From Lasiodiplodia sp. COLG20 (lineage: Eukaryota > Ascomycota > Dothideomycetes > Botryosphaeriales > Botryosphaeriaceae), in NCBI GenBank assembly GCA_009801085.1, contig VNWV01000004.1:2666001-2730000 (forward strand): a DNA stretch of 64,000 bases, written 5' to 3'. A program made the translations under genes and the position numbers. Shown in pieces: positions 1-64,000 of the stretch. How positions within the stretch are numbered: the first letter of the stretch is position 1; the number at the start of each line of letters is the position of its first letter. The notes below the pieces were generated by a model. That model ran no database searches. It had not been told where the DNA came from and saw only the letters and a list, made by a program, of their open reading frames with translations.

Positions 1-1318
1 TTCCACAACTCCACAGAATCCGCCAGGGGATTCTGTCAGCGTCGGTGTGCGTTGGTCAGGTTGCAGTGCAGAAACAGCAAGGCGGTGTCGGAAATCCGAC
101 GGGCTGCCGACGCCACGGTGATCAGTGCTCTTGCCACCCAGCCATGCTCCACCGCAGCCGCCGTCAAATGCGGAGCCGTGACATCACCACGTGTTATTAC
201 TTTCGGTTGCATGTCGGCTGCTGTGCGCTTGCCGACTGCCCATGCCTTGCATCGCCTATCGTGATCCTCTCCGGGGCCAACAATGGGCTTTTCGCTGATC
301 CGTCCTCGCACCAACAAGGAAACTTACCAACTTCGTCGCAACATTTGTCATATGCCACATCATGCCTCCGCACCGGCTATTGTAGATGCGTACGTATGCA
401 ATATTGGCGCGCCTCAACCCCGTGTTATTCGGCATGACCAGCGGTCCGTGGTCTGACCCTTCCTCTGATGTCACTGTCCAGCCTGCGAACGAGTGACACT
501 TCTCTTTCTATTGCCACTGCTTCGATCCACTGTCTTCTACTGTTAGCTAATGGTGTTCCTTCCTCTACCCTGTATTTCTGGTGAATGACACAAGTCCCTC
601 ACACTTGGTTGCCTCTGAAGCCAGCCATGGAGAGTTTCAAGCTGGAAACCAGAACGCTTGCTGCTCTTGCTCATCAAATATCAACCTGTTCATTACGCTT
701 TTGCATCTCTGTCCACATATTTACCAAGTAAGACTAATTTAAAATTGTTAAACGCAGTAAATTTCCGTGATTCTCTCAACTGCATGCCTTGGGAAAACAC
801 TTCAGGCCCGGGCCCCGAGCAAACCCCGCCAAACAGTCCAAGTAAACCTCGTCCCTGAAAGCTCTAAAATGACCTTGCTCTTTCCATTATTCCCGTCACC
901 GCCATCGTAAACAGTAATGATCACTGACCCTCCACGCCTCCACAGTGCGGCCCGCTCGAACCTCGTCTCCATCCCTCCGCACTGACGGAACCCAAAACCC
1001 CACAACGCCATCCTCGCCTCTTGCCTGTTCCTTGCACCTCTCCACTCTTTGTCCCCTGAAGTCGAGCCCTGCCTCCGTTGTTGGCGTCCCGCCTCCAATC
1101 ATCCACTTCCCATCCTGCAAGTCTCGCCTTCCGCCCTGATGCAGTGGTGCCAAGTCCGCCATTACAACCCTTGTGAAGATCTCCACATGATAAAGCCACT
1201 GCTTCATCCTTGTAAATCACCTTTTACTTAAATGAATTGCGCCCACTTGCCATTCCCTAAGATTTGCTTTATACTTAAACCAAAATCGTAGACGCATTTC
1301 TCATTGATTACCTAAGCA
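1..1318. other. Intergenic, no gene recognised
   Basis: Only short open frames on both strands with no recognisable domain or codon bias. I see no tRNA, repeat or transposon-like structure. The sequence becomes AT-richer just upstream of the tRNA-Phe gene. Confidence 0.6.
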
Positions 1319-1348
1319 GCAGCTTTAGCTCACTTGGGAGAGCGCCAG

Positions 1349-1405
1349 GTTAGTTTATCCAACTCGATCTTCCATCCTCGCAACATCACACTAACATCAC
1401 ACCAG
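1349..1405 (+). other. Extra 57-nt insertion in tRNA-Phe copy A, spliceosomal-intron-like
   Basis: Starts GTTAGTTTATC, contains CACTAACATCAC with a CTAAC branch-point-like box, and ends CCAG; exon context is CCAG before and ACTGAAG after. Its length is normal for a fungal spliceosomal intron; introns measured in this window run 49-63 nt. The same end sequences occur in copy B while the middle differs. GTTAGT and ACTAAC inside the element are also exact reverse complements, so a 6-bp helix recognised by the tRNA splicing endonuclease is an alternative reading. The splicing mechanism is inferred. Confidence 0.75.
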
Positions 1406-1412
1406 ACTGAAG

Positions 1413-1447
1413 TCCACTTCAGCCAAACATCACAAACTCTGTGCGGT
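1413..1447 (+). other. Canonical tRNA-Phe intron (35 nt), copy A
   Basis: Lies directly 3' of G37, as in known eukaryotic nuclear tRNA introns, and carries CTTCAG, which can pair with the anticodon segment CTGAAG (the A-I interaction used by the tRNA splicing endonuclease). The ends TCCACTTCAGCC and TGTGCGGT are shared with copy B. Confidence 0.85.
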
Positions 1448-1483
1448 ATCTGGAGGCACTGTGTTCGATCCACAGAAGCTGCA

Positions 1484-1555
1484 AGACTCTTGAACAAGTC
1501 TTACCGGTCTCAGACCGGTTGGAAGCCTTTCTTTTTTCCCTTTTTTTTTTTTTTT
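1484..1555 (+). terminator. Structured trailer and Pol III terminator of tRNA-Phe copy A
   Basis: Two hairpins follow the tRNA: AGACT/AGTCT (1484-1488 with 1497-1501) and ACCGGTC-TCA-GACCGGT (1503-1519). T runs come next at 1532-1537 (six) and 1541-1555 (fifteen). The same order occurs after copy B. The T runs fit Pol III termination; the role of the hairpins is unknown. Confidence 0.6.
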
Positions 1556-2757
1556 GCTCGTGCTTTCGGAAAGACGGAGAAACTATTGTGGTTGTACTGT
1601 GGCTGTACTGCGGCTCGTGCGTAATGGCTCCGCTCCGGCGCTAATCACGGAAGCAGACACGGTGCGGGTGGGTTTCGGAGAATGAGCGAAAGGCACATGC
1701 TCTGTGAAGAGTACCACCGAGGCCGAGGTAGGTGATGCAGGGTGCAGCCAATACAGGTACCTCAATTTCAAGAAGCATTCCTGAGACAACGCCATGATCC
1801 AGACTTCGACCGGGTATTTTGTAGCAGGGCGCTTTTAAAAGTTGTGGCAGGCTGTCGATATGTAAGAATACTCAATTATTTTCTGCTGTTATTTTCTGGA
1901 ATACATCAACATCAAAGTCGCAAGTTCTATATCTCTCGACTTTTTTTTCTGGTAAATAAACACACTCATTCCTGAATCCGTGGGCATCATCAACTACTCT
2001 TTCATGGCCATTAGTAGCAGGATGATGCATTCAAGAGCATGTTTGTTGACTGGTTTACCATTTTTGGTTCCTATCTCCCCCTCCTTTCCTATTCACTTAG
2101 TAAATTTGAGATAGGTAGCGCCATTGACTCTGACTTACCTTAGGCACTTCCGGGAGTACTTCGGAAATCTCGGCGTATTTATAATACTGGAAGTGTACTA
2201 ATAGAGAGAAGACCACAAAGCCATTTACTTCTTATATTATACTCACGTCATGACGGCATGGAGATTCACGAATATGAGCATGAAATTTCTGCAATGGACT
2301 CGAAATTACTATGGGCTGCTGGTGTGTAGAAAAGAAATGGTGAACTGCATCTTACAAAATCTGACACTTTGTTTTATCTGACAAGTGCCATTCTGGTAGC
2401 ACATACTAGAGCCGCTGATAAACGTGAAAACGACCTATACTTCTCACAATGGTCACCAATGCAGGAAGCCTTCTCCATGCCGCTGGCTTTAAATACTGGT
2501 ACCTCTTGACCTCTTTGTGCTCGCTTCACTCAGTCCAGAGTTACAACGAATCCATCTGTGTGGCTTAATAGCCTTGCCGAACGAGAGGCACGGGTTAAAC
2601 ACTACTATGTAGCACTCATTCCACACAGTCCATCCGCATACATGTTCAATTTGCCAGCTTCTAAAGTGCAAGAGTTTGGTGGAAAAGTATTCACGACTCT
2701 GTCAACTTTTTGTAGTTTCAAAGCTTCGCCATCCCTTCCATCTGCTATTTTTCCCCT
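1556..2757. other. Intergenic; end of a segment shared with 35.6-35.7 kb
   Basis: Short blocks at 1612-1621 (GGCTCGTGCG) and 1635-1644 (CCGGCGCTAA) recur in the same order after tRNA-Phe copy B (35660-35669 and 35703-35712), so the duplicated unit reaches about 1644. Beyond that I see only AT-rich non-coding sequence. Confidence 0.5.
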
Positions 2758-4672
2758 CTAATTCAGCTCAGTCTGAATATAATTGAAGTCCTGTAGCAGC
2801 ACATCAGTCTGTGATATCTGTCAGATTGATGTTGGTTCTTGACTTACCGCCGGGTTCAGCGTCGGAAGGTTGGTACCAGTATTGTATATGGCAAAGTGAG
2901 AACCCACAAAGTTCTGCCATCCCTCGACATAGGCCTGCAGCCACTTGTTCCCCACACTTGCCACGTACCTCGTCTCTCCTTCACCAACCGCATACCCGAA
3001 CCGATAGCCAGCCTCCTTAGCCTCAATGAACAGCCTCACGGGAGCCTCTCCCAACGCCACCCCTTCATCCTCGTGATACGTTGTATTCAACGTCGCCTCG
3101 GGCCCGCTCCTCACATGCGTAACCACCGCCCTCCTCCCCGTAACGTTACTCACCGTCACCGCAATCTCGTCATGATAATGAATGCTCAGATACACACTCA
3201 CGCCCGCCTCCTGCCGCCACCCGTCCGGCGCGAAACTCGTCAACTCCGCACTAAACGTCGTGTTAAAATCGGCCTGCTTCCGCAGCACCGCCGCGGGCGT
3301 CTCGCGCTGGCTGAGCGTGTACAAATTCCCATGCAGCCGCAACCACCCCGGCCGACTCTCGAAATCCACAAACTTCTTATACGGCGTCCGCAGGAAATAG
3401 TACCCCTTATCCACGAACCCGACCCCTGCATCAAACCCATCCCTCCACACCCTCGGCCTCTTCAGCTCATACAACACCCCGGGAACCTCCTCCCGCACCT
3501 CGCCCCCGCCACAGAACGTCGGCCAGCCGTCCGCGTCCCACTCGACCGGACACAGGAACGTCTCCCGCCCCAGCTGGCTGACGCCCGACGCGTTGCGCGG
3601 CTGCTGCGGGCGCGTCGCCAGGAAGACGGCCCACCACCGGCCGTCGGCGCCTTCGACGAGGTCCGCGTGGCCGGTCGACAGCACGGGCAGCGACATGTCT
3701 CTCCCGTTCCAGAGGACGGGGTTGTGCGGGTTGGGTTCCCACGGACCAGCAGCAGCCAGCGTGCCATTGGGAGCGAGCCGGTAGATGTTGGACTTGTGGT
3801 TCGCCTCGGTGCCCGAGTCGGCTGTCAACATGTAGATGGAACCATTGATGCGGTACAGGTGCGACCCTTCGGTCAGCGGGTAGCCCTGGTCGCGGGGGAC
3901 GGTGGTGGTGTGGAGGAGGCGGGAGGGGGTGAGCGAGTTGCCTGTCGCGGGGGAGATGGTGGTGAGCCAGTTGGCGAAGTTGCCGGTTTCGACGGATTCG
4001 GAGAAGGTCGTGGTGAGGTGCGCGACGTCGGGCGTGCCAGCCGGGTCGAAGAAGAGGTCGGGGTCGAAGCCTGGCTGGTCGACGTAGGTGGGGTCCGACC
4101 AGGTTGTTTCGTCCCAGATGTTGCGGGTTGTGACGTAGAAGGAGCGAGGGGTGCGGGTGGCCTGCGGGGGGTTGGGGTTAGTGTTTGTTTGTTTTGAAGG
4201 AGAGGAAGGGATGTACGTTGTCTGGGGGATTGATGATGTCAAACAGAGTAGTGATCAGGTAGAAGGTCCCGTTGACGTGGCGCAGGGTTGGGGCGAATAT
4301 TCCTCCGCTGGGAGCAGTGCCTCTCAGGTTCAGCTGTGATGGACGATTGAGGGCATGTCCGATGGTTTCCCATTGTATCCTTGCCCTGCATTAGCGTCTT
4401 CCGGTAAACCTTTTATTTGTCGCGCGCTTACAGATCCCTGGAATGGTGAATGGGCACACCGGGGAAGAACTCGAACGTGCTTGTTGCCAGGAAATAGTCT
4501 TCGCCAACCCTGACGATGCTGGGATCTGGGTTGAACCCCGGGATAATTGGATTCTTGAATGCATCCACAGCCCCTACTAACCCTTAGGAACCAGATGAAT
4601 GACTCGTCTGTTGGGCATACCTGAAATAAGCGCTACAATGGGGAGCCAGGCCCGTTCCAGGAGTCTCATCAT
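2758..4672 (-). CDS. Secreted GH43 glycoside hydrolase (beta-xylosidase / arabinofuranosidase type)
   Basis: Five-exon model: 4672-4621, 4573-4432, 4385-4217, 4161-2848 and 2790-2758, giving 569 aa. The introns are GT-AG with compatible phases; the last has a GTAAGT donor and leads to a short exon encoding the C-terminus [10 protein letters not shown]. Residues 1-18 look like a signal peptide ([17 protein letters not shown]). The five-blade catalytic domain starts at [13 protein letters not shown], with D34 as expected base. D154 in FDPDLFFD fits the pKa-modulating Asp, and E219 in LTEGSHLYR fits the general acid. The C-terminal third looks like the beta-sandwich of fungal xylan beta-xylosidases. 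GH43 enzymes cleave xylosyl or arabinosyl ends from hemicellulose outside the cell. A sugar transporter on the same strand lies about 560 bp upstream of the start. The exact substrate cannot be read from sequence. Confidence 0.88.
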
Positions 4673-5230
4673 GCCGTCTCAAATTGCAGAAACACGAATG
4701 CAGTTGGGAAAATGCACGTCTTCTTTAAAAATGGCATCATGCTAAAACCCCGCATTGCATTTGCTTGAGGGCAGTAAGAGCCGCAGGTGCAGTAGCTTCG
4801 CATGAGATTAGGCAAAAGTCGACCTTTACCCGTCCCGGTGGGCATGCTTACAGAGTCCCGAGTCACGAGACTGCATTTCAATATTGCACACAGATCATGT
4901 AGCCCGGAAGTTTATTCGAGGTATTACTGCATTGTTTCTATGCACATAAGGAATGGTATCAAACTCAAAATCAAATCATGACAACTGCCGCTGCAGTCGC
5001 ATCGCGGCGCAGCATCGGAAAGCGCCAAAGAGGGGTCCGGAAACTCCTCCGTGCAGCTGCATGAGCGCTGCACCCTCGCGCTCGCCTGGGTATCACCAAG
5101 TCACTCTATCTCTAGCTTCTTTCTGACTCTTTGCAATCTAGCAAGTCTAGACATCAGATCTCGCACCCCGTGCGGGCCTGTATACAAAACGGAGACGCAG
5201 TCTCCGCTTTGAAATGTTTCACCATCCAGT
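4673..5230. other. Intergenic: upstream of GH43, downstream of the transporter
   Basis: No coding signal. It should contain the GH43 promoter and the 3' UTR of the sugar transporter; I did not identify a convincing TATA box or regulator site. Confidence 0.5.
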
Positions 5231-7143
5231 TTAGGCGATCTGGGCAGCATCCTTCTCCTCGCTGGAGTAGCCTCTCCGCTGGTTGACGTCCGAGTCGTTC
5301 TCCGTGTCGGACACCATGCCGTACGAGCGGGCCTTCTCCTCGATCTCGGCCTCGGTCAGGTACGGCAGCTCCTTGGCGGCGCGGACGTAGCTCATGTTCT
5401 CGACGAAGCCCTTGGCGAAGATGATGTCGATCTCCTCGAGCGTGCGCTGCTTCGTCTCCGGGTAGAAGAAGTAGATGACGGGGAAGAAGGCGGCGTTGAC
5501 GGCGCCGAAGAACAGGTACGTGCCCCAGCCGATGTTCTCGAGCATGATGGGCGTGACCATGACGATGAGGAAGTTGAAGATCCAGTTGGTGAAGGTCGAG
5601 ATGGCGTTGGCCTTGGCGCGCGTCTTGAGCGGGTTCAGCTCCGCGGGGTACTGATTTTACAGTTAGTTTCAATGCGTTTGTGATGCTAAGAAGGCTGAAA
5701 ACTTACCAGCCAAGGCAGCGGCAGCCAGGTGGCGCCGAAGAAGGCAATGTACAGGAAGAGGCCGACGGCAGCGCCCTTGGCCGCCCCTGTCGTGCCGGGG
5801 ATGAGACAGGCGAAGACGATGACCATGGAGAGACACTGGCCGATTGTGCCAATGAGGAAGAGCTTACGACGGCCGGTGCGCTCAATGATAAACCAAGAGA
5901 CGGTCGCGAAGATGGAGTAGATGATCATGTTGACACCGCCAAGGAGGAGAGACATGTTAGGCGTCTCGCCGATGGACTCCTCAAAGAGAATGGGGAAGTA
6001 GTAGATGACGGCGTTGCAGCCTCCAATCTGCTGGAATAGCTGTGCAGACGCACCAAGCAGGCAGCGACGGAAGTGCTGGGTCTTGCCGCCGGTCAGGAGG
6101 TCGCGGTAGCTGGTGCTGCCGACGTGGCCAGAGGCACGGATCGAATCGATAATGACAGCGACTTCCATGCGAGTCTCCTCGGCATCAACAGTGTGGCCGC
6201 GGAGCGCAGCGATGACCTTGATGGCCTCCTCATGCCTGTCCTTGGTCAAGAGCCAACGGGGGGACTCGGGGAGGCCGACCATGGCAATGGCCACAACAAG
6301 ACCAAACAGACACTGGAAGGTGATGGGGAAACGCCACGACAGGTCCTGGCTGCCATACGAACAGCCGTAGTCGGTCCAGTACGCAATCATGGTACCGAAG
6401 GCAATGACTCCGCCTTCGATACAGATCAACAGACCACGGTTGGTGGACTTGGAGCATTCGGCTTGGTATGTCTGCGGGGATATTAGCACGGTAGCAGGAT
6501 AGGGAAGCGGCCGGGCAGGCTTACCGGAATGGTCGAAGTGTTGATACCGTTACCAACGCCAGTGATGGTACGGCCGATGATGAACTGGGCCATGTGATGG
6601 TACGGCTTGACAGCCGAAACCTGGATAACAACGCCGACAATCATGATGACGGCGCCGGCGATAATACCCCGTTTCCGGCCAAGCCTGTCTCCGATGATAA
6701 GCATCAGGACGGCGCCAAAAAAGCATCCTACATTGGCGCCGAGTCAGCAAGAGTCCGCCAAGCGAGTGCCCAGAGGATCTTCAGGAAGACGCTATGACGT
6801 ACCGACTTCATAAATGGCAGTGACGAATCCTTGGTATGTCTTGTTGCCCTTGGTTTCCTCGAAGTAGTCGTTGAATGGTGCGGCACCGATGATGCCGGAC
6901 ATCACGCCCTGGTCGTAGCCGAAGACTATTTGCCGGAGGTCAGTGTCGGACCACGCCGATTGGGATAGTGCTCGACTTACGCAGGAAGCCCGTGGTAGCT
7001 ACAATGGAGACGACGATGCTGAGCATCTTTCCCCGCATGCCCAGGAACCGCGGCTCCTTGACATTGATGTCGTAGCCCGTGGGGTACTGGGGCTCGGCGG
7101 GAGCAGCATTCTGCTGCTGGCTTTCGTTCTTCTGGTCAGCCAT
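5231..7143 (-). CDS. MFS sugar transporter, SP family (STL1/hexose-permease-like)
   Basis: Five exons: 7143-6981, 6925-6803, 6727-6525, 6471-5707 and 5650-5231, giving 557 aa. All junctions are GT-AG and keep frame. Family motifs: FLLFGYDQGVMSG in TM1, GDRLGRKRG between TM2 and TM3, PESPRWLL after TM6, QQIGGCNAVIYY in TM7, ERTGRRKL between TM8 and TM9, and PETKQRTLEEID after TM12. Twelve hydrophobic segments fit a plasma-membrane proton-coupled sugar or polyol importer. The cytosolic tail is acidic. The GH43 hydrolase lies next downstream on the same strand, so the pair could release and import a pentose or hexose; this is inference from position. Substrate (hexose, xylose, glycerol) is not decidable here. 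Confidence 0.9.
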
Positions 7144-10100
7144 GGTGGCGGGCCTCGAGCTGAGGAAAGGAGAACGGCGCGGTCAGACAGCGCGGACAGG
7201 AGACGCTGCAGTCTGACAGGCAGAGATTTGGGGAAAAGGGAGGAGAGAAGGAGGAGTGGTGGAACAAGGCTCAAAACGGGTGAGCCGCGGCAGTGGACAT
7301 ACTTATACGGCAGCAACGTCACATGTGCGGCAACAAGGCCAGCAGTGGGAGCGCGAATTTTTCAGAGACGAGATTACCGAATGATGCAACCTAGGTAGAT
7401 GTGCATGGTGTTTGTGGGGGGTGTGGAGAGGGCCGAGAGTCGGACAACAGGCCGCAACGGGCTGGATAAGCAATGGCGGAGACCGCCTCGTTGCTTCCCT
7501 GCGGAGGATGTCCTGGGCGGGCTGGGGCGTGGGCCTGGGGTCTGGGCAACGCGACGGTACTGGTGGATTGTGGGGGACGAGCCAAGTGCCCAGGCGGCGG
7601 GAGGCGCCGCCAAGCGCTCCGCCGCGCTCCTCCAAGACATCCAAGACGCCTTCTCCGACTCGTCCTCGCCAAACTTGCCCCCCAATTTCCCTCAGCAAGG
7701 CCAACTTTTTGGAAAGACTGCAAATTTGCCCCGTCAAACTTTCCCCGGCGTCGTCAGCGGCGTGCAAAAGTAGCCGCATGACGTTGTGTCACCCTACTTG
7801 ATGCCGACGCACATGCTACCCCGGCTCGCCGCGTACCAGGACCCCGTATTCTCCCGGCTCATGTGCCGGCTTTCGGTTGGGCCCAGCGATCTTTTCCGGC
7901 ACCGCGCGTCCCAGTTGCCCTTGTCTGAGAGAAACGGGAAGTTGTCCACCAGTGCCGTCGGATGCTCCCGAGATTTCTCCCTGCCGTGGTTGAGTGTTTC
8001 GTTGGGTAGCTTGCGAGGTAACTCGGCTCAGCTCACCAACTCCGCGCCGCTGTTGGATTCTGACGCCAAGGCTGCCAGGAGAAGGCACAGCTGAGCCGGT
8101 GGAGTCCCCGTCCCAGTTGGGCCGTGGCGTGGTGTTGCCTCCTTGAAGTTGCGTCTCAGTACGCAAGCGTCAACTGCACGAGTCAGCTTCAGGGCGACAG
8201 GACCCACCCCCACCTCCACTCGTCTGGAGTCCCGCCTTCTGACTAAACGCTTCCCCCATGTCTCGGTTGGTGCAATCTCTCGTGCGTTCGGCCAACATTC
8301 GGATTACCTGATGCCAACATCAGCGCATATAGGTTGCATTCATTCAATATGATTCGCGTAAATCTTTTTCGTTCAGCTTGAGATCTGGTGCGGGCGCCAA
8401 CACCAAAGAAGTGTATGGCAATAAAACATCAGTTAACGTTTATAGAGGATGCGCTCAATGGCATGGCCCCTGTGCCTTTCATCCTCCCTTGAATAGCTAA
8501 CATGGTCACTATTAACCTTTGAATTGCAGCCTGTGCCGTGTTGTAGCCTGTGATGTGAGAATGGACCGTGCAAAAAAGACATGGTCCCAACAGTACAACA
8601 CGTGACTGCCTGTATTAGGATCGCCGAGGAATAGCTAGCTCTGGTGGTTGCTCCAGGTAATACGTGATTTCCACATAACCCTTTGTCAAATTGGAGGAAG
8701 TGCATTTGGTCCCGTTGCATTACTCACCGATCTTGAAGGTGAACGGATGTTCAAGCCCCCGGCCGCATCTGCTAGACCCTTCCCTCGAACTCATGCATCG
8801 TTTGACAAGGTTGTTGCTGCAGCTATGCTCGGGAAGGCCCTCTAGCGTGCAGACGTGGAGACGTGAGCCGCGGATCAAAAGTGGCATCCTGGGGCATCGT
8901 CGCATTTGATCGATGGTCTATTTTAGCTGCACCGGCCCGCCCGAAACTAACGTCGACCACTGAAAACTCAGGAAAGCGGGGATCTGCGTTTCAGGCATAG
9001 CGGGTGCGATCGACAGGTACGCGGCTTTTCTCCTAGTGACATAACTGATCATCGAATTACTTTATCCGGGGCGCAAGGATATCCACTCACATGAAGCCTT
9101 TCATAACCTTTGATCCACCAGCGCGTAGGTTATATTTGATGCTTCCCTCGGCTCTGCTTACTTCCTCTTGCAGAAAGTCCTTCTGAACATCCTTTACATG
9201 GAGAATCTCCTCTGATCAGCGAATATCCGCCGGCTCGGTTGCTTGGTCCATATCCATTCCTCCATCGTCATGATAAATTGTCCATCATCTCTTCACGCCC
9301 AGCATGTAGCATACCTTTGTGTGGCGTGAATTGCTATCCCTCGTCGAACACTTTGCACAGATAAGTGGGGTGGGTGCGATAGCAGGGCTGATGATGAGAC
9401 GAGGCAGAGTCGGACCAACGTCTGTTCATCTCCATTGATTTTTTCCTCTCATTAATAGCCCTTCTGCGGTGGCAGAGGCTAGAGACAGATATGTACCGTC
9501 AGACGAGCGAGGGGAATGGTGGTTGTGTGAATTTCGGTGCTACGGTGGTGGAGTTCGGGGGGCACGCCAACGCTAGTGGGGTTTCGGTGATAAAACCATG
9601 GCCAAAATCACTCGTGAGCAATAGTACGCGGTGGTAAAGTGAATGGAATTTCATCTATTGGTTAACGTGGAATATCAGCAGGTAAAGCTAGACTTGCACG
9701 AAGGGAAGCGTGCAGTTCCCTCCGGGCCAAGCCTTAAACGATGGCAAACCAATCCCTAGTCCACAGAGCCTCAGAAAGTCTACATTCGTCTATTTTCTCC
9801 GCGTGTAACATGGACGAGATGGTACGGCGGTAGACGCGTTGAAGAAACGAAACCCGCGACCGGATGTACCAGCGACGCCGAAACCAGCGACGCTGAAGCC
9901 AGCGAGTGTGGACGGAGCAACGGTGCGCAGGTATCAAAAGCAATGACGGTTGAGATAGAGTGCGTGCAAGAGAATGGGATGGTGGTGCGAAGGGTTGGAC
10001 TTCGGTGATGAAAAGGTGTTGTGGGGGAGTGCGATCGCGGGGTTGACGCAATGCGGAGGAGACTCTGCTGACTCATTTGACGCACAGTTCACATTCACAA

Positions 10101-10209
10101 CCCACCCTTACATTCACTTTGACACCTTTACCTCCCACTCTGAATTGGCGTGTGAAACTGAGGATCATCGTCAAAAACAGGTGAAATATGAAATATTTAC
10201 GACTATCCC
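7144..10209. other. Long intergenic region upstream of the sugar transporter
   Basis: Holds the transporter promoter; a TATAAGT-like box on the minus strand lies near 7300, about 160 bp before the start codon. Open frames at 7300-8200 on both strands are compositional shadows in GC-rich DNA. From 8300 to 10200 I see no coding or RNA signal. Confidence 0.5.
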
Positions 10210-12200
10210 CTATCCCAGACTGATAGACCGCCGCACAAGCTTCAGCTCTTCCAAACTTCTCCGCCTATCCCGCAATGCTGTGGGTTGACCGTTTCTGCCT
10301 TCGCCGACGTGGAAACTTCCAAATCGCTCTCCCACCTCCTTTCTATTTTCCACAACGACAGCTAACATGTTTGTTCTTTTCCAGCTGAGCGATCCTAAGA
10401 TGACGCTGACGAAGCTCTTGCTCTTCATCACCGCCGTGACTTCCGGATCCTCCAAGCGCGCGTCTTCAACCTGCAAACATGAAAGATACCTGCAGCCGCT
10501 TTTGTCAAAATACTCTATGCACAGCCTTCTTGTTTCTTTGGGTCCTAGCCATGACTCCTCTTCTTGGACTATGTCGCAAATTTTAACATCCATCGTCCAG
10601 GCCTCCAGATGAAGTACTGATGGCGTCAGTTCGTAGATCTGGTCTTTGAAATACGAATTTTGCTCAAGCCCAGCCCACTGCAATTTTCGGCCATCGCCCA
10701 TTTCAACCGCCACCTAAACCGGTGCTGCGTCACTCCAGCAATCGTTATCTGGCCAATCCCAGGGGCATATAACACTTCCCCTCCAGCCCGCCCACGACCA
10801 ACTCGGAAAGCCTGGACGGCGGGGACTTGGTTTGTACAGGGACCAGCTCAATCCACGCATGAAGCCATCCGACATTGATCTGTTCGTTTTCACAAGCTTC
10901 CCATTGTCTTGGTAGAATGAGGGAAAGAAAGGAACTCCCAAGAAGTGATACAAAGGTGGGTTCATGTTTCGTATGCCCTCAAGATTCCGGTAAAAGCGTT
11001 TAGGGCATCAGAATCATACGTCAGATCGCGACGAAAGTATTCGGAGATACGCGCCGCAATATCCCAAGGGTTGCGGCCTATTGAGCCTGCAGTCGGATTC
11101 GAATGGAAGGCTTGATCCGTTGCGAGATGATCGAGAATGCCCAATCGAGAACATCGGAAAGCCCGTGTCTCGAATCCACGACCAAGTTCAATTATTCCAC
11201 AGCACCACGATGCTCCACGGTCATTGAACACCAAGCCTCTCCGTGGTAACAATGCTTCCTGGAGTGTCCAGGCCCTGGAGACGCATTTCGAGCTTCGCAT
11301 CATTTGCATTATGTGTGCATCGCCAGTGGAAAATCCATCTTTAAGCAGCATGAAATCACCGATAAGGTGACACGGTGTCAGTTCTCGTGGCCAACTAATT
11401 CCGGGAAGGTCGTAACTGGGACCTTCGCCAGCGGTTGCTGCGATGGCGAGGTCTGAGTGCTGATAGATCAAGTTCATCTGCCTGATTTGGGCGTGCTTTT
11501 CCGGGTCTTCTTGGTCGATGCAGTACCTATCGACCCAAAGATATTCCAGTCCCATCTCCATTGTGACCAAAAGCGCATCTTCGATGAGTTGCTCAAACGT
11601 CTACTGAGTCTTTCCCGCTTCATCGAGAGGCTTATCACCCTTTTCTTCCTCACGGCCCCAGACGTAGCTCAGCGTTGCATATCTCTTCCCCTTTGCACCT
11701 GACACGATCTTCCGAGTCTTGCAATTTATCAGTTTCAATCCTTTAACAGGAGATGTGCTTGGTGCGCAGCAGGACTTCTCGTGAGCTTCCAAACAGTAAA
11801 TCACCATTCTTCTGAGATTGTTGAAGCTGATATCGGGTGAGCCGGTGAGCGACAACGTCTTGACAGACCATTCGTAGTAGGCTTCTCTACAATATTGAGA
11901 TCTGATACAAACACTGATAACGCCGTTTTCTTCTTCCTTCTCGGACGCTGAGATGATGGTAGAATGAACACGAGTAAGACTTTCCCGCCCAGCCTTTTCC
12001 TTGCGTTGAATAAACCACCAATTCTCTCTTTCCGTAAGCTTCAATTGTTGGATGAATCCGTAGTAGGTGTAGTCGGGCTCCCGCCTTGATTGAAAGCTAA
12101 GTATGACTTGGGTCTCCAGCGTTTGCAGGCTTCTTAAGGAAGCGTTGTCTCTGCAGTCTGCACACAGCGATGTGGATGCCTGTGCCGATCCGAGAAGCGG
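10210..12200 (-). pseudogene. Broken HET-domain (heterokaryon incompatibility) gene
   Basis: Three consecutive pieces read as one HET protein. Piece one (above about 11601) has an N-terminal cysteine-containing region, then LKLINCKTRKIVSG and LSYVWG. Piece two (10962-11597) has LWVDRYCIDQ, IYQHSDLAIAATAGEG, SRAWTLQEALLPRR and LNAFTGIL. Piece three (10717-10965) has MNPPLYHFLGVPFF and FPSWSWAGW, continuing to a C-terminal part ending at 10210. An in-frame TAG near 11598 separates pieces one and two, a one-base frame change at about 10965 separates two and three, and another in-frame TAG lies at 10714-10716. No GT-AG intron that preserves LSYVWG and frame removes the first stop. HET genes trigger cell death after fusion of unlike strains. 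The 5' end is unclear. Both stops could be CAG-to-TAG, which fits C-to-T mutation of the RIP type, but proof needs intact homologues. Confidence 0.72.
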
Positions 12201-12879
12201 AAGGAGGATTCCGAAGGGAAATCTTGGCCGATGGCGTCAATCCTCGATCTCAGCCACCATAACCTGACTCATGTTCTTCACCATGTCGCTGACAGCAACC
12301 CCAGGTGGCCTTGAACCTTCAAATTGACGCATGCATCAGTCAGACAACGAGCGCTTGGTTTGTGCGTTGAAGAAAAGCATCAAAGTTACCAAAACTGGCA
12401 TGTGCACTTAAGAATAGGACGGGCGCAAAGCTGAATCGAGGTGCAGGCAGCAGCCAAACCCTACGCCACAAACAGGGAAGGTGACTAGCTGAAACTACGG
12501 CCTGCAGCACAAATAAGGCTCTATGATTGGCGGATTACTTCTTGGTATTTCTAGGCAACCATTCATGGAAAATAGTAGACGGATTCATCATTGGTGAGCA
12601 GAATGGGCTGTGGGGAAGATCGGCACAGGTGCATGCGGAATGACGTTGTTCGTGTTACCGGTCTCACCGTTTTTCAGCCCCAGGAGTGGTGAGAGAATGA
12701 TCAAAAGAGTAGTCTGCGGAGTCGATGTGTACCAAGTCGTCCAGAAATAAACGGTGCCAAGATGTCGTAGCTGACTCCAGTAGTACAAAGGGGGCTCTTC
12801 TCACCGTCCTTCAATTCCTGCGGTGAAACTACAAAGACCCTGATTTTCATGCTGCATAGAGGTGTTCATTCAACCAAAG
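12201..12879. other. Intergenic between HET pseudogene and DUF3176 gene
   Basis: The 66-codon minus-strand frame at 12588-12788 shows no family signature. No other feature was seen; the leader of the DUF3176 gene lies at the right edge. Confidence 0.45.
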
Positions 12880-14870
12880 ATGGGCTACTTCAGTCACTGG
12901 AAGCTAGAGCTTCTGGCTCTCTTGTTCAACCTTGCCTCTCTTACTACACTCATAGCTCTTCTCGCAGTTTTCGATGGAAAAGTCCTGTTCAATTGGCATG
13001 GAATAACCCTTAACACGTATATTTCTATCATTTCAACAGCCGCAAAGGGTTCAATACTCTTCACCGTCGCCGAGTCAATAAGCCAATGGAAATGGATTCT
13101 CTTTACAAAGGAACGGCACTTGCTCGATTTTCAGAACATAGATTCTGCAAGTAGAGGCCCATTTGGCAGCTTTAAACTATTTTGGAAATGCAAAAAGGAG
13201 TAAGTTGTTCGCTCGACCAAGTTCAGTACGTTTACTTACGAAGAAAAGATTTCTATTGATGCTTGGTGCCTTGACCACGATATTCGCCATCGCAATCGAC
13301 CCATTTACGCAGCAGCTTGTTCAGTTTGAGGAAAAATCTACCGAGGTCGAAAGCTTTGACGTAACGATTCCTCGAGCAACCAGATACACTAAAGGTTGGG
13401 TCTATAATGATTATTCCAGCAACGATACACAAGGTATGCTTTCTATAATTTCCGGGAATGAGTTGTTGCTAATAGAAGCCAGTCAATGGAGTTTGGTTTC
13501 GACCTTCGTCCGCAGATGCAGATTTTGCCATACAGGCTGCTGTGTTTTATGGTCTCACGCATTCAGTTGAAGATGCTGTGCGCGAGGCTCCTTTCCAATG
13601 TCCCACGGGGAATTGCACCTGGGACCCTTTTGAGTCTCTGGCAGTGTGTAGCAGATGCAATAACCTATCGAATATGGTGCAGAAGCGAACGGTGGAAAAT
13701 GATGAAATTTGGGGAAATGACCAAATCATTTTCGAACTTCCAAATGGCCTCGCTCTTGATGCGCTTTGGACTGTGAAAAACGGGTCCAGGGTATGGATGA
13801 ACAGTTGGGGTACCACCAATGCGTCCGAAACCGTCAGTCTTCAAGATGAAAACAGGTTGATTTGGAGCATGACGATTTTGAGGTGGAAAGATGGCTTCCA
13901 GTGGCCAAATGCAACAGTGGAGGCAGTTGAATGCGGTTTGCATTACTGCGGACTTCAGTACACGCCTAGCGTTCGAGCCGGAACCTTGCACGAAAAAGAG
14001 GAGCCCGCCTCAAACGATACACGAGCAGAGGACTCCTGGAAACCCAGAGGACGGTACGGGTATTTGGATCTGAGCAAGGCTGGTCTCCTGGAGAGTCTGG
14101 CATACGTCAACGGTCCCGCAAGCTGGGGTCGCACTGATCTGAGGCTTGGTGAAAGCTTTAACATTTCTCAGGGCGCTGTTCACAGTATAAGCTCATTCTT
14201 CCAAAATACTTTTAGCACCCGCGATCCAAGGCGGTTGGCTTATGATGATGGAGAAGATATCAAATACAACGGCTTCACGCAACTGTGGGGCCAGTACAAA
14301 CCATCCGCTATGCAGGCATTCATGGACATACCAGATCTTACGGTTCCATTCCAGGCTGTGGCAAGAAGCATGTCAAACGTAATCCGTAGCAGTTCTGAAG
14401 GTGTTTCTGTTGAGCATGGCCGCATGGTGGTCTCTAAGACACACTACATTGTCCAATGGCAATGGATTATACTGCACTGCGCCTTTGTTCTTTCAGGGGC
14501 GGCGTTTCTTTTTCTCACAATGCATAAGAGTAAAGAAGCGGGTGCTCCAGTTTGGACATCCAACGCCATAGCAGCGCTTGCGGTAGGAGGCTACGTTTCT
14601 AATGACTTGCTCGATGCAAATACAATTAAAGAACTCGAAAAAAGAGCAGGCGATACTTCTGCTCAGTTGGTACAACAAAATAGCAACATTAAAGGTAAGT
14701 AAAAATGACCTTGTTACAACAACTAAAGGCGCATATTGATCAGTATAGGTACCGCTAAGTCTTGCAGGAGCTCTGATGAGGGCTTGTTCTCAGGCGACGC
14801 TGCCTCAACACCCAGGAAAATGTTGGCCTCGGACCCCTATGGCAACTCGGAAGGTCCTGGCTCGAGATGA
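12880..14870 (+). CDS. DUF3176 family membrane protein
   Basis: Exons 12880-13199, 13249-13433, 13483-14694 and 14749-14870 give 612 aa; all junctions are GT-AG and in phase. The N-terminus has two hydrophobic segments (LELLALLFNLASLTTLIALL and TYISIISTAAKGSILFTVAE). The family motif follows: AESISQWKWILF, SRGPFGSFKLF and ALTTIFAIAIDPFTQQLVQ. A Cys-containing luminal or extracellular domain comes next (FQCPTGNCTWDPFESLAVCSRCNNL), and a late hydrophobic segment lies near WIILHCAFVLSGAAFLF before a short tail. The family is widespread and often multicopy in Pezizomycotina; its function is unknown. I started at the ATG at 12880 because the open frame upstream begins only with GTG; an additional 5' exon is possible because many family members have a longer cytosolic N-terminus. 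The gene lies next to the broken HET gene, divergently oriented. Confidence 0.82.
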
Positions 14871-15975
14871 TATCTCTGCATACTTCTCCAAAGCTCTCTT
14901 TCCTCCTTCCATCAACAGACAAGATTCTGTTTCATTGTAACGATGATGAGTATGTTATGATTATATAAGGACCGTCATTCCAAATTAATTTTAGATGTAG
15001 CCGTCTACTTTGCTATGTAATATGCGTCCTGCATTTTCTATGATGGAGTTCAGTGATTAGAAAATTCAATCAGGGCAACTCAAGCGAGATTCGCCATGCA
15101 GTGCAGCAGTTTGTGACATTAAAGAAGCTGGAAATGCTGTTATTCAGCAGTTGCCAATTTGCTTGTCACCGAGTGTCAAGTCCGAAACTGGCATTTGCCT
15201 TTACCATATTCTAATGCATAAGAACCTCTATCTTTTCATTTCAGAATACCGCTGAATCAAGCAACATTGAAATATGAAGACGTAAGTTGTGCTTAGGAGC
15301 AATAAGGTATCTACTCATGTCTGCAGAGCAAGAAGACCATTCTGAAGGGTTTTCTTGCCGGCCACGACTTAGCGTAGCAATTCTGAGACAATGTCGGTTA
15401 TTTTCCGTGGTATTTTGCCGACAAGCCAGCTCTGTAGAGAGTTTGAATAGCTGGGGCGCCACTTGGAAGTACACAAGTATTGGAAAGCCTGACGGACTGC
15501 CAATTGCAGCAAGTGGTGGGGGTCAACAATAGCAACAAGTGTGGTCGGGATTTCGGCCCCCAAGCACTACGGGCCGGCTGTGCAACCAAGCTCGATTTCG
15601 ACAAGCGTAGGATCGGAGGAGAGTTGCCCCTCCCGGCGCGACACCCGCACCCGAACCCCCCCGTGGTTCCCCGAAAATCGAAAAAGGACGTCACCTCGGG
15701 AAAGAGTCATATCCCACTGCATCTGCAGGACGGCGTCGGGTCACGGTCGTCGTCGATCTCGAAGCACCAAGTCAATACTTTTCGGCTGCAATAGCAGTGC
15801 GGCTAAGCACACCTCCAACGAAGCGGCTCAGCGACCACGGAGCATCCCGATTCGTGGGCGGCAGCTGCGGCACGGGCGTTGTCCAGCACAGCGCGTGGAA
15901 GCACGGGATCGAGCCGACAGCCAGTTGCGTCATGGGACAGACCACCACCGACCGATAGCCGCCGCGAAGCCCAAA
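14871..15975. other. Intergenic / 5' leader of the Zn2Cys6 gene
   Basis: An open frame continues upstream of the regulator's ATG to 15541, but its translation is Arg/Pro/Ser-rich without family character, so I treat it as leader. No separate gene was seen. Confidence 0.5.
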
Positions 15976-17937
15976 ATGTACAGTCGGCGTTCGCACCGGA
16001 ACTCGCATCACGGGTGCCGCGAGTGCAAGGAGAGGAGAGTCAAGGTAAGATTGGGGGCCCCTCTTTTGTCCGCTTCCCCGAGAACGCCTGATCTGAGCGC
16101 TGAGACAATTGGACTGCTGTCGTGCTCCGTTTCCTCTATGCTGACTCCTGGCCTTGGGTTCCCTCGCCAGTGCGACGAGACGCAGCCACGCTGTCTGCGC
16201 TGCAAGTCCAAAGGCCGCAAATGCACCTACACGCACTTGTTGTCGCAGTACAACCCGTTCGATCCTCAGGGCCGTGATCAGAACCAGGCAACAACTCCGA
16301 GCCTCACTTCGCCGCAGCAGCAGCCCCTGATATGCCGCGCGAACAGGATCTCGGCGCCCGGCGGTGGCAATGGCAATGCTGTCTCGCTCTGGGACCTGTC
16401 CCTGCTGGACGAGGGCGGCGAGATCTTCCACCATTACGTGCACGTCGTGTCCATCACGGACCCGACGCACCGCGTATCAGAGGGCTTCTGGCGCTGGGAC
16501 AAAGCCGTCCAGGCCTTTGCGCCGTCTCACGACTTCCTCTATTACGCCGTGCTCACCTTCGCCTCACTTCACCGCTCCGAGTTGTACCAGCGCTGCATCA
16601 ACAACAAAAGCAACAGCAATGCTGCCGCCGCGGCGTCAGCACGCCAGCAGCGTGACCGTCTCGTCGCTCTCGCGTCGGCGTACCAGAGCCGTGCCATAGC
16701 CAGCTTCACGCCCGCAGTCACCGAGATGCAGCGCGCTCAGAGGCGAAACAGGGGACTGGTGGCCCGTAAGGACGAGATTGGCAGCCAGAATGCCAGTGCG
16801 ACGGACGCGGTGCTGACCTGCTCGTCCCTCATCCTCGCCGCGGCCTTCGCCTTTCCGCCCGCTCCGGGCCAGGACATGATCGACCGGGCATGCCAAGTAA
16901 TCCATCTCTTCTTAGGGACGTTCGCGCTGTACGAGCGCGCGTGGGAAGAGGACGACGACGGCGAAAACCGAGAGCCCCTACCCTCGCCCTCGCCTACCAC
17001 CTCTTCCTTCGCCGCCGGCACCAGCGACATCGGGGCCTACGTCCGCGACCGCGTGCGCGCCGGCGAAGAGCTAGGCGACGGCCTGCCCGCGCCGGAAGCA
17101 GAAGCGTCGCTAGAGCGCGTCGTCGACGCCGTCCTGCTCCGCGCCGCCACCACCTCTTCATCATCATCATCCTCCTCCTCATCCCCCTACTCCTGCTCCA
17201 CCTTCCTCGCCATGCTCAACCCCACCCTCCTCTACCAATCTCCCCTGTCTCCCTCATCCCCCTCCTCCCCACCACCACTAGATACCCTCCCCCCATCCTC
17301 CCCGCTCCCCACCTTCCTGCCCCCCATCCAAGCCCTCCGCCTCCTCTTCCGCCGCCTCCAAGCCCGCCCCGCCCTGCACACTATTGCCCTGCGCTGGCCC
17401 GCGCACCTGCCGCGCAGCTTCCTCGCCGCGCTCGAGCGTGGCGGCGGTGACGGCGGCAACGGAGGCGGCAGGGGGAGGAGGAGGGACCCGCTCGCGCTCA
17501 TCGTGCTAGCGCACTGGGCGCGCTGCCTCGCCGGCTTCACGCACCTGTGGTGGATCAGCCAGTGGGGGGCCAAGGTCGTGCGGGCGGTGGCGGCGGAGGT
17601 GCTTGGGAATGGGAGTGGTGATGTTGGCGGCGGCGGAGGGTTGGGCGGTGAGGAGGTGGTGGAAGGAGGGGAGGAGAACGGCGGCTGGGCGGAGAGGACG
17701 ATGGCGGCCGGAAGTGGGTCCGTGGGACGAGAGAGGAGCGGAGCGGGGGGGTGGTCCGGTGGTGGTGATAGTGGCGGAGGCGCCGGTGGGATGATGAGGG
17801 TGGCGGCGGAGGCGGAGGCGGAGGCGGGTGAGATGACGGGTGGAGCGGTGGCGGCGGAAGCGAGCGTCTGGCGTGCTTGCTTGGAGTGGCCGGTGCGAGG
17901 ACTTGGCGATGCAGAAGCCTCCTGCTGGTATCGGTGA
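15976..17937 (+). CDS. Zn2Cys6 fungal transcription factor
   Basis: Two exons, 15976-16044 and 16171-17937, give 611 aa. The 126-nt intron has a GTAAG donor and CCAG acceptor and lies inside the zinc cluster; it is a multiple of three, so the unspliced frame stays open. Spliced, cysteines fall at about 14, 17, 24, 31, 34 and 41 (CX2CX6CX6CX2CX6C), the Gal4-type binuclear cluster that binds DNA in the nucleus. The region from about residue 110 to the end resembles the alpha-helical regulator part of Upc2-like fungal factors (DLSLLDEGGEIFHHYV, FWRWDKAVQAFA, AHWARCLAGFTHLWWI). A Ser-rich low-complexity stretch (17155-17190) and a Gly/Glu/Ala-rich stretch (17570-17850) interrupt it. Wobble positions are C-rich before about 17430 and G-rich afterwards. 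The target pathway is unknown and no biosynthetic neighbours are apparent. Confidence 0.85.
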   Translation: MYSRRSHRNSHHGCRECKERRVKVRLGAPLLSASPRTPDLSAETIGLLSCSVSSMLTPGLGFPRQCDETQPRCLRCKSKGRKCTYTHLLSQYNPFDPQGRDQNQATTPSLTSPQQQPLICRANRISAPGGGNGNAVSLWDLSLLDEGGEIFHHYVHVVSITDPTHRVSEGFWRWDKAVQAFAPSHDFLYYAVLTFASLHRSELYQRCINNKSNSNAAAAASARQQRDRLVALASAYQSRAIASFTPAVTEMQRAQRRNRGLVARKDEIGSQNASATDAVLTCSSLILAAAFAFPPAPGQDMIDRACQVIHLFLGTFALYERAWEEDDDGENREPLPSPSPTTSSFAAGTSDIGAYVRDRVRAGEELGDGLPAPEAEASLERVVDAVLLRAATTSSSSSSSSSSPYSCSTFLAMLNPTLLYQSPLSPSSPSSPPPLDTLPPSSPLPTFLPPIQALRLLFRRLQARPALHTIALRWPAHLPRSFLAALERGGGDGGNGGGRGRRRDPLALIVLAHWARCLAGFTHLWWISQWGAKVVRAVAAEVLGNGSGDVGGGGGLGGEEVVEGGEENGGWAERTMAAGSGSVGRERSGAGGWSGGGDSGGGAGGMMRVAAEAEAEAGEMTGGAVAAEASVWRACLEWPVRGLGDAEASCWYR

Positions 17938-20900
17938 TCACGCACACAGGGAAGGGAAAAAAAAAACAAGGGCATAGGTGGGCGGCGGCGGCGGCGCTAC
18001 CGCCAGCCGCCCGCCTTCCCCCCGGGCGGCCGTTTCGATGATCAGGCTGGGAGGGAGAAGCACGGATGGGAAGTGAGGGCAGGCAAAGGTGAGAGGGAAG
18101 GGCATCGCAAAAACCGCGGCGCGCGCAACGCCCGGGGCCCGGGCAGGCAGGTTGGGGGGCGAGCGGCGGGCGGATTGGCGAAACAAAAAGGATTTGCTGA
18201 TGAGCTGATATGCGATGAACGCGCTTATGGCCGTGCATGAAGAGTTGCGCCCACATCCCTCCATCGCCCCCCCCTCCCTCGCGCAGCGCCCCGAAATACA
18301 CAATATGTGACATGTCAACTGGAGCCAAACCGCCCGCGCCGCAGCTAAGGTGGATATGCGTGTCTCCTCTTTGCCGGATCGTGCGGATGTCGTTGGTCGC
18401 CCCCAGCGTCTAAGTGACGCGGCCACGTCTGTTTGGATGCGCTCGATATTGCGTGGGTATAGGGGGAGAGAGAAGAGTTGATGAGAGCACTGCGTGATGG
18501 AGGCAGATCGGTTGGCCTGCGGGTGATGAGCTCGATGCCCCCCCCTTGGCCCTGCTCGGCCTTGACTTCCCCCTCTTGGTCTTCTTCCCCGCGCGTTGCC
18601 GCACTGGGCTCGCCTCGCTGATACGACGCGAACCGAAAGTGGTCCGTGTCACGTGCAGAGGGCGGCACGGTGTGCTAACTTCGCTGCCTTTTTCCTGAAC
18701 GGGCTATTCAGCTTCTACTTCTCTGCCCTAGAACTGGCGGTACACGGAAGGGAGGGTAAAAATAGGGAAGTCTTCTATTCAGGCGGCGCCTTTCCCAGCC
18801 GGGCTGACCCATCACTTGCGTCTCTTCTTCAGCTCTTCTCCTGCAGAGACCCCGGTACGTGATGGATTTACTGACGTGGACCCAACATTCATGCTGGCCA
18901 GGTGGGTCTCGTCGTTGCCTTTGCGGTCTGGAATTGCTGGGCGGACTTAGACGAAGCTGAGAGAAATAGGAAGCATGGAGTGATTTCAATTCTGGATGTA
19001 CACAACCGGAGCATGGAGCAGCCGTTCCCATGTCGAATGCCGGACTTATCACCGTCCGTGAGCCAAATGGGGCCCGTGCCTCCGTTGAGGTGCTTGCCGC
19101 AGGGCAGCAGCAGGGGTCGAGGATAATCGCCGCGAGCAGGGTTGGCGAGGATCATCAGCTGCTCTCTGACTTCTTCGCCCAGATCGCCCAATCCCCCTGC
19201 AGCTTCCGCAACGACGACAGGCCGAGCGCGTAGTCCCGTCTGGAGGAACGTTCGACATTCTTTTTCGCAGTGGAGATCCCCGAGACGAGGCCACGCAAAT
19301 CGCCGTTGCCTGCTTGACTTGTCATCGCTTCTTGGAACAAGAATGAAAAAGCAAACACGCAAAAAAACAAAAACGAAAAGAAAAACGGCGCATGAACGCC
19401 AGGCCCAAACGATCCACGAACCACTCGCCCAGCCGAATCTGCAGTGCGCCCGCATCTTGCGTCACCATCACACGCTTATTCTCTTGCCGTCTGAGAGCGG
19501 AGCGGGACCAGACAAAGTTTAGCACCTGCTGTGCCACACAGCCTGAGACGCACTCCGCTTCCTGCGTTTGGCCTTTTCCTGGGTGACGCCTCCTGGACCC
19601 ATCTGTTGTGCCACTCCGCCGCGGCCCGTTTAGCCGTCCGCCGCTTGCCTGTCGCTTCTCCGTGGAGTTGATTCCGTGCTCGAGGACGGCTATTTCAGTG
19701 GTGCATGAAAGGGACCTGAGGACCCGCTTGTGGGTCGTCATCTCGTTCTCGACTCTCACCCGCTTTTCTCCCCCAGACACGTCGCTGAGCGTATGTATGG
19801 TCGACGAGTTGTACGATCGTGTCCGGTGCTGGCTCCTTCCATTTGGCCGGTGCAAGCTGAAACGGACGCCAGCGAACACTGCATCAGGGATCTGTCCACC
19901 GCGGATCTTCACACTGAACAGCACATCACTAAACATAGTACAGCTTGGACTACGCCTAGTACAAACCGGCTTGTTCAGCTGCCTCCTGCAAGGCGTTATT
20001 CTGGTTATGTCCAAAGATCAGCGGAAAGAGCGAGCTGTGGCGAGCGGCAGCAAGGGAAGAGACTGAGAAATCGAAAAGAGTACGTGACCTTTCACATGGC
20101 ACTAGAGGACAGGCACGGTAGCCACGGAAATACGGCCGTACAGTTGCATCCGAGGAGCTGTGGAGGCAATGCAGATCGATCGCAGGTTCGCAGGTCCATC
20201 GCCTTCAGGGTCTCCAGCTCTTGCATCACGCACCCCACGTAGCAGCGGTCGCACGGACATCGCATGCTCGTCGACAGACGGAGCGAGAGATCAGAGCGCC
20301 ATATACTCGTTCGACCGTCTTCTGACAGCGCCCCCCGTGGCGTGTGTCACCTCGTGATTTGCCAGGGACGGAGGGGAGAAACAGAGGGAAAACAATCCCT
20401 GGTGGGTGGGTTTTTTTGGGGGCGTAGTTGAGAGGCTAGGGTTCGTCCTTTCGGGGGGCCACAAAAGAGAGAGGTCCCCGGTGGTCTGGCCTTGGGCGGA
20501 AACTCCCCCCCCATCACTCACATCGCACGCGCGTCATTCGCCCGCATGCGAAACCCCCTCATTTCCCGGCTGCCGGCAGACAGCGGCAGATCCGCCCAGC
20601 GCAGCTGCTCGATGGCAGACTCGGCGTGCGCGCGAGTCATCGAGCCTGTTGCCGAAGGGTCTTCATGCAGATCTTCAAACCGAGTCCCACGAGGCGATCT
20701 TGGTTGCGATCGAGGGCCGGCACGGGAAGGTGTTGCATCGGGGCTGGGTGGCTGGCGGAGGTCCACTTGCCGATACGGAAGTGGCTGAGCTAACGGCCGC
20801 TGGCTAATTGCTAGCTGCTGGCTGTTTTCACAAAGGGTCCACTTAATGCGTGGAGATATCTTGCTGCTCGTATCTCCGATTCACCATCTTAGCGATTTGG

Positions 20901-23900
20901 TTCGCCGCAATCCCTGCAATACATCAGAATCTGTGACGCATCTCTTGGCGCCCTGTTTAATCTCACTTCGCCAAGCTTTTGGCCGCACCATGCAGCTATA
21001 CGAGATCACGTAGTCGATGTGTGGCAAGGCTGGACGCAAGATGCTCGTGAATGACAGAAATCTGCCGAATCTACAGTGCTGTAGACTTCTTCTCACTTAA
21101 TCTTAATCCACCATGCCATACCACCACCCAGCACTGTTCGGCCTGTGACGACTCGAAGCAAGATCCTGCGCGATCCAACACACCCCAGTGCCCAAGTGTC
21201 CAGGTCTCTTCGATCGAACCCACCGCCGCTCACGTAGTTGACCTTCCAACCGACGTCCTAGTAGCGAGTCCCAACCCCCTACCATCACAGCCAGCGCGTC
21301 TTCTCAGGTCTAGAGAATTGGCCACACCATTCTGCTAACCCACACATACCCGCCCATTTACCCATCTCGATCGGCTCCGAGCCGTAGCGCTCCCGTCGGA
21401 CCCGCAGCTCACACTCGTCCTAGTACCAGCCCTCGCTCCACAGTGGGCACCGCGCGATCGTCCTAGATCTGGCAGTCCCATCGAGTTGGAAAACCCTGTT
21501 CCCAAGATTTCGATTCGCCCCTCCCCACCCGTCCCGTCGACTCTTCGCACGCGCAGAAACCTGACTCATGGCCGGACGCAATGCAGACCTTCTCCTCCGC
21601 TTCCCGCTGCCAGGCCCCCCTCCCCCTCCCTTCTGCCCCTCCCGCGTCCCATCCCGGCCACCCAGCCACCGACTCTACCCGAACGAATTCTCCGCTCCCA
21701 CGCCCCCGGTTCGGCACGATACCGGATATAACCATAACTAGGCTGGTAACGGTAGTCAAACGGCGAGGGTGGGGCCAAAGGAAGGGGGGAAACATCCAAC
21801 CGACCGAGCGAAGCAAGCACAGGCATGCACTTCAGATCCAGTGACTCTCCCACCCACCCCATCCCTCCTCCTCTAGGATCTCGCGTGCCGCGGAGATTAC
21901 CGAGGGACAAGGATCGGGGGTTGAAAAAAATGGACCAGCATGTATGCTTTGCTCGGCACATGCAAGCAGCCGTGGCAGGGGGGGAGGGCTAGGAGGGGGC
22001 TAAAGTCTCCGGCAGGTGGAAGCGGGAAGAGTGTGTGAAAAGGAAGCAGATACGGCGCGGCGCGCGGTGCGGTGCGGCAGGGAGCGTGTTAGAGGGACGC
22101 GGGACGGGGGGGTGGGAGGAGGAGGAGGTGCGCTAGGCATACGGGTTGCTGGGCTCTCGGTAGGCTGGTTTTTTTCGCGGTCGTGTGCTAGGTATGTCCG
22201 CGCCCATGCTCTCTCTCTCTCTTCCCTATCTCCGCGGTAGCTTTTGGTCGAATGGTGGTGGCGAGACACATCGAGATATCGGCACTTGCGTGTGAGTGTG
22301 AGTGTGTGAAGGCAGCAGCGGACGATAGTTTGCCTGCGGCAGACCCCCGTCCCGGCGTGTCGTCGTCGTGTCCTCCTGCTTTTCCCGCACAGTATGTCAG
22401 TGGCTTGATGTTGCCATCAGTTCGTGTTCAGGTGCGGCTGCAAGCGCTGCTCCAGGCAAATCGTGCGCGACGGTCTTCGTGGGCGGAGTCCGCGGAGCGG
22501 AGCTCGACGGAATGGGCGGGCTTTGCTGTTTCCCCCCTTCTCACTGAATCGATTCGTTTCAACCACCGACCGGAGCGAAAGCGTAGGAAGACACGATCCA
22601 TCAGTGCCAAGCTGCTGCTGCGCCCCGGGCCCTCAGTCCCCACGGAGGAGGACTGTACAACATGAGGTGAGGTTGGCAGTCGTTCAGGGAGTGGGTCGGA
22701 GCTGACTTTCCGAAAGACTCGCAGAAGAGTCAGAGGAAAACCCGTGCTCTCGTCGCCGGGCGGTGCTTGTGCGGCCGCTGGCACGTGTCGACACCGCCCG
22801 CCGCCGCCCGCTCATCGCCCGCCCGGCTCCTTCCCGCTTAATCATTCCCGGCGTGATGGGAGGGCAGTGATATGATCGAGGGAGTGTCCGTGTCCGCTGT
22901 GCTGTCGGGGGCGGCACCTGCATGCATGCACGAGAAAATGGGGCCGGAGATCGATCATGCCCCCTCCCTCCTCCACCGCTAATGCCCTCATCATCATCGT
23001 CATCAACCGGAGACCAGGCAAAGCGGGCTTTATGCAATGTGGGGCAAGGCAGAAAGGATCAAAGCAGGGCACCCTACGCACATGCCCTCCCCCGGGGGGG
23101 CGGCGGCAAAGCGGACGATCGGTGAAGGGGGGGAGGCTCCTGCGGCGAGTCAAGGCCCGATCTTCGACGTCGTCAGATCTTCGGGAGATTGGGGAACGAG
23201 TTTTGGGCCGGCTGACTGGCGGGAATGAGAGCTGTCTCCTACATGAACGGTTACAGTGGCAAATGGGTGCTCCAGGCCGCAGTGGATACGCAAGGTAGTT
23301 GGCTTCTGAAATGAACAGATTTGACTTGACCGCCTGGGAAGGAGCTACTTGGCCTAGACCGCCCTTGGCGGCATGATGCAGTAGCGGTATGCACTGGCAC
23401 TCGCTGCAGGAGAGCTCAGGCAGAGAGGCAAACAACTCTAGCTCACCATCACTTCACTGCATTGCAACCAACGAGGCTGAACAGCCCTGCCAAGGCCTGG
23501 CTTCTCACCCTTACCAATGCGTTTCCCGGGTTTTGTCGCCCCACCTTGGTGGTCAGGCACCTGCTAGATTGGATCTACCTCATAAGGCCATGCCGTACAT
23601 GCATTGATGAGACTGGTCCTCTCTTGTGTAACCTGTAGTCCTTCTCCTTTACCTCGCAGTCGTAGCTATTGGATATACTGTGACCTGTACGACGGGAGAT
23701 TCGCCCGCAGGTAAGCCTCGCAGGTTGGGCTATTGACTGTGGGTTGGGTACACATGGACATTGGCTAGGAGCCGCCGGATAATGGTCCACTTCCGTCTCA
23801 AAGTACACTCCGTCCCAGACACGCTGTCTTTCTGAGCCCTATGCCACATGCATGTGCGACTGCATACGGCGCCGTCGCTCTCACGGGGCGCTGTTGCCCG

Positions 23901-26704
23901 TGAGGTGTCTCGCTGATCCTATTCATGCTGCAAGCAAGGGCGCCGTGGAAGCTTGGTACCGGAGGCACCTCCCGAGTCAACATCTCTTTTCGAAAGTACC
24001 CTGGACGTGTCATCGTTGTGTTCTATTCTCATCACTCTCCGTCAATCCTTTCTCCATGTGTGTTGTGCGGGTAAGCGCTGATCCGGAGTTTCGACCGACA
24101 GCCCCGAAACAGCCGGGGAACGCCAAGGCCAGCAGCCTGATGACTGTCGGCCAGCCTTACTGCGAAACTGGCACTGAGACATCCAGAATTGAGACAGTAC
24201 CTCTGGCATGCTCAGAGTGAGAAGTCAGAATCGACGACCAATGAAGAAAGCCGAGACAAAAAGACAATGTAAGGGCCATTGTCTTCAATTACCGTAACGC
24301 CGGCCGAACCTATTGGACCAGCCTGCTTCCCCCCTGCTAAACGGACTGAACAACAGATTACGAACCCGCTTCTTCCAGACTTTCTGTCTCAAACGAAGCT
24401 TCCCCTGCCCAACCGTCTCGTCCACGTAGACAATCGCGTTGCTGCCCATCCGTCGTCACCGCCCCGAAACCCGCCGGCACAACGATCCGTCCTCGACCCC
24501 CTCCCCTACCCCACAATGACCGGTCTGTCGCAAGGCCAGACCCATACTCTTGAGACGAGCAGAAGGGGGTGTTTCGAGCCCGGGGGAGGGGGAACCAAAG
24601 AAGTCGCATGATTCTTGCTTACGCTCTCCTCTTTTTCTCCCCCCTCCTTCCGCTACAACGGTCTTACCGCCAAACCGTTAGACCGCCAGAGCGTCAGAGC
24701 GCGGCGCACCGAAGCGGGTTGTGTTGGGGCCTCGAAGGGAAAAGAGGGAAGTGCAGAAGAAGCGAAGGAAGAGGAGAAGAAATGCGATTCGGCAGCGCTT
24801 CTCCGTTCTCCACGTCCCTCGGTGGGTCTGGTGAACCATGCAAGTCCAGCCACAAAAGGTCCCGGCAACCTGGGACAGCAAAGAGCAGGGAGGGCAGGCA
24901 GAGGAGCGCGGAAGCGGTACGCTTCCCGGTCACACTTGCTAGCCGACGACGAGGAAACACCATTGTCAGAGGAGGGAATTAAAGAAAAAAAAGTGGACCA
25001 GAAGCGAGAGGAGGGCAAGCACAGAGGTGGACAATGAACAACAAAACCTACGCACAGAAGGTTCGATGGCTCGAACACACGGGAAATCATGTCTAGACCA
25101 CTCCCCATATACACGCATTTCTTCCTTTCCCCATCTTTTTCCCTCTGATCGTTCCGAGCGGGAGCCGAGTCAGTGGACTGCATGACTAGGCGGTGCGGGT
25201 GGAAGAGCGGGATACCAGACGGCCGGGCTCAGACCGTCGGGAAAACAGAGCGAAGGACCGGCCCGCAGGACATGAGTTTTCCGTCCTGACCCACCTCCCA
25301 CTGACCGGCTGGCGTACATACGTGCGGGTGGGACACGCTTGTGGGAAGCATACATATGCCGCATATTACGGTTACGTCGGAGCTTCCGTGACCCAGCTTT
25401 TAGTGAGGCGTTCACAGCAGCAGGATTGATGACTTGTCGATCAGGCGTCGAGAAGCGGGTCGGGCTGCTCGCCGTGTTTGTGTCTCTATTGTTGTTGGTT
25501 TGCTGGGGGCCCAGCTGTGTGTCGGAAGCGGGCGGCGCCCTGCACCCGATCGCTGTAGCCGTACGTATGTACGATAGGAGTAAAAATTCGCGAAAAATAG
25601 TCAAACTCCGGCCGTCCGTTCAGCTGCCACATCCGCCCCATCCCACAACATAGCCACCCAAATCCTTCTTGCTCCCGGCGTGGTGGGCGTCCCCGGTGAA
25701 CAGTGGAATGCAGTCGTCGAAGTCAAACAGGCTGGGGCGCAGTGAGACCCCACTTCTGGACGGATGATGGGGGGAGTCTGGAAGCCCACGAAGGACACGA
25801 AACTTTAGCCAAGAGTGAGCTGATTTGTTGCCCGAGATTGGCGGGCCGGGGATGCGGGAAGAGAGGGCGGGACCCTCTCAAGTGGACACGAGGGAAGCAC
25901 AGAACAATTATCGTTTGGCGCCGCCGCAACGGTTCCCCACGCACAGATATTTATTTTATCAGTAAGGCTGGACCGGTCCGATCCCGCGAAACGCAAGCTG
26001 GAGAAAGGTAAAAATAAAGCCAAGACAGACATTCAGCATAACAAAACAACAGCGAGCGTGGTGAGTCCATGGCCAGCAAAAGGCACGGGGCAAAGTCCCC
26101 ACAAGTAACTTTCTTTTCTGAGTCCCGGATTCCGTTTTCCTTCTCCCTCTAGCGATGCGGATTCGTTCGAGTACGTAGAGACATGCCGAAAGCCGACCCA
26201 TAACCCTTCCTGACAGAAGTGATGTCATCAGATGCGGGAGGTGGACATAGCGGAAAGGAGGCCGTGCCGATAACAATGATGATGACAAATGACATGCTGG
26301 TGGTCTTGCCCTTTTCCCCTCTCCCAAGCGAAACAGAAAGCAAGTGCCCCATGCCTATGAACATTTTTGTGCAGAAGCCAGAACCCATATCCCCAAGCCT
26401 CTTTTGATTCCCGCAAACCCCGCCCAGTATCCAGAAAAGCGTTTCCACAATGCCTTGTTGCGCAAATCCCAATTAAAACCCCTAAGCGATGGCAAGACGC
26501 AGGACCAAAAACGGGCAGAGGGAAGATGAGGAGGATGTGGAAAAGGACGAAAAGTAGTAGTAGTAAAAACATAGGAGACCCAAGAAGGAGAAGCCGGCGC
26601 CGTTTCCCAGTAGAGTAGTAGTAAATCGTGTCCCAAAACCCAATGCATGTGACGTTCTCATCCTCATCAAGCTTGCTCTCTCTTTTTGACGGTGAAACGG
26701 CGTG
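17938..26704. other. Gene-poor GC-rich stretch, left part
   Basis: Almost 9 kb without a credible CDS. The many short open frames on both strands are Arg/Pro/Ser-rich, overlap each other and lack domains, as expected of GC-rich non-coding sequence. There are homopurine and homopyrimidine tracts and short microsatellites, but no tRNA, rRNA or transposase. Unannotated non-coding transcripts or an extended promoter for the gene at 26705-27310 remain possible. Confidence 0.55.
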
Positions 26705-27310
26705 TTACCCCGAGCTGTGGGCGGGCGCGGCTTGCGCGGAAGATGCGGCCTTTTCCCTCTCCCGGGCCTGGTTCTCGCGCTCCTCGGCCAGGAAATCGGC
26801 CCAGTCCTTCCAGACGACCCACTCGGGGCTGTCCGGGTTGAGGCTGCGCAGCATGGCGTCGATCTTCTCGGGATCCTCGTTCCAGGTGAAGACGGCGCCG
26901 GAGGATGTGTTGGTGGCGGATGAGGAGCTGGCATTACTGCTGGTGCTGGCGGGCTCCTCGGCCACGCTCCCGCGGCTTCCGGGCGAGTAGGCGCTCGATG
27001 ATGAGGGAGGGCTTGCCGCCGACGTCGAGTGCTGCTGCTGCTGGTGGTGCTGCTGGGGGAGGTAGTGGTGGTGGTGGTGGTGCTGTTGCTGGTGGGTCCC
27101 CGAGCCGTCGTCGGGCGAGAGGATGCTGGAGATGGACATGTTGTGCATGCGGCGCAGCGGCACCTGTGACGAGACGGACGGCGAGGGCGAGCAGACGGAC
27201 GGGTCGGCCTGGGGCGAGGCGGCGGGAGTGGGCAGGCCGGTTGTTGTTGGTGGTGACGAGTGAGGATGGTCCGAGGGATAGAGGTGGTGGTGGTGGTTAT
27301 TGGCAGACAT
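26705..27310 (-). CDS. Hypothetical His/Gln/Ser-rich disordered protein
   Basis: Single-exon frame of 201 aa from the ATG at 27310. The N-terminus has a His run (MSANNHHHHLYPSDH), then a Pro/Ser-rich part and the motif PLRRMHNMSISSILSP. A long His/Gln tract (encoded at about 27030-27110) and Ser-rich stretches follow. The C-terminus, EDPEKIDAMLRSLNPDSPEW and then WKDWADFLAEERENQARERE, looks like a folded or coiled helical segment. No domain is recognised. SISSILSP-like N-terminal motifs occur in several fungal regulators, but I cannot name this one. The frame stays open upstream to 27496 with a Cys-rich translation, so a longer N-terminus is possible. It is the only credible gene within about 14.5 kb. 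Codon use and a sensible, non-repetitive C-terminus support reality. Confidence 0.6.
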   Translation of the reverse strand: MSANNHHHHLYPSDHPHSSPPTTTGLPTPAASPQADPSVCSPSPSVSSQVPLRRMHNMSISSILSPDDGSGTHQQQHHHHHHYLPQQHHQQQQHSTSAASPPSSSSAYSPGSRGSVAEEPASTSSNASSSSATNTSSGAVFTWNEDPEKIDAMLRSLNPDSPEWVVWKDWADFLAEERENQAREREKAASSAQAAPAHSSG

Positions 27311-30300
27311 GACGCAGGCACGCGACTCGAGGGAGGTCGTCGGGGGGCTTTGGGGTCGGGGCTGGGGCTCGGTGCAAGATGTAGTAAGGACGGGCAGCTG
27401 GGGAGGGGAGCGGTAGGACAGAATGGCTAGATATACTTTGTCCTTGCATCTGGCGCAGCAGCCGCAGCTCGCGCAGCAGCAGGCAGAGCACACCACGCCG
27501 TGCGACCAGCTCCGTTGCGCGCACTGAGCGGTAGGCCGCTGGATGCAGATTTATTCTACAGCAAACTTATGGGGCCTGACTCGCGGCCGGGGCCAGGGCA
27601 CTGCCTCGCTTTTTGAAGCGGGCAGCGCCCTTGCGTGCGGCCGGGGGGCGTGAACCTTCTTTTCCCCAGTTGACCGCCTGGCCTCGGCACTTGGGCGTGC
27701 GCCTGCATTCGCGCGCTCGGGGAAAAGCGCTGGCGCAGATTCCGCCATCACGCCCGGGCCGCAGCACGCTGCACGCTTACATCAGGAGCCCACCGGCCGT
27801 TGCTTTTTCGGCGCCCACCAGCCTGCCAGCGGGGCTCCACGCCGGATCGTGCCCGCCTAGTGTGCAGAATCGGCGGTTGAGGGCAGACAGACGGTCGACG
27901 ATCGACGGCAGCGATGGCTGACATGCAGCCAGTGGGTGTGATGCTCGGGTGACAGCCCGCTGCCGCCGCGCAGGGGGCCGGGATGGCGACAAAGCCCGGC
28001 AGCCTCCCCATGCCCACCCGCCGGGGCCCTTGTCTCCCTGCAGCGTGTCAGCGGGGAAGCCCCACTGCCGAGATCCGCCTGCCAGAGCGCACAGCGTGCA
28101 CAACTTCGCTTAACGCCTGGGCTGAGACGGACGCGAAACGCCATGCTGGCCAACCCCTTCCAGAGCCGCTGGCGGAGCGGGAGCGCCCTCCCCCGCCGCC
28201 TAGGGCCCGCCGTGCGACGGAGCGGAACCGGAGGAATGCGGCGCAGGGCCACGCGCGCCTGCGATCTGCGATCCAGCGGTTCCAGCGCCTGCATGGAAAT
28301 TGGTGGCGGAGCGAGCGAGCCAGCTTGCCGGCGCTCTTCACGTCAGGCTGTGATGATTGTGCCCAAGCCATGGCAGATGCCGTCGCTAGGATAACCGTTG
28401 CGCTGGCTGCGGCGCTGCTCGACGATCGCCGCGGGAGGCCAGCGGGCCGGAGGTATGTCCGCCGCGGGCGGCTGGTCGCCTGGCCAGAAACGCCCCTGGC
28501 AGCCGCCGCTGCCTCTTCGCTGGGCGGGCGCACGTCAGCGCGGCAGGATCCTCGCTGCAGACGCAAAGCATGCTGCAAAAAGCAACGAGAAAAAGACGCA
28601 TGCAGAACAGGCGTTCGCGCTGGAGGCAGGTCGTCGGGCCGTGTCGCCTGGCGGGCGGATGAGGCTTGGGCAGCGATATTTACCGCGCGGACGCGCGCGC
28701 GGAAGAGCCGGAGCGGGCGGACCGGACGGCTCTGCACATCATCTTGGCCTTTTCGTTCAGGGGTTGCTTCGTCGTCGTCGCGGCCGCGCTGTCATGGAGC
28801 CCGGCGGGGTGGAAGCTCGGGGCGGGAGAGGGTCCCTTGACCTTAACCCTCCATCCGGGGTGGCAATTCACGTGTCTATCAGGAGAGACGAGGTAAAACT
28901 CGCCCTCGTCCCGCCTCGACTCCGTCAATCATCGCTTTTGTCTTCCCTCGGATGCACGTTCAACAACGCACACACACTATGCAGTGTGAACCCGTCCCGG
29001 CGGCGTGGACCGCACGCTGCCCTCCGCGGTGACGTCAGGATTCTGGCGGTGATTCGGGGCGACGTGGCTAGCTGCACGAAGATGGAGCGAGTGTTGGTGG
29101 AGCTCGGCGGACAGGCCACCGGGGATGCGGGAGCGGCTCATCAGTGCGCGGATGCAGGGACAGGAGCGCGGCGTGGCGGCTGCGTGCTGTGTCGCTTGCT
29201 GACTGCCCATCGTGGAGCCAGCGCCGCTGCAGCGCGAGTAGGATGCCACCTGTGCTTTAGGGTTAGGAGGGTGATGAAACGCGGTGGGTGGTTTGGGCAT
29301 GGACATCACACCATCCGAGCTGGGTGAACGTCGGCCATCCCCGCTTCCGCGCACCGCCTGCCCGGCGACTCAGCACCACCATCCGTTCCCGCTGAGATAC
29401 GCTCGAAAACGCAACTTCCCGCTCAGATCTGCCTCTCCTTGGCCTGGCAAGCCCCCCCGCCGCCTCCCGTCCGCGCTAGCACTGTCAGATTCGGCTGACT
29501 CTGGCCCCCGGCCCTCACCCCATCTCCCAGCGCCCTCCGCCCCCCGTCCGCGCCAGAAGGGGCAGGTCTGCCAAATGTCCGCCGGTCGAGCCCTGCATCT
29601 CCGCTCCGCCGCGTCCAACGGCCGTTGGACCTCGCGCACACGACCCGGCGCGCGCGAGCGGCGGCGACTCAGCATCCCACGCTCGGGTTTCAGGTCATTG
29701 CGCTCTATGCTTTCCACAGGAGCCGCTCCTCATCTGCCGTCGTCTACGCAAGCTCCGAGCCCTCTAGACCACCATTTGCCTAGACCGGATCGTCCAACAT
29801 GCTCCGGCGAGTTTAATCAGCCCTGAGACACACTACTCCTCCCCGTCTAAACGGAATCAAAAGCCTCGCCGCCATGGCAAACAACCGCCCTAGCGCCCTC
29901 TAGCTGCTCCTCCGCCTCACCCAAATCCTCGGGGCCAATCTAAGCGCCGGATTGCCCGCCACATACGGCTACACTTCGATCCCCCGTCATGATGCTTGCT
30001 GCCGAAATTCTCCCTACCTACCGCCGTTCTCTGCACCCTATCCGTTCATTCGGTTTCGACGAGAGCAGGACCGCCAAGCCACTCTAGCACCGAGTGCGCG
30101 GGCTCCAGGGGGCTGTTTTCCTGACTCACGTCCAGTCTCGACTCCCTCCAGCGCCTTGCCTCTTTGAAATGAAGCCCATGGTACGAAGCCGACAGCCTTT
30201 CCAACCCACGCTCCATGTGTGTTGTCCTCATTGGCTCCGCCGTGGCTCCCGCGCGCTATATCTACTGCAAGCCCTAGTGCCGCACCGCAGCTGGCCCCGC

Positions 30301-32475
30301 CACAGCAGAGTATCATGCTGCGTTGCGCAGAATCCCATTGGCGCCGTCCATTACACGGCCGGAACCACTCCTGGGCTGACCCTGCACGACGGAGCCTTCC
30401 TCTGTTCATTGGGTTGAGCTCATCACCCCCCTTTTCGTATGCTACACAGTCTCTCTACTGTTCCTTGCATCCGATACGAAAAGACTGCATGAATGCACTC
30501 TCTTTGCCGGCGTTGTCGTCTGGAGTCCGACTTTCCCGGTCCGTCCTACATCCCGGGTGCACCCCTCGTCGTGCGCGAGGCAGAAAACCGGACACAGGCA
30601 TTTCCTTTCTCGTTTGAGACTCTGGCTGCTCATCCTTCGCGTCTAGGCTTTTCCGGTTCCGTGCCCACATGAGCCGACGTCTTTACTGGATGGATCAGGA
30701 CGTGGAACATGCAGCCATAGCGGCCGCACCCAGATTACCACTTAATCTAATGCCAGGAGACATGCTTCCTTTGTGTGAGCCCCGACTATGTCCTCCGCTT
30801 CACATATGCCGGCGAAGTCCCTCGTGCAGCATTTATTTCAGGGACGTCGAACCGATGCGTTGGGACTGATGGTCTGTTTAGACGCCTCGGTGATACCGAT
30901 AGATCCGGACGCCTGCATAGCTTCAACCACCTTTTGGGCACGGATGGTCGGGCCTACGTACGAGAAAGGGTCTGCCCCTTGGGGACCAGTGGCCTTGCAA
31001 GTCTTAAGCGGGTAAGAGTCGCGCTCCCCCTTGTCCTCCGGCAAGTGCCACCCCCGCTTCAACCGCCGTCACGGCTGGAGAATACGAGATGCGGACTCCC
31101 GAGACATCTGTCACTTAGAGTTGGGGCAGTCGAACTGCGCTCAACTCGCTTTCTGTTGTCTCACCAGACGTGGAGGAAATGAAGCAGCAATGCTTTCCTG
31201 CCCAAGCCGCCACAGATCCAGCAGACTGGGTGCATCGGGCCACTATTCCCAAGCCACTGCTACCAAAATGGTCGCCATGCAGAACCCGATGCTCCTGACC
31301 CTGGTGCTTTTCACACCCCAGATTACGCAAAAGTCAGCACAATCAGCGACTTGGCGGCCAATCGGCAATGTTAATATCCACCATACGCGTGGCGCCGCTT
31401 CCCTTAAATGTTTCCAAGACTGATGACTGATACGGCCAGGCACTGACATCGACGATGACTACTACACGGGAAGGAAAGGCCCTCGCCACGCACTATCTTC
31501 TCAGCTCGTCTTACTAGAGATTAGCGAATGGAGGGCCTGAGAAGCCACACTGTCGTGGAGCTGGGCTGAAGGCCTCCCCCGTTGGATGGGATCACGAGCC
31601 TCATGCAACATGCAGAGGGCCAAAGACCATGATCGACCGGGTCGATAGCAGGGCATCGGTGATCAGGTGGCGGGAGCTAAACCGTGTTGTAGCGCCTATC
31701 CCCTGCGCGGACACGATTCCGCAACAAAGGGCCTGGTGATGCGGGGAGCCTGAAGGCATGCAAACCTGACAAGAGGCGGTGGGGAAACGGAAAGGAGCTC
31801 TACTGGCTCGGCTGCGTCTTCATCACATCCCCCTTTCGGCGAGCTTTGGGATCCTCAGCCTTGATAGCAGTCAGCTGCCTGATTTCTGCATCTACAGCCG
31901 TGCTTGATCCGCGATGACATGGTTCAGTCAGCTCACTTGTGGGCGGCTAAAGCAAAGGCGTGGATGCACTCATGCTCTACTCAGACCTGCTGTGCAGTCC
32001 CAACGCCTGCTGACCGCTGTTCTTGCATCCCCGAGCTATTTCTTCACATGATCGAGTGAGAAAACTGCGTACTTACCCTGGTATTCTCCTGCTTTCGAAG
32101 CACTCTGCCGTGGCGACTTCGCCGTGGCGAACGCGACATCGCACGGGCCGGTGTCAAAAACATGACTGCGGTGAATACATCAGCCATTGGATCAGGAAAC
32201 ACGCTCGTTGGCGTTGGGAGAGGTCACTCTACCGGTATTCTAGTAATGGTCTCCGAGCGATGGTGTCCGGAGTCACGCATCGGACATGCCCAACGAAGTG
32301 CGGCGGCGCAGCTGTTTTGCGCGGTCTCTGCTTATGGCTCCGGTAACAGACACCGCGAGACAGCGACCCGACTATTTATCGCCCCTCACGTTACGCCATC
32401 GCCATCACCACACTTCACAACACCTGAGCGCAGCGCATCAGGAGCTTTTGACGCGCGGTGGCTGGACAATCGAAG
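27311..32475. other. Gene-poor GC-rich stretch, right part
   Basis: About 5 kb with only shadow-like open frames; the longest (27983-28840, plus) is Arg/Ala/Gly-rich without a domain and overlaps an equally long minus frame. A palindromic TGACGTCA (CRE-like) occurs near 29031. A TATTTA box near 32374 lies about 100 bp before the esterase ATG and may be its promoter. Confidence 0.5.
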
Positions 32476-33390
32476 ATGTGGCGTTTCTTCACCTACCTTC
32501 GCCTAAAGGCGATCGTCACGTTGCTCCGCTTGTTTGTACGGCTACGCGGCGCGCCCGCAATCTCACCCAGCGCCAGCGTGCTGCACATCCCGTCGCGCGA
32601 CCCGCAACGCACCATCAAAGCACACGTCTATCGCTCTTCGGCCCATGCGACTGACGCCTCCACCCCGACGCCCGTTCTCTTCAACTTCCATGGCTCCGGC
32701 TACATGCTGCCGCTGCACGGCAGCGATGACTACTTCTGCACGCTGATCGCTGCCAAAACGCCGTACACGGTGCTCGACATCCAATACCGCCTCGCGCCCG
32801 AGCACCCTTTCCCCGCCGCCGTCAACGACGCCGAGGACGCAGTCAAGTACGTGCTCGCCAACCCGACTCTTTACGACCCTCGCCGCCTCGCCGTCTCTGG
32901 CTTCAGCGCCGGCGCCAACCTCGCCATAGTCGTCGCCGGCGCCCTGCCCGCGAGCTTTCCCCCCGGCACCTCCATCGGCACATGCATCGCCTTCTATCCG
33001 GGCACCGATATGACCATCGATCCCGGCGAGAAGAAGGCGCCTGACCCCACCGGCAAAGCCATTCCGCCGTGGTTCGCAAGGCTGATTAACGACTGCTACA
33101 TCCCGCCGGATGTGAGCGCCAGCGATCCGCGCATCAGCCCCTGCTATGCCGACCTGGCCAATTTCGCGGGCATGACATTCGCCTTGCTGTCGGCCGCGCG
33201 CGACAATCTGGCGCCTGAGTCGGAGAAGTTTGCCGCGAGACTCGAGGAGGTCGAGGGGACGAGGGTTGTCCGGAAGAGGTTCGAGGGGTGCATTCACGGG
33301 TTTGATAAGCACGCGGAACCGGGAAGTGGGAATGAGAAGGCCAGAGATGAGGCATATGGGATTGCGGCGGATCTGCTGATGGGGCGGTAG
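32476..33390 (+). CDS. Alpha/beta hydrolase, HSL-type esterase/lipase
   Basis: Single exon, 304 aa from the first in-frame ATG; upstream the frame starts only with GTG. It belongs to the hormone-sensitive-lipase (alpha/beta hydrolase-3) type: oxyanion-hole motif FHGSGY at about residue 71 (HGGG in most relatives, here HGSG), strand QYRLAPEHPFPAA, nucleophile elbow GFSAGAN with Ser at about 144, acidic residue D243 in ARDNLAPESE and catalytic His at about 274 in CIHGFDKH. Such enzymes hydrolyse short-chain or secondary-metabolite esters, usually in the cytosol. A hydrophobic, basic N-terminal segment (YLRLKAIVTLLRLFVRL) may attach to a membrane. The GFSAG elbow replaces the common GDSAG. It stands alone between the gene-poor stretch and a tRNA gene; the substrate is unknown. 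Confidence 0.86.
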   Translation: MWRFFTYLRLKAIVTLLRLFVRLRGAPAISPSASVLHIPSRDPQRTIKAHVYRSSAHATDASTPTPVLFNFHGSGYMLPLHGSDDYFCTLIAAKTPYTVLDIQYRLAPEHPFPAAVNDAEDAVKYVLANPTLYDPRRLAVSGFSAGANLAIVVAGALPASFPPGTSIGTCIAFYPGTDMTIDPGEKKAPDPTGKAIPPWFARLINDCYIPPDVSASDPRISPCYADLANFAGMTFALLSAARDNLAPESEKFAARLEEVEGTRVVRKRFEGCIHGFDKHAEPGSGNEKARDEAYGIAADLLMGR

Positions 33391-34555
33391 GCTCGCATCG
33401 CGATTCGCAGCTGGGAGCTTGACCGCTTGAGTTGAGGTCTGTGAGAAGAGCGTCTATGCCGACTGCCCGTTATGTATACCTCCACAGGACCCAATCCTTC
33501 CAGATTCGTCTTGGGAGGAGGGCACGCCCGGGAGCGGCTGGATGCGGCTGTCGGGATCTGCGCCGTTGCCGCGGATAGCCAAAACTACGGATTTACGGAT
33601 TTCGACAAGATCTGAGGATGCGGAGGGTGGGTTGATTCAAGCAATCGCCGTCTCGTTATGCAACGGATCAGCACCAATGGGAATGTATGTCTAGGACCCA
33701 TCCGAACCTGTCATCTTATGAATCCTGGGCCCATCAAAAGCCGCACATTCGTCAAGCCGTTGATCAGCTGAGAACGCCTCTGCGATGCCAATGACGACAG
33801 ACACGGACTTCCAAACGCTGGCGATCCTCCTTTTTCTTTTGCTGACAGTCTCGACGCGGCTGCGGCGCTTGTTGTTGGCCTTGCAGCAGTGTTGGGCACC
33901 ATCGGCTATTGCTTTTCAGCCCACAATTCTTGCGCGGCAGCACACAACTGCCGCTGCCTCAGAGGCTTGCTGTGGCTGCTTCTCGACTGCTCTCTCCTTC
34001 TGATCCCGGACTGCTCTAGATCCTACCGTTCCTTCATCACCGGCCTCGTTTCCGCCCGCTTGGCATTCGTGTCCCCGAAGATCGCGATCTTCTATGCTAC
34101 ATGTGGCATCCTCCCGGCACATCACATCGTTCGTCCCCTCTTTGCGCTATCTTCGGACCGTTACCCGACACATAAAAAAGCAAGGCCCTGCTCGGCGCTT
34201 CTCCATCCCCCTATACCGCCGCTGCTATTCCCTTCTCTATTGCTGTTCCCAGATTTTCTATTTCGATTTCGCTGCCCGAAAATCAATAAAACCGAATCGT
34301 GCTCCGCTTTCCCTTTCTCTCATCACCTCCTGCTCTCCCCTTGGTCGATCCCGCCGCCGCCGCCGCCGCCCACCCCCCAGTCCTTGCCGAGTCATCTCCG
34401 GCTACGACCAGCCACCCGTCAAAATGCCCTTCCCCGATTGAAACTAGCCGACGACCCGCCGAAAGCCTGGTCAAGACAGAAAAAAAAATTTTCCCCACTC
34501 CACCACCAACCACGCCAACGTGAATACGAATCCTGACGATGCAGGGGCAAAAAGA
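33391..34555. other. Intergenic, nothing recognised
   Basis: Pyrimidine-rich on the plus strand between about 34150 and 34500. No coding or RNA signal except the T run that ends the adjacent tRNA-Arg unit. Confidence 0.5.
34549..34553 (-). terminator. Pol III terminator of tRNA-Arg
   Basis: Five A on the plus strand (TTTTT on the transcribed sense) begin two bases after the tRNA 3' end. Confidence 0.7.
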
Positions 34556-34627
34556 TGACCACACCAGGGGTCGAACCTGGAATCTCTTGATTCGTAGTCA
34601 AGCGCCTTGCCATTGGGCCATGCGGCC
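34556..34627 (-). tRNA. tRNA-Arg (ACG), intronless
   Basis: 72 nt. Acceptor GGCCGCA pairs with TGTGGTC using G-U pairs, discriminator A. D-arm with GGCCCAATGG-like A box, anticodon stem CTTGA/TCAAG with loop CTACGAA (anticodon ACG), and T arm CCAGG-TTCGACC-CCTGG. The ACG anticodon (read as ICG after A34 editing) decodes CGU/CGC/CGA arginine codons. No intron. A T5 terminator follows directly. Confidence 0.93.
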
Positions 34628-35392
34628 TGTACAACATCTCATCGCCTTGAACCTTGATTCTGAAGCAGTTGTGGTGTTGTTATTGGAGAGGGGGTTGACA
34701 TGCAGTCTTTAAGAAGGCAAGGGTAAGACAATTTGAGGGAGATGGCCATTCAGAGGTCCATGAACTCAGAGGAGGATCAGCGTCGGCATTCTCCGATGGT
34801 GGGTATTTATGGCGACGACCGTGGTCTATGATGCAATTGAAATCTTCTACCGCCTGTGCAAAACTCTACCTCGAAGCCGTTTGCTCCGTGTTCTGGTACT
34901 GGCTGAGAAAGAGGACTCATGCTGACATGCCCTGCGTCGGTCCATTGTCCCTGAGCTGCAACGCGCTGGTTGGTGGAGTAATCATTGCCTTGTGAATCCG
35001 GATCCCTCGCATGCTTCACAGATGAATGGGCTTGGCTTTCTGAAGACTGATGGTGTTGGCTGCATGATAGAGCCGCGCAAGAACACTCTCAGGGCAACAA
35101 TCCAGTGGAGTTTGTACCGGTGAAATTTCCTGGGAGCTTGAAGATACTTGCCGAGCATCTACTGTAAGCACCATTCCCATCGCGGGGTATATCGATATTC
35201 CAGATTTCAGGTTTCACAGGATATACTTTTCCCTTTCAACTGCGCTGTTATTTTGATCCGGCCATCACACAACATGCTTTTTCGTTATCAGAGTTCTACC
35301 CCTCAAGATGCGAATCACGAACTCTGCCTCCTCCCAATTTCTCCGAGACATGAATCAAGTTGCCACCTGCCTTTCCATCAATTGCCCAATCA
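34628..35392. other. Intergenic between tRNA-Arg and tRNA-Phe copy B
   Basis: No coding signal; mixed composition. Confidence 0.5.
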
Positions 35393-35422
35393 GCAGCTTT
35401 AGCTCACTTGGGAGAGCGCCAG

Positions 35423-35482
35423 GTTAGTTCATCTCAGCTCCCGCACCCGCCTGCCGAACACCCATCACTAACATCACGACAG
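35423..35482 (+). other. Extra 60-nt insertion in tRNA-Phe copy B, spliceosomal-intron-like
   Basis: Starts GTTAGTTCATC and ends CACTAACATCACGACAG. The ends match the 57-nt insertion in copy A, whereas the roughly 30 nt between them are unrelated and pyrimidine-rich. Conserved 5' splice site, branch box and acceptor with a free middle is the pattern expected of a spliceosomal intron. Confidence 0.75.
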
Positions 35483-35489
35483 ACTGAAG

Positions 35490-35522
35490 TCCACTTCAGC
35501 CAACAGCATTCATCTGTGCGGT
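35490..35522 (+). other. Canonical tRNA-Phe intron (33 nt), copy B
   Basis: Starts TCCACTTCAGCC and ends TGTGCGGT as in copy A; the middle differs in sequence and length. Confidence 0.85.
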
Positions 35523-35558
35523 ATCTGGAGGTACTGTGTTCGATCCACAGAAGCTGCA

Positions 35559-35609
35559 AGACATAGAGTCTTACCAGTCTCAGGCTGGTGTGCAAGCCAT
35601 ATCTTTTTT
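35559..35609 (+). terminator. Structured trailer and Pol III terminator of tRNA-Phe copy B
   Basis: Hairpin AGAC-ATAGA-GTCT with an optional outer A-T pair (35558-35572), then ACCAGTC-TCA-GGCTGGT (35573-35589), then six T at 35604-35609. Relative to copy A the second stem has one G-C to A-T double change and one T-A to T-G change, so pairing is kept. Confidence 0.6.
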
Positions 35610-36493
35610 GACTTTTTGTGACATGGCGTGCATGATAAGGATTTTTTTTTTGTGCGGGTGGCTCGTGCGCTGGAGGGGGTGTGGAATAGCTTCCGGCCCC
35701 ATCCGGCGCTAAAGGTGTAAGAGGGGAGGCACTAACGGGGTTGGGGAAGTCGGCGGGAGGGACGGTGTGGGTGTGGCGGTTTGCTTCTTTTTCTTTGCTT
35801 TTTTTTCCTGCTGGTGGAGGAACCGTCGCTGTTGCAGATAGATGAAGCTTTTTTTTTTAATTGCGGCTCGGCGCTGGGCACAAAGCAGAGAGAGGGTTGG
35901 GCAGAAGTCGTGGGGGCTAGCTGGCGGCTAGCGGCATGAACTCGCATACGGCACTACCGGTGTCGAATCGAGATTGAGGACTTACTAGCTGTTTCGGTGA
36001 GTATTTGCGGCACATTTCGCGGTGGGCGCCTATTTGACTGTGGCGGTGCTGGATGCTGCGGCGTAAATCTGCATGCATGCGGCGCGCGCGAACACGAGCT
36101 TGCTGTGCCCATATTATTGACAGCGGAGACGTGAAGGCATCATTTGTCAGGACCTTAAGGCATCGCGCTCCAAATGTTCTTAGAGATAGCCACTCTAGAC
36201 TCAACTGGAAAGACGAATCGTGCAACAAGGAGAAGACTCCAGATTTCTTCACATTGTCAAGGAAGATACAGCCTTCAAAGCCGGTCAATGTAAATAAGCG
36301 CAGGCTCATTATCGGTATGCTCCCCATGCTAGGTAGCAGCATTGAGTGGGCGGTTGCGTCAAGCCAGTTCATATGGGATTTATGCAAGGTGAAGATGGTG
36401 AAAATTCTATTGGAGAGAAAGGCTATAAGGCGGCAGCCGGCAGGCAAAACGTCAGGCGGCGTGAAGCAGCAAAGACACAGCCTACACCGTAAC
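35610..36493. other. Intergenic; end of the segment shared with the first tRNA-Phe unit
   Basis: The blocks at 35660-35669 and 35703-35712 match those after copy A. From 35750 to 36493 the open frames have no family character. Confidence 0.45.
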
Positions 36494-37620
36494 CTAGAGC
36501 TCAACCCTGGACCTCAGCTCTGCATCCTCCATACCCCCGGTCAAAACCGTATTCTTTCTCTGCTCCTCGTGCGTGGCTCTGTAGACATCAAATTTGTGGC
36601 TAAACCACTCATCACACGCGATGAGGCGCCCTTCAGAATCCTTAAACATGGTGCCGTGCGCCGGTCTGCAGAAATACGCAATCGAGTAGCGATGCTTCGT
36701 TTCCATTTCGGCGACGGGCACGACTCTATGCAGCACCGACCTCAGCCGCATGCCGGATAGAAACCGCAAGCTGTCTCCAATGTTGCAGATGGCATGCCCG
36801 GGCTTCGGCTGGACCCAGTCCCAGGCGTCCTTGTTCGTGACGCTTGGGACCTGCAAACCCCACTGCTGCGCGAAGAGGAAGGCGATACTGCTGATGTCGG
36901 TGTGCTTGTTGTGGCCGACATTGGTAGCCTCGCGGGTGTCGCGGCGCGGGTATCGGTGGAAGGTCATGGACGAGTTGCTGGGCTTGTCGTCCGCATGGAC
37001 AATGTCGAAGCGGTCGGCTCCGGCAAGGCCAATTGCGTCGGAGAAGGAGGAGAGCAACGTCTTCACATGGAAGCGGGACTTCGTGATGAAGTCGTTGAAG
37101 AGGGTCTTGCTCTCGAGAATTGCGGGGGGCAGTGGCTTTTCAGCCCAGTCGAGGCCATTCATGGCAACCTGCAGGTCTGGTCAGTACTCTGCGCGTGGAT
37201 GGACGGAATCCATATCCCTCACCCGGAGAGTCTCGAACCCATCCTTGGAGGCTTCAGTGGCACCGGTTTGCGTTCCGATCGGTTTGTAGCTGGTCAAATT
37301 AGCTACTGTTTTGTGTTGAAGCCTTGTTAATCTTACCCTTGAGTGTCTGAGCCGTACGCGAAGGGCGTCTTCTCTTCAGGCGGCTGGGCAAACCAGGCTT
37401 CCATGACGGAGAGGACGCCTTTGTAGTCATCCCAAATACCCTTGCTCTCGGATGTGGTCAGGTCAAGATAGAAGAATCCATCCTTTTCGCCGGCCTGAAG
37501 CAACCTGGATACCTCCTGGGCGTCCTTGGCGAGCAGCTTCTGGAAAGAGAAAGTCTGAAGCTGAGCAACAACGAAAGGGCGCTCATCGGGGAAAGGGCTA
37601 GAGGGGATGGTGGAAGACAT
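36494..37620 (-). CDS. 2-oxoglutarate/Fe(II)-dependent oxygenase (isopenicillin-N-synthase-like)
   Basis: Three exons, 37620-37337, 37289-37223 and 37168-36494, give 341 aa. The N-terminal DIOX_N-like part contains DGFFYLDL. The jelly-roll 2OG-FeII domain carries the iron triad H206-x-D208 (GHNKHTD) and H264 (SVLHRVV), plus the 2OG-binding R277-x-S279 (RYSIAYF). These enzymes hydroxylate, desaturate or cyclise small molecules in the cytosol. A TATA box on the minus strand (about 37723-37730) lies about 100 bp upstream. The gene is divergent from the diiron enzyme at 38427, sharing an 806-bp intergenic region that may co-regulate them. Substrate unknown; a biosynthetic role is inferred from the neighbours. 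Confidence 0.9.
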
Positions 37621-38426
37621 GGCTGGTAGTTTGGAGGTGGAGTATACTGAGATGAGTATGCTGCGACAGAAATGTGGATGAGAGCTGTGTTGAGAAGGAG
37701 CATCTGCTTGATATCAAGCCTTTATATATCCCGGAGGCCCTCATCCTTGGCAAGTCCTATTTGTACTTATGAATTGGAAGATCATCTTGGAAATCGGTCT
37801 GGACGGCTTCATCGTTCAGCCTAGGCAAAACCTTCCAACCACATGTGGTTCCTGACGTCATCAGCTTCCTTGCAACACCGTGAGATGAGCATACTCAAGA
37901 CATTGTGCGCCCGGTCAGCAACTCAGCCAAGCATTTAGCCCATTTCTTTTTTGTTTTGTTTTTGCTAATATGACGTTGTGCGGCTGGGCTGATGCGAGAA
38001 GCTGAGGAGGTGAACGGGTGTTGTATTGAGCTACCCGAAAGAATGCACTAAACACCCGCCTTGGCGATCGTGCCTGCCAACAACATTTTCCTAAAACTGA
38101 GTACGTTGCCATCGGGCAGACCGATGGGTGAAGAACCGCAGCTGGTGTTACGAGTCTCGTAGCTACGCAGACTACTATGATGTCAAGTATGAATCCGTCA
38201 TCATCATCTTCATCATCACCATAATCATATGATGTCAAGAGTTTGAGACGGACGGCAGAGGCTCCGGATGTTGTTGGCGCTCAGTTCGTCTTCTAGTAGC
38301 CATCGGTATGATATGGTAGCGTTTGGGACCACCACTGTGTTCATGACTTCAAGTATATATAGCCGCGCGCGTATGTACAAGATCATCAAACTTCACCAAG
38401 CATTACCAGCTCAGAATTCCTCCAAA
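37621..38426. promoter_or_regulatory. Divergent promoter between the 2OG oxygenase and the diiron enzyme
   Basis: Contains TATA boxes facing both ways (about 37723-37730 minus and TATATATAG at 38354-38362 plus), a perfect palindrome CCACATGTGG at 37839-37848, and a CRE/bZIP-type palindrome TGACGTCA at 37853-37860. The plus TATA box lies about 70 bp before the ATG at 38427, which supports that start over earlier in-frame ATGs. Confidence 0.6.
37839..37860. promoter_or_regulatory. Adjacent E-box-like and CRE-like palindromes
   Basis: CCACATGTGG followed four bases later by TGACGTCA, about 220 bp from the oxygenase ATG. Both are exact palindromes of types bound by bHLH and bZIP dimers. Binding is inference; TGACGTCA also occurs at about 43367 upstream of the dynamin gene. 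Confidence 0.4.
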
Positions 38427-40583
38427 ATGATCACATTTGTCCTGCTCTTCGCGTTTACCTATGCGGCATTCCGCATTGGCCTACTCGCTGTGCCGTACGG
38501 CATATCCAAAAAGCTTCGGTACCGTGGACATCGCTCTCAGAAGTCAGTTACTTCAAAGCCGGCGTACCAGTCGGACCGTCACCGTCTCCTGTTCCAGCAG
38601 ATGCACCAGCACAAGCTCTTGTTCCACAAACTCCACAACATTGAACAACATCCGTCGGTTCTCATCGAAGCCCGAGATGTCCTACTCTCGCTGTTTGCGG
38701 AGGCAGTTTCCTCAGATGGCGGCATACTGAAGATCTCGCACTTCACTCCCGAGGCTCTTTCGGGCTTCATCCGACGCGAAGAAGACGAGATCACGGCCCG
38801 GTTTGAATCCTACACGACGCGGCGCGCGGCAGGCGGTCCTCGAGAACTGTTTCCTACCCTCCCTGCTGCGCGTGAGTGGCTCATCGAACGCGCCCCCTTA
38901 AAGTACGTTGACGGTGCGTGGTTGGGCTACATCCACCGTCTCAGCAGCACGCCTTTCGCCCTCCGCGGCATCACAAAGAACGCGTGGCAAGTACTCTCCG
39001 AGGAGCTTGGCGACGGCGACCTGGCCAAGAACCATGCAGCCATCTACGCGTCTCTCATGGAATCGCTCTCTGCTGGTCTGCCCGCACCGACCGACCCTGA
39101 CTTCATCACGCGTCCCGAGATGAACGACGCCGGGGCGTGGAAGGGTGCGGTGGCCCAGCTCCTCATCAGCCTCTTCCCGGAAGAGTTCCTGCCGGAGATT
39201 CTGGGCTTCAACCTGCACTTTGAGATGGTCGCCTGGGATACCCTACTCGCCGCCAAGGAGCTGTCCGAGCTGGGCGTAAAAGACGACTATTTTCTGCTGC
39301 ACATCTCGATCGACAACTCGGACAGCGGCCACACGGCCATGGCTCTCCGCATTGTTCTCGACTATCTCGAGCACGTACGCCAATCGGGCGGCGAAGAGAG
39401 TGTGCAGCATGCATGGCAGCACGTGCAGGTGGGCTACGCCCTGAGCGATATGCTTGCAGCTCCGCGAAAAGATCCGTGTGCCCTACATGTGTTCAACCCG
39501 CATGCGAGCGAGACTGCCGCCATCTTCGCCGCCAAGGCAGCCGTTGCATCGAAGCTCCACTGCGCCTCTCGTGTGAGGCTGGGAGGGCGAAAGCTCGTCG
39601 ACTGGCTGCAGGACCTGGCCCTTTGCTCGGAGCAGAGCCAAGCCGGTTTCCTCGAGAGCCTCAGCAAAGCCCGCCCGTGGGTTCGCCCTGGTGACAGCAC
39701 CAGCAGTCGGCTCGTGCAGGCGCTGGAATGGGGCGGCAAGATGTTTGGAGCCTTCACGTCCCAGGAGGTTGCCGTGTTCCGGAACTGGATAGACGCGCTG
39801 ACCGTCCCCATGTCGGTGAGCCCTGCCGGGTACTGGGAGTATGTGCGCCTTGGACCAACTTCGTCCGAGGATTTGCTGCAGCGGGACGGGCGCGATGTAG
39901 CGCTCACCGTCCCTGTCTTTGACGACGCTTACGGTTTTGCCTTGTTCCACCAGCGCGCTGCCGGTATTCCAGACTCCACCGTTGCTCCATTTCAGGCTCA
40001 TCAAGTCAACCTTGCGCAGCTTCTCCCGCTCTGGTTCGCCCACTCCAGCCTGCTTGAGTCATTCGTCTCTGTTCCCTGGTACACCTGCGATCCTGTTGGC
40101 TGCGCTGCGGTCCGTATGTTGCGTGCTCAACGGGGCTTCTTGGCTGAGGGCGAAGGAGTTGCTGGGATGGATGAGCTGCAGCGGGCTGACTGCGTTAGCC
40201 TCGTTGATATTGGTGTCGAGATGATGAAAGAGGCGGGAATGCCGGCACCAGAATGTCTCGGAGATGTTTTGGGGCTTGAGAGTGATAAGACGGAGTTTGC
40301 GCGCTGCATGCTGCACTGGGCGATGCGCCCTATGCAAATGGGAGACGCGCTGTTGGGAATGTCTGAGGCCTTTGTGGAGCTGCACGAGTGCCTTGCTGTG
40401 GCCAATGCTGGCACTAATGTGCTTCCAGATGCAGTCAGAGCCGCGTTCCGGGACATGGCGCTGAGGGAGCGGGCCATTTTGGACGAGTGCTTGCAGGAGA
40501 TGCGGAAGCATGAAAGGCGGATTGTGGATTTCGGGGCTGGAAAACGGCTCGCCATGGCCGAGATCGTCGATTGTTTTGCGTGA
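38427..40583 (+). CDS. Haem-oxygenase-like diiron oxidase/oxygenase (iron-containing redox enzyme family)
   Basis: Single exon, 718 aa from the ATG at 38427; the frame is open further upstream, but the TATA box at 38354 makes this the first sensible start. An N-terminal hydrophobic segment (MITFVLLFAFTYAAFRIGLL) suggests membrane anchoring. From about residue 200 the sequence matches the Haem_oxygenas_2/iron-containing redox type: E266 in NLHFEMVAW, then LLHISIDNSDSGHTAMA with H292, D296 and H302 as plausible diiron ligands. Known bacterial members of this fold (HDO/CADD/UndA/BesC/SznF types) cleave or oxidise amino or fatty acids with O2. The fungal type is much longer, with a second helical half (to about residue 700) of unknown role. 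It is flanked by the divergent 2OG oxygenase and an MFS transporter. Product unknown. Confidence 0.78.
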   Translation: MITFVLLFAFTYAAFRIGLLAVPYGISKKLRYRGHRSQKSVTSKPAYQSDRHRLLFQQMHQHKLLFHKLHNIEQHPSVLIEARDVLLSLFAEAVSSDGGILKISHFTPEALSGFIRREEDEITARFESYTTRRAAGGPRELFPTLPAAREWLIERAPLKYVDGAWLGYIHRLSSTPFALRGITKNAWQVLSEELGDGDLAKNHAAIYASLMESLSAGLPAPTDPDFITRPEMNDAGAWKGAVAQLLISLFPEEFLPEILGFNLHFEMVAWDTLLAAKELSELGVKDDYFLLHISIDNSDSGHTAMALRIVLDYLEHVRQSGGEESVQHAWQHVQVGYALSDMLAAPRKDPCALHVFNPHASETAAIFAAKAAVASKLHCASRVRLGGRKLVDWLQDLALCSEQSQAGFLESLSKARPWVRPGDSTSSRLVQALEWGGKMFGAFTSQEVAVFRNWIDALTVPMSVSPAGYWEYVRLGPTSSEDLLQRDGRDVALTVPVFDDAYGFALFHQRAAGIPDSTVAPFQAHQVNLAQLLPLWFAHSSLLESFVSVPWYTCDPVGCAAVRMLRAQRGFLAEGEGVAGMDELQRADCVSLVDIGVEMMKEAGMPAPECLGDVLGLESDKTEFARCMLHWAMRPMQMGDALLGMSEAFVELHECLAVANAGTNVLPDAVRAAFRDMALRERAILDECLQEMRKHERRIVDFGAGKRLAMAEIVDCFA

Positions 40584-41183
40584 TTCTTGGTGTTTGCAAG
40601 TGCTTACTCAAAACGGTAGTTGTACGTCTGTAAGCGATTGTTCGTAGAGAAAAAGAGAAACCTTTCTTACGCTTCCAGACTTGCTGGGGTCGTTCACGGC
40701 CATGAAGCCACTTTACTTCCGGCCTGTGATACGAAAACATTTCTCGTGTAACAGAAGGCACACTGCTAATCGAATCCTTGTGTATCCCACCAACCACCTC
40801 TTATGAATGAAGCATTTCTATTAGACCATCAATCTCCACAAATTTTGCGCTGACCGAAGGATGAAACAGCTTTCGTCTTTGTGGAATATACTTCAGTCAT
40901 AGCTGCAGCTCAAAGTAAGCATTTTTAGGGCAAAGAAAAAAATAAGCAGAAGCTTACGAAAACCAAACACTACGGGGCCTGTACGACGCTATGTCAGAAA
41001 CACATCGCCACCTCTACTACGAATCCTGCACTACACTACGTCATAGACAAATTGTGAGACATTGCCACCTCTACTACGGCTAGCCGTGGTCTTCAACGTG
41101 GACTCAAGACTTAAAAAGATAGATTAATTCGTACCATCTGCCAATCCATCCCATACGAGCATTTTTCACTGGCAGCCGCAGAC
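40584..41183. promoter_or_regulatory. Intergenic / promoter of the MCT-type transporter with a direct repeat
   Basis: A 15-bp direct repeat, GCCACCTCTACTACG, occurs at 41007-41021 and 41064-41078 (57-bp spacing), about 105-175 bp before the transporter ATG. It may be a regulator site or a local duplication. Nothing else was recognised. Confidence 0.45.
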
Positions 41184-42849
41184 ATGGATTCAGCCCAGCA
41201 GGAAAAAGCACCGCCCCGTGCTGTTCATACACTGGAGCCTCAGTATCCGCCCCAGGACCGCGGCCTCAAAGCATGGCTGTTCCTGCTAGGCGCATCTATT
41301 GTTGAGATTACTGCCTGGGGTACGTTTTCCCGGTCCGCCTCCCTGAATCTATGTCGCTGATCGATACCCTGAAGGGTTCCCGTACTGTTACGGTGTTTTT
41401 CAGGAATACTTCTTCACTCACGAGCCCTTCAAGGGTGCCAACGTTGTTTCAGTGGGCGGTATGCTCGCGAATGTAATCTACCCACTCATTATCAAAACGT
41501 ACCGGCCTTGGCTGACACATGATAGGGCATTCTCCAAGTCTCTTTACCGTTCATCATCTATACTCTAAACAATTTTCCCAAGCAGCGTAAGAACGCCATG
41601 TGGCTGGGCTGTCTCATCTGCGGCGTCGCTCCCATTGGCGCTGCATTCACCACCACTGTACGTCATTGCGAACACCTCAACGTGCATAGATGCTAATGAA
41701 CGGCAAAATAGCCTGCTGCCTTGGTCGTGTGTCTCGGCCCGCTCTACGGTCTAGGGGCCGGCCTTCTTTTCGCGCCGTCAATGCACTTCATGGGCGAATG
41801 GTTCGTTGCGCGTAAGAGTCTCGCCTACGGTGTTATGTAAGTAAGCCACCACCCATCCCTAGTCGCCAATCCTGTCGTTCTTACAAGTGGCCCATTTCCA
41901 CAGCTGTGGTGCAGGAGCAGCTGCAGGGGCTGGCTTGCCCCCCGTCTACACGGTTTGCCTCCACGCATACGGCTACAAAGCCACACTGATCGGCTGGGGC
42001 CTGATCACTTTTGTCGTCACGACGGTCGGCCTGCTCTTCATCCACGCACGTACACCGCCGGAGCCGGCGCCAAAGCCAACACGCCATGACTTCGACTTCC
42101 TGCGCAAGCCGCTTTTCTTAATATTCCTGGCGTCGACCATCGTGCAGGCGCTGGCCCACTACGGCCCGAGCGTCTACCTGCCGTCCATTGGCGCGGATTT
42201 TGGACTGACGCCAACAGAGGGTGCGCTGCTGGTGTCATTACTAAATCTTGCTCAAGCAATCGGGCAGCCACTGCAAGGCTTCATTTGGTAAGTGTCCGAC
42301 GGTTTTTCTCACTCAACCATTTCACCCGATTTTACTCTCGCGAGGCTGACAAGATCATAATGTAGTGACTACCGTGCGTCCTTCTACATCCCATTCGTCT
42401 TCAGCACCCTCGGCGGCGGGCTTGAAAGCTTGCTCATATGGCCTTTTGCCCGCAATCTGTGGTCACTCGCCATCTACTCAGTCGCCTTCGGCGCCACTGC
42501 TGGCGGTTTTGCCGTCCTGCGTCCGCGTTTCTCCGCGGCCGTGGTTGGTGACGACGCCACTGTTTCTTCAGACAGTGAAAGCGACCAAAGCGGCGAAGAC
42601 GAAGTCCGGAAGAAAAACAAGTCCATGTTCATCTTCGGCGTCCTGACCGCATCGCGTGGCATAGCGATTGCATCTTCAGGTTTCGTGACCGAGGTCCTGG
42701 TGAATCAAGACTCCAATGACATCAGCGGCTACGGCGCGGGTAGGAAATGGCGGGCGTTGATGATTTATACAGGAGTAACCATGACAGTAGCTTCACTAGG
42801 CGCTGTTGCGCAGTTTGTACCTCATCATGTCAAATTGAAACTAGTATAG
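41184..42849 (+). CDS. MFS transporter, monocarboxylate-permease (MCT) type
   Basis: Six exons, 41184-41319, 41375-41472, 41526-41657, 41712-41836, 41904-42287 and 42366-42849, give 452 aa; all GT-AG and in phase. The second intron uses donor GTAATC, chosen because only this joins GGMLAN to GILQVSLPF in frame and preserves the family pattern. Features: a cytosolic Pro-rich N-terminus, TM1 with DRGLKAWLFLLGASIVEITAWGFPYCYGVFQEYF (family signature DGGWGAW...GFxxSFGVFQ), GLLFAPSMHFMGEWFVARKSLAYGV, GAGAAAGAGLPPVYT, and a long loop with an acidic Ser-rich part before SMFIFGVLTASRGIAIASSG. MCT-type proteins in fungi import carboxylates or export metabolites. It lies 600 bp downstream of the diiron enzyme on the same strand; export or import of that pathway's compound is inference. 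Confidence 0.86.
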
Positions 42850-43545
42850 CGAATGGCGGGTATCGGTTCTTAAGGTGGGTGGAGCGGAGGCCCGGGGGCG
42901 GATGACGCTGCTGGGTATGAGGGGTTCGGAAGCGATGGCGGCACGGCGTGTATGATGGCCTTGGTGCTTAAACGAGACCTGGCTGGTAGGGCTGAAAGTA
43001 TTTTAACGTATCTTAGAAGCCAGAGTATCCGGGACGCGCTGCTCGTGTGAATTCGAGATATTTTCTTGAACTGTCTCGTTCATGTTTCCTTTCCTTCTGT
43101 GAGATTCTGTTTGCTTAGATATGCTTCTGAAAGGAAGGCGACATCGGCAGGCAAAGCATCAACTGGCGCGAAGCCGCAAAGGCACCACCTGGGAGCAAGC
43201 GCAGCTGCAAATTACAACCGCCGTAAAGAAAAAAAGAAATTTTTGAACTTAGGTTTACTGAGGAAACTTGAGGAGCACATGTAGCATCATCCACAAGAAC
43301 ATTGCAAGTTAAGAATGGCGCGGACATCTCCAGCTCACTTGCCGCCAATTCCTAAAATATTACCAGTGACGTCACCTGCGGCTCTCGGCGCGGTTCCGCG
43401 AGCTTCTGACGGCCCGGGCGCTAGATATTCCGTGCCTTCCTCACTCGGCGTCGGACGCGATGCAATGCCTTGAAGAGTTTCTACTGCAGCCTCGTCACCC
43501 TCATTCTTTCCTCTACACCCACACTCTTTTCTCGTCGCATCAGTC
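42850..43545. other. Intergenic / promoter of the dynamin-like gene
   Basis: A palindromic TGACGTCA lies at about 43367-43374, roughly 170 bp before the dynamin ATG. No gene was seen. Confidence 0.45.
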
Positions 43546-45984
43546 ATGGCGCGCTCCGCTCATTCGCTGGCGGACCCCGCCATGCTGTCCAAGATCGACA
43601 AGCTGTTTGCTTGCAACGTTGGCCACCACATTGACCTTCCGCAGATTGTTGTCGTCGGTGACCAATCCTCCGGCAAGTCGTCTGTCCTCGAGGGCCTCAC
43701 CCGCCTACCCTTCCCGCGCGACAGCGGCCTCTGCACGCGCTTCGCTACTCAGATCACCTTCCGCCGCTCGCAAGCCGCTTGCGTTTCGGTTTCAATCATC
43801 CCAGGCAAGGATGCCACCCAGGACCATGCCGACGTCGCGCGCGCCTGGAAGAAGGCTGACCTTGCGGCACTTGACCTGTCAGCGTTTACAAGCATCATGC
43901 AGGAAGTTCAAGGCGTCATGGGAATTGACAAGAAGAAGACTTTCTCGTCCGACGTGCTGAGCATCGAGGTCAGCGGTCCGGACCAAGAGCACCTCACTGT
44001 CATTGACGTGCCCGGAATCTTCCAGCGCGTCACCAAGGATGTTACCACGAAAGAGGATAAAGAGTTCGTCAAGTCTATGGTGTTCGACTATATGAAGAAC
44101 CCGCGTTCCGTTATGCTCACTGTCATCCCTGCCAATGTGGATGTTGCAACTCAACTCATCCTCGAGATGGCAGAGGAGGTCGACAAAGAAGGCCAGAGGA
44201 CCCTGGGTGTCTTGACCAAGCCAGATCTCGTTGACAAAGGTGCCGAGAAGGCTGTTGCAGACATGGTGGAGGGTCGCACTCATCAACTGAATCTGGGATG
44301 GTGCATTGTCAAGAACCCAGGTCAACAGGACATTGGAAATCTGGATTTTGATCGCTACGCCGAGGAAGACGTCTTCTTCAAGACTGTTGAGCCTTGGAAG
44401 GGTCTTCCTATGGACCGGCTCGGAGTTGAAGCGTTGAGAGAGCGTCTGCAGCTGATCCTCGCCGCCCATATCCGTCGCGAATTCCCCAAGGTCAGTTACC
44501 CTTCACTTGAGATGCCAAGAGTCGTTGCTGACTGTCTTCATGCATGCAGGTCAAGCTCGAAGTGAACTCTAAGCTCAAGGAAGTCAAGAAGGCGCTTAAA
44601 TTCATGGGTCAGAAACGTGATACACCCGCCGAACAGTCGCAGTTCCTCATAGACATCGCCACGCGCTTCCAAGCCATCGCCACTGAGGCTCTCGATGGGA
44701 AGTATGTCAACGACTGCTTCATGCAGTTTCCGATTCTCAAGCTCGCAACGCAGGTTGTCAATCGCGAAGAAGAATTCTCAAAGGACTTTGCACTCTTCGG
44801 ACACACCTACCACTTTTCATCCAATGACGATGATGAGGATGAAAGTGTTGCCCAGAAACAAGTCAACCCGTTTGAAAACATAGTACCTCATGCAAACGCA
44901 CCTACTCAAACCCCCCAACCCCAGGCAAAAATATGTACTCGAACCCTGCCTGCTCAGATGAAAGAAGCCCTCGCGAAATCGCCGCTAAAGGTCCCGCCTC
45001 AGGTACCAGCCTTTGGAAGCACGCAGCCTCTCGGAAGCACCTTCCAATTCACGCAGCCCCAGGCCAAAGCACCAATCTCAAGCTCGAAAGCTCAACGCGA
45101 ATGCAGCTCGAGGAAGCGGCCGTTCTCCGCGACAGGTTTATCGGATATACTCCATGACAACACGATGCTGCCTTGTCCGAAGGGGTCCGAAATCTTGAAA
45201 TGGCTGTCGGAAAGCTTTGTCGAGAGCCGTGGCTTTGAGCTGGGCAACTTCTCTCCGACACTCCTCGGCACGACCATGAAGGCTCAATCGACGAAGTGGG
45301 ATGACTTGGCTTTCGGATTCATATCCGACATCGTCTACATAACCGACTGCTTCATCATCAAGCTGCTCGGTCTGGTTTGCCCGGACAACAGGACCTTTGA
45401 TCGTCTGAAGGAGATGCTAGTAGATGAGCTACAGGTTCGTTACAAGAAGGCGTTCGAGCAAGTGCGTTTCATCTTGCAGGTTGAGCGCTTCAGTACGCCT
45501 GGTACCCTGAACCACTACTTCAACGACAATCTTGAAAAGTGGTAAGTAGTAAAATATATTAAGAAGCTAAGGAACATGACTAACGAGAAGCAGTCGCCAG
45601 AAGCGCCTGCGCAAGCTCGCTGAATCCAAGTCTCGTTCAAACGAAAGCGGTATCTCATTCGTGCGTGTGGATGACTTGGTTCAAAGCTCGACTGCCATGA
45701 GCAACAAGGACCATGCTGTCCAGGACCTCCATGACATCCTCAAGGCCTACTACAAAGTTGCTCGCAAGCGCATCGTCGACAACATCGTGAGCCAGGGCGG
45801 CCGCTACTGGCTTATCATTGGCCCAGACACGCCACTGAAGCTCTTCAATCCCGCCTTCGTTAGCCAGATGTCGATGGAGCAGCTGCAGGAGGTTGCCGGA
45901 GAAGATGCCTTGACCAGGCGTAGGCGTGCTCAGCTTCTCAGGGAGCACGATGACTTGGAGAAGGGCAAAAAGATCCTCTCTTAA
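43546..45984 (+). CDS. Dynamin-like GTPase
   Basis: Three exons, 43546-44490, 44550-45541 and 45594-45984, give 775 aa. The GTPase domain shows P-loop GDQSSGKSS (residues 38-46), G2 threonine in RFATQIT, G3 DVPG (about 155) and G4 TKPD (about 225). The middle/stalk region follows, then a C-terminal GED-like helical segment ending LREHDDLEKGKKILS. Dynamins assemble on membranes and use GTP to remodel or cut them. There is no PH domain or transmembrane segment, so it resembles the Mx/fungal DnmA-like soluble class. A Pro/Gln/Ser-rich stretch (about 44880-45110) is inserted within the stalk and is probably a disordered loop. The cellular membrane target is unknown. It is unrelated in sequence to its neighbours. 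Confidence 0.9.
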
Positions 45985-46750
45985 TGGAGTGACATACGAC
46001 TTCAGGCTTAAAGTCAGCGTCTGGATAGTATCAGAGATGGCAAAAATCCACAGTGGGTTTTGAATAGCTTTGCCCGTCTTGAAACAGCTTTGTCTTCCTG
46101 GGTGAGCAGTTGAAGCAAATGCTGTACCTTTCATAGCCCAAATAGCAATCAGGATATCTGCTTCAACTTCCCATTCATGTGATGTGTCTTCTAGTGGGTA
46201 TGCCACCCGCTGCCTGATGTTGGATGAGCGAATGAGTACTTGCATGTTCATAAGCACTAGTGGCTCAGCGATGTTAGCTCCCGTCATTCCCTTGGCGGCA
46301 ACTGGGCACCAAGGAATGATATCTCAGACTGTACCAATGAGCCTCCGCAGAAGTCGAATCTCTCGTCTTTGAGAAGAGTACCTGGAAAGGCTCAAAGAAA
46401 GGTCCTACCGTAAATTACTCTAGGATTGTTCTCCGGTCTTATTTCCGTGAACTTCCGGGATTGCAATGAGAAAAGTGGCTGCTACATCGTTTGGGATGGT
46501 TATTGGTAGCTCACATCACCGATCCGCCTCTGACGTACGTGGAGTAACTGCCCCGCATCCTCCGGGAGCTCCGAACTTACACAAAAACCCCTCTTTCATC
46601 TCGATAATTTCTCCAGTTTCCAACGGACGCGAAAAGCAACAACTGCCGAAATAAAGAGACAAAGAAACCCAAACAGCCCTGCCCGGATAGCAAACCCGCC
46701 CCCACCCCCACCAAAGCAAAAGACGACAAAGCCCGCCCCTCCTTCCCAAA
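45985..46750. other. Intergenic, nothing recognised
   Basis: No coding or RNA signal; the right edge is the leader of the NmrA-like gene, with a C/A-rich run just before its ATG. Confidence 0.5.
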
Positions 46751-47797
46751 ATGGTCAAAGTCGCCATCGCAGGCGGCACCTCGCCCACCCTCGGCCAAGC
46801 CATCGTCTCGGCCATGCTCAAAACACACCCCGAAAACACCCCCGTCGTCATCCTCTCCTCGCGCCCGCCGCCCTCCACCCCCACGCACGCCACCGCCGCC
46901 GATCCCACCACCATCGCCGCTTCTTCCGACCCGACAACCATCAACACCACCAGCACCCTCCACGCCGGCCGCGTCGAGGTCCGCCACGTCGCGTACGCCT
47001 CTCACACTTCCCTGACTGCTGCCCTGCACGACGTGCACACCGTCGTGTCCGTCATCAAGATCGCGGATCCGGTTGCGATGCGCGACGTGCAGCTCGCGCT
47101 GCTAAGAGCCGCGAAGGCGGCTGGGTGCAGGCGGTTTGCGCCGAGCGAATGGGCGTTTGGGGCGGCGGGGCGCGTGGATGCGGTGAGGGGGAAGGACGAG
47201 GTGTGGGAGGCGTGCAGGGCGAGCGGGCTCGAGTGCGCGCGGTTTCGGTGCGGGGCGTTTATGAATTATTTGGCGATTGGTCGGGGGTTTGAGAGTGCGG
47301 ATGCGAGGGAGAAGGCGTTGGCGGGGTTGGAGGATGGGCCGGTGTGGTGGGATTTTGAGAGGGGGGTGGCGGAGTTGCCGGTTGTGGAGGGGGATGGGGG
47401 GGAGAGGAGGTTTCCGAGGGTTACGTTGACGGAGATTGATGATGTGGGGAGGTTTGTGGCGGCGGCGTGTGCGTTGACGGAGGGGAGTTGGTTGGAGGAG
47501 ATGGATATGGTGGGGGAGACGGTAAGGGTGGATGAGGTGGTGGGGTTAGTGAAGGAGTGTTTGGGGATTGAGTTGAAAGTGGTGGATGTGACGAGAGAAG
47601 AGTTGGAGAGAAGGGTAAGTGAGGTGGAAGGGGTGGGGAAAACGAGGGAAGAAGTGGTCAAAAAGATGGTTGCGCAGCTTTCGTTGGTGATGTTGGAAGA
47701 GAAGGAGGGGTGGGCCATCATGAAACCGACATTGAATGAACTGTGCTGGCATACCAAGCCGTTGAGCGTGAGGGAATATCTGACGAATTATCAGTGA
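46751..47797 (+). CDS. NmrA-like / isoflavone-reductase-family NAD(P)-binding protein
   Basis: Single exon, 348 aa. The N-terminal Rossmann motif VKVAIAGGTSPTLGQAIV carries the glycine-rich GGTxxxLG of the NmrA/isoflavone reductase type. Supporting segments are VHTVVSVIKIADP, AAKAAGCRRFAPSEWAFG, CARFRCGAFMNYL, VTLTEIDDVGRFVAAA, and a C-terminal substrate domain ending TKPLSVREYLTNYQ. Fungal members are NADPH-dependent reductases of aromatic or other small molecules, or redox-sensing regulators. A Thr/Ser/Pro/Asp insertion (about residues 36-65) is unusual. Wobble bases change sharply from C-dominated in the first third to G/T-dominated in the rest. Function in context is unknown; it is about 4 kb from the oxygenase cluster, so membership is uncertain. 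Confidence 0.86.
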   Translation: MVKVAIAGGTSPTLGQAIVSAMLKTHPENTPVVILSSRPPPSTPTHATAADPTTIAASSDPTTINTTSTLHAGRVEVRHVAYASHTSLTAALHDVHTVVSVIKIADPVAMRDVQLALLRAAKAAGCRRFAPSEWAFGAAGRVDAVRGKDEVWEACRASGLECARFRCGAFMNYLAIGRGFESADAREKALAGLEDGPVWWDFERGVAELPVVEGDGGERRFPRVTLTEIDDVGRFVAAACALTEGSWLEEMDMVGETVRVDEVVGLVKECLGIELKVVDVTREELERRVSEVEGVGKTREEVVKKMVAQLSLVMLEEKEGWAIMKPTLNELCWHTKPLSVREYLTNYQ

Positions 47798-48144
47798 GAG
47801 GGAGGAGGAGCGACGTAGCGAGAGGTTTCGGTGAGTTTTTATTTGGACTTTGCCCACTATTTCCACTACTATACTTTTTCCAACATAACCCGAGTTTGAA
47901 GATACCGATGCTTCTACAATTTGAATTTCTAACGGCCGTGTAACCCATCAATAGTTCGTTTTAAGCCTTTGCCTAATATCGATACCACTTCAGGCGCTTC
48001 AATTTAGTCATAATAAGGTCAGGACTTGTTGTGCCTTGTTCAAGCCCTCAAGCAACATACCAACCTTGCATTTCCGCGATGTCAGCTCAACATCAGGAGA
48101 CTGCATATTTTGTCATGGACTTACCTGAAGCACCGTCCAGCGTC

Positions 48145-50033
48145 TTAAACAAGATAAGTAAGAGGGTAATAATCAAACCAACGCTTCATCTTGTTGATAA
48201 ACTGCCCCTCAAGGAATGTAAACTCTGGGAAATCATCCGACAATCGGTTTGGATCAGTCTCCTTAATTTCTGTAGGATTTTGCTCTTGCTGAGGCTGACT
48301 CGAACTTTGCTGTGGTTGCTGAGTTTGGCTTGCTTGCTGCTGACTCTGCTGCTGACTCTGCTCCTGTCCCTGCTGGCCCGACTGATTGTCTTCCACAAAG
48401 GTGAATTCTGGGCGATCGCTGTCGGCCGGGCTTGGATCACTCTCCTTGATCTCCGAAGGGCCTTGATCTTGTTGTTGGGTTGGCTGCTGAGTCGGTTGAC
48501 TCTGCGGTTGGGTTGACTGTTGGGTCTGTTGGTTCTGCTGAGTCTGCTGTTGGTCTTGCTGTCCATCTTCTTGAACAAAGGTAAATTCTGGGCGATCATC
48601 TGATTCCGGGCTTGGACCGTTCTCCGTGATCTCCGAAGGGCCATCTCCTTGACCCTGCTGGCTGTTGTCTTGCTTCGGTGCATCCGTACTCTGTTGGTTC
48701 TGCCCCTGCTGGGTTGTGGTCGTTTGTTGCGGGTTCTGATCCGGTTGGCTTTGTTGTTGATCGTCCTGAACAAAGGTAAATTCTGGACGGTCATCTGATT
48801 CCGGGCTGGGTCCATTCTCCGTGATCTCGGAGGGACCATCCCCTTGCCCCTGTTGGCTATTCTCCTGCTTTGGTGCATCCGTACTTTGTGGGTTCTGTGC
48901 TTGCTGACTTGAAGTTTGTTGGTTCTGCCCCTGCTGGGTTGTCTGTTGCTGATTCTGATCCGTCTGGTCTTGCTGATCATCTTGAACAAATGTAAACTCT
49001 GGGCGGTCAGAGTCCGGCGGGCTTGGGTCGTTTTCCTTGATTTCAGAGGGATTCTGTTCCTGGGTATTGGTGGCCGACCCCGCTGGGGTATTAGAAGAGA
49101 TGAGATTGGAAACAGCAACACTCGTGGTGGTCGTGGTTCCTTTCGTCTCACTTGAAACTGAAGCGGTATCTGGCAGGATAAATACCGTGCCTATACCACT
49201 GCTTTGTACAACCCCAAGCTTGTCTTTGAACCAGCATGCAGAAGTGTAGCTCGCGGCAAAACAGCCCTGTTGCCTTGCGCAGAGATCCGCACACTCTTTC
49301 GGGTTTGCAGCCGGCGCACTGTGGAAGCTGTTGACGTTGTTGTCTACACCACAGATGATGCGGAACGTTTTGCCGCCGGTTGTGTATTGGAGACCAGGCG
49401 ACGGAAGACATGGCGCATCGGCTCGCTTTGCAAGTTTGGTATTGGTTTGCATACCAGCCGTGCTAGACTGAAGATCTTCTGGAGGAAGTGTCAAGCTGGG
49501 CCCACTCCAGGCCGTTTCGATAGACCCAGCGGAGATACTGGTCGGTGCAGACGATGAGGAGCTACTCGCACGTGCACTGGCCATTGCAGCTTTACCGCTG
49601 GCTACGCAGGAGCAAGCGCTGGAGAGGGCAGTAATATCGCTACAGTACGTACGCGCCCAGAACGGTACGGCAGTGGATACTGCAATATTTGTTGCTTGTC
49701 TCGCCGTCAAGCGGGAGCATACTCTGACTGCATCACCGCGTCTGGCCAGAAAGCCGCGTGGACAAGCTAAGATATATCAATAATGCTTTCATTGAAGATA
49801 ATTGAGCATGCGAGCATACCATCGATGAAGCAGCGTCTGGGATTGAATCTGACAGCGGTCGCGGTTGTTGTAGTCGCCGCAGTAGACGTGGTCGTCCCTG
49901 AAATACGGCTGAAAGAGTGCTTGTGCTTGTTCTGGCCATGGAAACCGTTGTGATGATAAGCGTGAAAGTAATGATCATCAGCCAGAGCAATTAGGGCAGT
50001 GCAAGCCAGGGTAATAAAAATGAGCAACTTCAT
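48145..50033 (-). CDS. Secreted PAN-like protein with five PSEI..RPEFTFV repeats
   Basis: Exons 50033-49820 and 49766-48145 give 611 aa. Residues 1-18 (MKLLIFITLACTALIALA) are a signal peptide. Next come a His-rich then Thr-rich stretch, a Cys/Ser segment, a dibasic site (AKR, about residues 184-186), and a PAN/apple-like Cys domain (about 191-250: PCLPSPG, FRIICGVDN, CADLCARQQGCFAASY, ACWFKD). From about 311 on, five copies of a unit of form PSEI(K/T)E..PSP.SD.RPEFTFV are separated by Gln-rich linkers; the last copy is the most diverged. PAN domains bind carbohydrate or protein outside the cell, so a wall-associated, adhesive or effector role is plausible but unproven. The C-terminus is uncertain: a good GTAAGT donor lies just after the stop (about 48122), so a further exon may replace the last residues. 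Confidence 0.72.
48180..49100 (-). repeat. Five-unit coding tandem repeat with Gln-rich linkers
   Basis: Protein-level units start near 49045, 48820, 48625, 48440 and 48270. Each has an acidic PSEI..PSP motif and then DRPEFTFV (FPEFTFL in the last). Units two and three are nearly identical, suggesting recent duplication; linkers vary in length and are Gln/Ser/Thr-rich. Confidence 0.75.
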
Positions 50034-50735
50034 TTTGTGAATCGACAGGATGGAAAGAGTGTTCCATCCACTGGTGTCGAGAGAGAGGCAATCATTATCG
50101 GGTATACTTATCCGACTATCGTTTGTTCAGCTCACTGTCCCGGGTTTGTGGTTTGGAATGAGAGATGGGAACAGACAAAGGCTCATCTTTCATCTTCCCG
50201 CTTTTATGAGGGCCCCACAGAAGCCTCAACTTCCAGTAGCGGATTGGAGGAAAGTCAGATAACAAAGAAAACTTTGAAGGTGGTGGGACCTGAAGCACAA
50301 CCATAGCTCGTCACATTTCCACCAGAAAGTCGTTTCGCACAATCGATAACGTCTTTTTCTGAAAAACGCCAAAGACAAAGATCGCACGCAACTTACATGC
50401 CATGAACGCAGCGTTACGTGGTGCGAAAAATAAGATGCTCAAACAATAGCTTAGCGTAGTTACTAAGCTATCTTTAATGTCACTGTTTCTTCTGGTGTGG
50501 ATAAAATGTAGTAAAGGTAAAGTGTGTGTCTAAAATGATTGCTTAAACGACGACGCTGTGGTATAGTACGAGTGAAGCAAGTGTGATTCATATAGCGGTA
50601 ATTTTTCTCACACATTACTACTAGAATACCCATAACTCCTGAATAAATATGAGTATGGGTCCGTTTATCGCTGAAAATGCCTATAGCTAACCAATTCCCA
50701 AACCTTCGGCTTTAGTAAAGCCTCATCTCTATTGA
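50034..50735. repeat. AT-rich intergenic pocket with an inverted repeat
   Basis: Much richer in A+T and TpA than neighbouring genes. A perfect 8-bp inverted repeat TAGCTTAG/CTAAGCTA with an 8-nt loop lies at 50447-50470. No gene was seen. It may be a relic of RIP-mutated DNA or a small transposon footprint. Confidence 0.4.
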
Positions 50736-52488
50736 TTATCCTCGATCACCCTGAGAAGAGAACTCCGAAAATGTCCTGAAAGTTTCCATGTAGGATTGGC
50801 CCATGTTTTGACCGAAAAACTGTTGAGGATCGCCCATCATCAGCTGGGCTTCGAATTCAGGATCTTGTAGGAATGGCTGCTCCCCGGGCCACTGTAGTGG
50901 CAAGTTCTCAGACATCTCATCCAGTTGTGACTGCATAGCTTCGCTAGCGTTTCCTTGCTCTTCTTGCATTGGTGTAGCCATCTCCCCCATTTCTTCATAC
51001 TCTAAAGCTCCCGACATCTGCTTTTCCTCGTTTAGCTGTTCTATTGCCGTTCCATTGTTGTTGTCATCTGTTTGGATAGCTTCGCTTGACTCCTCGACCT
51101 CTTCATCATCTAATCGTCCCGAGGCCCCCTCTTCCAAGAACAAAGAGAATAACCTGTCCAGGGATGTTTGAACCACAGACGTCATTATCTCTGACAGGTG
51201 TGAGTACCCTCGGTTTGCTAGCTCTTCTCTAACAAGTTGTGGTAGTCGGCGGCGGCGAAAGCTGTCGTACTTTTCCAATCCTGTTGGTTGCTCATAGTCT
51301 GGACAACAGAAATTATAGAGTGAGCTCTATACTTAAACATTTATTCAAGAGATAGCATGCCAGATTTTGGAGCTTACATGGACTCGGGGTTTCGCAATTC
51401 GCGGGAAGGTCGAAGAGGATACGATAAGCTTTCCTCCATCGTTCTTCTTCCGGCACGCCCTTCAATCCGGTTTTTGACTTCAGTTTCGTTTCTTTCTCGT
51501 ACGTTATTGACTCTCTCTCGGGTAGTGCCTCTCGAACAACCTTTTTGCAACGTTCTTCGCTTGCCAAATGAGATTGTAGAATCCCTGGGTTATCAAACTC
51601 CTCGGAGCATCTTGGACATTCGTGACGTGGATGGTGAACCCTGTAGATATGCTCCCTATATAGCATTAATCAAAAGGCCCTACTAGAACTATTATCGCTG
51701 ACAAACTACTAGACTTACTTGACACGGTTCACACTAGTGAATCCCGGGGGTTTGAAGCAGCTGTGGTTGTTTCTGCGTTTTACTGGATTCTTTTTGAAGT
51801 ACGGACAGCCGAACCTTTTAGGCTGCGAAACGAGCCCAGAATTATTCTGAGAGTCCGACCTCCTGCGTTTCTCTCCTCCACCATCATTGTCGTCGTGTGG
51901 CCCGGAGTTAGTAGATTTTCGTTTTTGGCCAATGCCTGTAACGGAAGATGCAGCTGTAGAGCCCACCGTACTAAAGCAGCTTGAGGATCCAGTTGCTCGA
52001 GTCATACCATCACCTGCATCTGAAATTCCTGGTTGGTAATCTTCGGGTGGAGTGCTATCGGTTGTGCTGCATGCACTATCATCCTCTGAAAAGTTCCAAT
52101 CCTCTTTCTCAGTAATCCGCCAAAATTCTTCCATGACTTTGTCAACTACCTCTGCATTGATTGAGTGTAAGTATGATCTGATAAGATCAGATAATCCCCG
52201 AGGAGGCTCATCACAGTCCGATCTCTGCGCGGTGACTGTTGCGGTTGATGCTTCTCTACCACCCTTGGTGCTCGATTGGAATTTCGGGTCGGAGCTGTTT
52301 GATATTTCTTCATCTATTGTCGGAATTGTGCAATTTCCCAAAGTTGGTGCAGTTCCGGGAAGAAAGGAATGCCCGAACTGCTTAGGTCTGAATGCCTCGC
52401 GAAAGTCATCGAATATCTTTCCCAGAATTGCTGCCATCCCTGGCTGACCGTTGAGTTTGGCCAGTATGTATGTTTCATGGATTTCCAT
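50736..52488 (-). CDS. Fungal C2H2-type zinc-finger-like protein (intact downstream unit)
   Basis: Exons 52488-51719, 51655-51378 and 51298-50736 give 536 aa; junctions are in phase. The core is FGCPYFKKNP....CFKPPGFTSVNRVKEHIYRVHH, then ECPRCSEEFDNPGILQSHL, a common Pezizomycotina double zinc-finger-like arrangement. It is followed by the conserved WRKAYRILFDLP...PSPYYE segment spanning the last intron, and a helical, acidic C-terminus. Before the core lies a disordered Ser/Asp-rich region with a basic stretch (GEKRRRSD) that may be a nuclear signal. Function of this family is not established. The first about 60 residues resemble the C-terminal segment of a further family copy, whose remains lie upstream on the same strand, so the true start could be different. 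Confidence 0.65.
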
Positions 52489-52539
52489 AACTCTGAAATT
52501 CTGCTGCTTTCTGAGAAATTCTCTGTCGCAAAGACCTGT

Positions 52540-53072
52540 GAGGTGTTAGGATTTCCACACTTTGATGGATCTACAGGCCATTCTTGCCCAAGAAATACGC
52601 ACGCGGATGGGGTATGTTTCCTTGATGGTTGGGAAATATCTGAACCCAAATATTCTGGAACTTTTCAAGTTCTGTATCACCCAAAAGTTTAGGCTGAAGT
52701 GGAAGTTTATGGTCATGTGCTATGTGTTCTCTGTAGCAAAAGTGAGCAAAATGTTCTAAAGTTTGCGGGCGCTGAAGCTCCTCAATTGAAAAACTACCTC
52801 AATAAGTGCACATCTTCAAAGCTATCCAACCTGCAGGGCGAGTGCTCGGGAACTAGGTGAGGGTTTTTGAGAAAGTAAGGACACAGCATTGGTCGTTGTG
52901 GTCCATGACCTGCCAGGCTCGGAGACGCCAGTTCGGATATGCCATGTTTCGACAAAAGATCAGATTGCAACGGCTGATCAGTAACTGTTGATGATTCTGT
53001 TTCTGGTGGTGGGGAGAGCGGGAAGACTTTTCGGTTTGGGAGGACGAAGAAACCTTGTGCTGTCGTTGCCAT
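52540..53072 (-). pseudogene. Degenerate upstream copy of the same zinc-finger-like gene
   Basis: Exon 53072-52798 encodes MATTAQGFFVLPNRKVFPL and then LCPYFLKNP...CRLDSFEDVHLLR, the first finger half of the family. The next segment (about 52590-52757) has EHFAHFCYREHIAHDH followed directly by FQNIWVQIFPN and PHP, equivalent to the segment before the family's last intron. The CxxC...H second finger half is missing, and the join between the two segments is out of frame with any GT-AG intron found (the only candidate is 42 nt and shifts frame). A following piece (CDREFLRKQQNF) runs in frame into the intact downstream unit. This looks like a head-to-tail duplication in which the upstream copy decayed. 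Confidence 0.55.
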
Positions 53073-53600
53073 GGCGTGACTCAAAGCATGCTCTAGAATA
53101 CGGATTGTCGATGCATGATATGTCACTTGTGTCGACCGAAAAGGTCAAGACAGCGCTGAGTGGGAAGGGCGGCGCCCACTCTTAATCAATGAGGGGTAAG
53201 ACAGGCGAGTAGTTGGGGCGGCAGCGGGGCTGTGCATGCGCGAGACATCTATGCGCAAATGCGAACAAATATTTTGCGAGTAGAATATCAACCAACCAGC
53301 TTCCATAAGACCGCGCTAATGAGAACACCACTGAAAATGATTTGATCAGAACCTTGCCACGTACGATTTGCCCTTCAACCCCCAGCAGAAAGATTAAGAC
53401 CCTCAATTAGTGTCGGTTGGCGCTCATTCCGCCCTCGCTCGAATGATCGGCTATTAAAGCACCGCAGCAGAGCAGCACCAGGCTGTGTTTTTCAACCGCC
53501 TCTGAACCAATCATCAAGCTGCACTACAGGTACTTCCCTCCCAACTTCAAAAAAAGAAGAGCAGCTGTTTACATGTTTGCAGATAGTGTAAAGCTTTGTA
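53073..53600. other. Intergenic between divergent genes
   Basis: No coding signal. It should hold promoters for the minus-strand zinc-finger copy and the plus-strand CxxC gene. Confidence 0.45.
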
Positions 53601-54017
53601 ATGACAAAATCATTCTACTGCTGCCAGTGCGGATTTGGCCCGATGGGCCTCGATATCCATCCGGCTTGTATTTCCTGTGGCGCAATCCCTTGCGCAAGCT
53701 GCATATGGATCGACAATTACTCGATAGGCCTTCCGCCGGTTTTCTTTGGGACAGATGCAGCACACCAGATCGAAAATGCACACCCTCCGCAACCAAAGTC
53801 AACAGCTCGCAACAATGATCCTGATGACTCTCGACCTGAGCAGGTCATGAATTCGGATATAAGAGACGGATCGTCAGGGGTGTTCCAATGGCTTAATTTT
53901 GAGTGTCGGTGTAGCAAAGGCGGATTCCGCAGATCGAAAGAAAGGATATTTTGGTATGAGCATAGCTGGAATCGGAAGTGGTTGCGACGAGGCAGTCAGA
54001 CTTACCTGCGAGTATAA
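53601..54017 (+). CDS. Small CxxC protein, probable zinc-binding fungal hypothetical
   Basis: 138 aa, single exon. The N-terminus MTKSFYCCQCGFGPMGLDIH followed by PACISCGAIPCASC has paired CxxC motifs typical of small fungal zinc-ribbon-like proteins. The remainder is polar and ends with another Cys pair (FECRCSKGG). No family name can be given. It is transcribed divergently from the zinc-finger pair and sits beside an AT-rich pocket. A missed 3' intron is possible. Confidence 0.6.
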   Translation: MTKSFYCCQCGFGPMGLDIHPACISCGAIPCASCIWIDNYSIGLPPVFFGTDAAHQIENAHPPQPKSTARNNDPDDSRPEQVMNSDIRDGSSGVFQWLNFECRCSKGGFRRSKERIFWYEHSWNRKWLRRGSQTYLRV

Positions 54018-54582
54018 AATTTGCGTTCTCTTTCAGCAATGTTTATCATCTTGAGTTTGCTTGAATATCTTACGGCAAAGATGGGACTATGAACTATCTA
54101 GTAGTTAGCAGTCTTCACCTCACACAGTTTCTAAGTTTGGGTGGTATAGGGGTTGACATCGCTGACACGGTATCTAATTAAAAACTATAAATAGTCTAAA
54201 AAATTATTTAACATAGTCTAACGTTTCTTTTTTAACGGTAATGAGAATGTAAAATAGCATCGAAATAGCACTGAAACTAAATCTATATAGCTATAAAATA
54301 TAGTGCCTCTGTATAAAACCATAATAGATTAATATTGAAAAGGTATAGTAGTAGAACTAACTATGCATGCGCGTGCATGCGAATCCTACGGGCTGAGAGG
54401 CGATCGTCTGGTTACATTCGCCCCGGTGGTAGCAAAAAGGCGCCTCCATTACAAGGTTCAGCAAAATTGAAATACTTAAATCATCCATATGACCCTTCAG
54501 CTTGGAAATAAGCAAAAACTAAAGGTAGAATCAACCATCACTTTTCAGTAAAGAAATGAAAAACCCTCTGCCATCAACACTT
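54018..54582. repeat. AT-rich, TpA-rich pocket
   Basis: From about 54170 to 54360 the sequence is strongly A+T-rich with many TA dinucleotides and no open frame. It ends in an alternating GCATGCGCGTGCATGC stretch at about 54365-54380. Such pockets in ascomycetes are often RIP-degraded repeats, but no parent element is recognisable. Confidence 0.4.
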
Positions 54583-55893
54583 TCACACCCCTTCCGCAAA
54601 TGCCTGACTACCCGCACTCAAGTCAATCTTCATACACTCCTTCAACCCACAAACCTCAAATAAAGCCTTGGGACTCATATCCTTCGGCGTCCCCACCACC
54701 CCCTTATCCCTCAACCTCTCCAACGTCTCCTTAATAGCCAAATACGCCGGACAAACCGTCGCAAACGAGAAAATCATAATCCGAAACCCCATCTCCCTCG
54801 CCTCATCCACCGTAATCAGCGGCGTCACGCCATTCTCGACCATATTCAGCAGCACCGGCCACGGCGCCAGGTCCGCGACGCAGCGCCGCGCCTGCTCCTT
54901 GCTCGTGAAGCCCTCGAGGAGCCCGACGTCGAACCCGATGTCGCGCGCCTCGCGCAGCCGCGCCACGCACTCGTCGTAGCCCAGCGTTTGCAAAGCGTCC
55001 GTCCGCGCGATCAGCACGAAGTCCGAGTGCAGCGCCGCGCGCGCGGCGTGCGCGGCCCGCAGGCGCGAGGCGTATTCGGACCGTGCCACGACCTTTTTGC
55101 CGCCCAGGTGCCCGCAGCGCTTCGTGAGGACTTGGTCTTCCAGGTGGGCGCCGGCGACGCCTGCCCGGATGTACTCGGAGATGGTGCGGGCGACGATGAT
55201 GGGGCCTGTGGGGAGGCGTGTGTCAGCGGAGGTGTTGGAGGTTGAGAGGAGGGATGCTGTATTGATGTGGTTGGGGGGCAGTGGGGGTGGATAAGGGGAT
55301 CAAAGGGTACTTACCTCCGTAACCGGTGTCCATGTCGGCAATGAGAGGCGGCCCGTACGGGTCGAGGTTGGCAATCATTTCGGCATTGGCACGCATGTCG
55401 TGGAGATGGGCGATGCCAAGGTCGGGCTGGCCGAGGCGGGAGGCTGTGGTGCCGGCGCCGGTCTGTGGATGAGCTGTCAGCTGGAATGGCTGGATGGTGA
55501 GGGTCAGGGAAGGGTTCTGACCATGTACATGGCATTGAAGCCGACCTCGTGTGCAGCACGAGCAGAGATGCCGTCGTAGACTCCTGGACAAACGATAAGG
55601 TCGTCCGTCTCTTCGAGCATCTTGCGCAGCTTTGTGGAAGCAGCGGGCGGCCGTGTAGGGGCCAGCTTTGGCCTGGGTGATGGCGCAGGAGTGACATGCT
55701 CCTGCACCTCTGTGAGGGGTGCTAAGCCATTGGTTCGGTTCTTGACGTTGTTTGAGTGCCGGGAGGGACTATCATGCTCGCCATTGAAGAAGTCAGTCCT
55801 GTCAGCAGACAGTTCCGTGACAATGGGCTCTCCGATAGATTTCTCAGACACAATGAATGCGCTTGTCAGCGGCTCGGCAGAATGGGGAGTCAT
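54583..55893 (-). CDS. PEP mutase / isocitrate lyase superfamily enzyme
   Basis: Exons 55893-55522, 55462-55315 and 55205-54583 give 380 aa. A Ser/Thr-rich N-terminal extension of about 85 residues precedes the barrel. The (beta/alpha)8 core shows DLIVCPGVYDGISARAAHEVG, TGAGTTASRLGQPDLG, the metal-binding DMDTGYGG (about 165-173) and the signature KRCGHLGGK (about 202-210). Also present are FVLIARTDALQTLGYDE and LLEGFTSKEQARR, and a C-terminal helix. Members cleave or form C-C or C-P bonds next to carboxylates (methylisocitrate lyase, oxaloacetate hydrolase, PEP mutase). KRCGH keeps the lyase-type Cys. The exact reaction is not decidable; oxaloacetate hydrolase or 2-methylisocitrate lyase-like is most plausible. 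The ATG at 55893 was chosen because upstream frame sequence has only a TTG start. Confidence 0.88.
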
Positions 55894-56801
55894 GTTTGAT
55901 GCGGGAACGATATCTGTTGGAGAAACTGATATGCCAACTGAGCTGGAGAGTTGCGGCGTAGGAAGGCAGATGAAAAGGAATGAAGAGCATCGAGCACACT
56001 TAAGTAGACCGATATCGGGAAAAGTCGAAACTTCATTATGACTGAAATTCTTACTAGAATCTACTCCCAATGGTGTTTTGGCCTAGACCGCGTCGACCCA
56101 AGACAAAATTGTGGGGAGTGCCTGCGCAGCTCACGTGCGGGGAGGGCCGGAGAGCCAGTCAAACGCTCCCGTTCCCGTCCGAACCCGCACGAAAATAGGT
56201 AAGCTTTCTCCGCACTTGGAGACAGGCCAGGCAGTAATTCGGAGATTTAATAGAGTAACTTGTCCCTTTTGATTGGGCAACTTTGTTGAGACGCAAGTGT
56301 GACACAGAACGCTTGGTGTGGCTTACGAAAGTACCCGATTTAAGCTTGCCTCAACTATCCCACGTCAGATATATTCCAGTCATTACTCGAGAAAACAACG
56401 GCCTTTGCATACTTCCCCGCTTTGGTAGTCACCGACATTTTCCGCTTGGATCGCTATCCCCTCCGATCTTGTGCAGCAGCGCGCTGATTGCTTGATGCGG
56501 AGATGCGGATCCGAAAAAGCTGCGGAAAGGAACGGTCAATCGCGGGCCATTTGGTCTTTAGCGAGAACGAATTGGGGCAATGCATCATTGCCTTGTTACT
56601 ATCTGCTGTAAATGTAGAGGCCCGTTTTCTCTGGACGAGATGGAGCATTAAGTGTCAGCCGAACAAAAACATATCATATTTGCATCCATGTGGGATGGCA
56701 GACCACAAAATGTATCCACACTGATTTGTTTCTGTAAACATTCGGCCGTTATTTATGATATCTACAACCAAGACCTTGCTGTCTTTCTAAGGCAAGCAAT
56801 T
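55894..56801. other. Intergenic, nothing recognised
   Basis: Promoter of the PEP mutase-family gene at the left and the 3' region of the F-box-like gene at the right. No gene signature. Confidence 0.5.
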
Positions 56802-58175
56802 CTATGTCGTGGTACTGTTCTTGCTCTCCCTGCTTCTTGCTTCCTGTACTATCTGCTGTTTTCTCTGCTTCCGTTCCTCTCTTCTTATCTTTGCTGCTTC
56901 AACTTCGTGACAATGCTCCCACTCTTCACCTCTCACTTCATTGACCAAAGAAGGGAAGTGCTCCTCCATCCAGAGAATGACTTCAACAAAGGTCTCCAAC
57001 CAGCGAATCTCGTTGTCGCTATGTGGAAACGGGTTTTTACCCCGCGCCTTCTTGGTCAAGAACGTACCTTCTTTGCCATCAGCCGGCTCCGACACAGACC
57101 ACGGTGTGCGGGCCGTACGCAGCGTCTCAGGCCTGCTCGGATCCAGCATCTTCTCCCCATACACGTGGTAAAACGAGGGCAGACCTTCCAGCACCTCCCG
57201 CATCATCTCCACCACCTTCTGCGGGTAAACACTCTCCCCATCTACACGAGCACCCTCCACAAGGCCTTCTTCTTCCTCGGGCACCGGATGCCGCTTGAGC
57301 ACCTCGCAGAACAGCCTCAAGCACCAATCGTACGGCACCAGCGCCGCAAACGCCGGGCGGAACCGATACCCCGACAACTCCCTGCCGTGCCAGATGCGGC
57401 CGTCGACGTTCCTCCTCTTCAGCCGGGCCGCCTCGCGCCGCAAGCCGGCGACGACGTGGTCCGGGTTGGGGCGGCGCGTCTGCGGGGCCCACGGCTGCTT
57501 GACGCGGTCGGCGTGCCGCTCGTGCAGCGCGACAAGGCGGTCCAGCTCGGCGGCCTGCGCGGCGATGCGGGCGTGGCGGACGCGCTTGTAGAGGGCGACC
57601 CAGCGGGCCATGACGGGGAGCGTCGGGGGGCCTTGGGGCCATTCGTTCGCGAGCAGGGAGCGGAGGGTGAGGCCGGTGTGGATGAAGAATTCGACTTCTT
57701 CGGTCTCGCTCGGGTTGAGGGGGCGGCGGTGGTGGCCGGCGGGGGACAGGAAGTAGGCCGTCTCGGCGAAGTTGGGGGACAGGTCCTCCGCGACGGACTG
57801 CAGCTTGCCGCGCACTATCGACGCCCACTGGCTGGCCCAGTCGGTGGGGTATTTGGAGCGGAAGTTGTGCTTTTGGTTGCGGAGGAAGCTGAGCTGGTAG
57901 TACCAGGGAGAGTTTTTGAAGCCGCCGGTCGCGTAGCAGAGGGTGATGATTTCGTTGGTGAGGTCGTCGAGCTGCTGCTGCACGGCCAGATTGCCGCGGA
58001 AAAAGCGAGACCATGTCGGGCTGTTTTCGATGGCCCACGTCACTCGTGGGCCGCCGAATTGAGAGACGCGGACGATTTGGCCGTACTCCAGGTCCGCGAG
58101 GACGGGCTCGATGAGCTCCGCCGGGAGCTTCTCGAGATCGCGCGCAATGCGAGCGAAGCGGCCGCCTTTGGACAT
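56802..58175 (-). CDS. F-box-like hypothetical protein
   Basis: Single exon, 457 aa. The N-terminus reads IARDLEKLPAELIEPVLADLEYGQIVRVSQFG, close to the F-box pattern (LPxELxxxIL...L). F-box proteins recruit substrates to SCF ubiquitin ligases. The rest is alpha-helical with many Trp/Arg and no recognised repeats; it resembles a lineage-specific fungal family. The C-terminus is strongly basic/acidic with a likely coiled coil (AAKIRREERKQRKQQIVQEA). Substrate unknown. Its coding strand is C-rich at wobble positions in the first part and G-rich in the later part. Confidence 0.68.
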   Translation of the reverse strand: MSKGGRFARIARDLEKLPAELIEPVLADLEYGQIVRVSQFGGPRVTWAIENSPTWSRFFRGNLAVQQQLDDLTNEIITLCYATGGFKNSPWYYQLSFLRNQKHNFRSKYPTDWASQWASIVRGKLQSVAEDLSPNFAETAYFLSPAGHHRRPLNPSETEEVEFFIHTGLTLRSLLANEWPQGPPTLPVMARWVALYKRVRHARIAAQAAELDRLVALHERHADRVKQPWAPQTRRPNPDHVVAGLRREAARLKRRNVDGRIWHGRELSGYRFRPAFAALVPYDWCLRLFCEVLKRHPVPEEEEGLVEGARVDGESVYPQKVVEMMREVLEGLPSFYHVYGEKMLDPSRPETLRTARTPWSVSEPADGKEGTFLTKKARGKNPFPHSDNEIRWLETFVEVILWMEEHFPSLVNEVRGEEWEHCHEVEAAKIRREERKQRKQQIVQEARSRESKNSTTT

Positions 58176-58488
58176 GGTGAAAAGTCGAGTGGTTTAGGAA
58201 TGAAGTGCCATCTTCTGCGGCGTAGGCTATTTATCTCGGAGCAGACCTTGGAGTCATGGCGTGAGTTTGCGGAGGAGCCGTAGGAGCGCTAATTGTGGCG
58301 GAGCTGATGCCGGCGCGATAAGTCGCGTCCTCATCTCTGCCGCCGCCTGCAGGCGCATTCGGCAACCACTTCCGAAAAAGGCCCAGTCATAGCTTGGGGG
58401 CCAAACTGCTGCCTAGCTCATCTGCATTAGCTACACCGCCGTAATAGTCAAGCTACTGCTGCTGGATTAAATACTCAATTCCTCCCTC
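58176..58488. other. Divergent intergenic between F-box-like gene and SDR gene
   Basis: About 310 bp; must contain both promoters. No clear TATA box. Confidence 0.4.
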
Positions 58489-58497
58489 GTGAGGCGT

Positions 58498-60474
58498 ATG
58501 CCCAGAAAAATTACGGCCACGTCGTTGATCATCGGCGTCCAACCAGACATTCGCCCAACAGCTGGAATGCCCGGACAGACACTCAATTCCAACATGATAC
58601 CTCCAGACCAGGACTGCTGGAAGGTGTTCGCCACCACTCAGCCGCCAGAAGTCATCGCGAAAAGAATTCACGAGGATTCCAAGCTCGTCAGCGACGGCAA
58701 AACGCCGAGCCTGACAGTGTACCACCTGCCTAAAACGAAAACTCCAGCTGCGTTGGCCATTGCAGCTCACCTGGCTCCCTCCCCGGATTTATCCAGAGAC
58801 ACCAAGTTTCTTCTTTACGAGAATCTGCTCAAAAAGATCAGACGCTACTTGGAAGGTGACCCACGAGGGCATTGGCCTACGTTCTACAACGGCGGCGACA
58901 ACTTTCTCAAAGACGGACCAACCTGGGATGCTTCTACGAACCCAGCAAGCCAGGCAGCCAAAAGCAGCGACGAGAATGGAGACGAAGAAGTCACATCTAC
59001 AGACCTATCCGTGACGCTCAGAGTCCTCCAGCACCTCCTACTCAACTCATCCCTCAAGCTCACGACCCCCATCTCCGCCGCCACCGCGCTCCTCGAGGAA
59101 CTCCTCGACTATCCCCCCGACACGACGACATCGCCGCCGGAGCCGGAGGAGCACCACCACAACGAGACGTCCGCACCCACTCCCACCGTCTCCTCTCAGC
59201 CCCCTCCACCACCCCCACAGCAACAACACCGCAAACGCCTCTGCTACATCTGCCGCCTCGCCCTCCCCTCCCCCACCGCCGCGCACCCGGCCTACCCCTG
59301 CCTCTGCACCCCCTGCGGCGCCTACAACCTCGCCCACAGCGCCCTCTCGACCCCTCCGCAGCTGACTCTCGCCCCGACCTTCACCGCGCTCGTCACCGGC
59401 GCCCGCGTCAACCTCGGCTACCACGTCGCCCTGCGGCTGCTGCGCTGCGGCGGCCGCGTCATCGCGACGACGCGGTACCCGCGCGACGCCATGAGGCGGT
59501 ATCTGGGCGAAGCGGATGCTGAGGTGTGGCGGGATAGGTTGAGGGTGGTGGGGGCGGATTTTAGGGCTGCGGCGGATGCGTTTGGGGTTGTTGAGGGGGT
59601 GAGGGGGGTGTTGAGGGAGTGGGGTGGGGAGGAGAGGTTGGATGTGTTGGTTAATAATGCGGCGCAGACGTTGACGGATAGTGTGGGGAGGGAGGAGCGG
59701 GCGGTGCGGAGGGAGGAGGTGTTGAGGGTTGAGGATGGGGAGGGAGGACGGCGGCTGTTGGTGGATGCGGGGTATGAGGCGAGGGTGAGAGGTGGTGTGG
59801 GGAGGTTGATTGGAGGGGGACAACAGCAGCAGCGGTTGGCTGGGTTCGAAGGCGGCGAGAAGGAGGAGGCGGGAGAGACGGGGCTGGTTGCTGTGGGGGG
59901 CGATGGTGCGAGCAAGGAGTTGCAGGCGTACACGAAATCCTCGTGGGTGCAGTCGCTGTTCGAGATTCCCTACGAGGACGTCATCTCGGCGCATGCGGTC
60001 AACACCTTCGTCCCGCTCATCTTGTGCCGCGAGCTGCTACCGCTCATGGGCCGCGCGAGAGACGAGGTCGAGCCCGAGAATGCGGCTGCTCGCTCGAAAA
60101 AGCCGCTGGGCTACATCGTCAATGTCTCCTCCCGCGAGGGTATCTTCGAGGCCAAGGTGGATGCTGCCAAGAAGGGTAAACATGTCCACACGAACATGTC
60201 CAAGGCTGCCCTCAACATGATCACCGAGACCGAGGCCGCGACGGCATGGCAGACGCGTCGTGTTGCAATGAACACGGTCGACCCGGGGTACATGAGTGCC
60301 GCGCCAGAATACGAGGATGCGTACGACGGCATCAGACCAATTGGGTGGGAAGATGGCGCAGGCCGGGTTTTGTGGCCTATTGCCATGGGTGAGAGGGAAG
60401 GCGAGGCGATTTGGGGACGGTTCCTGAAACATTATGGTGCTGTACATGTGGATCCCGGAGTAGGCCGAGGCTGA
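58498..60474 (+). CDS. Zinc-motif plus short-chain dehydrogenase/reductase (SDR) fusion
   Basis: Single exon, 658 aa from the first ATG. After a non-conserved N-terminal half with a poly-Pro/Gln stretch comes a Cys cluster (C249-x2-C252 ... C268-x-C270-x2-C273, in CYICRLALP and CLCTPCGAYN), then the SDR Rossmann core TGARVNLG (about 300-307), NNAAQTLTDS, VNVSSREG, and HTNMSKAALNM. At the usual catalytic YxxxK the sequence is TNMSK, so Lys is kept but Tyr is absent; relatives I recall from fungi and actinobacteria also have HTNMAKAALNM here. The reaction is unknown; a reductase or a non-catalytic NAD-binding role is possible. A 420-bp block (about 59510-59930) has G/T-rich wobble bases, unlike the C-rich flanks. 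Confidence 0.82.
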   Translation: MPRKITATSLIIGVQPDIRPTAGMPGQTLNSNMIPPDQDCWKVFATTQPPEVIAKRIHEDSKLVSDGKTPSLTVYHLPKTKTPAALAIAAHLAPSPDLSRDTKFLLYENLLKKIRRYLEGDPRGHWPTFYNGGDNFLKDGPTWDASTNPASQAAKSSDENGDEEVTSTDLSVTLRVLQHLLLNSSLKLTTPISAATALLEELLDYPPDTTTSPPEPEEHHHNETSAPTPTVSSQPPPPPPQQQHRKRLCYICRLALPSPTAAHPAYPCLCTPCGAYNLAHSALSTPPQLTLAPTFTALVTGARVNLGYHVALRLLRCGGRVIATTRYPRDAMRRYLGEADAEVWRDRLRVVGADFRAAADAFGVVEGVRGVLREWGGEERLDVLVNNAAQTLTDSVGREERAVRREEVLRVEDGEGGRRLLVDAGYEARVRGGVGRLIGGGQQQQRLAGFEGGEKEEAGETGLVAVGGDGASKELQAYTKSSWVQSLFEIPYEDVISAHAVNTFVPLILCRELLPLMGRARDEVEPENAAARSKKPLGYIVNVSSREGIFEAKVDAAKKGKHVHTNMSKAALNMITETEAATAWQTRRVAMNTVDPGYMSAAPEYEDAYDGIRPIGWEDGAGRVLWPIAMGEREGEAIWGRFLKHYGAVHVDPGVGRG

Positions 60475-62786
60475 AAGCGTGACAAAGAGATATTGATACG
60501 CTTTTGCTTTTGTTGTCTCCGTGCGTGGATGAATATGTTGGTGGTTGAGGCGCTTGATTAAAATACGTCCCTTCCTTTAGGGCTACCGTGATCCCTGCTT
60601 CACTTTCAGTGCGTGGGTGGATCTGCCTCAGAAATAATGACGGGAATGAAATTTGCTGATCGCTTTTTTCTTGCCTTCTCGAAGGTGTACCCCGGCCGTG
60701 GAGCAGCTGACGCGTTTGCGTTGTTCCCAGATCTGCTGCTTTCCATTTCCAAGTCGTACGTACTCCGGTATGCAAGGGAAGCAATGGAAAATTGCCAATC
60801 AATGGAACCATGCTTTTGATACCGGGAAGATATTGGGTAGGCTTCACTTCAGCTGCTCCCCTCATGTGCAGCATCGATGACGAGGGGTTCAGATACGGTC
60901 AAAAGGCCGGGGGAGTCCGAAAGCGGTATTCTGGGCGTTTTTTGGTGTGACAGTCATTCACAGCGGAAGCAGCGGCAGAGGATGAGCGGAATTCCCCTGT
61001 ACGTACCTCTTCCAGGCTCACGCGGAGCAGTGTTGACCGTGTCGTACACGCAGCCGGCCAGGCAAATGGCATGCAGCGGCAATAAGCGGCCGACGAGGGA
61101 GATGCTCGAGGTGCAAGGATGGTCAAGGACGGGGATATAGGCGCGCCGCATGCTGATAACGCAAGGGTGGCACAAAAAGCAGTGCCCCGCGCGGGGCGAA
61201 GTGCAGCTGGTGAAATTTGGGCGCCAAAGCGCCACCCGCGGAGAACGGGAAAGCGTCCGTTTGTGACACCGTGGGTAAGGCCGGGCGAGCTGCGTTTGCG
61301 TGACTGTGCGACGGGAATGTGCAGCTGAGGGCGCTTAGCGGCGGCTGCCCTTTGCATATCCCGCAGTCAAATCCACGAAGCGAGAGGCGGCTGGGATAGG
61401 CTGGAAGTGCGACTCGGAATTCTGCATCGTTGCCTTCGTGGTCTTCATGTAGGAGCAGCTCGAATAGGACTCAGGCACTTGAGTGCATGATGATAAGCGG
61501 ACGTGTTACCTCACTTCCGAGAATCCTTCACGGTTCTTTGAAGAGTGTAAAGCGGACCATCAATATCAGCCGCTTTCGGCAGCATATCAGGTGAATCTGA
61601 ATCATATGCTGGGAATTATCATAATTCCGTCCAAGTCGCCACGCTTGCAGCACCCATAATGAGACCAGGGCATAGCGGATTGCCACTGAAAGTTGTGTAA
61701 CTCAGATCGGCAAAGCCGTTGCAGGGACTTTCGTGTGATTGAAATAGACATCGATAGCCCTGGCGGATCACGGGATCCGTGGTAGAAGTTCCGACGCAAG
61801 CAGGGATCCAGGCGGAAACATCTAGACTTCGCTTATGGACGTGATACGCGGCCTCTCGGACGGCAAGGAGAAGCACGGGAACGTGACCAATGCTCCGTAG
61901 TCTCGAACTGGAAAAGGGACCGGCCCGATCCATCGGTGAGCCACAGATCTGAGAAGAAGGTTGCCGCGGTTTGCACACCACATGCTGCTGCTCAGACGTG
62001 GGGTGAAAATAAGCTGACGCAACTCGACTTGCATGCTGCAGGAGACTCAGTGAGACAGGAACTACTGCGAATGCTCCGGCAACAAGGGTCCAGTTGTAAG
62101 ATAGCAATTTGTTCACATCCGGTCCAGGGGCCACCGATGGTTGAGTCAAGAGGCAAACGCCTGAGGCAAGCATCGTCGAGAAGTTGCAATGAGCGCATAG
62201 TGCGCACTTGAGGTCTTAAAAGCCATGAGAGGCGCCTCCAATATTAATGCTCGAGGGGTTCGATAGGGCGCTCGACGCATTGTTCCTGGGAACATCGTGC
62301 GGCGTTGTCCGTGCGCGGTGTTCGCATGCAATGTGATCATCGTGGTGGTACCGCATAACGTGGCTGGGATGTGCTGCCCACCTCTATTCGTCAGAGTGCA
62401 ATGCAGTGTTGCTGATCCCGAGATAGATACATGCTGCAAAACACTCGATTAGCGAAGACCCCTGTAGCTATAGTATTGTGGCCTGAGCAAGTGACCATGA
62501 AACAGACGTTCGACGCTCTTCTCGGGATCGTGCACTCGTGGACCTTTGCAACACCTCGGCGCGGCAGGCAAAATCATGGCGGCATCATGCAACCATCCAT
62601 CATGGAGGTTGGTAACCTCAGGAATTGTCATGCCGTGGGGAATGAGTCCATGTCAGGGTGCCTGAAGAAGCTGGGTGTCAGACAGCGGCGCTGGTCTGGG
62701 CGGGTTGAGATAAATAGAAGCGACCTCTGGTAGAATACCGCCTCCGCATTATCGAACTTGTCTCCGCACATCCCGCACCAACAAAC
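60475..62786. other. Intergenic, nothing firmly recognised
   Basis: A 184-codon minus-strand frame at 61619-62173 has a hydrophobic start but no family similarity that I can see. No tRNA or repeat was found. Confidence 0.5.
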
Positions 62787-63730
62787 ATGGCCGCTATGAG
62801 TCCTGAATTGCGCGTTGCCGCATGGTTGCAACTTGCCAGTCATCACAGCACCGAGAGTCTGAAGTCCATCGCGACGCCGTATTCCGCCCAAGCAGGGACG
62901 ACCCAGACTCCAAACGATGATATCTTGACCCCCCTCGCTGCCCTCCTTCAATGTCGCCTCGATGTTCAGAGTATTACGGAAGGGCTGGGGAAAGCCGAAA
63001 GCTGGGCTGCATTGAACAGCTCACAGACGCAGTTCTCTCAATTGCGGACAAGATTCCAGACATCAATGAAGAGGCTGAGCGGAGGGGTTTTGTCTCGAAG
63101 TTTGAAAATCAAAGCAGGAGATGTTCCATTTGGCAAGGTTCAGTGGGAGAAGACTTGTATGTGTCACGATGGTCGTATTTGAATTTTGCTGAAGCTCCCA
63201 GACGCCGGCAGTTCGACATCAGGCGATTCCGACGGAGACCGGACCATGACTGACGAGTCTGACGACTCAGCCGAGGAGCTAAGCGATGAAGACGACGATG
63301 ACTACGAGTCAGATTCGGAGGGCGACGAGGAGGATGAGAGCTCAAAAAAGCCCAGGGACTGCGGCCTGGATGAAGTGAGGTAGGCCTTGACATTATCAGC
63401 AATTTCCGAGCTGCAGAGCTGACAATCAGCACCAGTGGTCCGAGACTGCAGCGAACCCGTCAGATGCATGTCTTGCATAACACTGTGACGCTGTGTCGGC
63501 TCGCGAGAGTTATCGCCAGTGTGGAGCAACTTGGGGCTGAACTTCTGGCTAAGGACGTCAAGAGCGCAGCGTGTGCGGGGGATACAAAGGCGAAAATTTT
63601 GGCTCAACTGCAGCATACGGCGGACGAAGCGCGTGCGAGCTGGGCGAAAGAAATGCAGAGAGAGCTTGAAGTCGCCGAGCAGTACCGCATTGCGATGATT
63701 CAAGTATTGCAAGACGAGCTGCGGCGTTGA
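62787..63730 (+). CDS. Unresolved multi-exon hypothetical gene
   Basis: An ATG at 62787 opens MAAMSPELRVAAWLQLASHH and a 123-codon first exon to about 63156, where GTATGT is a good donor. An acceptor at 63201 leads in phase to a very acidic segment (63202 on: DESDDSAEELSDEDDDDYES), which closes at TAG after DEVR at about 63379. A further open frame from about 63390 (NFRAAELTISTSGPRLQ) to the TGA at 63728-63730 looks coding and coiled-coil-like (ILAQLQHTADEARASWAKEM), but no normal-sized intron joins it in frame; only a 20-nt gap would. No family is recognised. The last two pieces may belong to one gene with a sequencing or real frameshift. Confidence 0.45.
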
Positions 63731-63970
63731 ATGAGGGGAGTTGCTAATAGCTGCCGTCGGCGACGTCGGATATTCGGTCGTTTTGTAGGTCACTTCGATG
63801 GGACACTGATGGGCTGTGCCTTTGAGTAAAAAATACCCAAGGCAACCGGCAGAGTGTTCCAATTCTGCCAATGACGTAATGAGTTGAGAAACAATGGATT
63901 CTTCATGCGAAAACCGTAGCGGATCCGATGCGGATTCTTCGGGCGTACAGGATGGCTCCTCGTGAGCCAT
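63731..63970 (-). CDS. Possible first exon of a minus-strand gene
   Basis: An ATG at 63970 opens MAHEEPSCTPEESASDPLRF and then SAGCLGYFLLKGTAHQCPIE, with natural-looking composition. The frame stays open leftward across the plus-strand gene, where it looks like a shadow. Either a short exon with an unseen donor or a chance frame; the window ends 30 bp upstream. Confidence 0.3.
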
Positions 63971-64000
63971 GACGATGGGAGGTGATGACGCGACGCGACC

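Follow-up and report, generated by a model that had tools for sequence, protein, structure and literature searches.

A tRNA-Phe gene of Lasiodiplodia sp. COLG20 carries, besides the ordinary intron at position 37/38, an insertion within the anticodon stem that, judged by its sequence, is very likely a U2-type spliceosomal intron in a gene transcribed by Pol III, a member of a group of similar introns that interrupt at least seven tRNA species. Textbooks assign the removal of nuclear tRNA introns to an endonuclease and a ligase and not to the spliceosome. Since every tRNA-Phe and every initiator tRNA-Met (iMet) gene that we found is interrupted by an mRNA-like intron, the fungus probably needs the spliceosome to make its tRNAs.

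The gene lies in the window, i.e. the whole stretch of 64,000 nucleotides that was analysed. A protein encoded near the end of the window is 90% identical over 99% to a Lasiodiplodia theobromae protein, the best match with a species name, and 95% identical to a further one, which fits Lasiodiplodia or a close relative. The original prediction had placed it at 1319–1483 and had proposed that removal of 1349–1405 and 1413–1447 restores a fully paired tRNA-Phe(GAA). The letters are exactly as described, and the gene without both insertions is a 73-nt tRNA with a full cloverleaf, which ARAGORN called as Phe(GAA). Insertion 1 is located between positions 30 and 31, inside the anticodon stem (tRNA positions follow the standard numbering and were assigned by hand). 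A second copy in the window, at 35393–35558, is also a tRNA-Phe gene with both insertions. The features of the two genes are:

1319..1348, + strand: tRNA-Phe exon 1, with the acceptor 5' strand and the D arm (A box), up to position 30
1349..1405, + strand: insertion 1, spliceosomal-type intron of 57 nt, 5' site CAG|GTTAGT, 3' site ACCAG|AC, common to all six tRNA-Phe genes found
1389..1395, + strand: branch-site motif CACTAAC in insertion 1; in all six copies exactly 10 nt separate it from the 3' end of the insertion
1406..1412, + strand: internal exon ACTGAAG of 7 nt, with the anticodon GAA at 1409–1411
1413..1447, + strand: ordinary tRNA intron of 35 nt at 37/38, with CTTCAG complementary to CTGAAG
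1448..1483, + strand: tRNA-Phe exon 3, with the rest of the anticodon arm, the T arm (B box), the acceptor 3' strand and A73
1483..1527, + strand: structured 3' trailer, with hairpins at 1483–1502 and 1503–1519 and AAGCC at 1523–1527
1532..1537, + strand: run of six T, likely Pol III terminator
35393..35422, + strand: second copy, exon 1
35423..35482, + strand: second copy, insertion 1 of 60 nt, GTTAGT ... CACTAAC (35466–35472) ... CAG
35483..35489, + strand: second copy, internal exon ACTGAAG
35490..35522, + strand: second copy, ordinary 37/38 intron of 33 nt
35523..35558, + strand: second copy, exon 3 with A73

Unspliced, the window gene was missed both by Rfam RF00005 at the gathering threshold and by default ARAGORN, and with introns allowed ARAGORN called it Arg(gcg) or Thr(agt). 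The same setting misnamed the tRNA-Phe genes of the genome as Thr, Arg or Ala and one iMet gene as Lys, and it missed the other three iMet genes. Three Leu(taa) calls (L048, L049 and L050) look by eye like Lys(CTT) genes in which the 37/38 intron was left in place. In the window itself, a tRNA-Ala with a 623-nt intron (29598–30310) appeared only when long introns were allowed and is almost certainly spurious. A 72.7-kb contig (G000:C47) is dense in tRNA genes, all on one strand among the matches listed, and includes a SeC(tca) call that is probably the Trp gene of a mitochondrial genome.

The assembly (43.5 Mb in 88 contigs) was searched with a D-arm pattern of the tRNA-Phe gene, TTAGCTCANTTGGGAGAGCGCCAG. 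With up to three mismatches allowed, it matched six places, all of them exactly, and none in the reversed control. All six genes (L009–L014, with L010 being the window copy) carry both insertions in the same layout, which bears on the question, raised with the original prediction, of whether every tRNA-Phe gene is interrupted: all six found are. Their exons are identical except for one variable-loop base in L010. Insertion 1 measures 54–60 nt and in each copy starts with GTTAG, contains CACTAAC followed by exactly 10 nt, and ends in YAG. Its interior has diverged, with a mean identity of 44% (range 28–61%, 15 pairs). Beyond the 3' trailer, no convincing alignment of the flanks of the six genes was found. 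The six loci thus look like old, separate genes in which the splice signals were kept. The second insertion had been described as a textbook 37/38 intron with an anticodon-pairing box; this holds for all six genes, as the 6-bp pairing with the anticodon loop is complete in the minimum-energy fold of every copy. On the 3' side, the genes also share a conserved trailer in which two small hairpins are followed by AAGCC and a T run. Among its 12 predicted pairs, three are changed on both sides and one is broken in one sequence; in the window copy, no Rfam match over the trailer was obtained at E values up to 5.

Intact, insertion-free tRNA-Phe genes had been named as the finding that would speak against a functional spliced gene. 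The part of this search that was run favours the original prediction: nowhere in the assembly does the uninterrupted arm, GCGCCAGACTGAAG, occur exactly, and neither the exact-arm search nor the D-arm census revealed an insertion-free tRNA-Phe gene. With one or two mismatches, GCGCCAGACTGAAG matched 363 places compared to 272 in the control, counted as matches irrespective of context.

Interrupted genes were not confined to tRNA-Phe. Among the 3' trailers of other tRNA genes we met an apparent tRNA-Lys gene adjoining a tRNA-Thr gene, which proved to be an iMet gene whose D stem is interrupted by an insertion of 59 nt. Its anticodon arm, used as a search pattern, gave eight places, namely four exact ones, which are the iMet genes, and four with three mismatches, which were left out. 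In all four iMet genes found, an insertion of 54–59 nt at 24|25 contains GTAAGC ... ACTAAC ... YAG; these three signals are fixed, the interiors being 53% identical on average (range 41–67%). Splice signals were no part of the selection in the tRNA-Phe and iMet searches. For other tRNA species, we scanned for CTAAC...YAG with a downstream B box, or for GGTTCR|GTNNG with CTAAC, and picked the tRNA cases by reading the matches. The three scans yielded 36, 12 and 38 places compared to 44, 30 and 58 in the reversed controls; with totals below the controls, most matches are chance or mRNA. In the first scan, 30 of the 36 places were read with their flanks and six as matched letters only. The 12 places of the second were read as matched letters, six of them with flanks, and the 38 of the third as matched letters, some incomplete, with two new ones read partly with flanks. 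One match of the second scan, L114, was rejected as a tRNA case, as it looks like an mRNA intron. A further pattern range gave 17 places, one of which overlaps the iMet gene L068; the other 16 are outside our count of insertions.

These scans revealed T-loop insertions between positions 57 and 58 in Ala(AGC) (L105 and L110; L105 and L102 are one gene), Pro(CGG) (L111 and L112) and Arg(CCT) (L113), as well as an insertion between positions 13 and 14 in Arg(TCT) (L120) and one between positions 9 and 10 in Ala(TGC) (L121). In total, 17 insertions of 50–60 nt were found in seven tRNA species at five positions, a partial census covering CTAAC branch sites and, for Rfam scoring, 63 of 1009 first-look candidates. 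After removal of the insertions, ARAGORN called the six tRNA-Phe genes, the four iMet genes and Arg(CCT) L113 as expected, and Ala(AGC) L105 and the identical Pro L111 and L112 after correction of the 37/38 boundary. The two genes whose last bases lie outside the fetched DNA behaved differently: Arg(TCT) L120 was called tct only as a circular sequence and not in the linear run, and the mature form of Ala(TGC) L121 gave no ARAGORN call.

Uninterrupted relatives of some of these genes are present as well. Eight Ala(AGC) 3' ends were found by an exact 15-base pattern, six with an uninterrupted and two with an interrupted T loop, and once the insertion is taken out, the T arm of L105 is identical to that of uninterrupted copies, e.g. 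L103. The T loop is likewise uninterrupted in two Arg(CCT) genes, L058 and L059. The recurrence of the 57|58 insertion in three unrelated tRNA species suggests that introns spread between tRNA genes, and reverse splicing or exchange between near-identical T arms may be proposed as routes. Two Ala(AGC) loci, L106 and L110, show an intact 3' half and no recognisable 5' half. L106, which is counted among the six uninterrupted T loops, has a long inverted repeat (seen by eye) at the place of the anticodon arm. None of four short 5'-half motifs occurs in the 1432 nt upstream of L110, and this 3' half may be a dead copy. The Ala(AGC) loci L103–L110 also have a conserved trailer, different from that of tRNA-Phe, whose hairpin resembles a T arm (e.g. 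cctggttcaattccagg, by eye); it occurs with and without the T-loop insertion.

The insertions share one set of splice signals. All 17 have a 5' GT(A/G/T)AG, a CTAAC whose branch A lies 10–12 nt from the insertion's end, and a final YAG, CTAAC being part of the search pattern for seven of them. For four genes the 5' end, and for three the YAG, lay outside the search, and all of these fit the signals. Under a composition null, a random insertion would combine GTNNG, the placed CTAAC and the final YAG with a probability of about 2e-6. According to the part of PMC5832005 available to us, the branch consensus of fungi is RCTRAY, 6–36 nt before the 3' site. The purine preceding CTAAC in this consensus is present in 13 of the 17 insertions and absent in four. 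Ten insertions begin with GTAAG and one with GTGAG, and GTTAG is the pentamer of the six tRNA-Phe genes. The usage of 5' sites in mRNA-type introns was counted upstream of 108 CTAAC...YAG sites in 307 kb (306999 bases) of fetched DNA with tRNA genes excluded, a sample enriched for such sites as some loci had been fetched by that very pattern. GTAAG (13 observed, 2.8 expected) was enriched there; for GTATG, 9 were observed and 1.5 expected, and for GTGAG 5 and 2.3. GTTAG showed no enrichment (0 observed, 1.5 expected), which marks the 5' site of the tRNA-Phe genes as unusual at +3. The same sample held GTCGG eight times against 1.2 expected, for which we have no explanation. Genome-wide, GGTTAGT...CTAAC...YAG occurs at 34 places, including five of the tRNA-Phe genes, compared to 54 in the control. 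Complementarity to the 5' end of U1 amounts to 8 of 9 positions in five tRNA-Phe genes, 7 of 9 in the sixth and 6–7 of 9 in the other genes; the exon CAG, the best exon part of the set, appears to compensate for the unusual +3. In the six predicted tRNA-Phe precursors the branch site is mostly unpaired (at least 0.78 per base). The minimum-energy fold of L010 pairs GTTAGT with ACTAAC, several other tRNA-Phe precursors are also predicted to have most of their 5' splice site in pairs, and some branch-site bases of the iMet genes L065 and L068 are only 0.43–0.67 unpaired.

In the five genes with a T-loop insertion at 57|58, the native B box is cut in two. At 12–15 nt into four of these insertions there is GTTCGAATC or GTTCGATCC, each an exact B-box match, and at 11 nt into the fifth there is a match with one mismatch. 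Among the other 12 insertions there is no exact match and a one-mismatch match in two. This contrast (4/5 vs 0/12) gave a Fisher probability of about 0.002, calculated by hand with genes treated as independent, which paralogues are not. We infer that the intronic B boxes could stand in for the promoter box that the insertion breaks. No insertion has more than four T in a row, consistent with read-through by Pol III. A candidate intronic A box for Arg(TCT) was dropped, as it was judged indistinguishable from chance.

The anatomy, the conservation, the census of copies, the mature cloverleaves and the match to splice signals, all read from the letters themselves, point to the following course of transcription and splicing. 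Pol III would transcribe the genes from their A and B boxes, with the intronic copy serving where the B box is split. Nuclear U1 and U2 would then recognise GT(A/G/T)AG and CTAAC, and the spliceosome would take the intron out as a lariat, thereby restoring a foldable pre-tRNA. Only then would the tRNA splicing endonuclease be able to excise the 37/38 intron, and ligation of the exons would follow, with ACTGAAG kept as a 7-nt middle exon. This order of the two splicing reactions is suggested by the fact that the endonuclease reads the folded tRNA body: as insertion 1 parts the strands of the anticodon stem, the enzyme should act after its removal. In the minimum-energy folds, the pairs of the anticodon stem are absent from all six tRNA-Phe precursors with insertion 1 and return in three of the six once it is removed. 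The folds are thus in line with insertion 1 leaving before the 37/38 intron, suggestively so; as the stem is not recovered in the other three, fold energies are weak evidence.

The insertions might instead be substrates of the tRNA splicing endonuclease at odd positions, read by way of a bulge-helix-bulge or of a GTTAG:CTAAC helix. Such introns are not without precedent: red-algal tRNA genes have up to three non-canonical introns of 11–69 bp, as stated in the part of PMC3978253 that was accessible, and insertions of 3–24 nt are described for nucleomorph tRNAs in the corresponding part of PMC4090602. GTTAG, moreover, is no usual mRNA 5' site in this genome, and it is perfectly complementary to CTAAC in all six tRNA-Phe genes. 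The original prediction had proposed the helix between GTTAGT and ACTAAC as an enzyme-only alternative, and the minimum-energy fold of the window copy indeed contains it. Otherwise, the helix found little support: it occurs in none of the minimum-energy folds of the five other tRNA-Phe precursors, its ensemble probability is 0.11 in L010 and 0.04 in L009, with the remaining four precursors giving 0.00, and in the 11 insertions with GTAAG or GTGAG the pentamer pairs with CTAAC at four of five positions. Being perfect only in tRNA-Phe and reaching at most 0.11, the helix was rejected as a general signal. A strict bulge-helix-bulge was defined by two 3-nt bulges, a 4-bp helix and flanking helices, with boundary shifts of up to 3 nt that keep the product. 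This geometry is common background and is partly given in PMC3978253. The strict motif was found in none of the 17 insertions, and this reading was rejected too; Pro L112 alone has all four central pairs, without an inner helix. Endonuclease substrates would also not be expected to share GT...CTAAC...YAG at five unrelated positions. Taken together, we consider removal of the insertions by the endonuclease improbable.

It is less probable still that the interrupted genes are dead copies, with intact genes elsewhere supplying tRNA-Phe and tRNA-iMet. Sequence may be missing from an assembly in 88 contigs, the Rfam census scored 63 of the 1009 first-look candidates, the near matches to GCGCCAGACTGAAG (one or two mismatches) were counted as such, and Ala(AGC) L110 is possibly dead itself. 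Against this stand six of six tRNA-Phe and four of four iMet copies found interrupted and the absence of the exact uninterrupted tRNA-Phe arm. Furthermore, the tRNA-Phe and iMet exons fold perfectly, and the signals are kept within diverged insertions, which is the opposite of decay. We give almost no credence to the view that the window gene is a tRNA-Thr(AGT) or tRNA-Arg(GCG) gene with one long intron. This is what ARAGORN returns for the window copies when introns are allowed, but it throws away the exact ACTGAAG loop of tRNA-Phe and its CTTCAG partner in all six copies, the call varies by copy (Ala, Arg, Thr), and the genome has genuine Thr(AGT) genes whose body is different. The reading was rejected as an ARAGORN artefact. 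Group I and group II introns have a large catalytic core; they were rejected given the 50–60 nt of the insertions and the lack of a fitting Rfam match. At the gathering threshold, the sole Rfam match in the window was an ordinary tRNA, and at 1250–1620 two weak, unrelated sRNA matches were obtained. The spliceosomal reading, which had been put forward for one gene, is thus supported by 17 insertions with the same signals in seven species and at five positions, by the conservation of these signals as opposed to the diverged interiors and by uninterrupted paralogues of two species. As the tRNA-Phe and iMet genes found, both for essential tRNAs, are all interrupted, their insertions have to come out, provided that there are no other copies.

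Among the publications listed by our searches, mostly open-access and judged by titles and abstract openings, none reported spliceosomal introns in nuclear tRNA genes, nor did the accessible parts of PMC6461891, PMC8216456 and PMC5499181. The intron type and the Pol III host are already known in combination from U6. According to the portion of PMC10484740 at hand, fungal U6 snRNA genes, e.g. of S. pombe, contain mRNA-type introns and are thus Pol III transcripts like the tRNAs described here; U6, however, belongs to the spliceosome, where its intron is thought to have arisen by reverse splicing. The hosts here are tRNAs of at least seven species, some of which also carry an endonuclease intron. 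The U6 match found in the present genome is continuous, covering model positions 1–105 within 100 nt (47 of 2400 candidates scored). Fungal U3 snoRNA genes offer a second likeness: their product is likewise small and structured, and they contain normal GT-AG introns with RCTRAC branch sites; U3 and U6 are named as the sole RNAs of this class in which interruption by an intron is known to be frequent (PMC5832005, in the part available). U3 differs, as far as that source goes, in being no tRNA and in having neither a second splicing system nor a split promoter box. Intron 2 of the tRNA-Phe genes, with its anticodon-pairing box, is a canonical eukaryotic 37/38 intron of the kind processed by the splicing endonuclease and ligase. 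Introns outside 37/38, as seen here, are shared with Cyanidioschyzon, where they often interrupt A or B boxes (PMC3978253), and with nucleomorphs, where they lie in the D, anticodon and T arms (PMC4090602). In the accessible parts of both papers they are discussed as bulge-helix-bulge-type introns or very short insertions, whereas the insertions described here lack the strict motif and have spliceosomal signals. A pattern scan for relatives gave no matches in viral contigs and, in genome contigs, five bacterial records, which we take as chance. What appears to be new is the tRNA as a host class, in several species, with double splicing and a split promoter.

These genes also bear on annotation, as the ARAGORN results for tRNA-Phe and iMet are a warning that tRNA finders miss or misname genes interrupted in this way. 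They moreover provide a test bed for intron origin, with occupied and unoccupied sites in paralogues and a mature product known to the base, and for the rescue of an intron-split promoter from inside the same intron. If the insertions are spliced as proposed, an uncapped Pol III transcript would be a routine substrate of the spliceosome. It is likely, though held with less assurance than the nature of the intron, that the spliceosome is an essential tRNA processor in this fungus, with all iMet and tRNA-Phe passing through it, tRNA-Phe by way of two unrelated splicing systems, one after the other, and with promoters inside introns. Translation initiation and the decoding of phenylalanine would then depend directly on the spliceosome.
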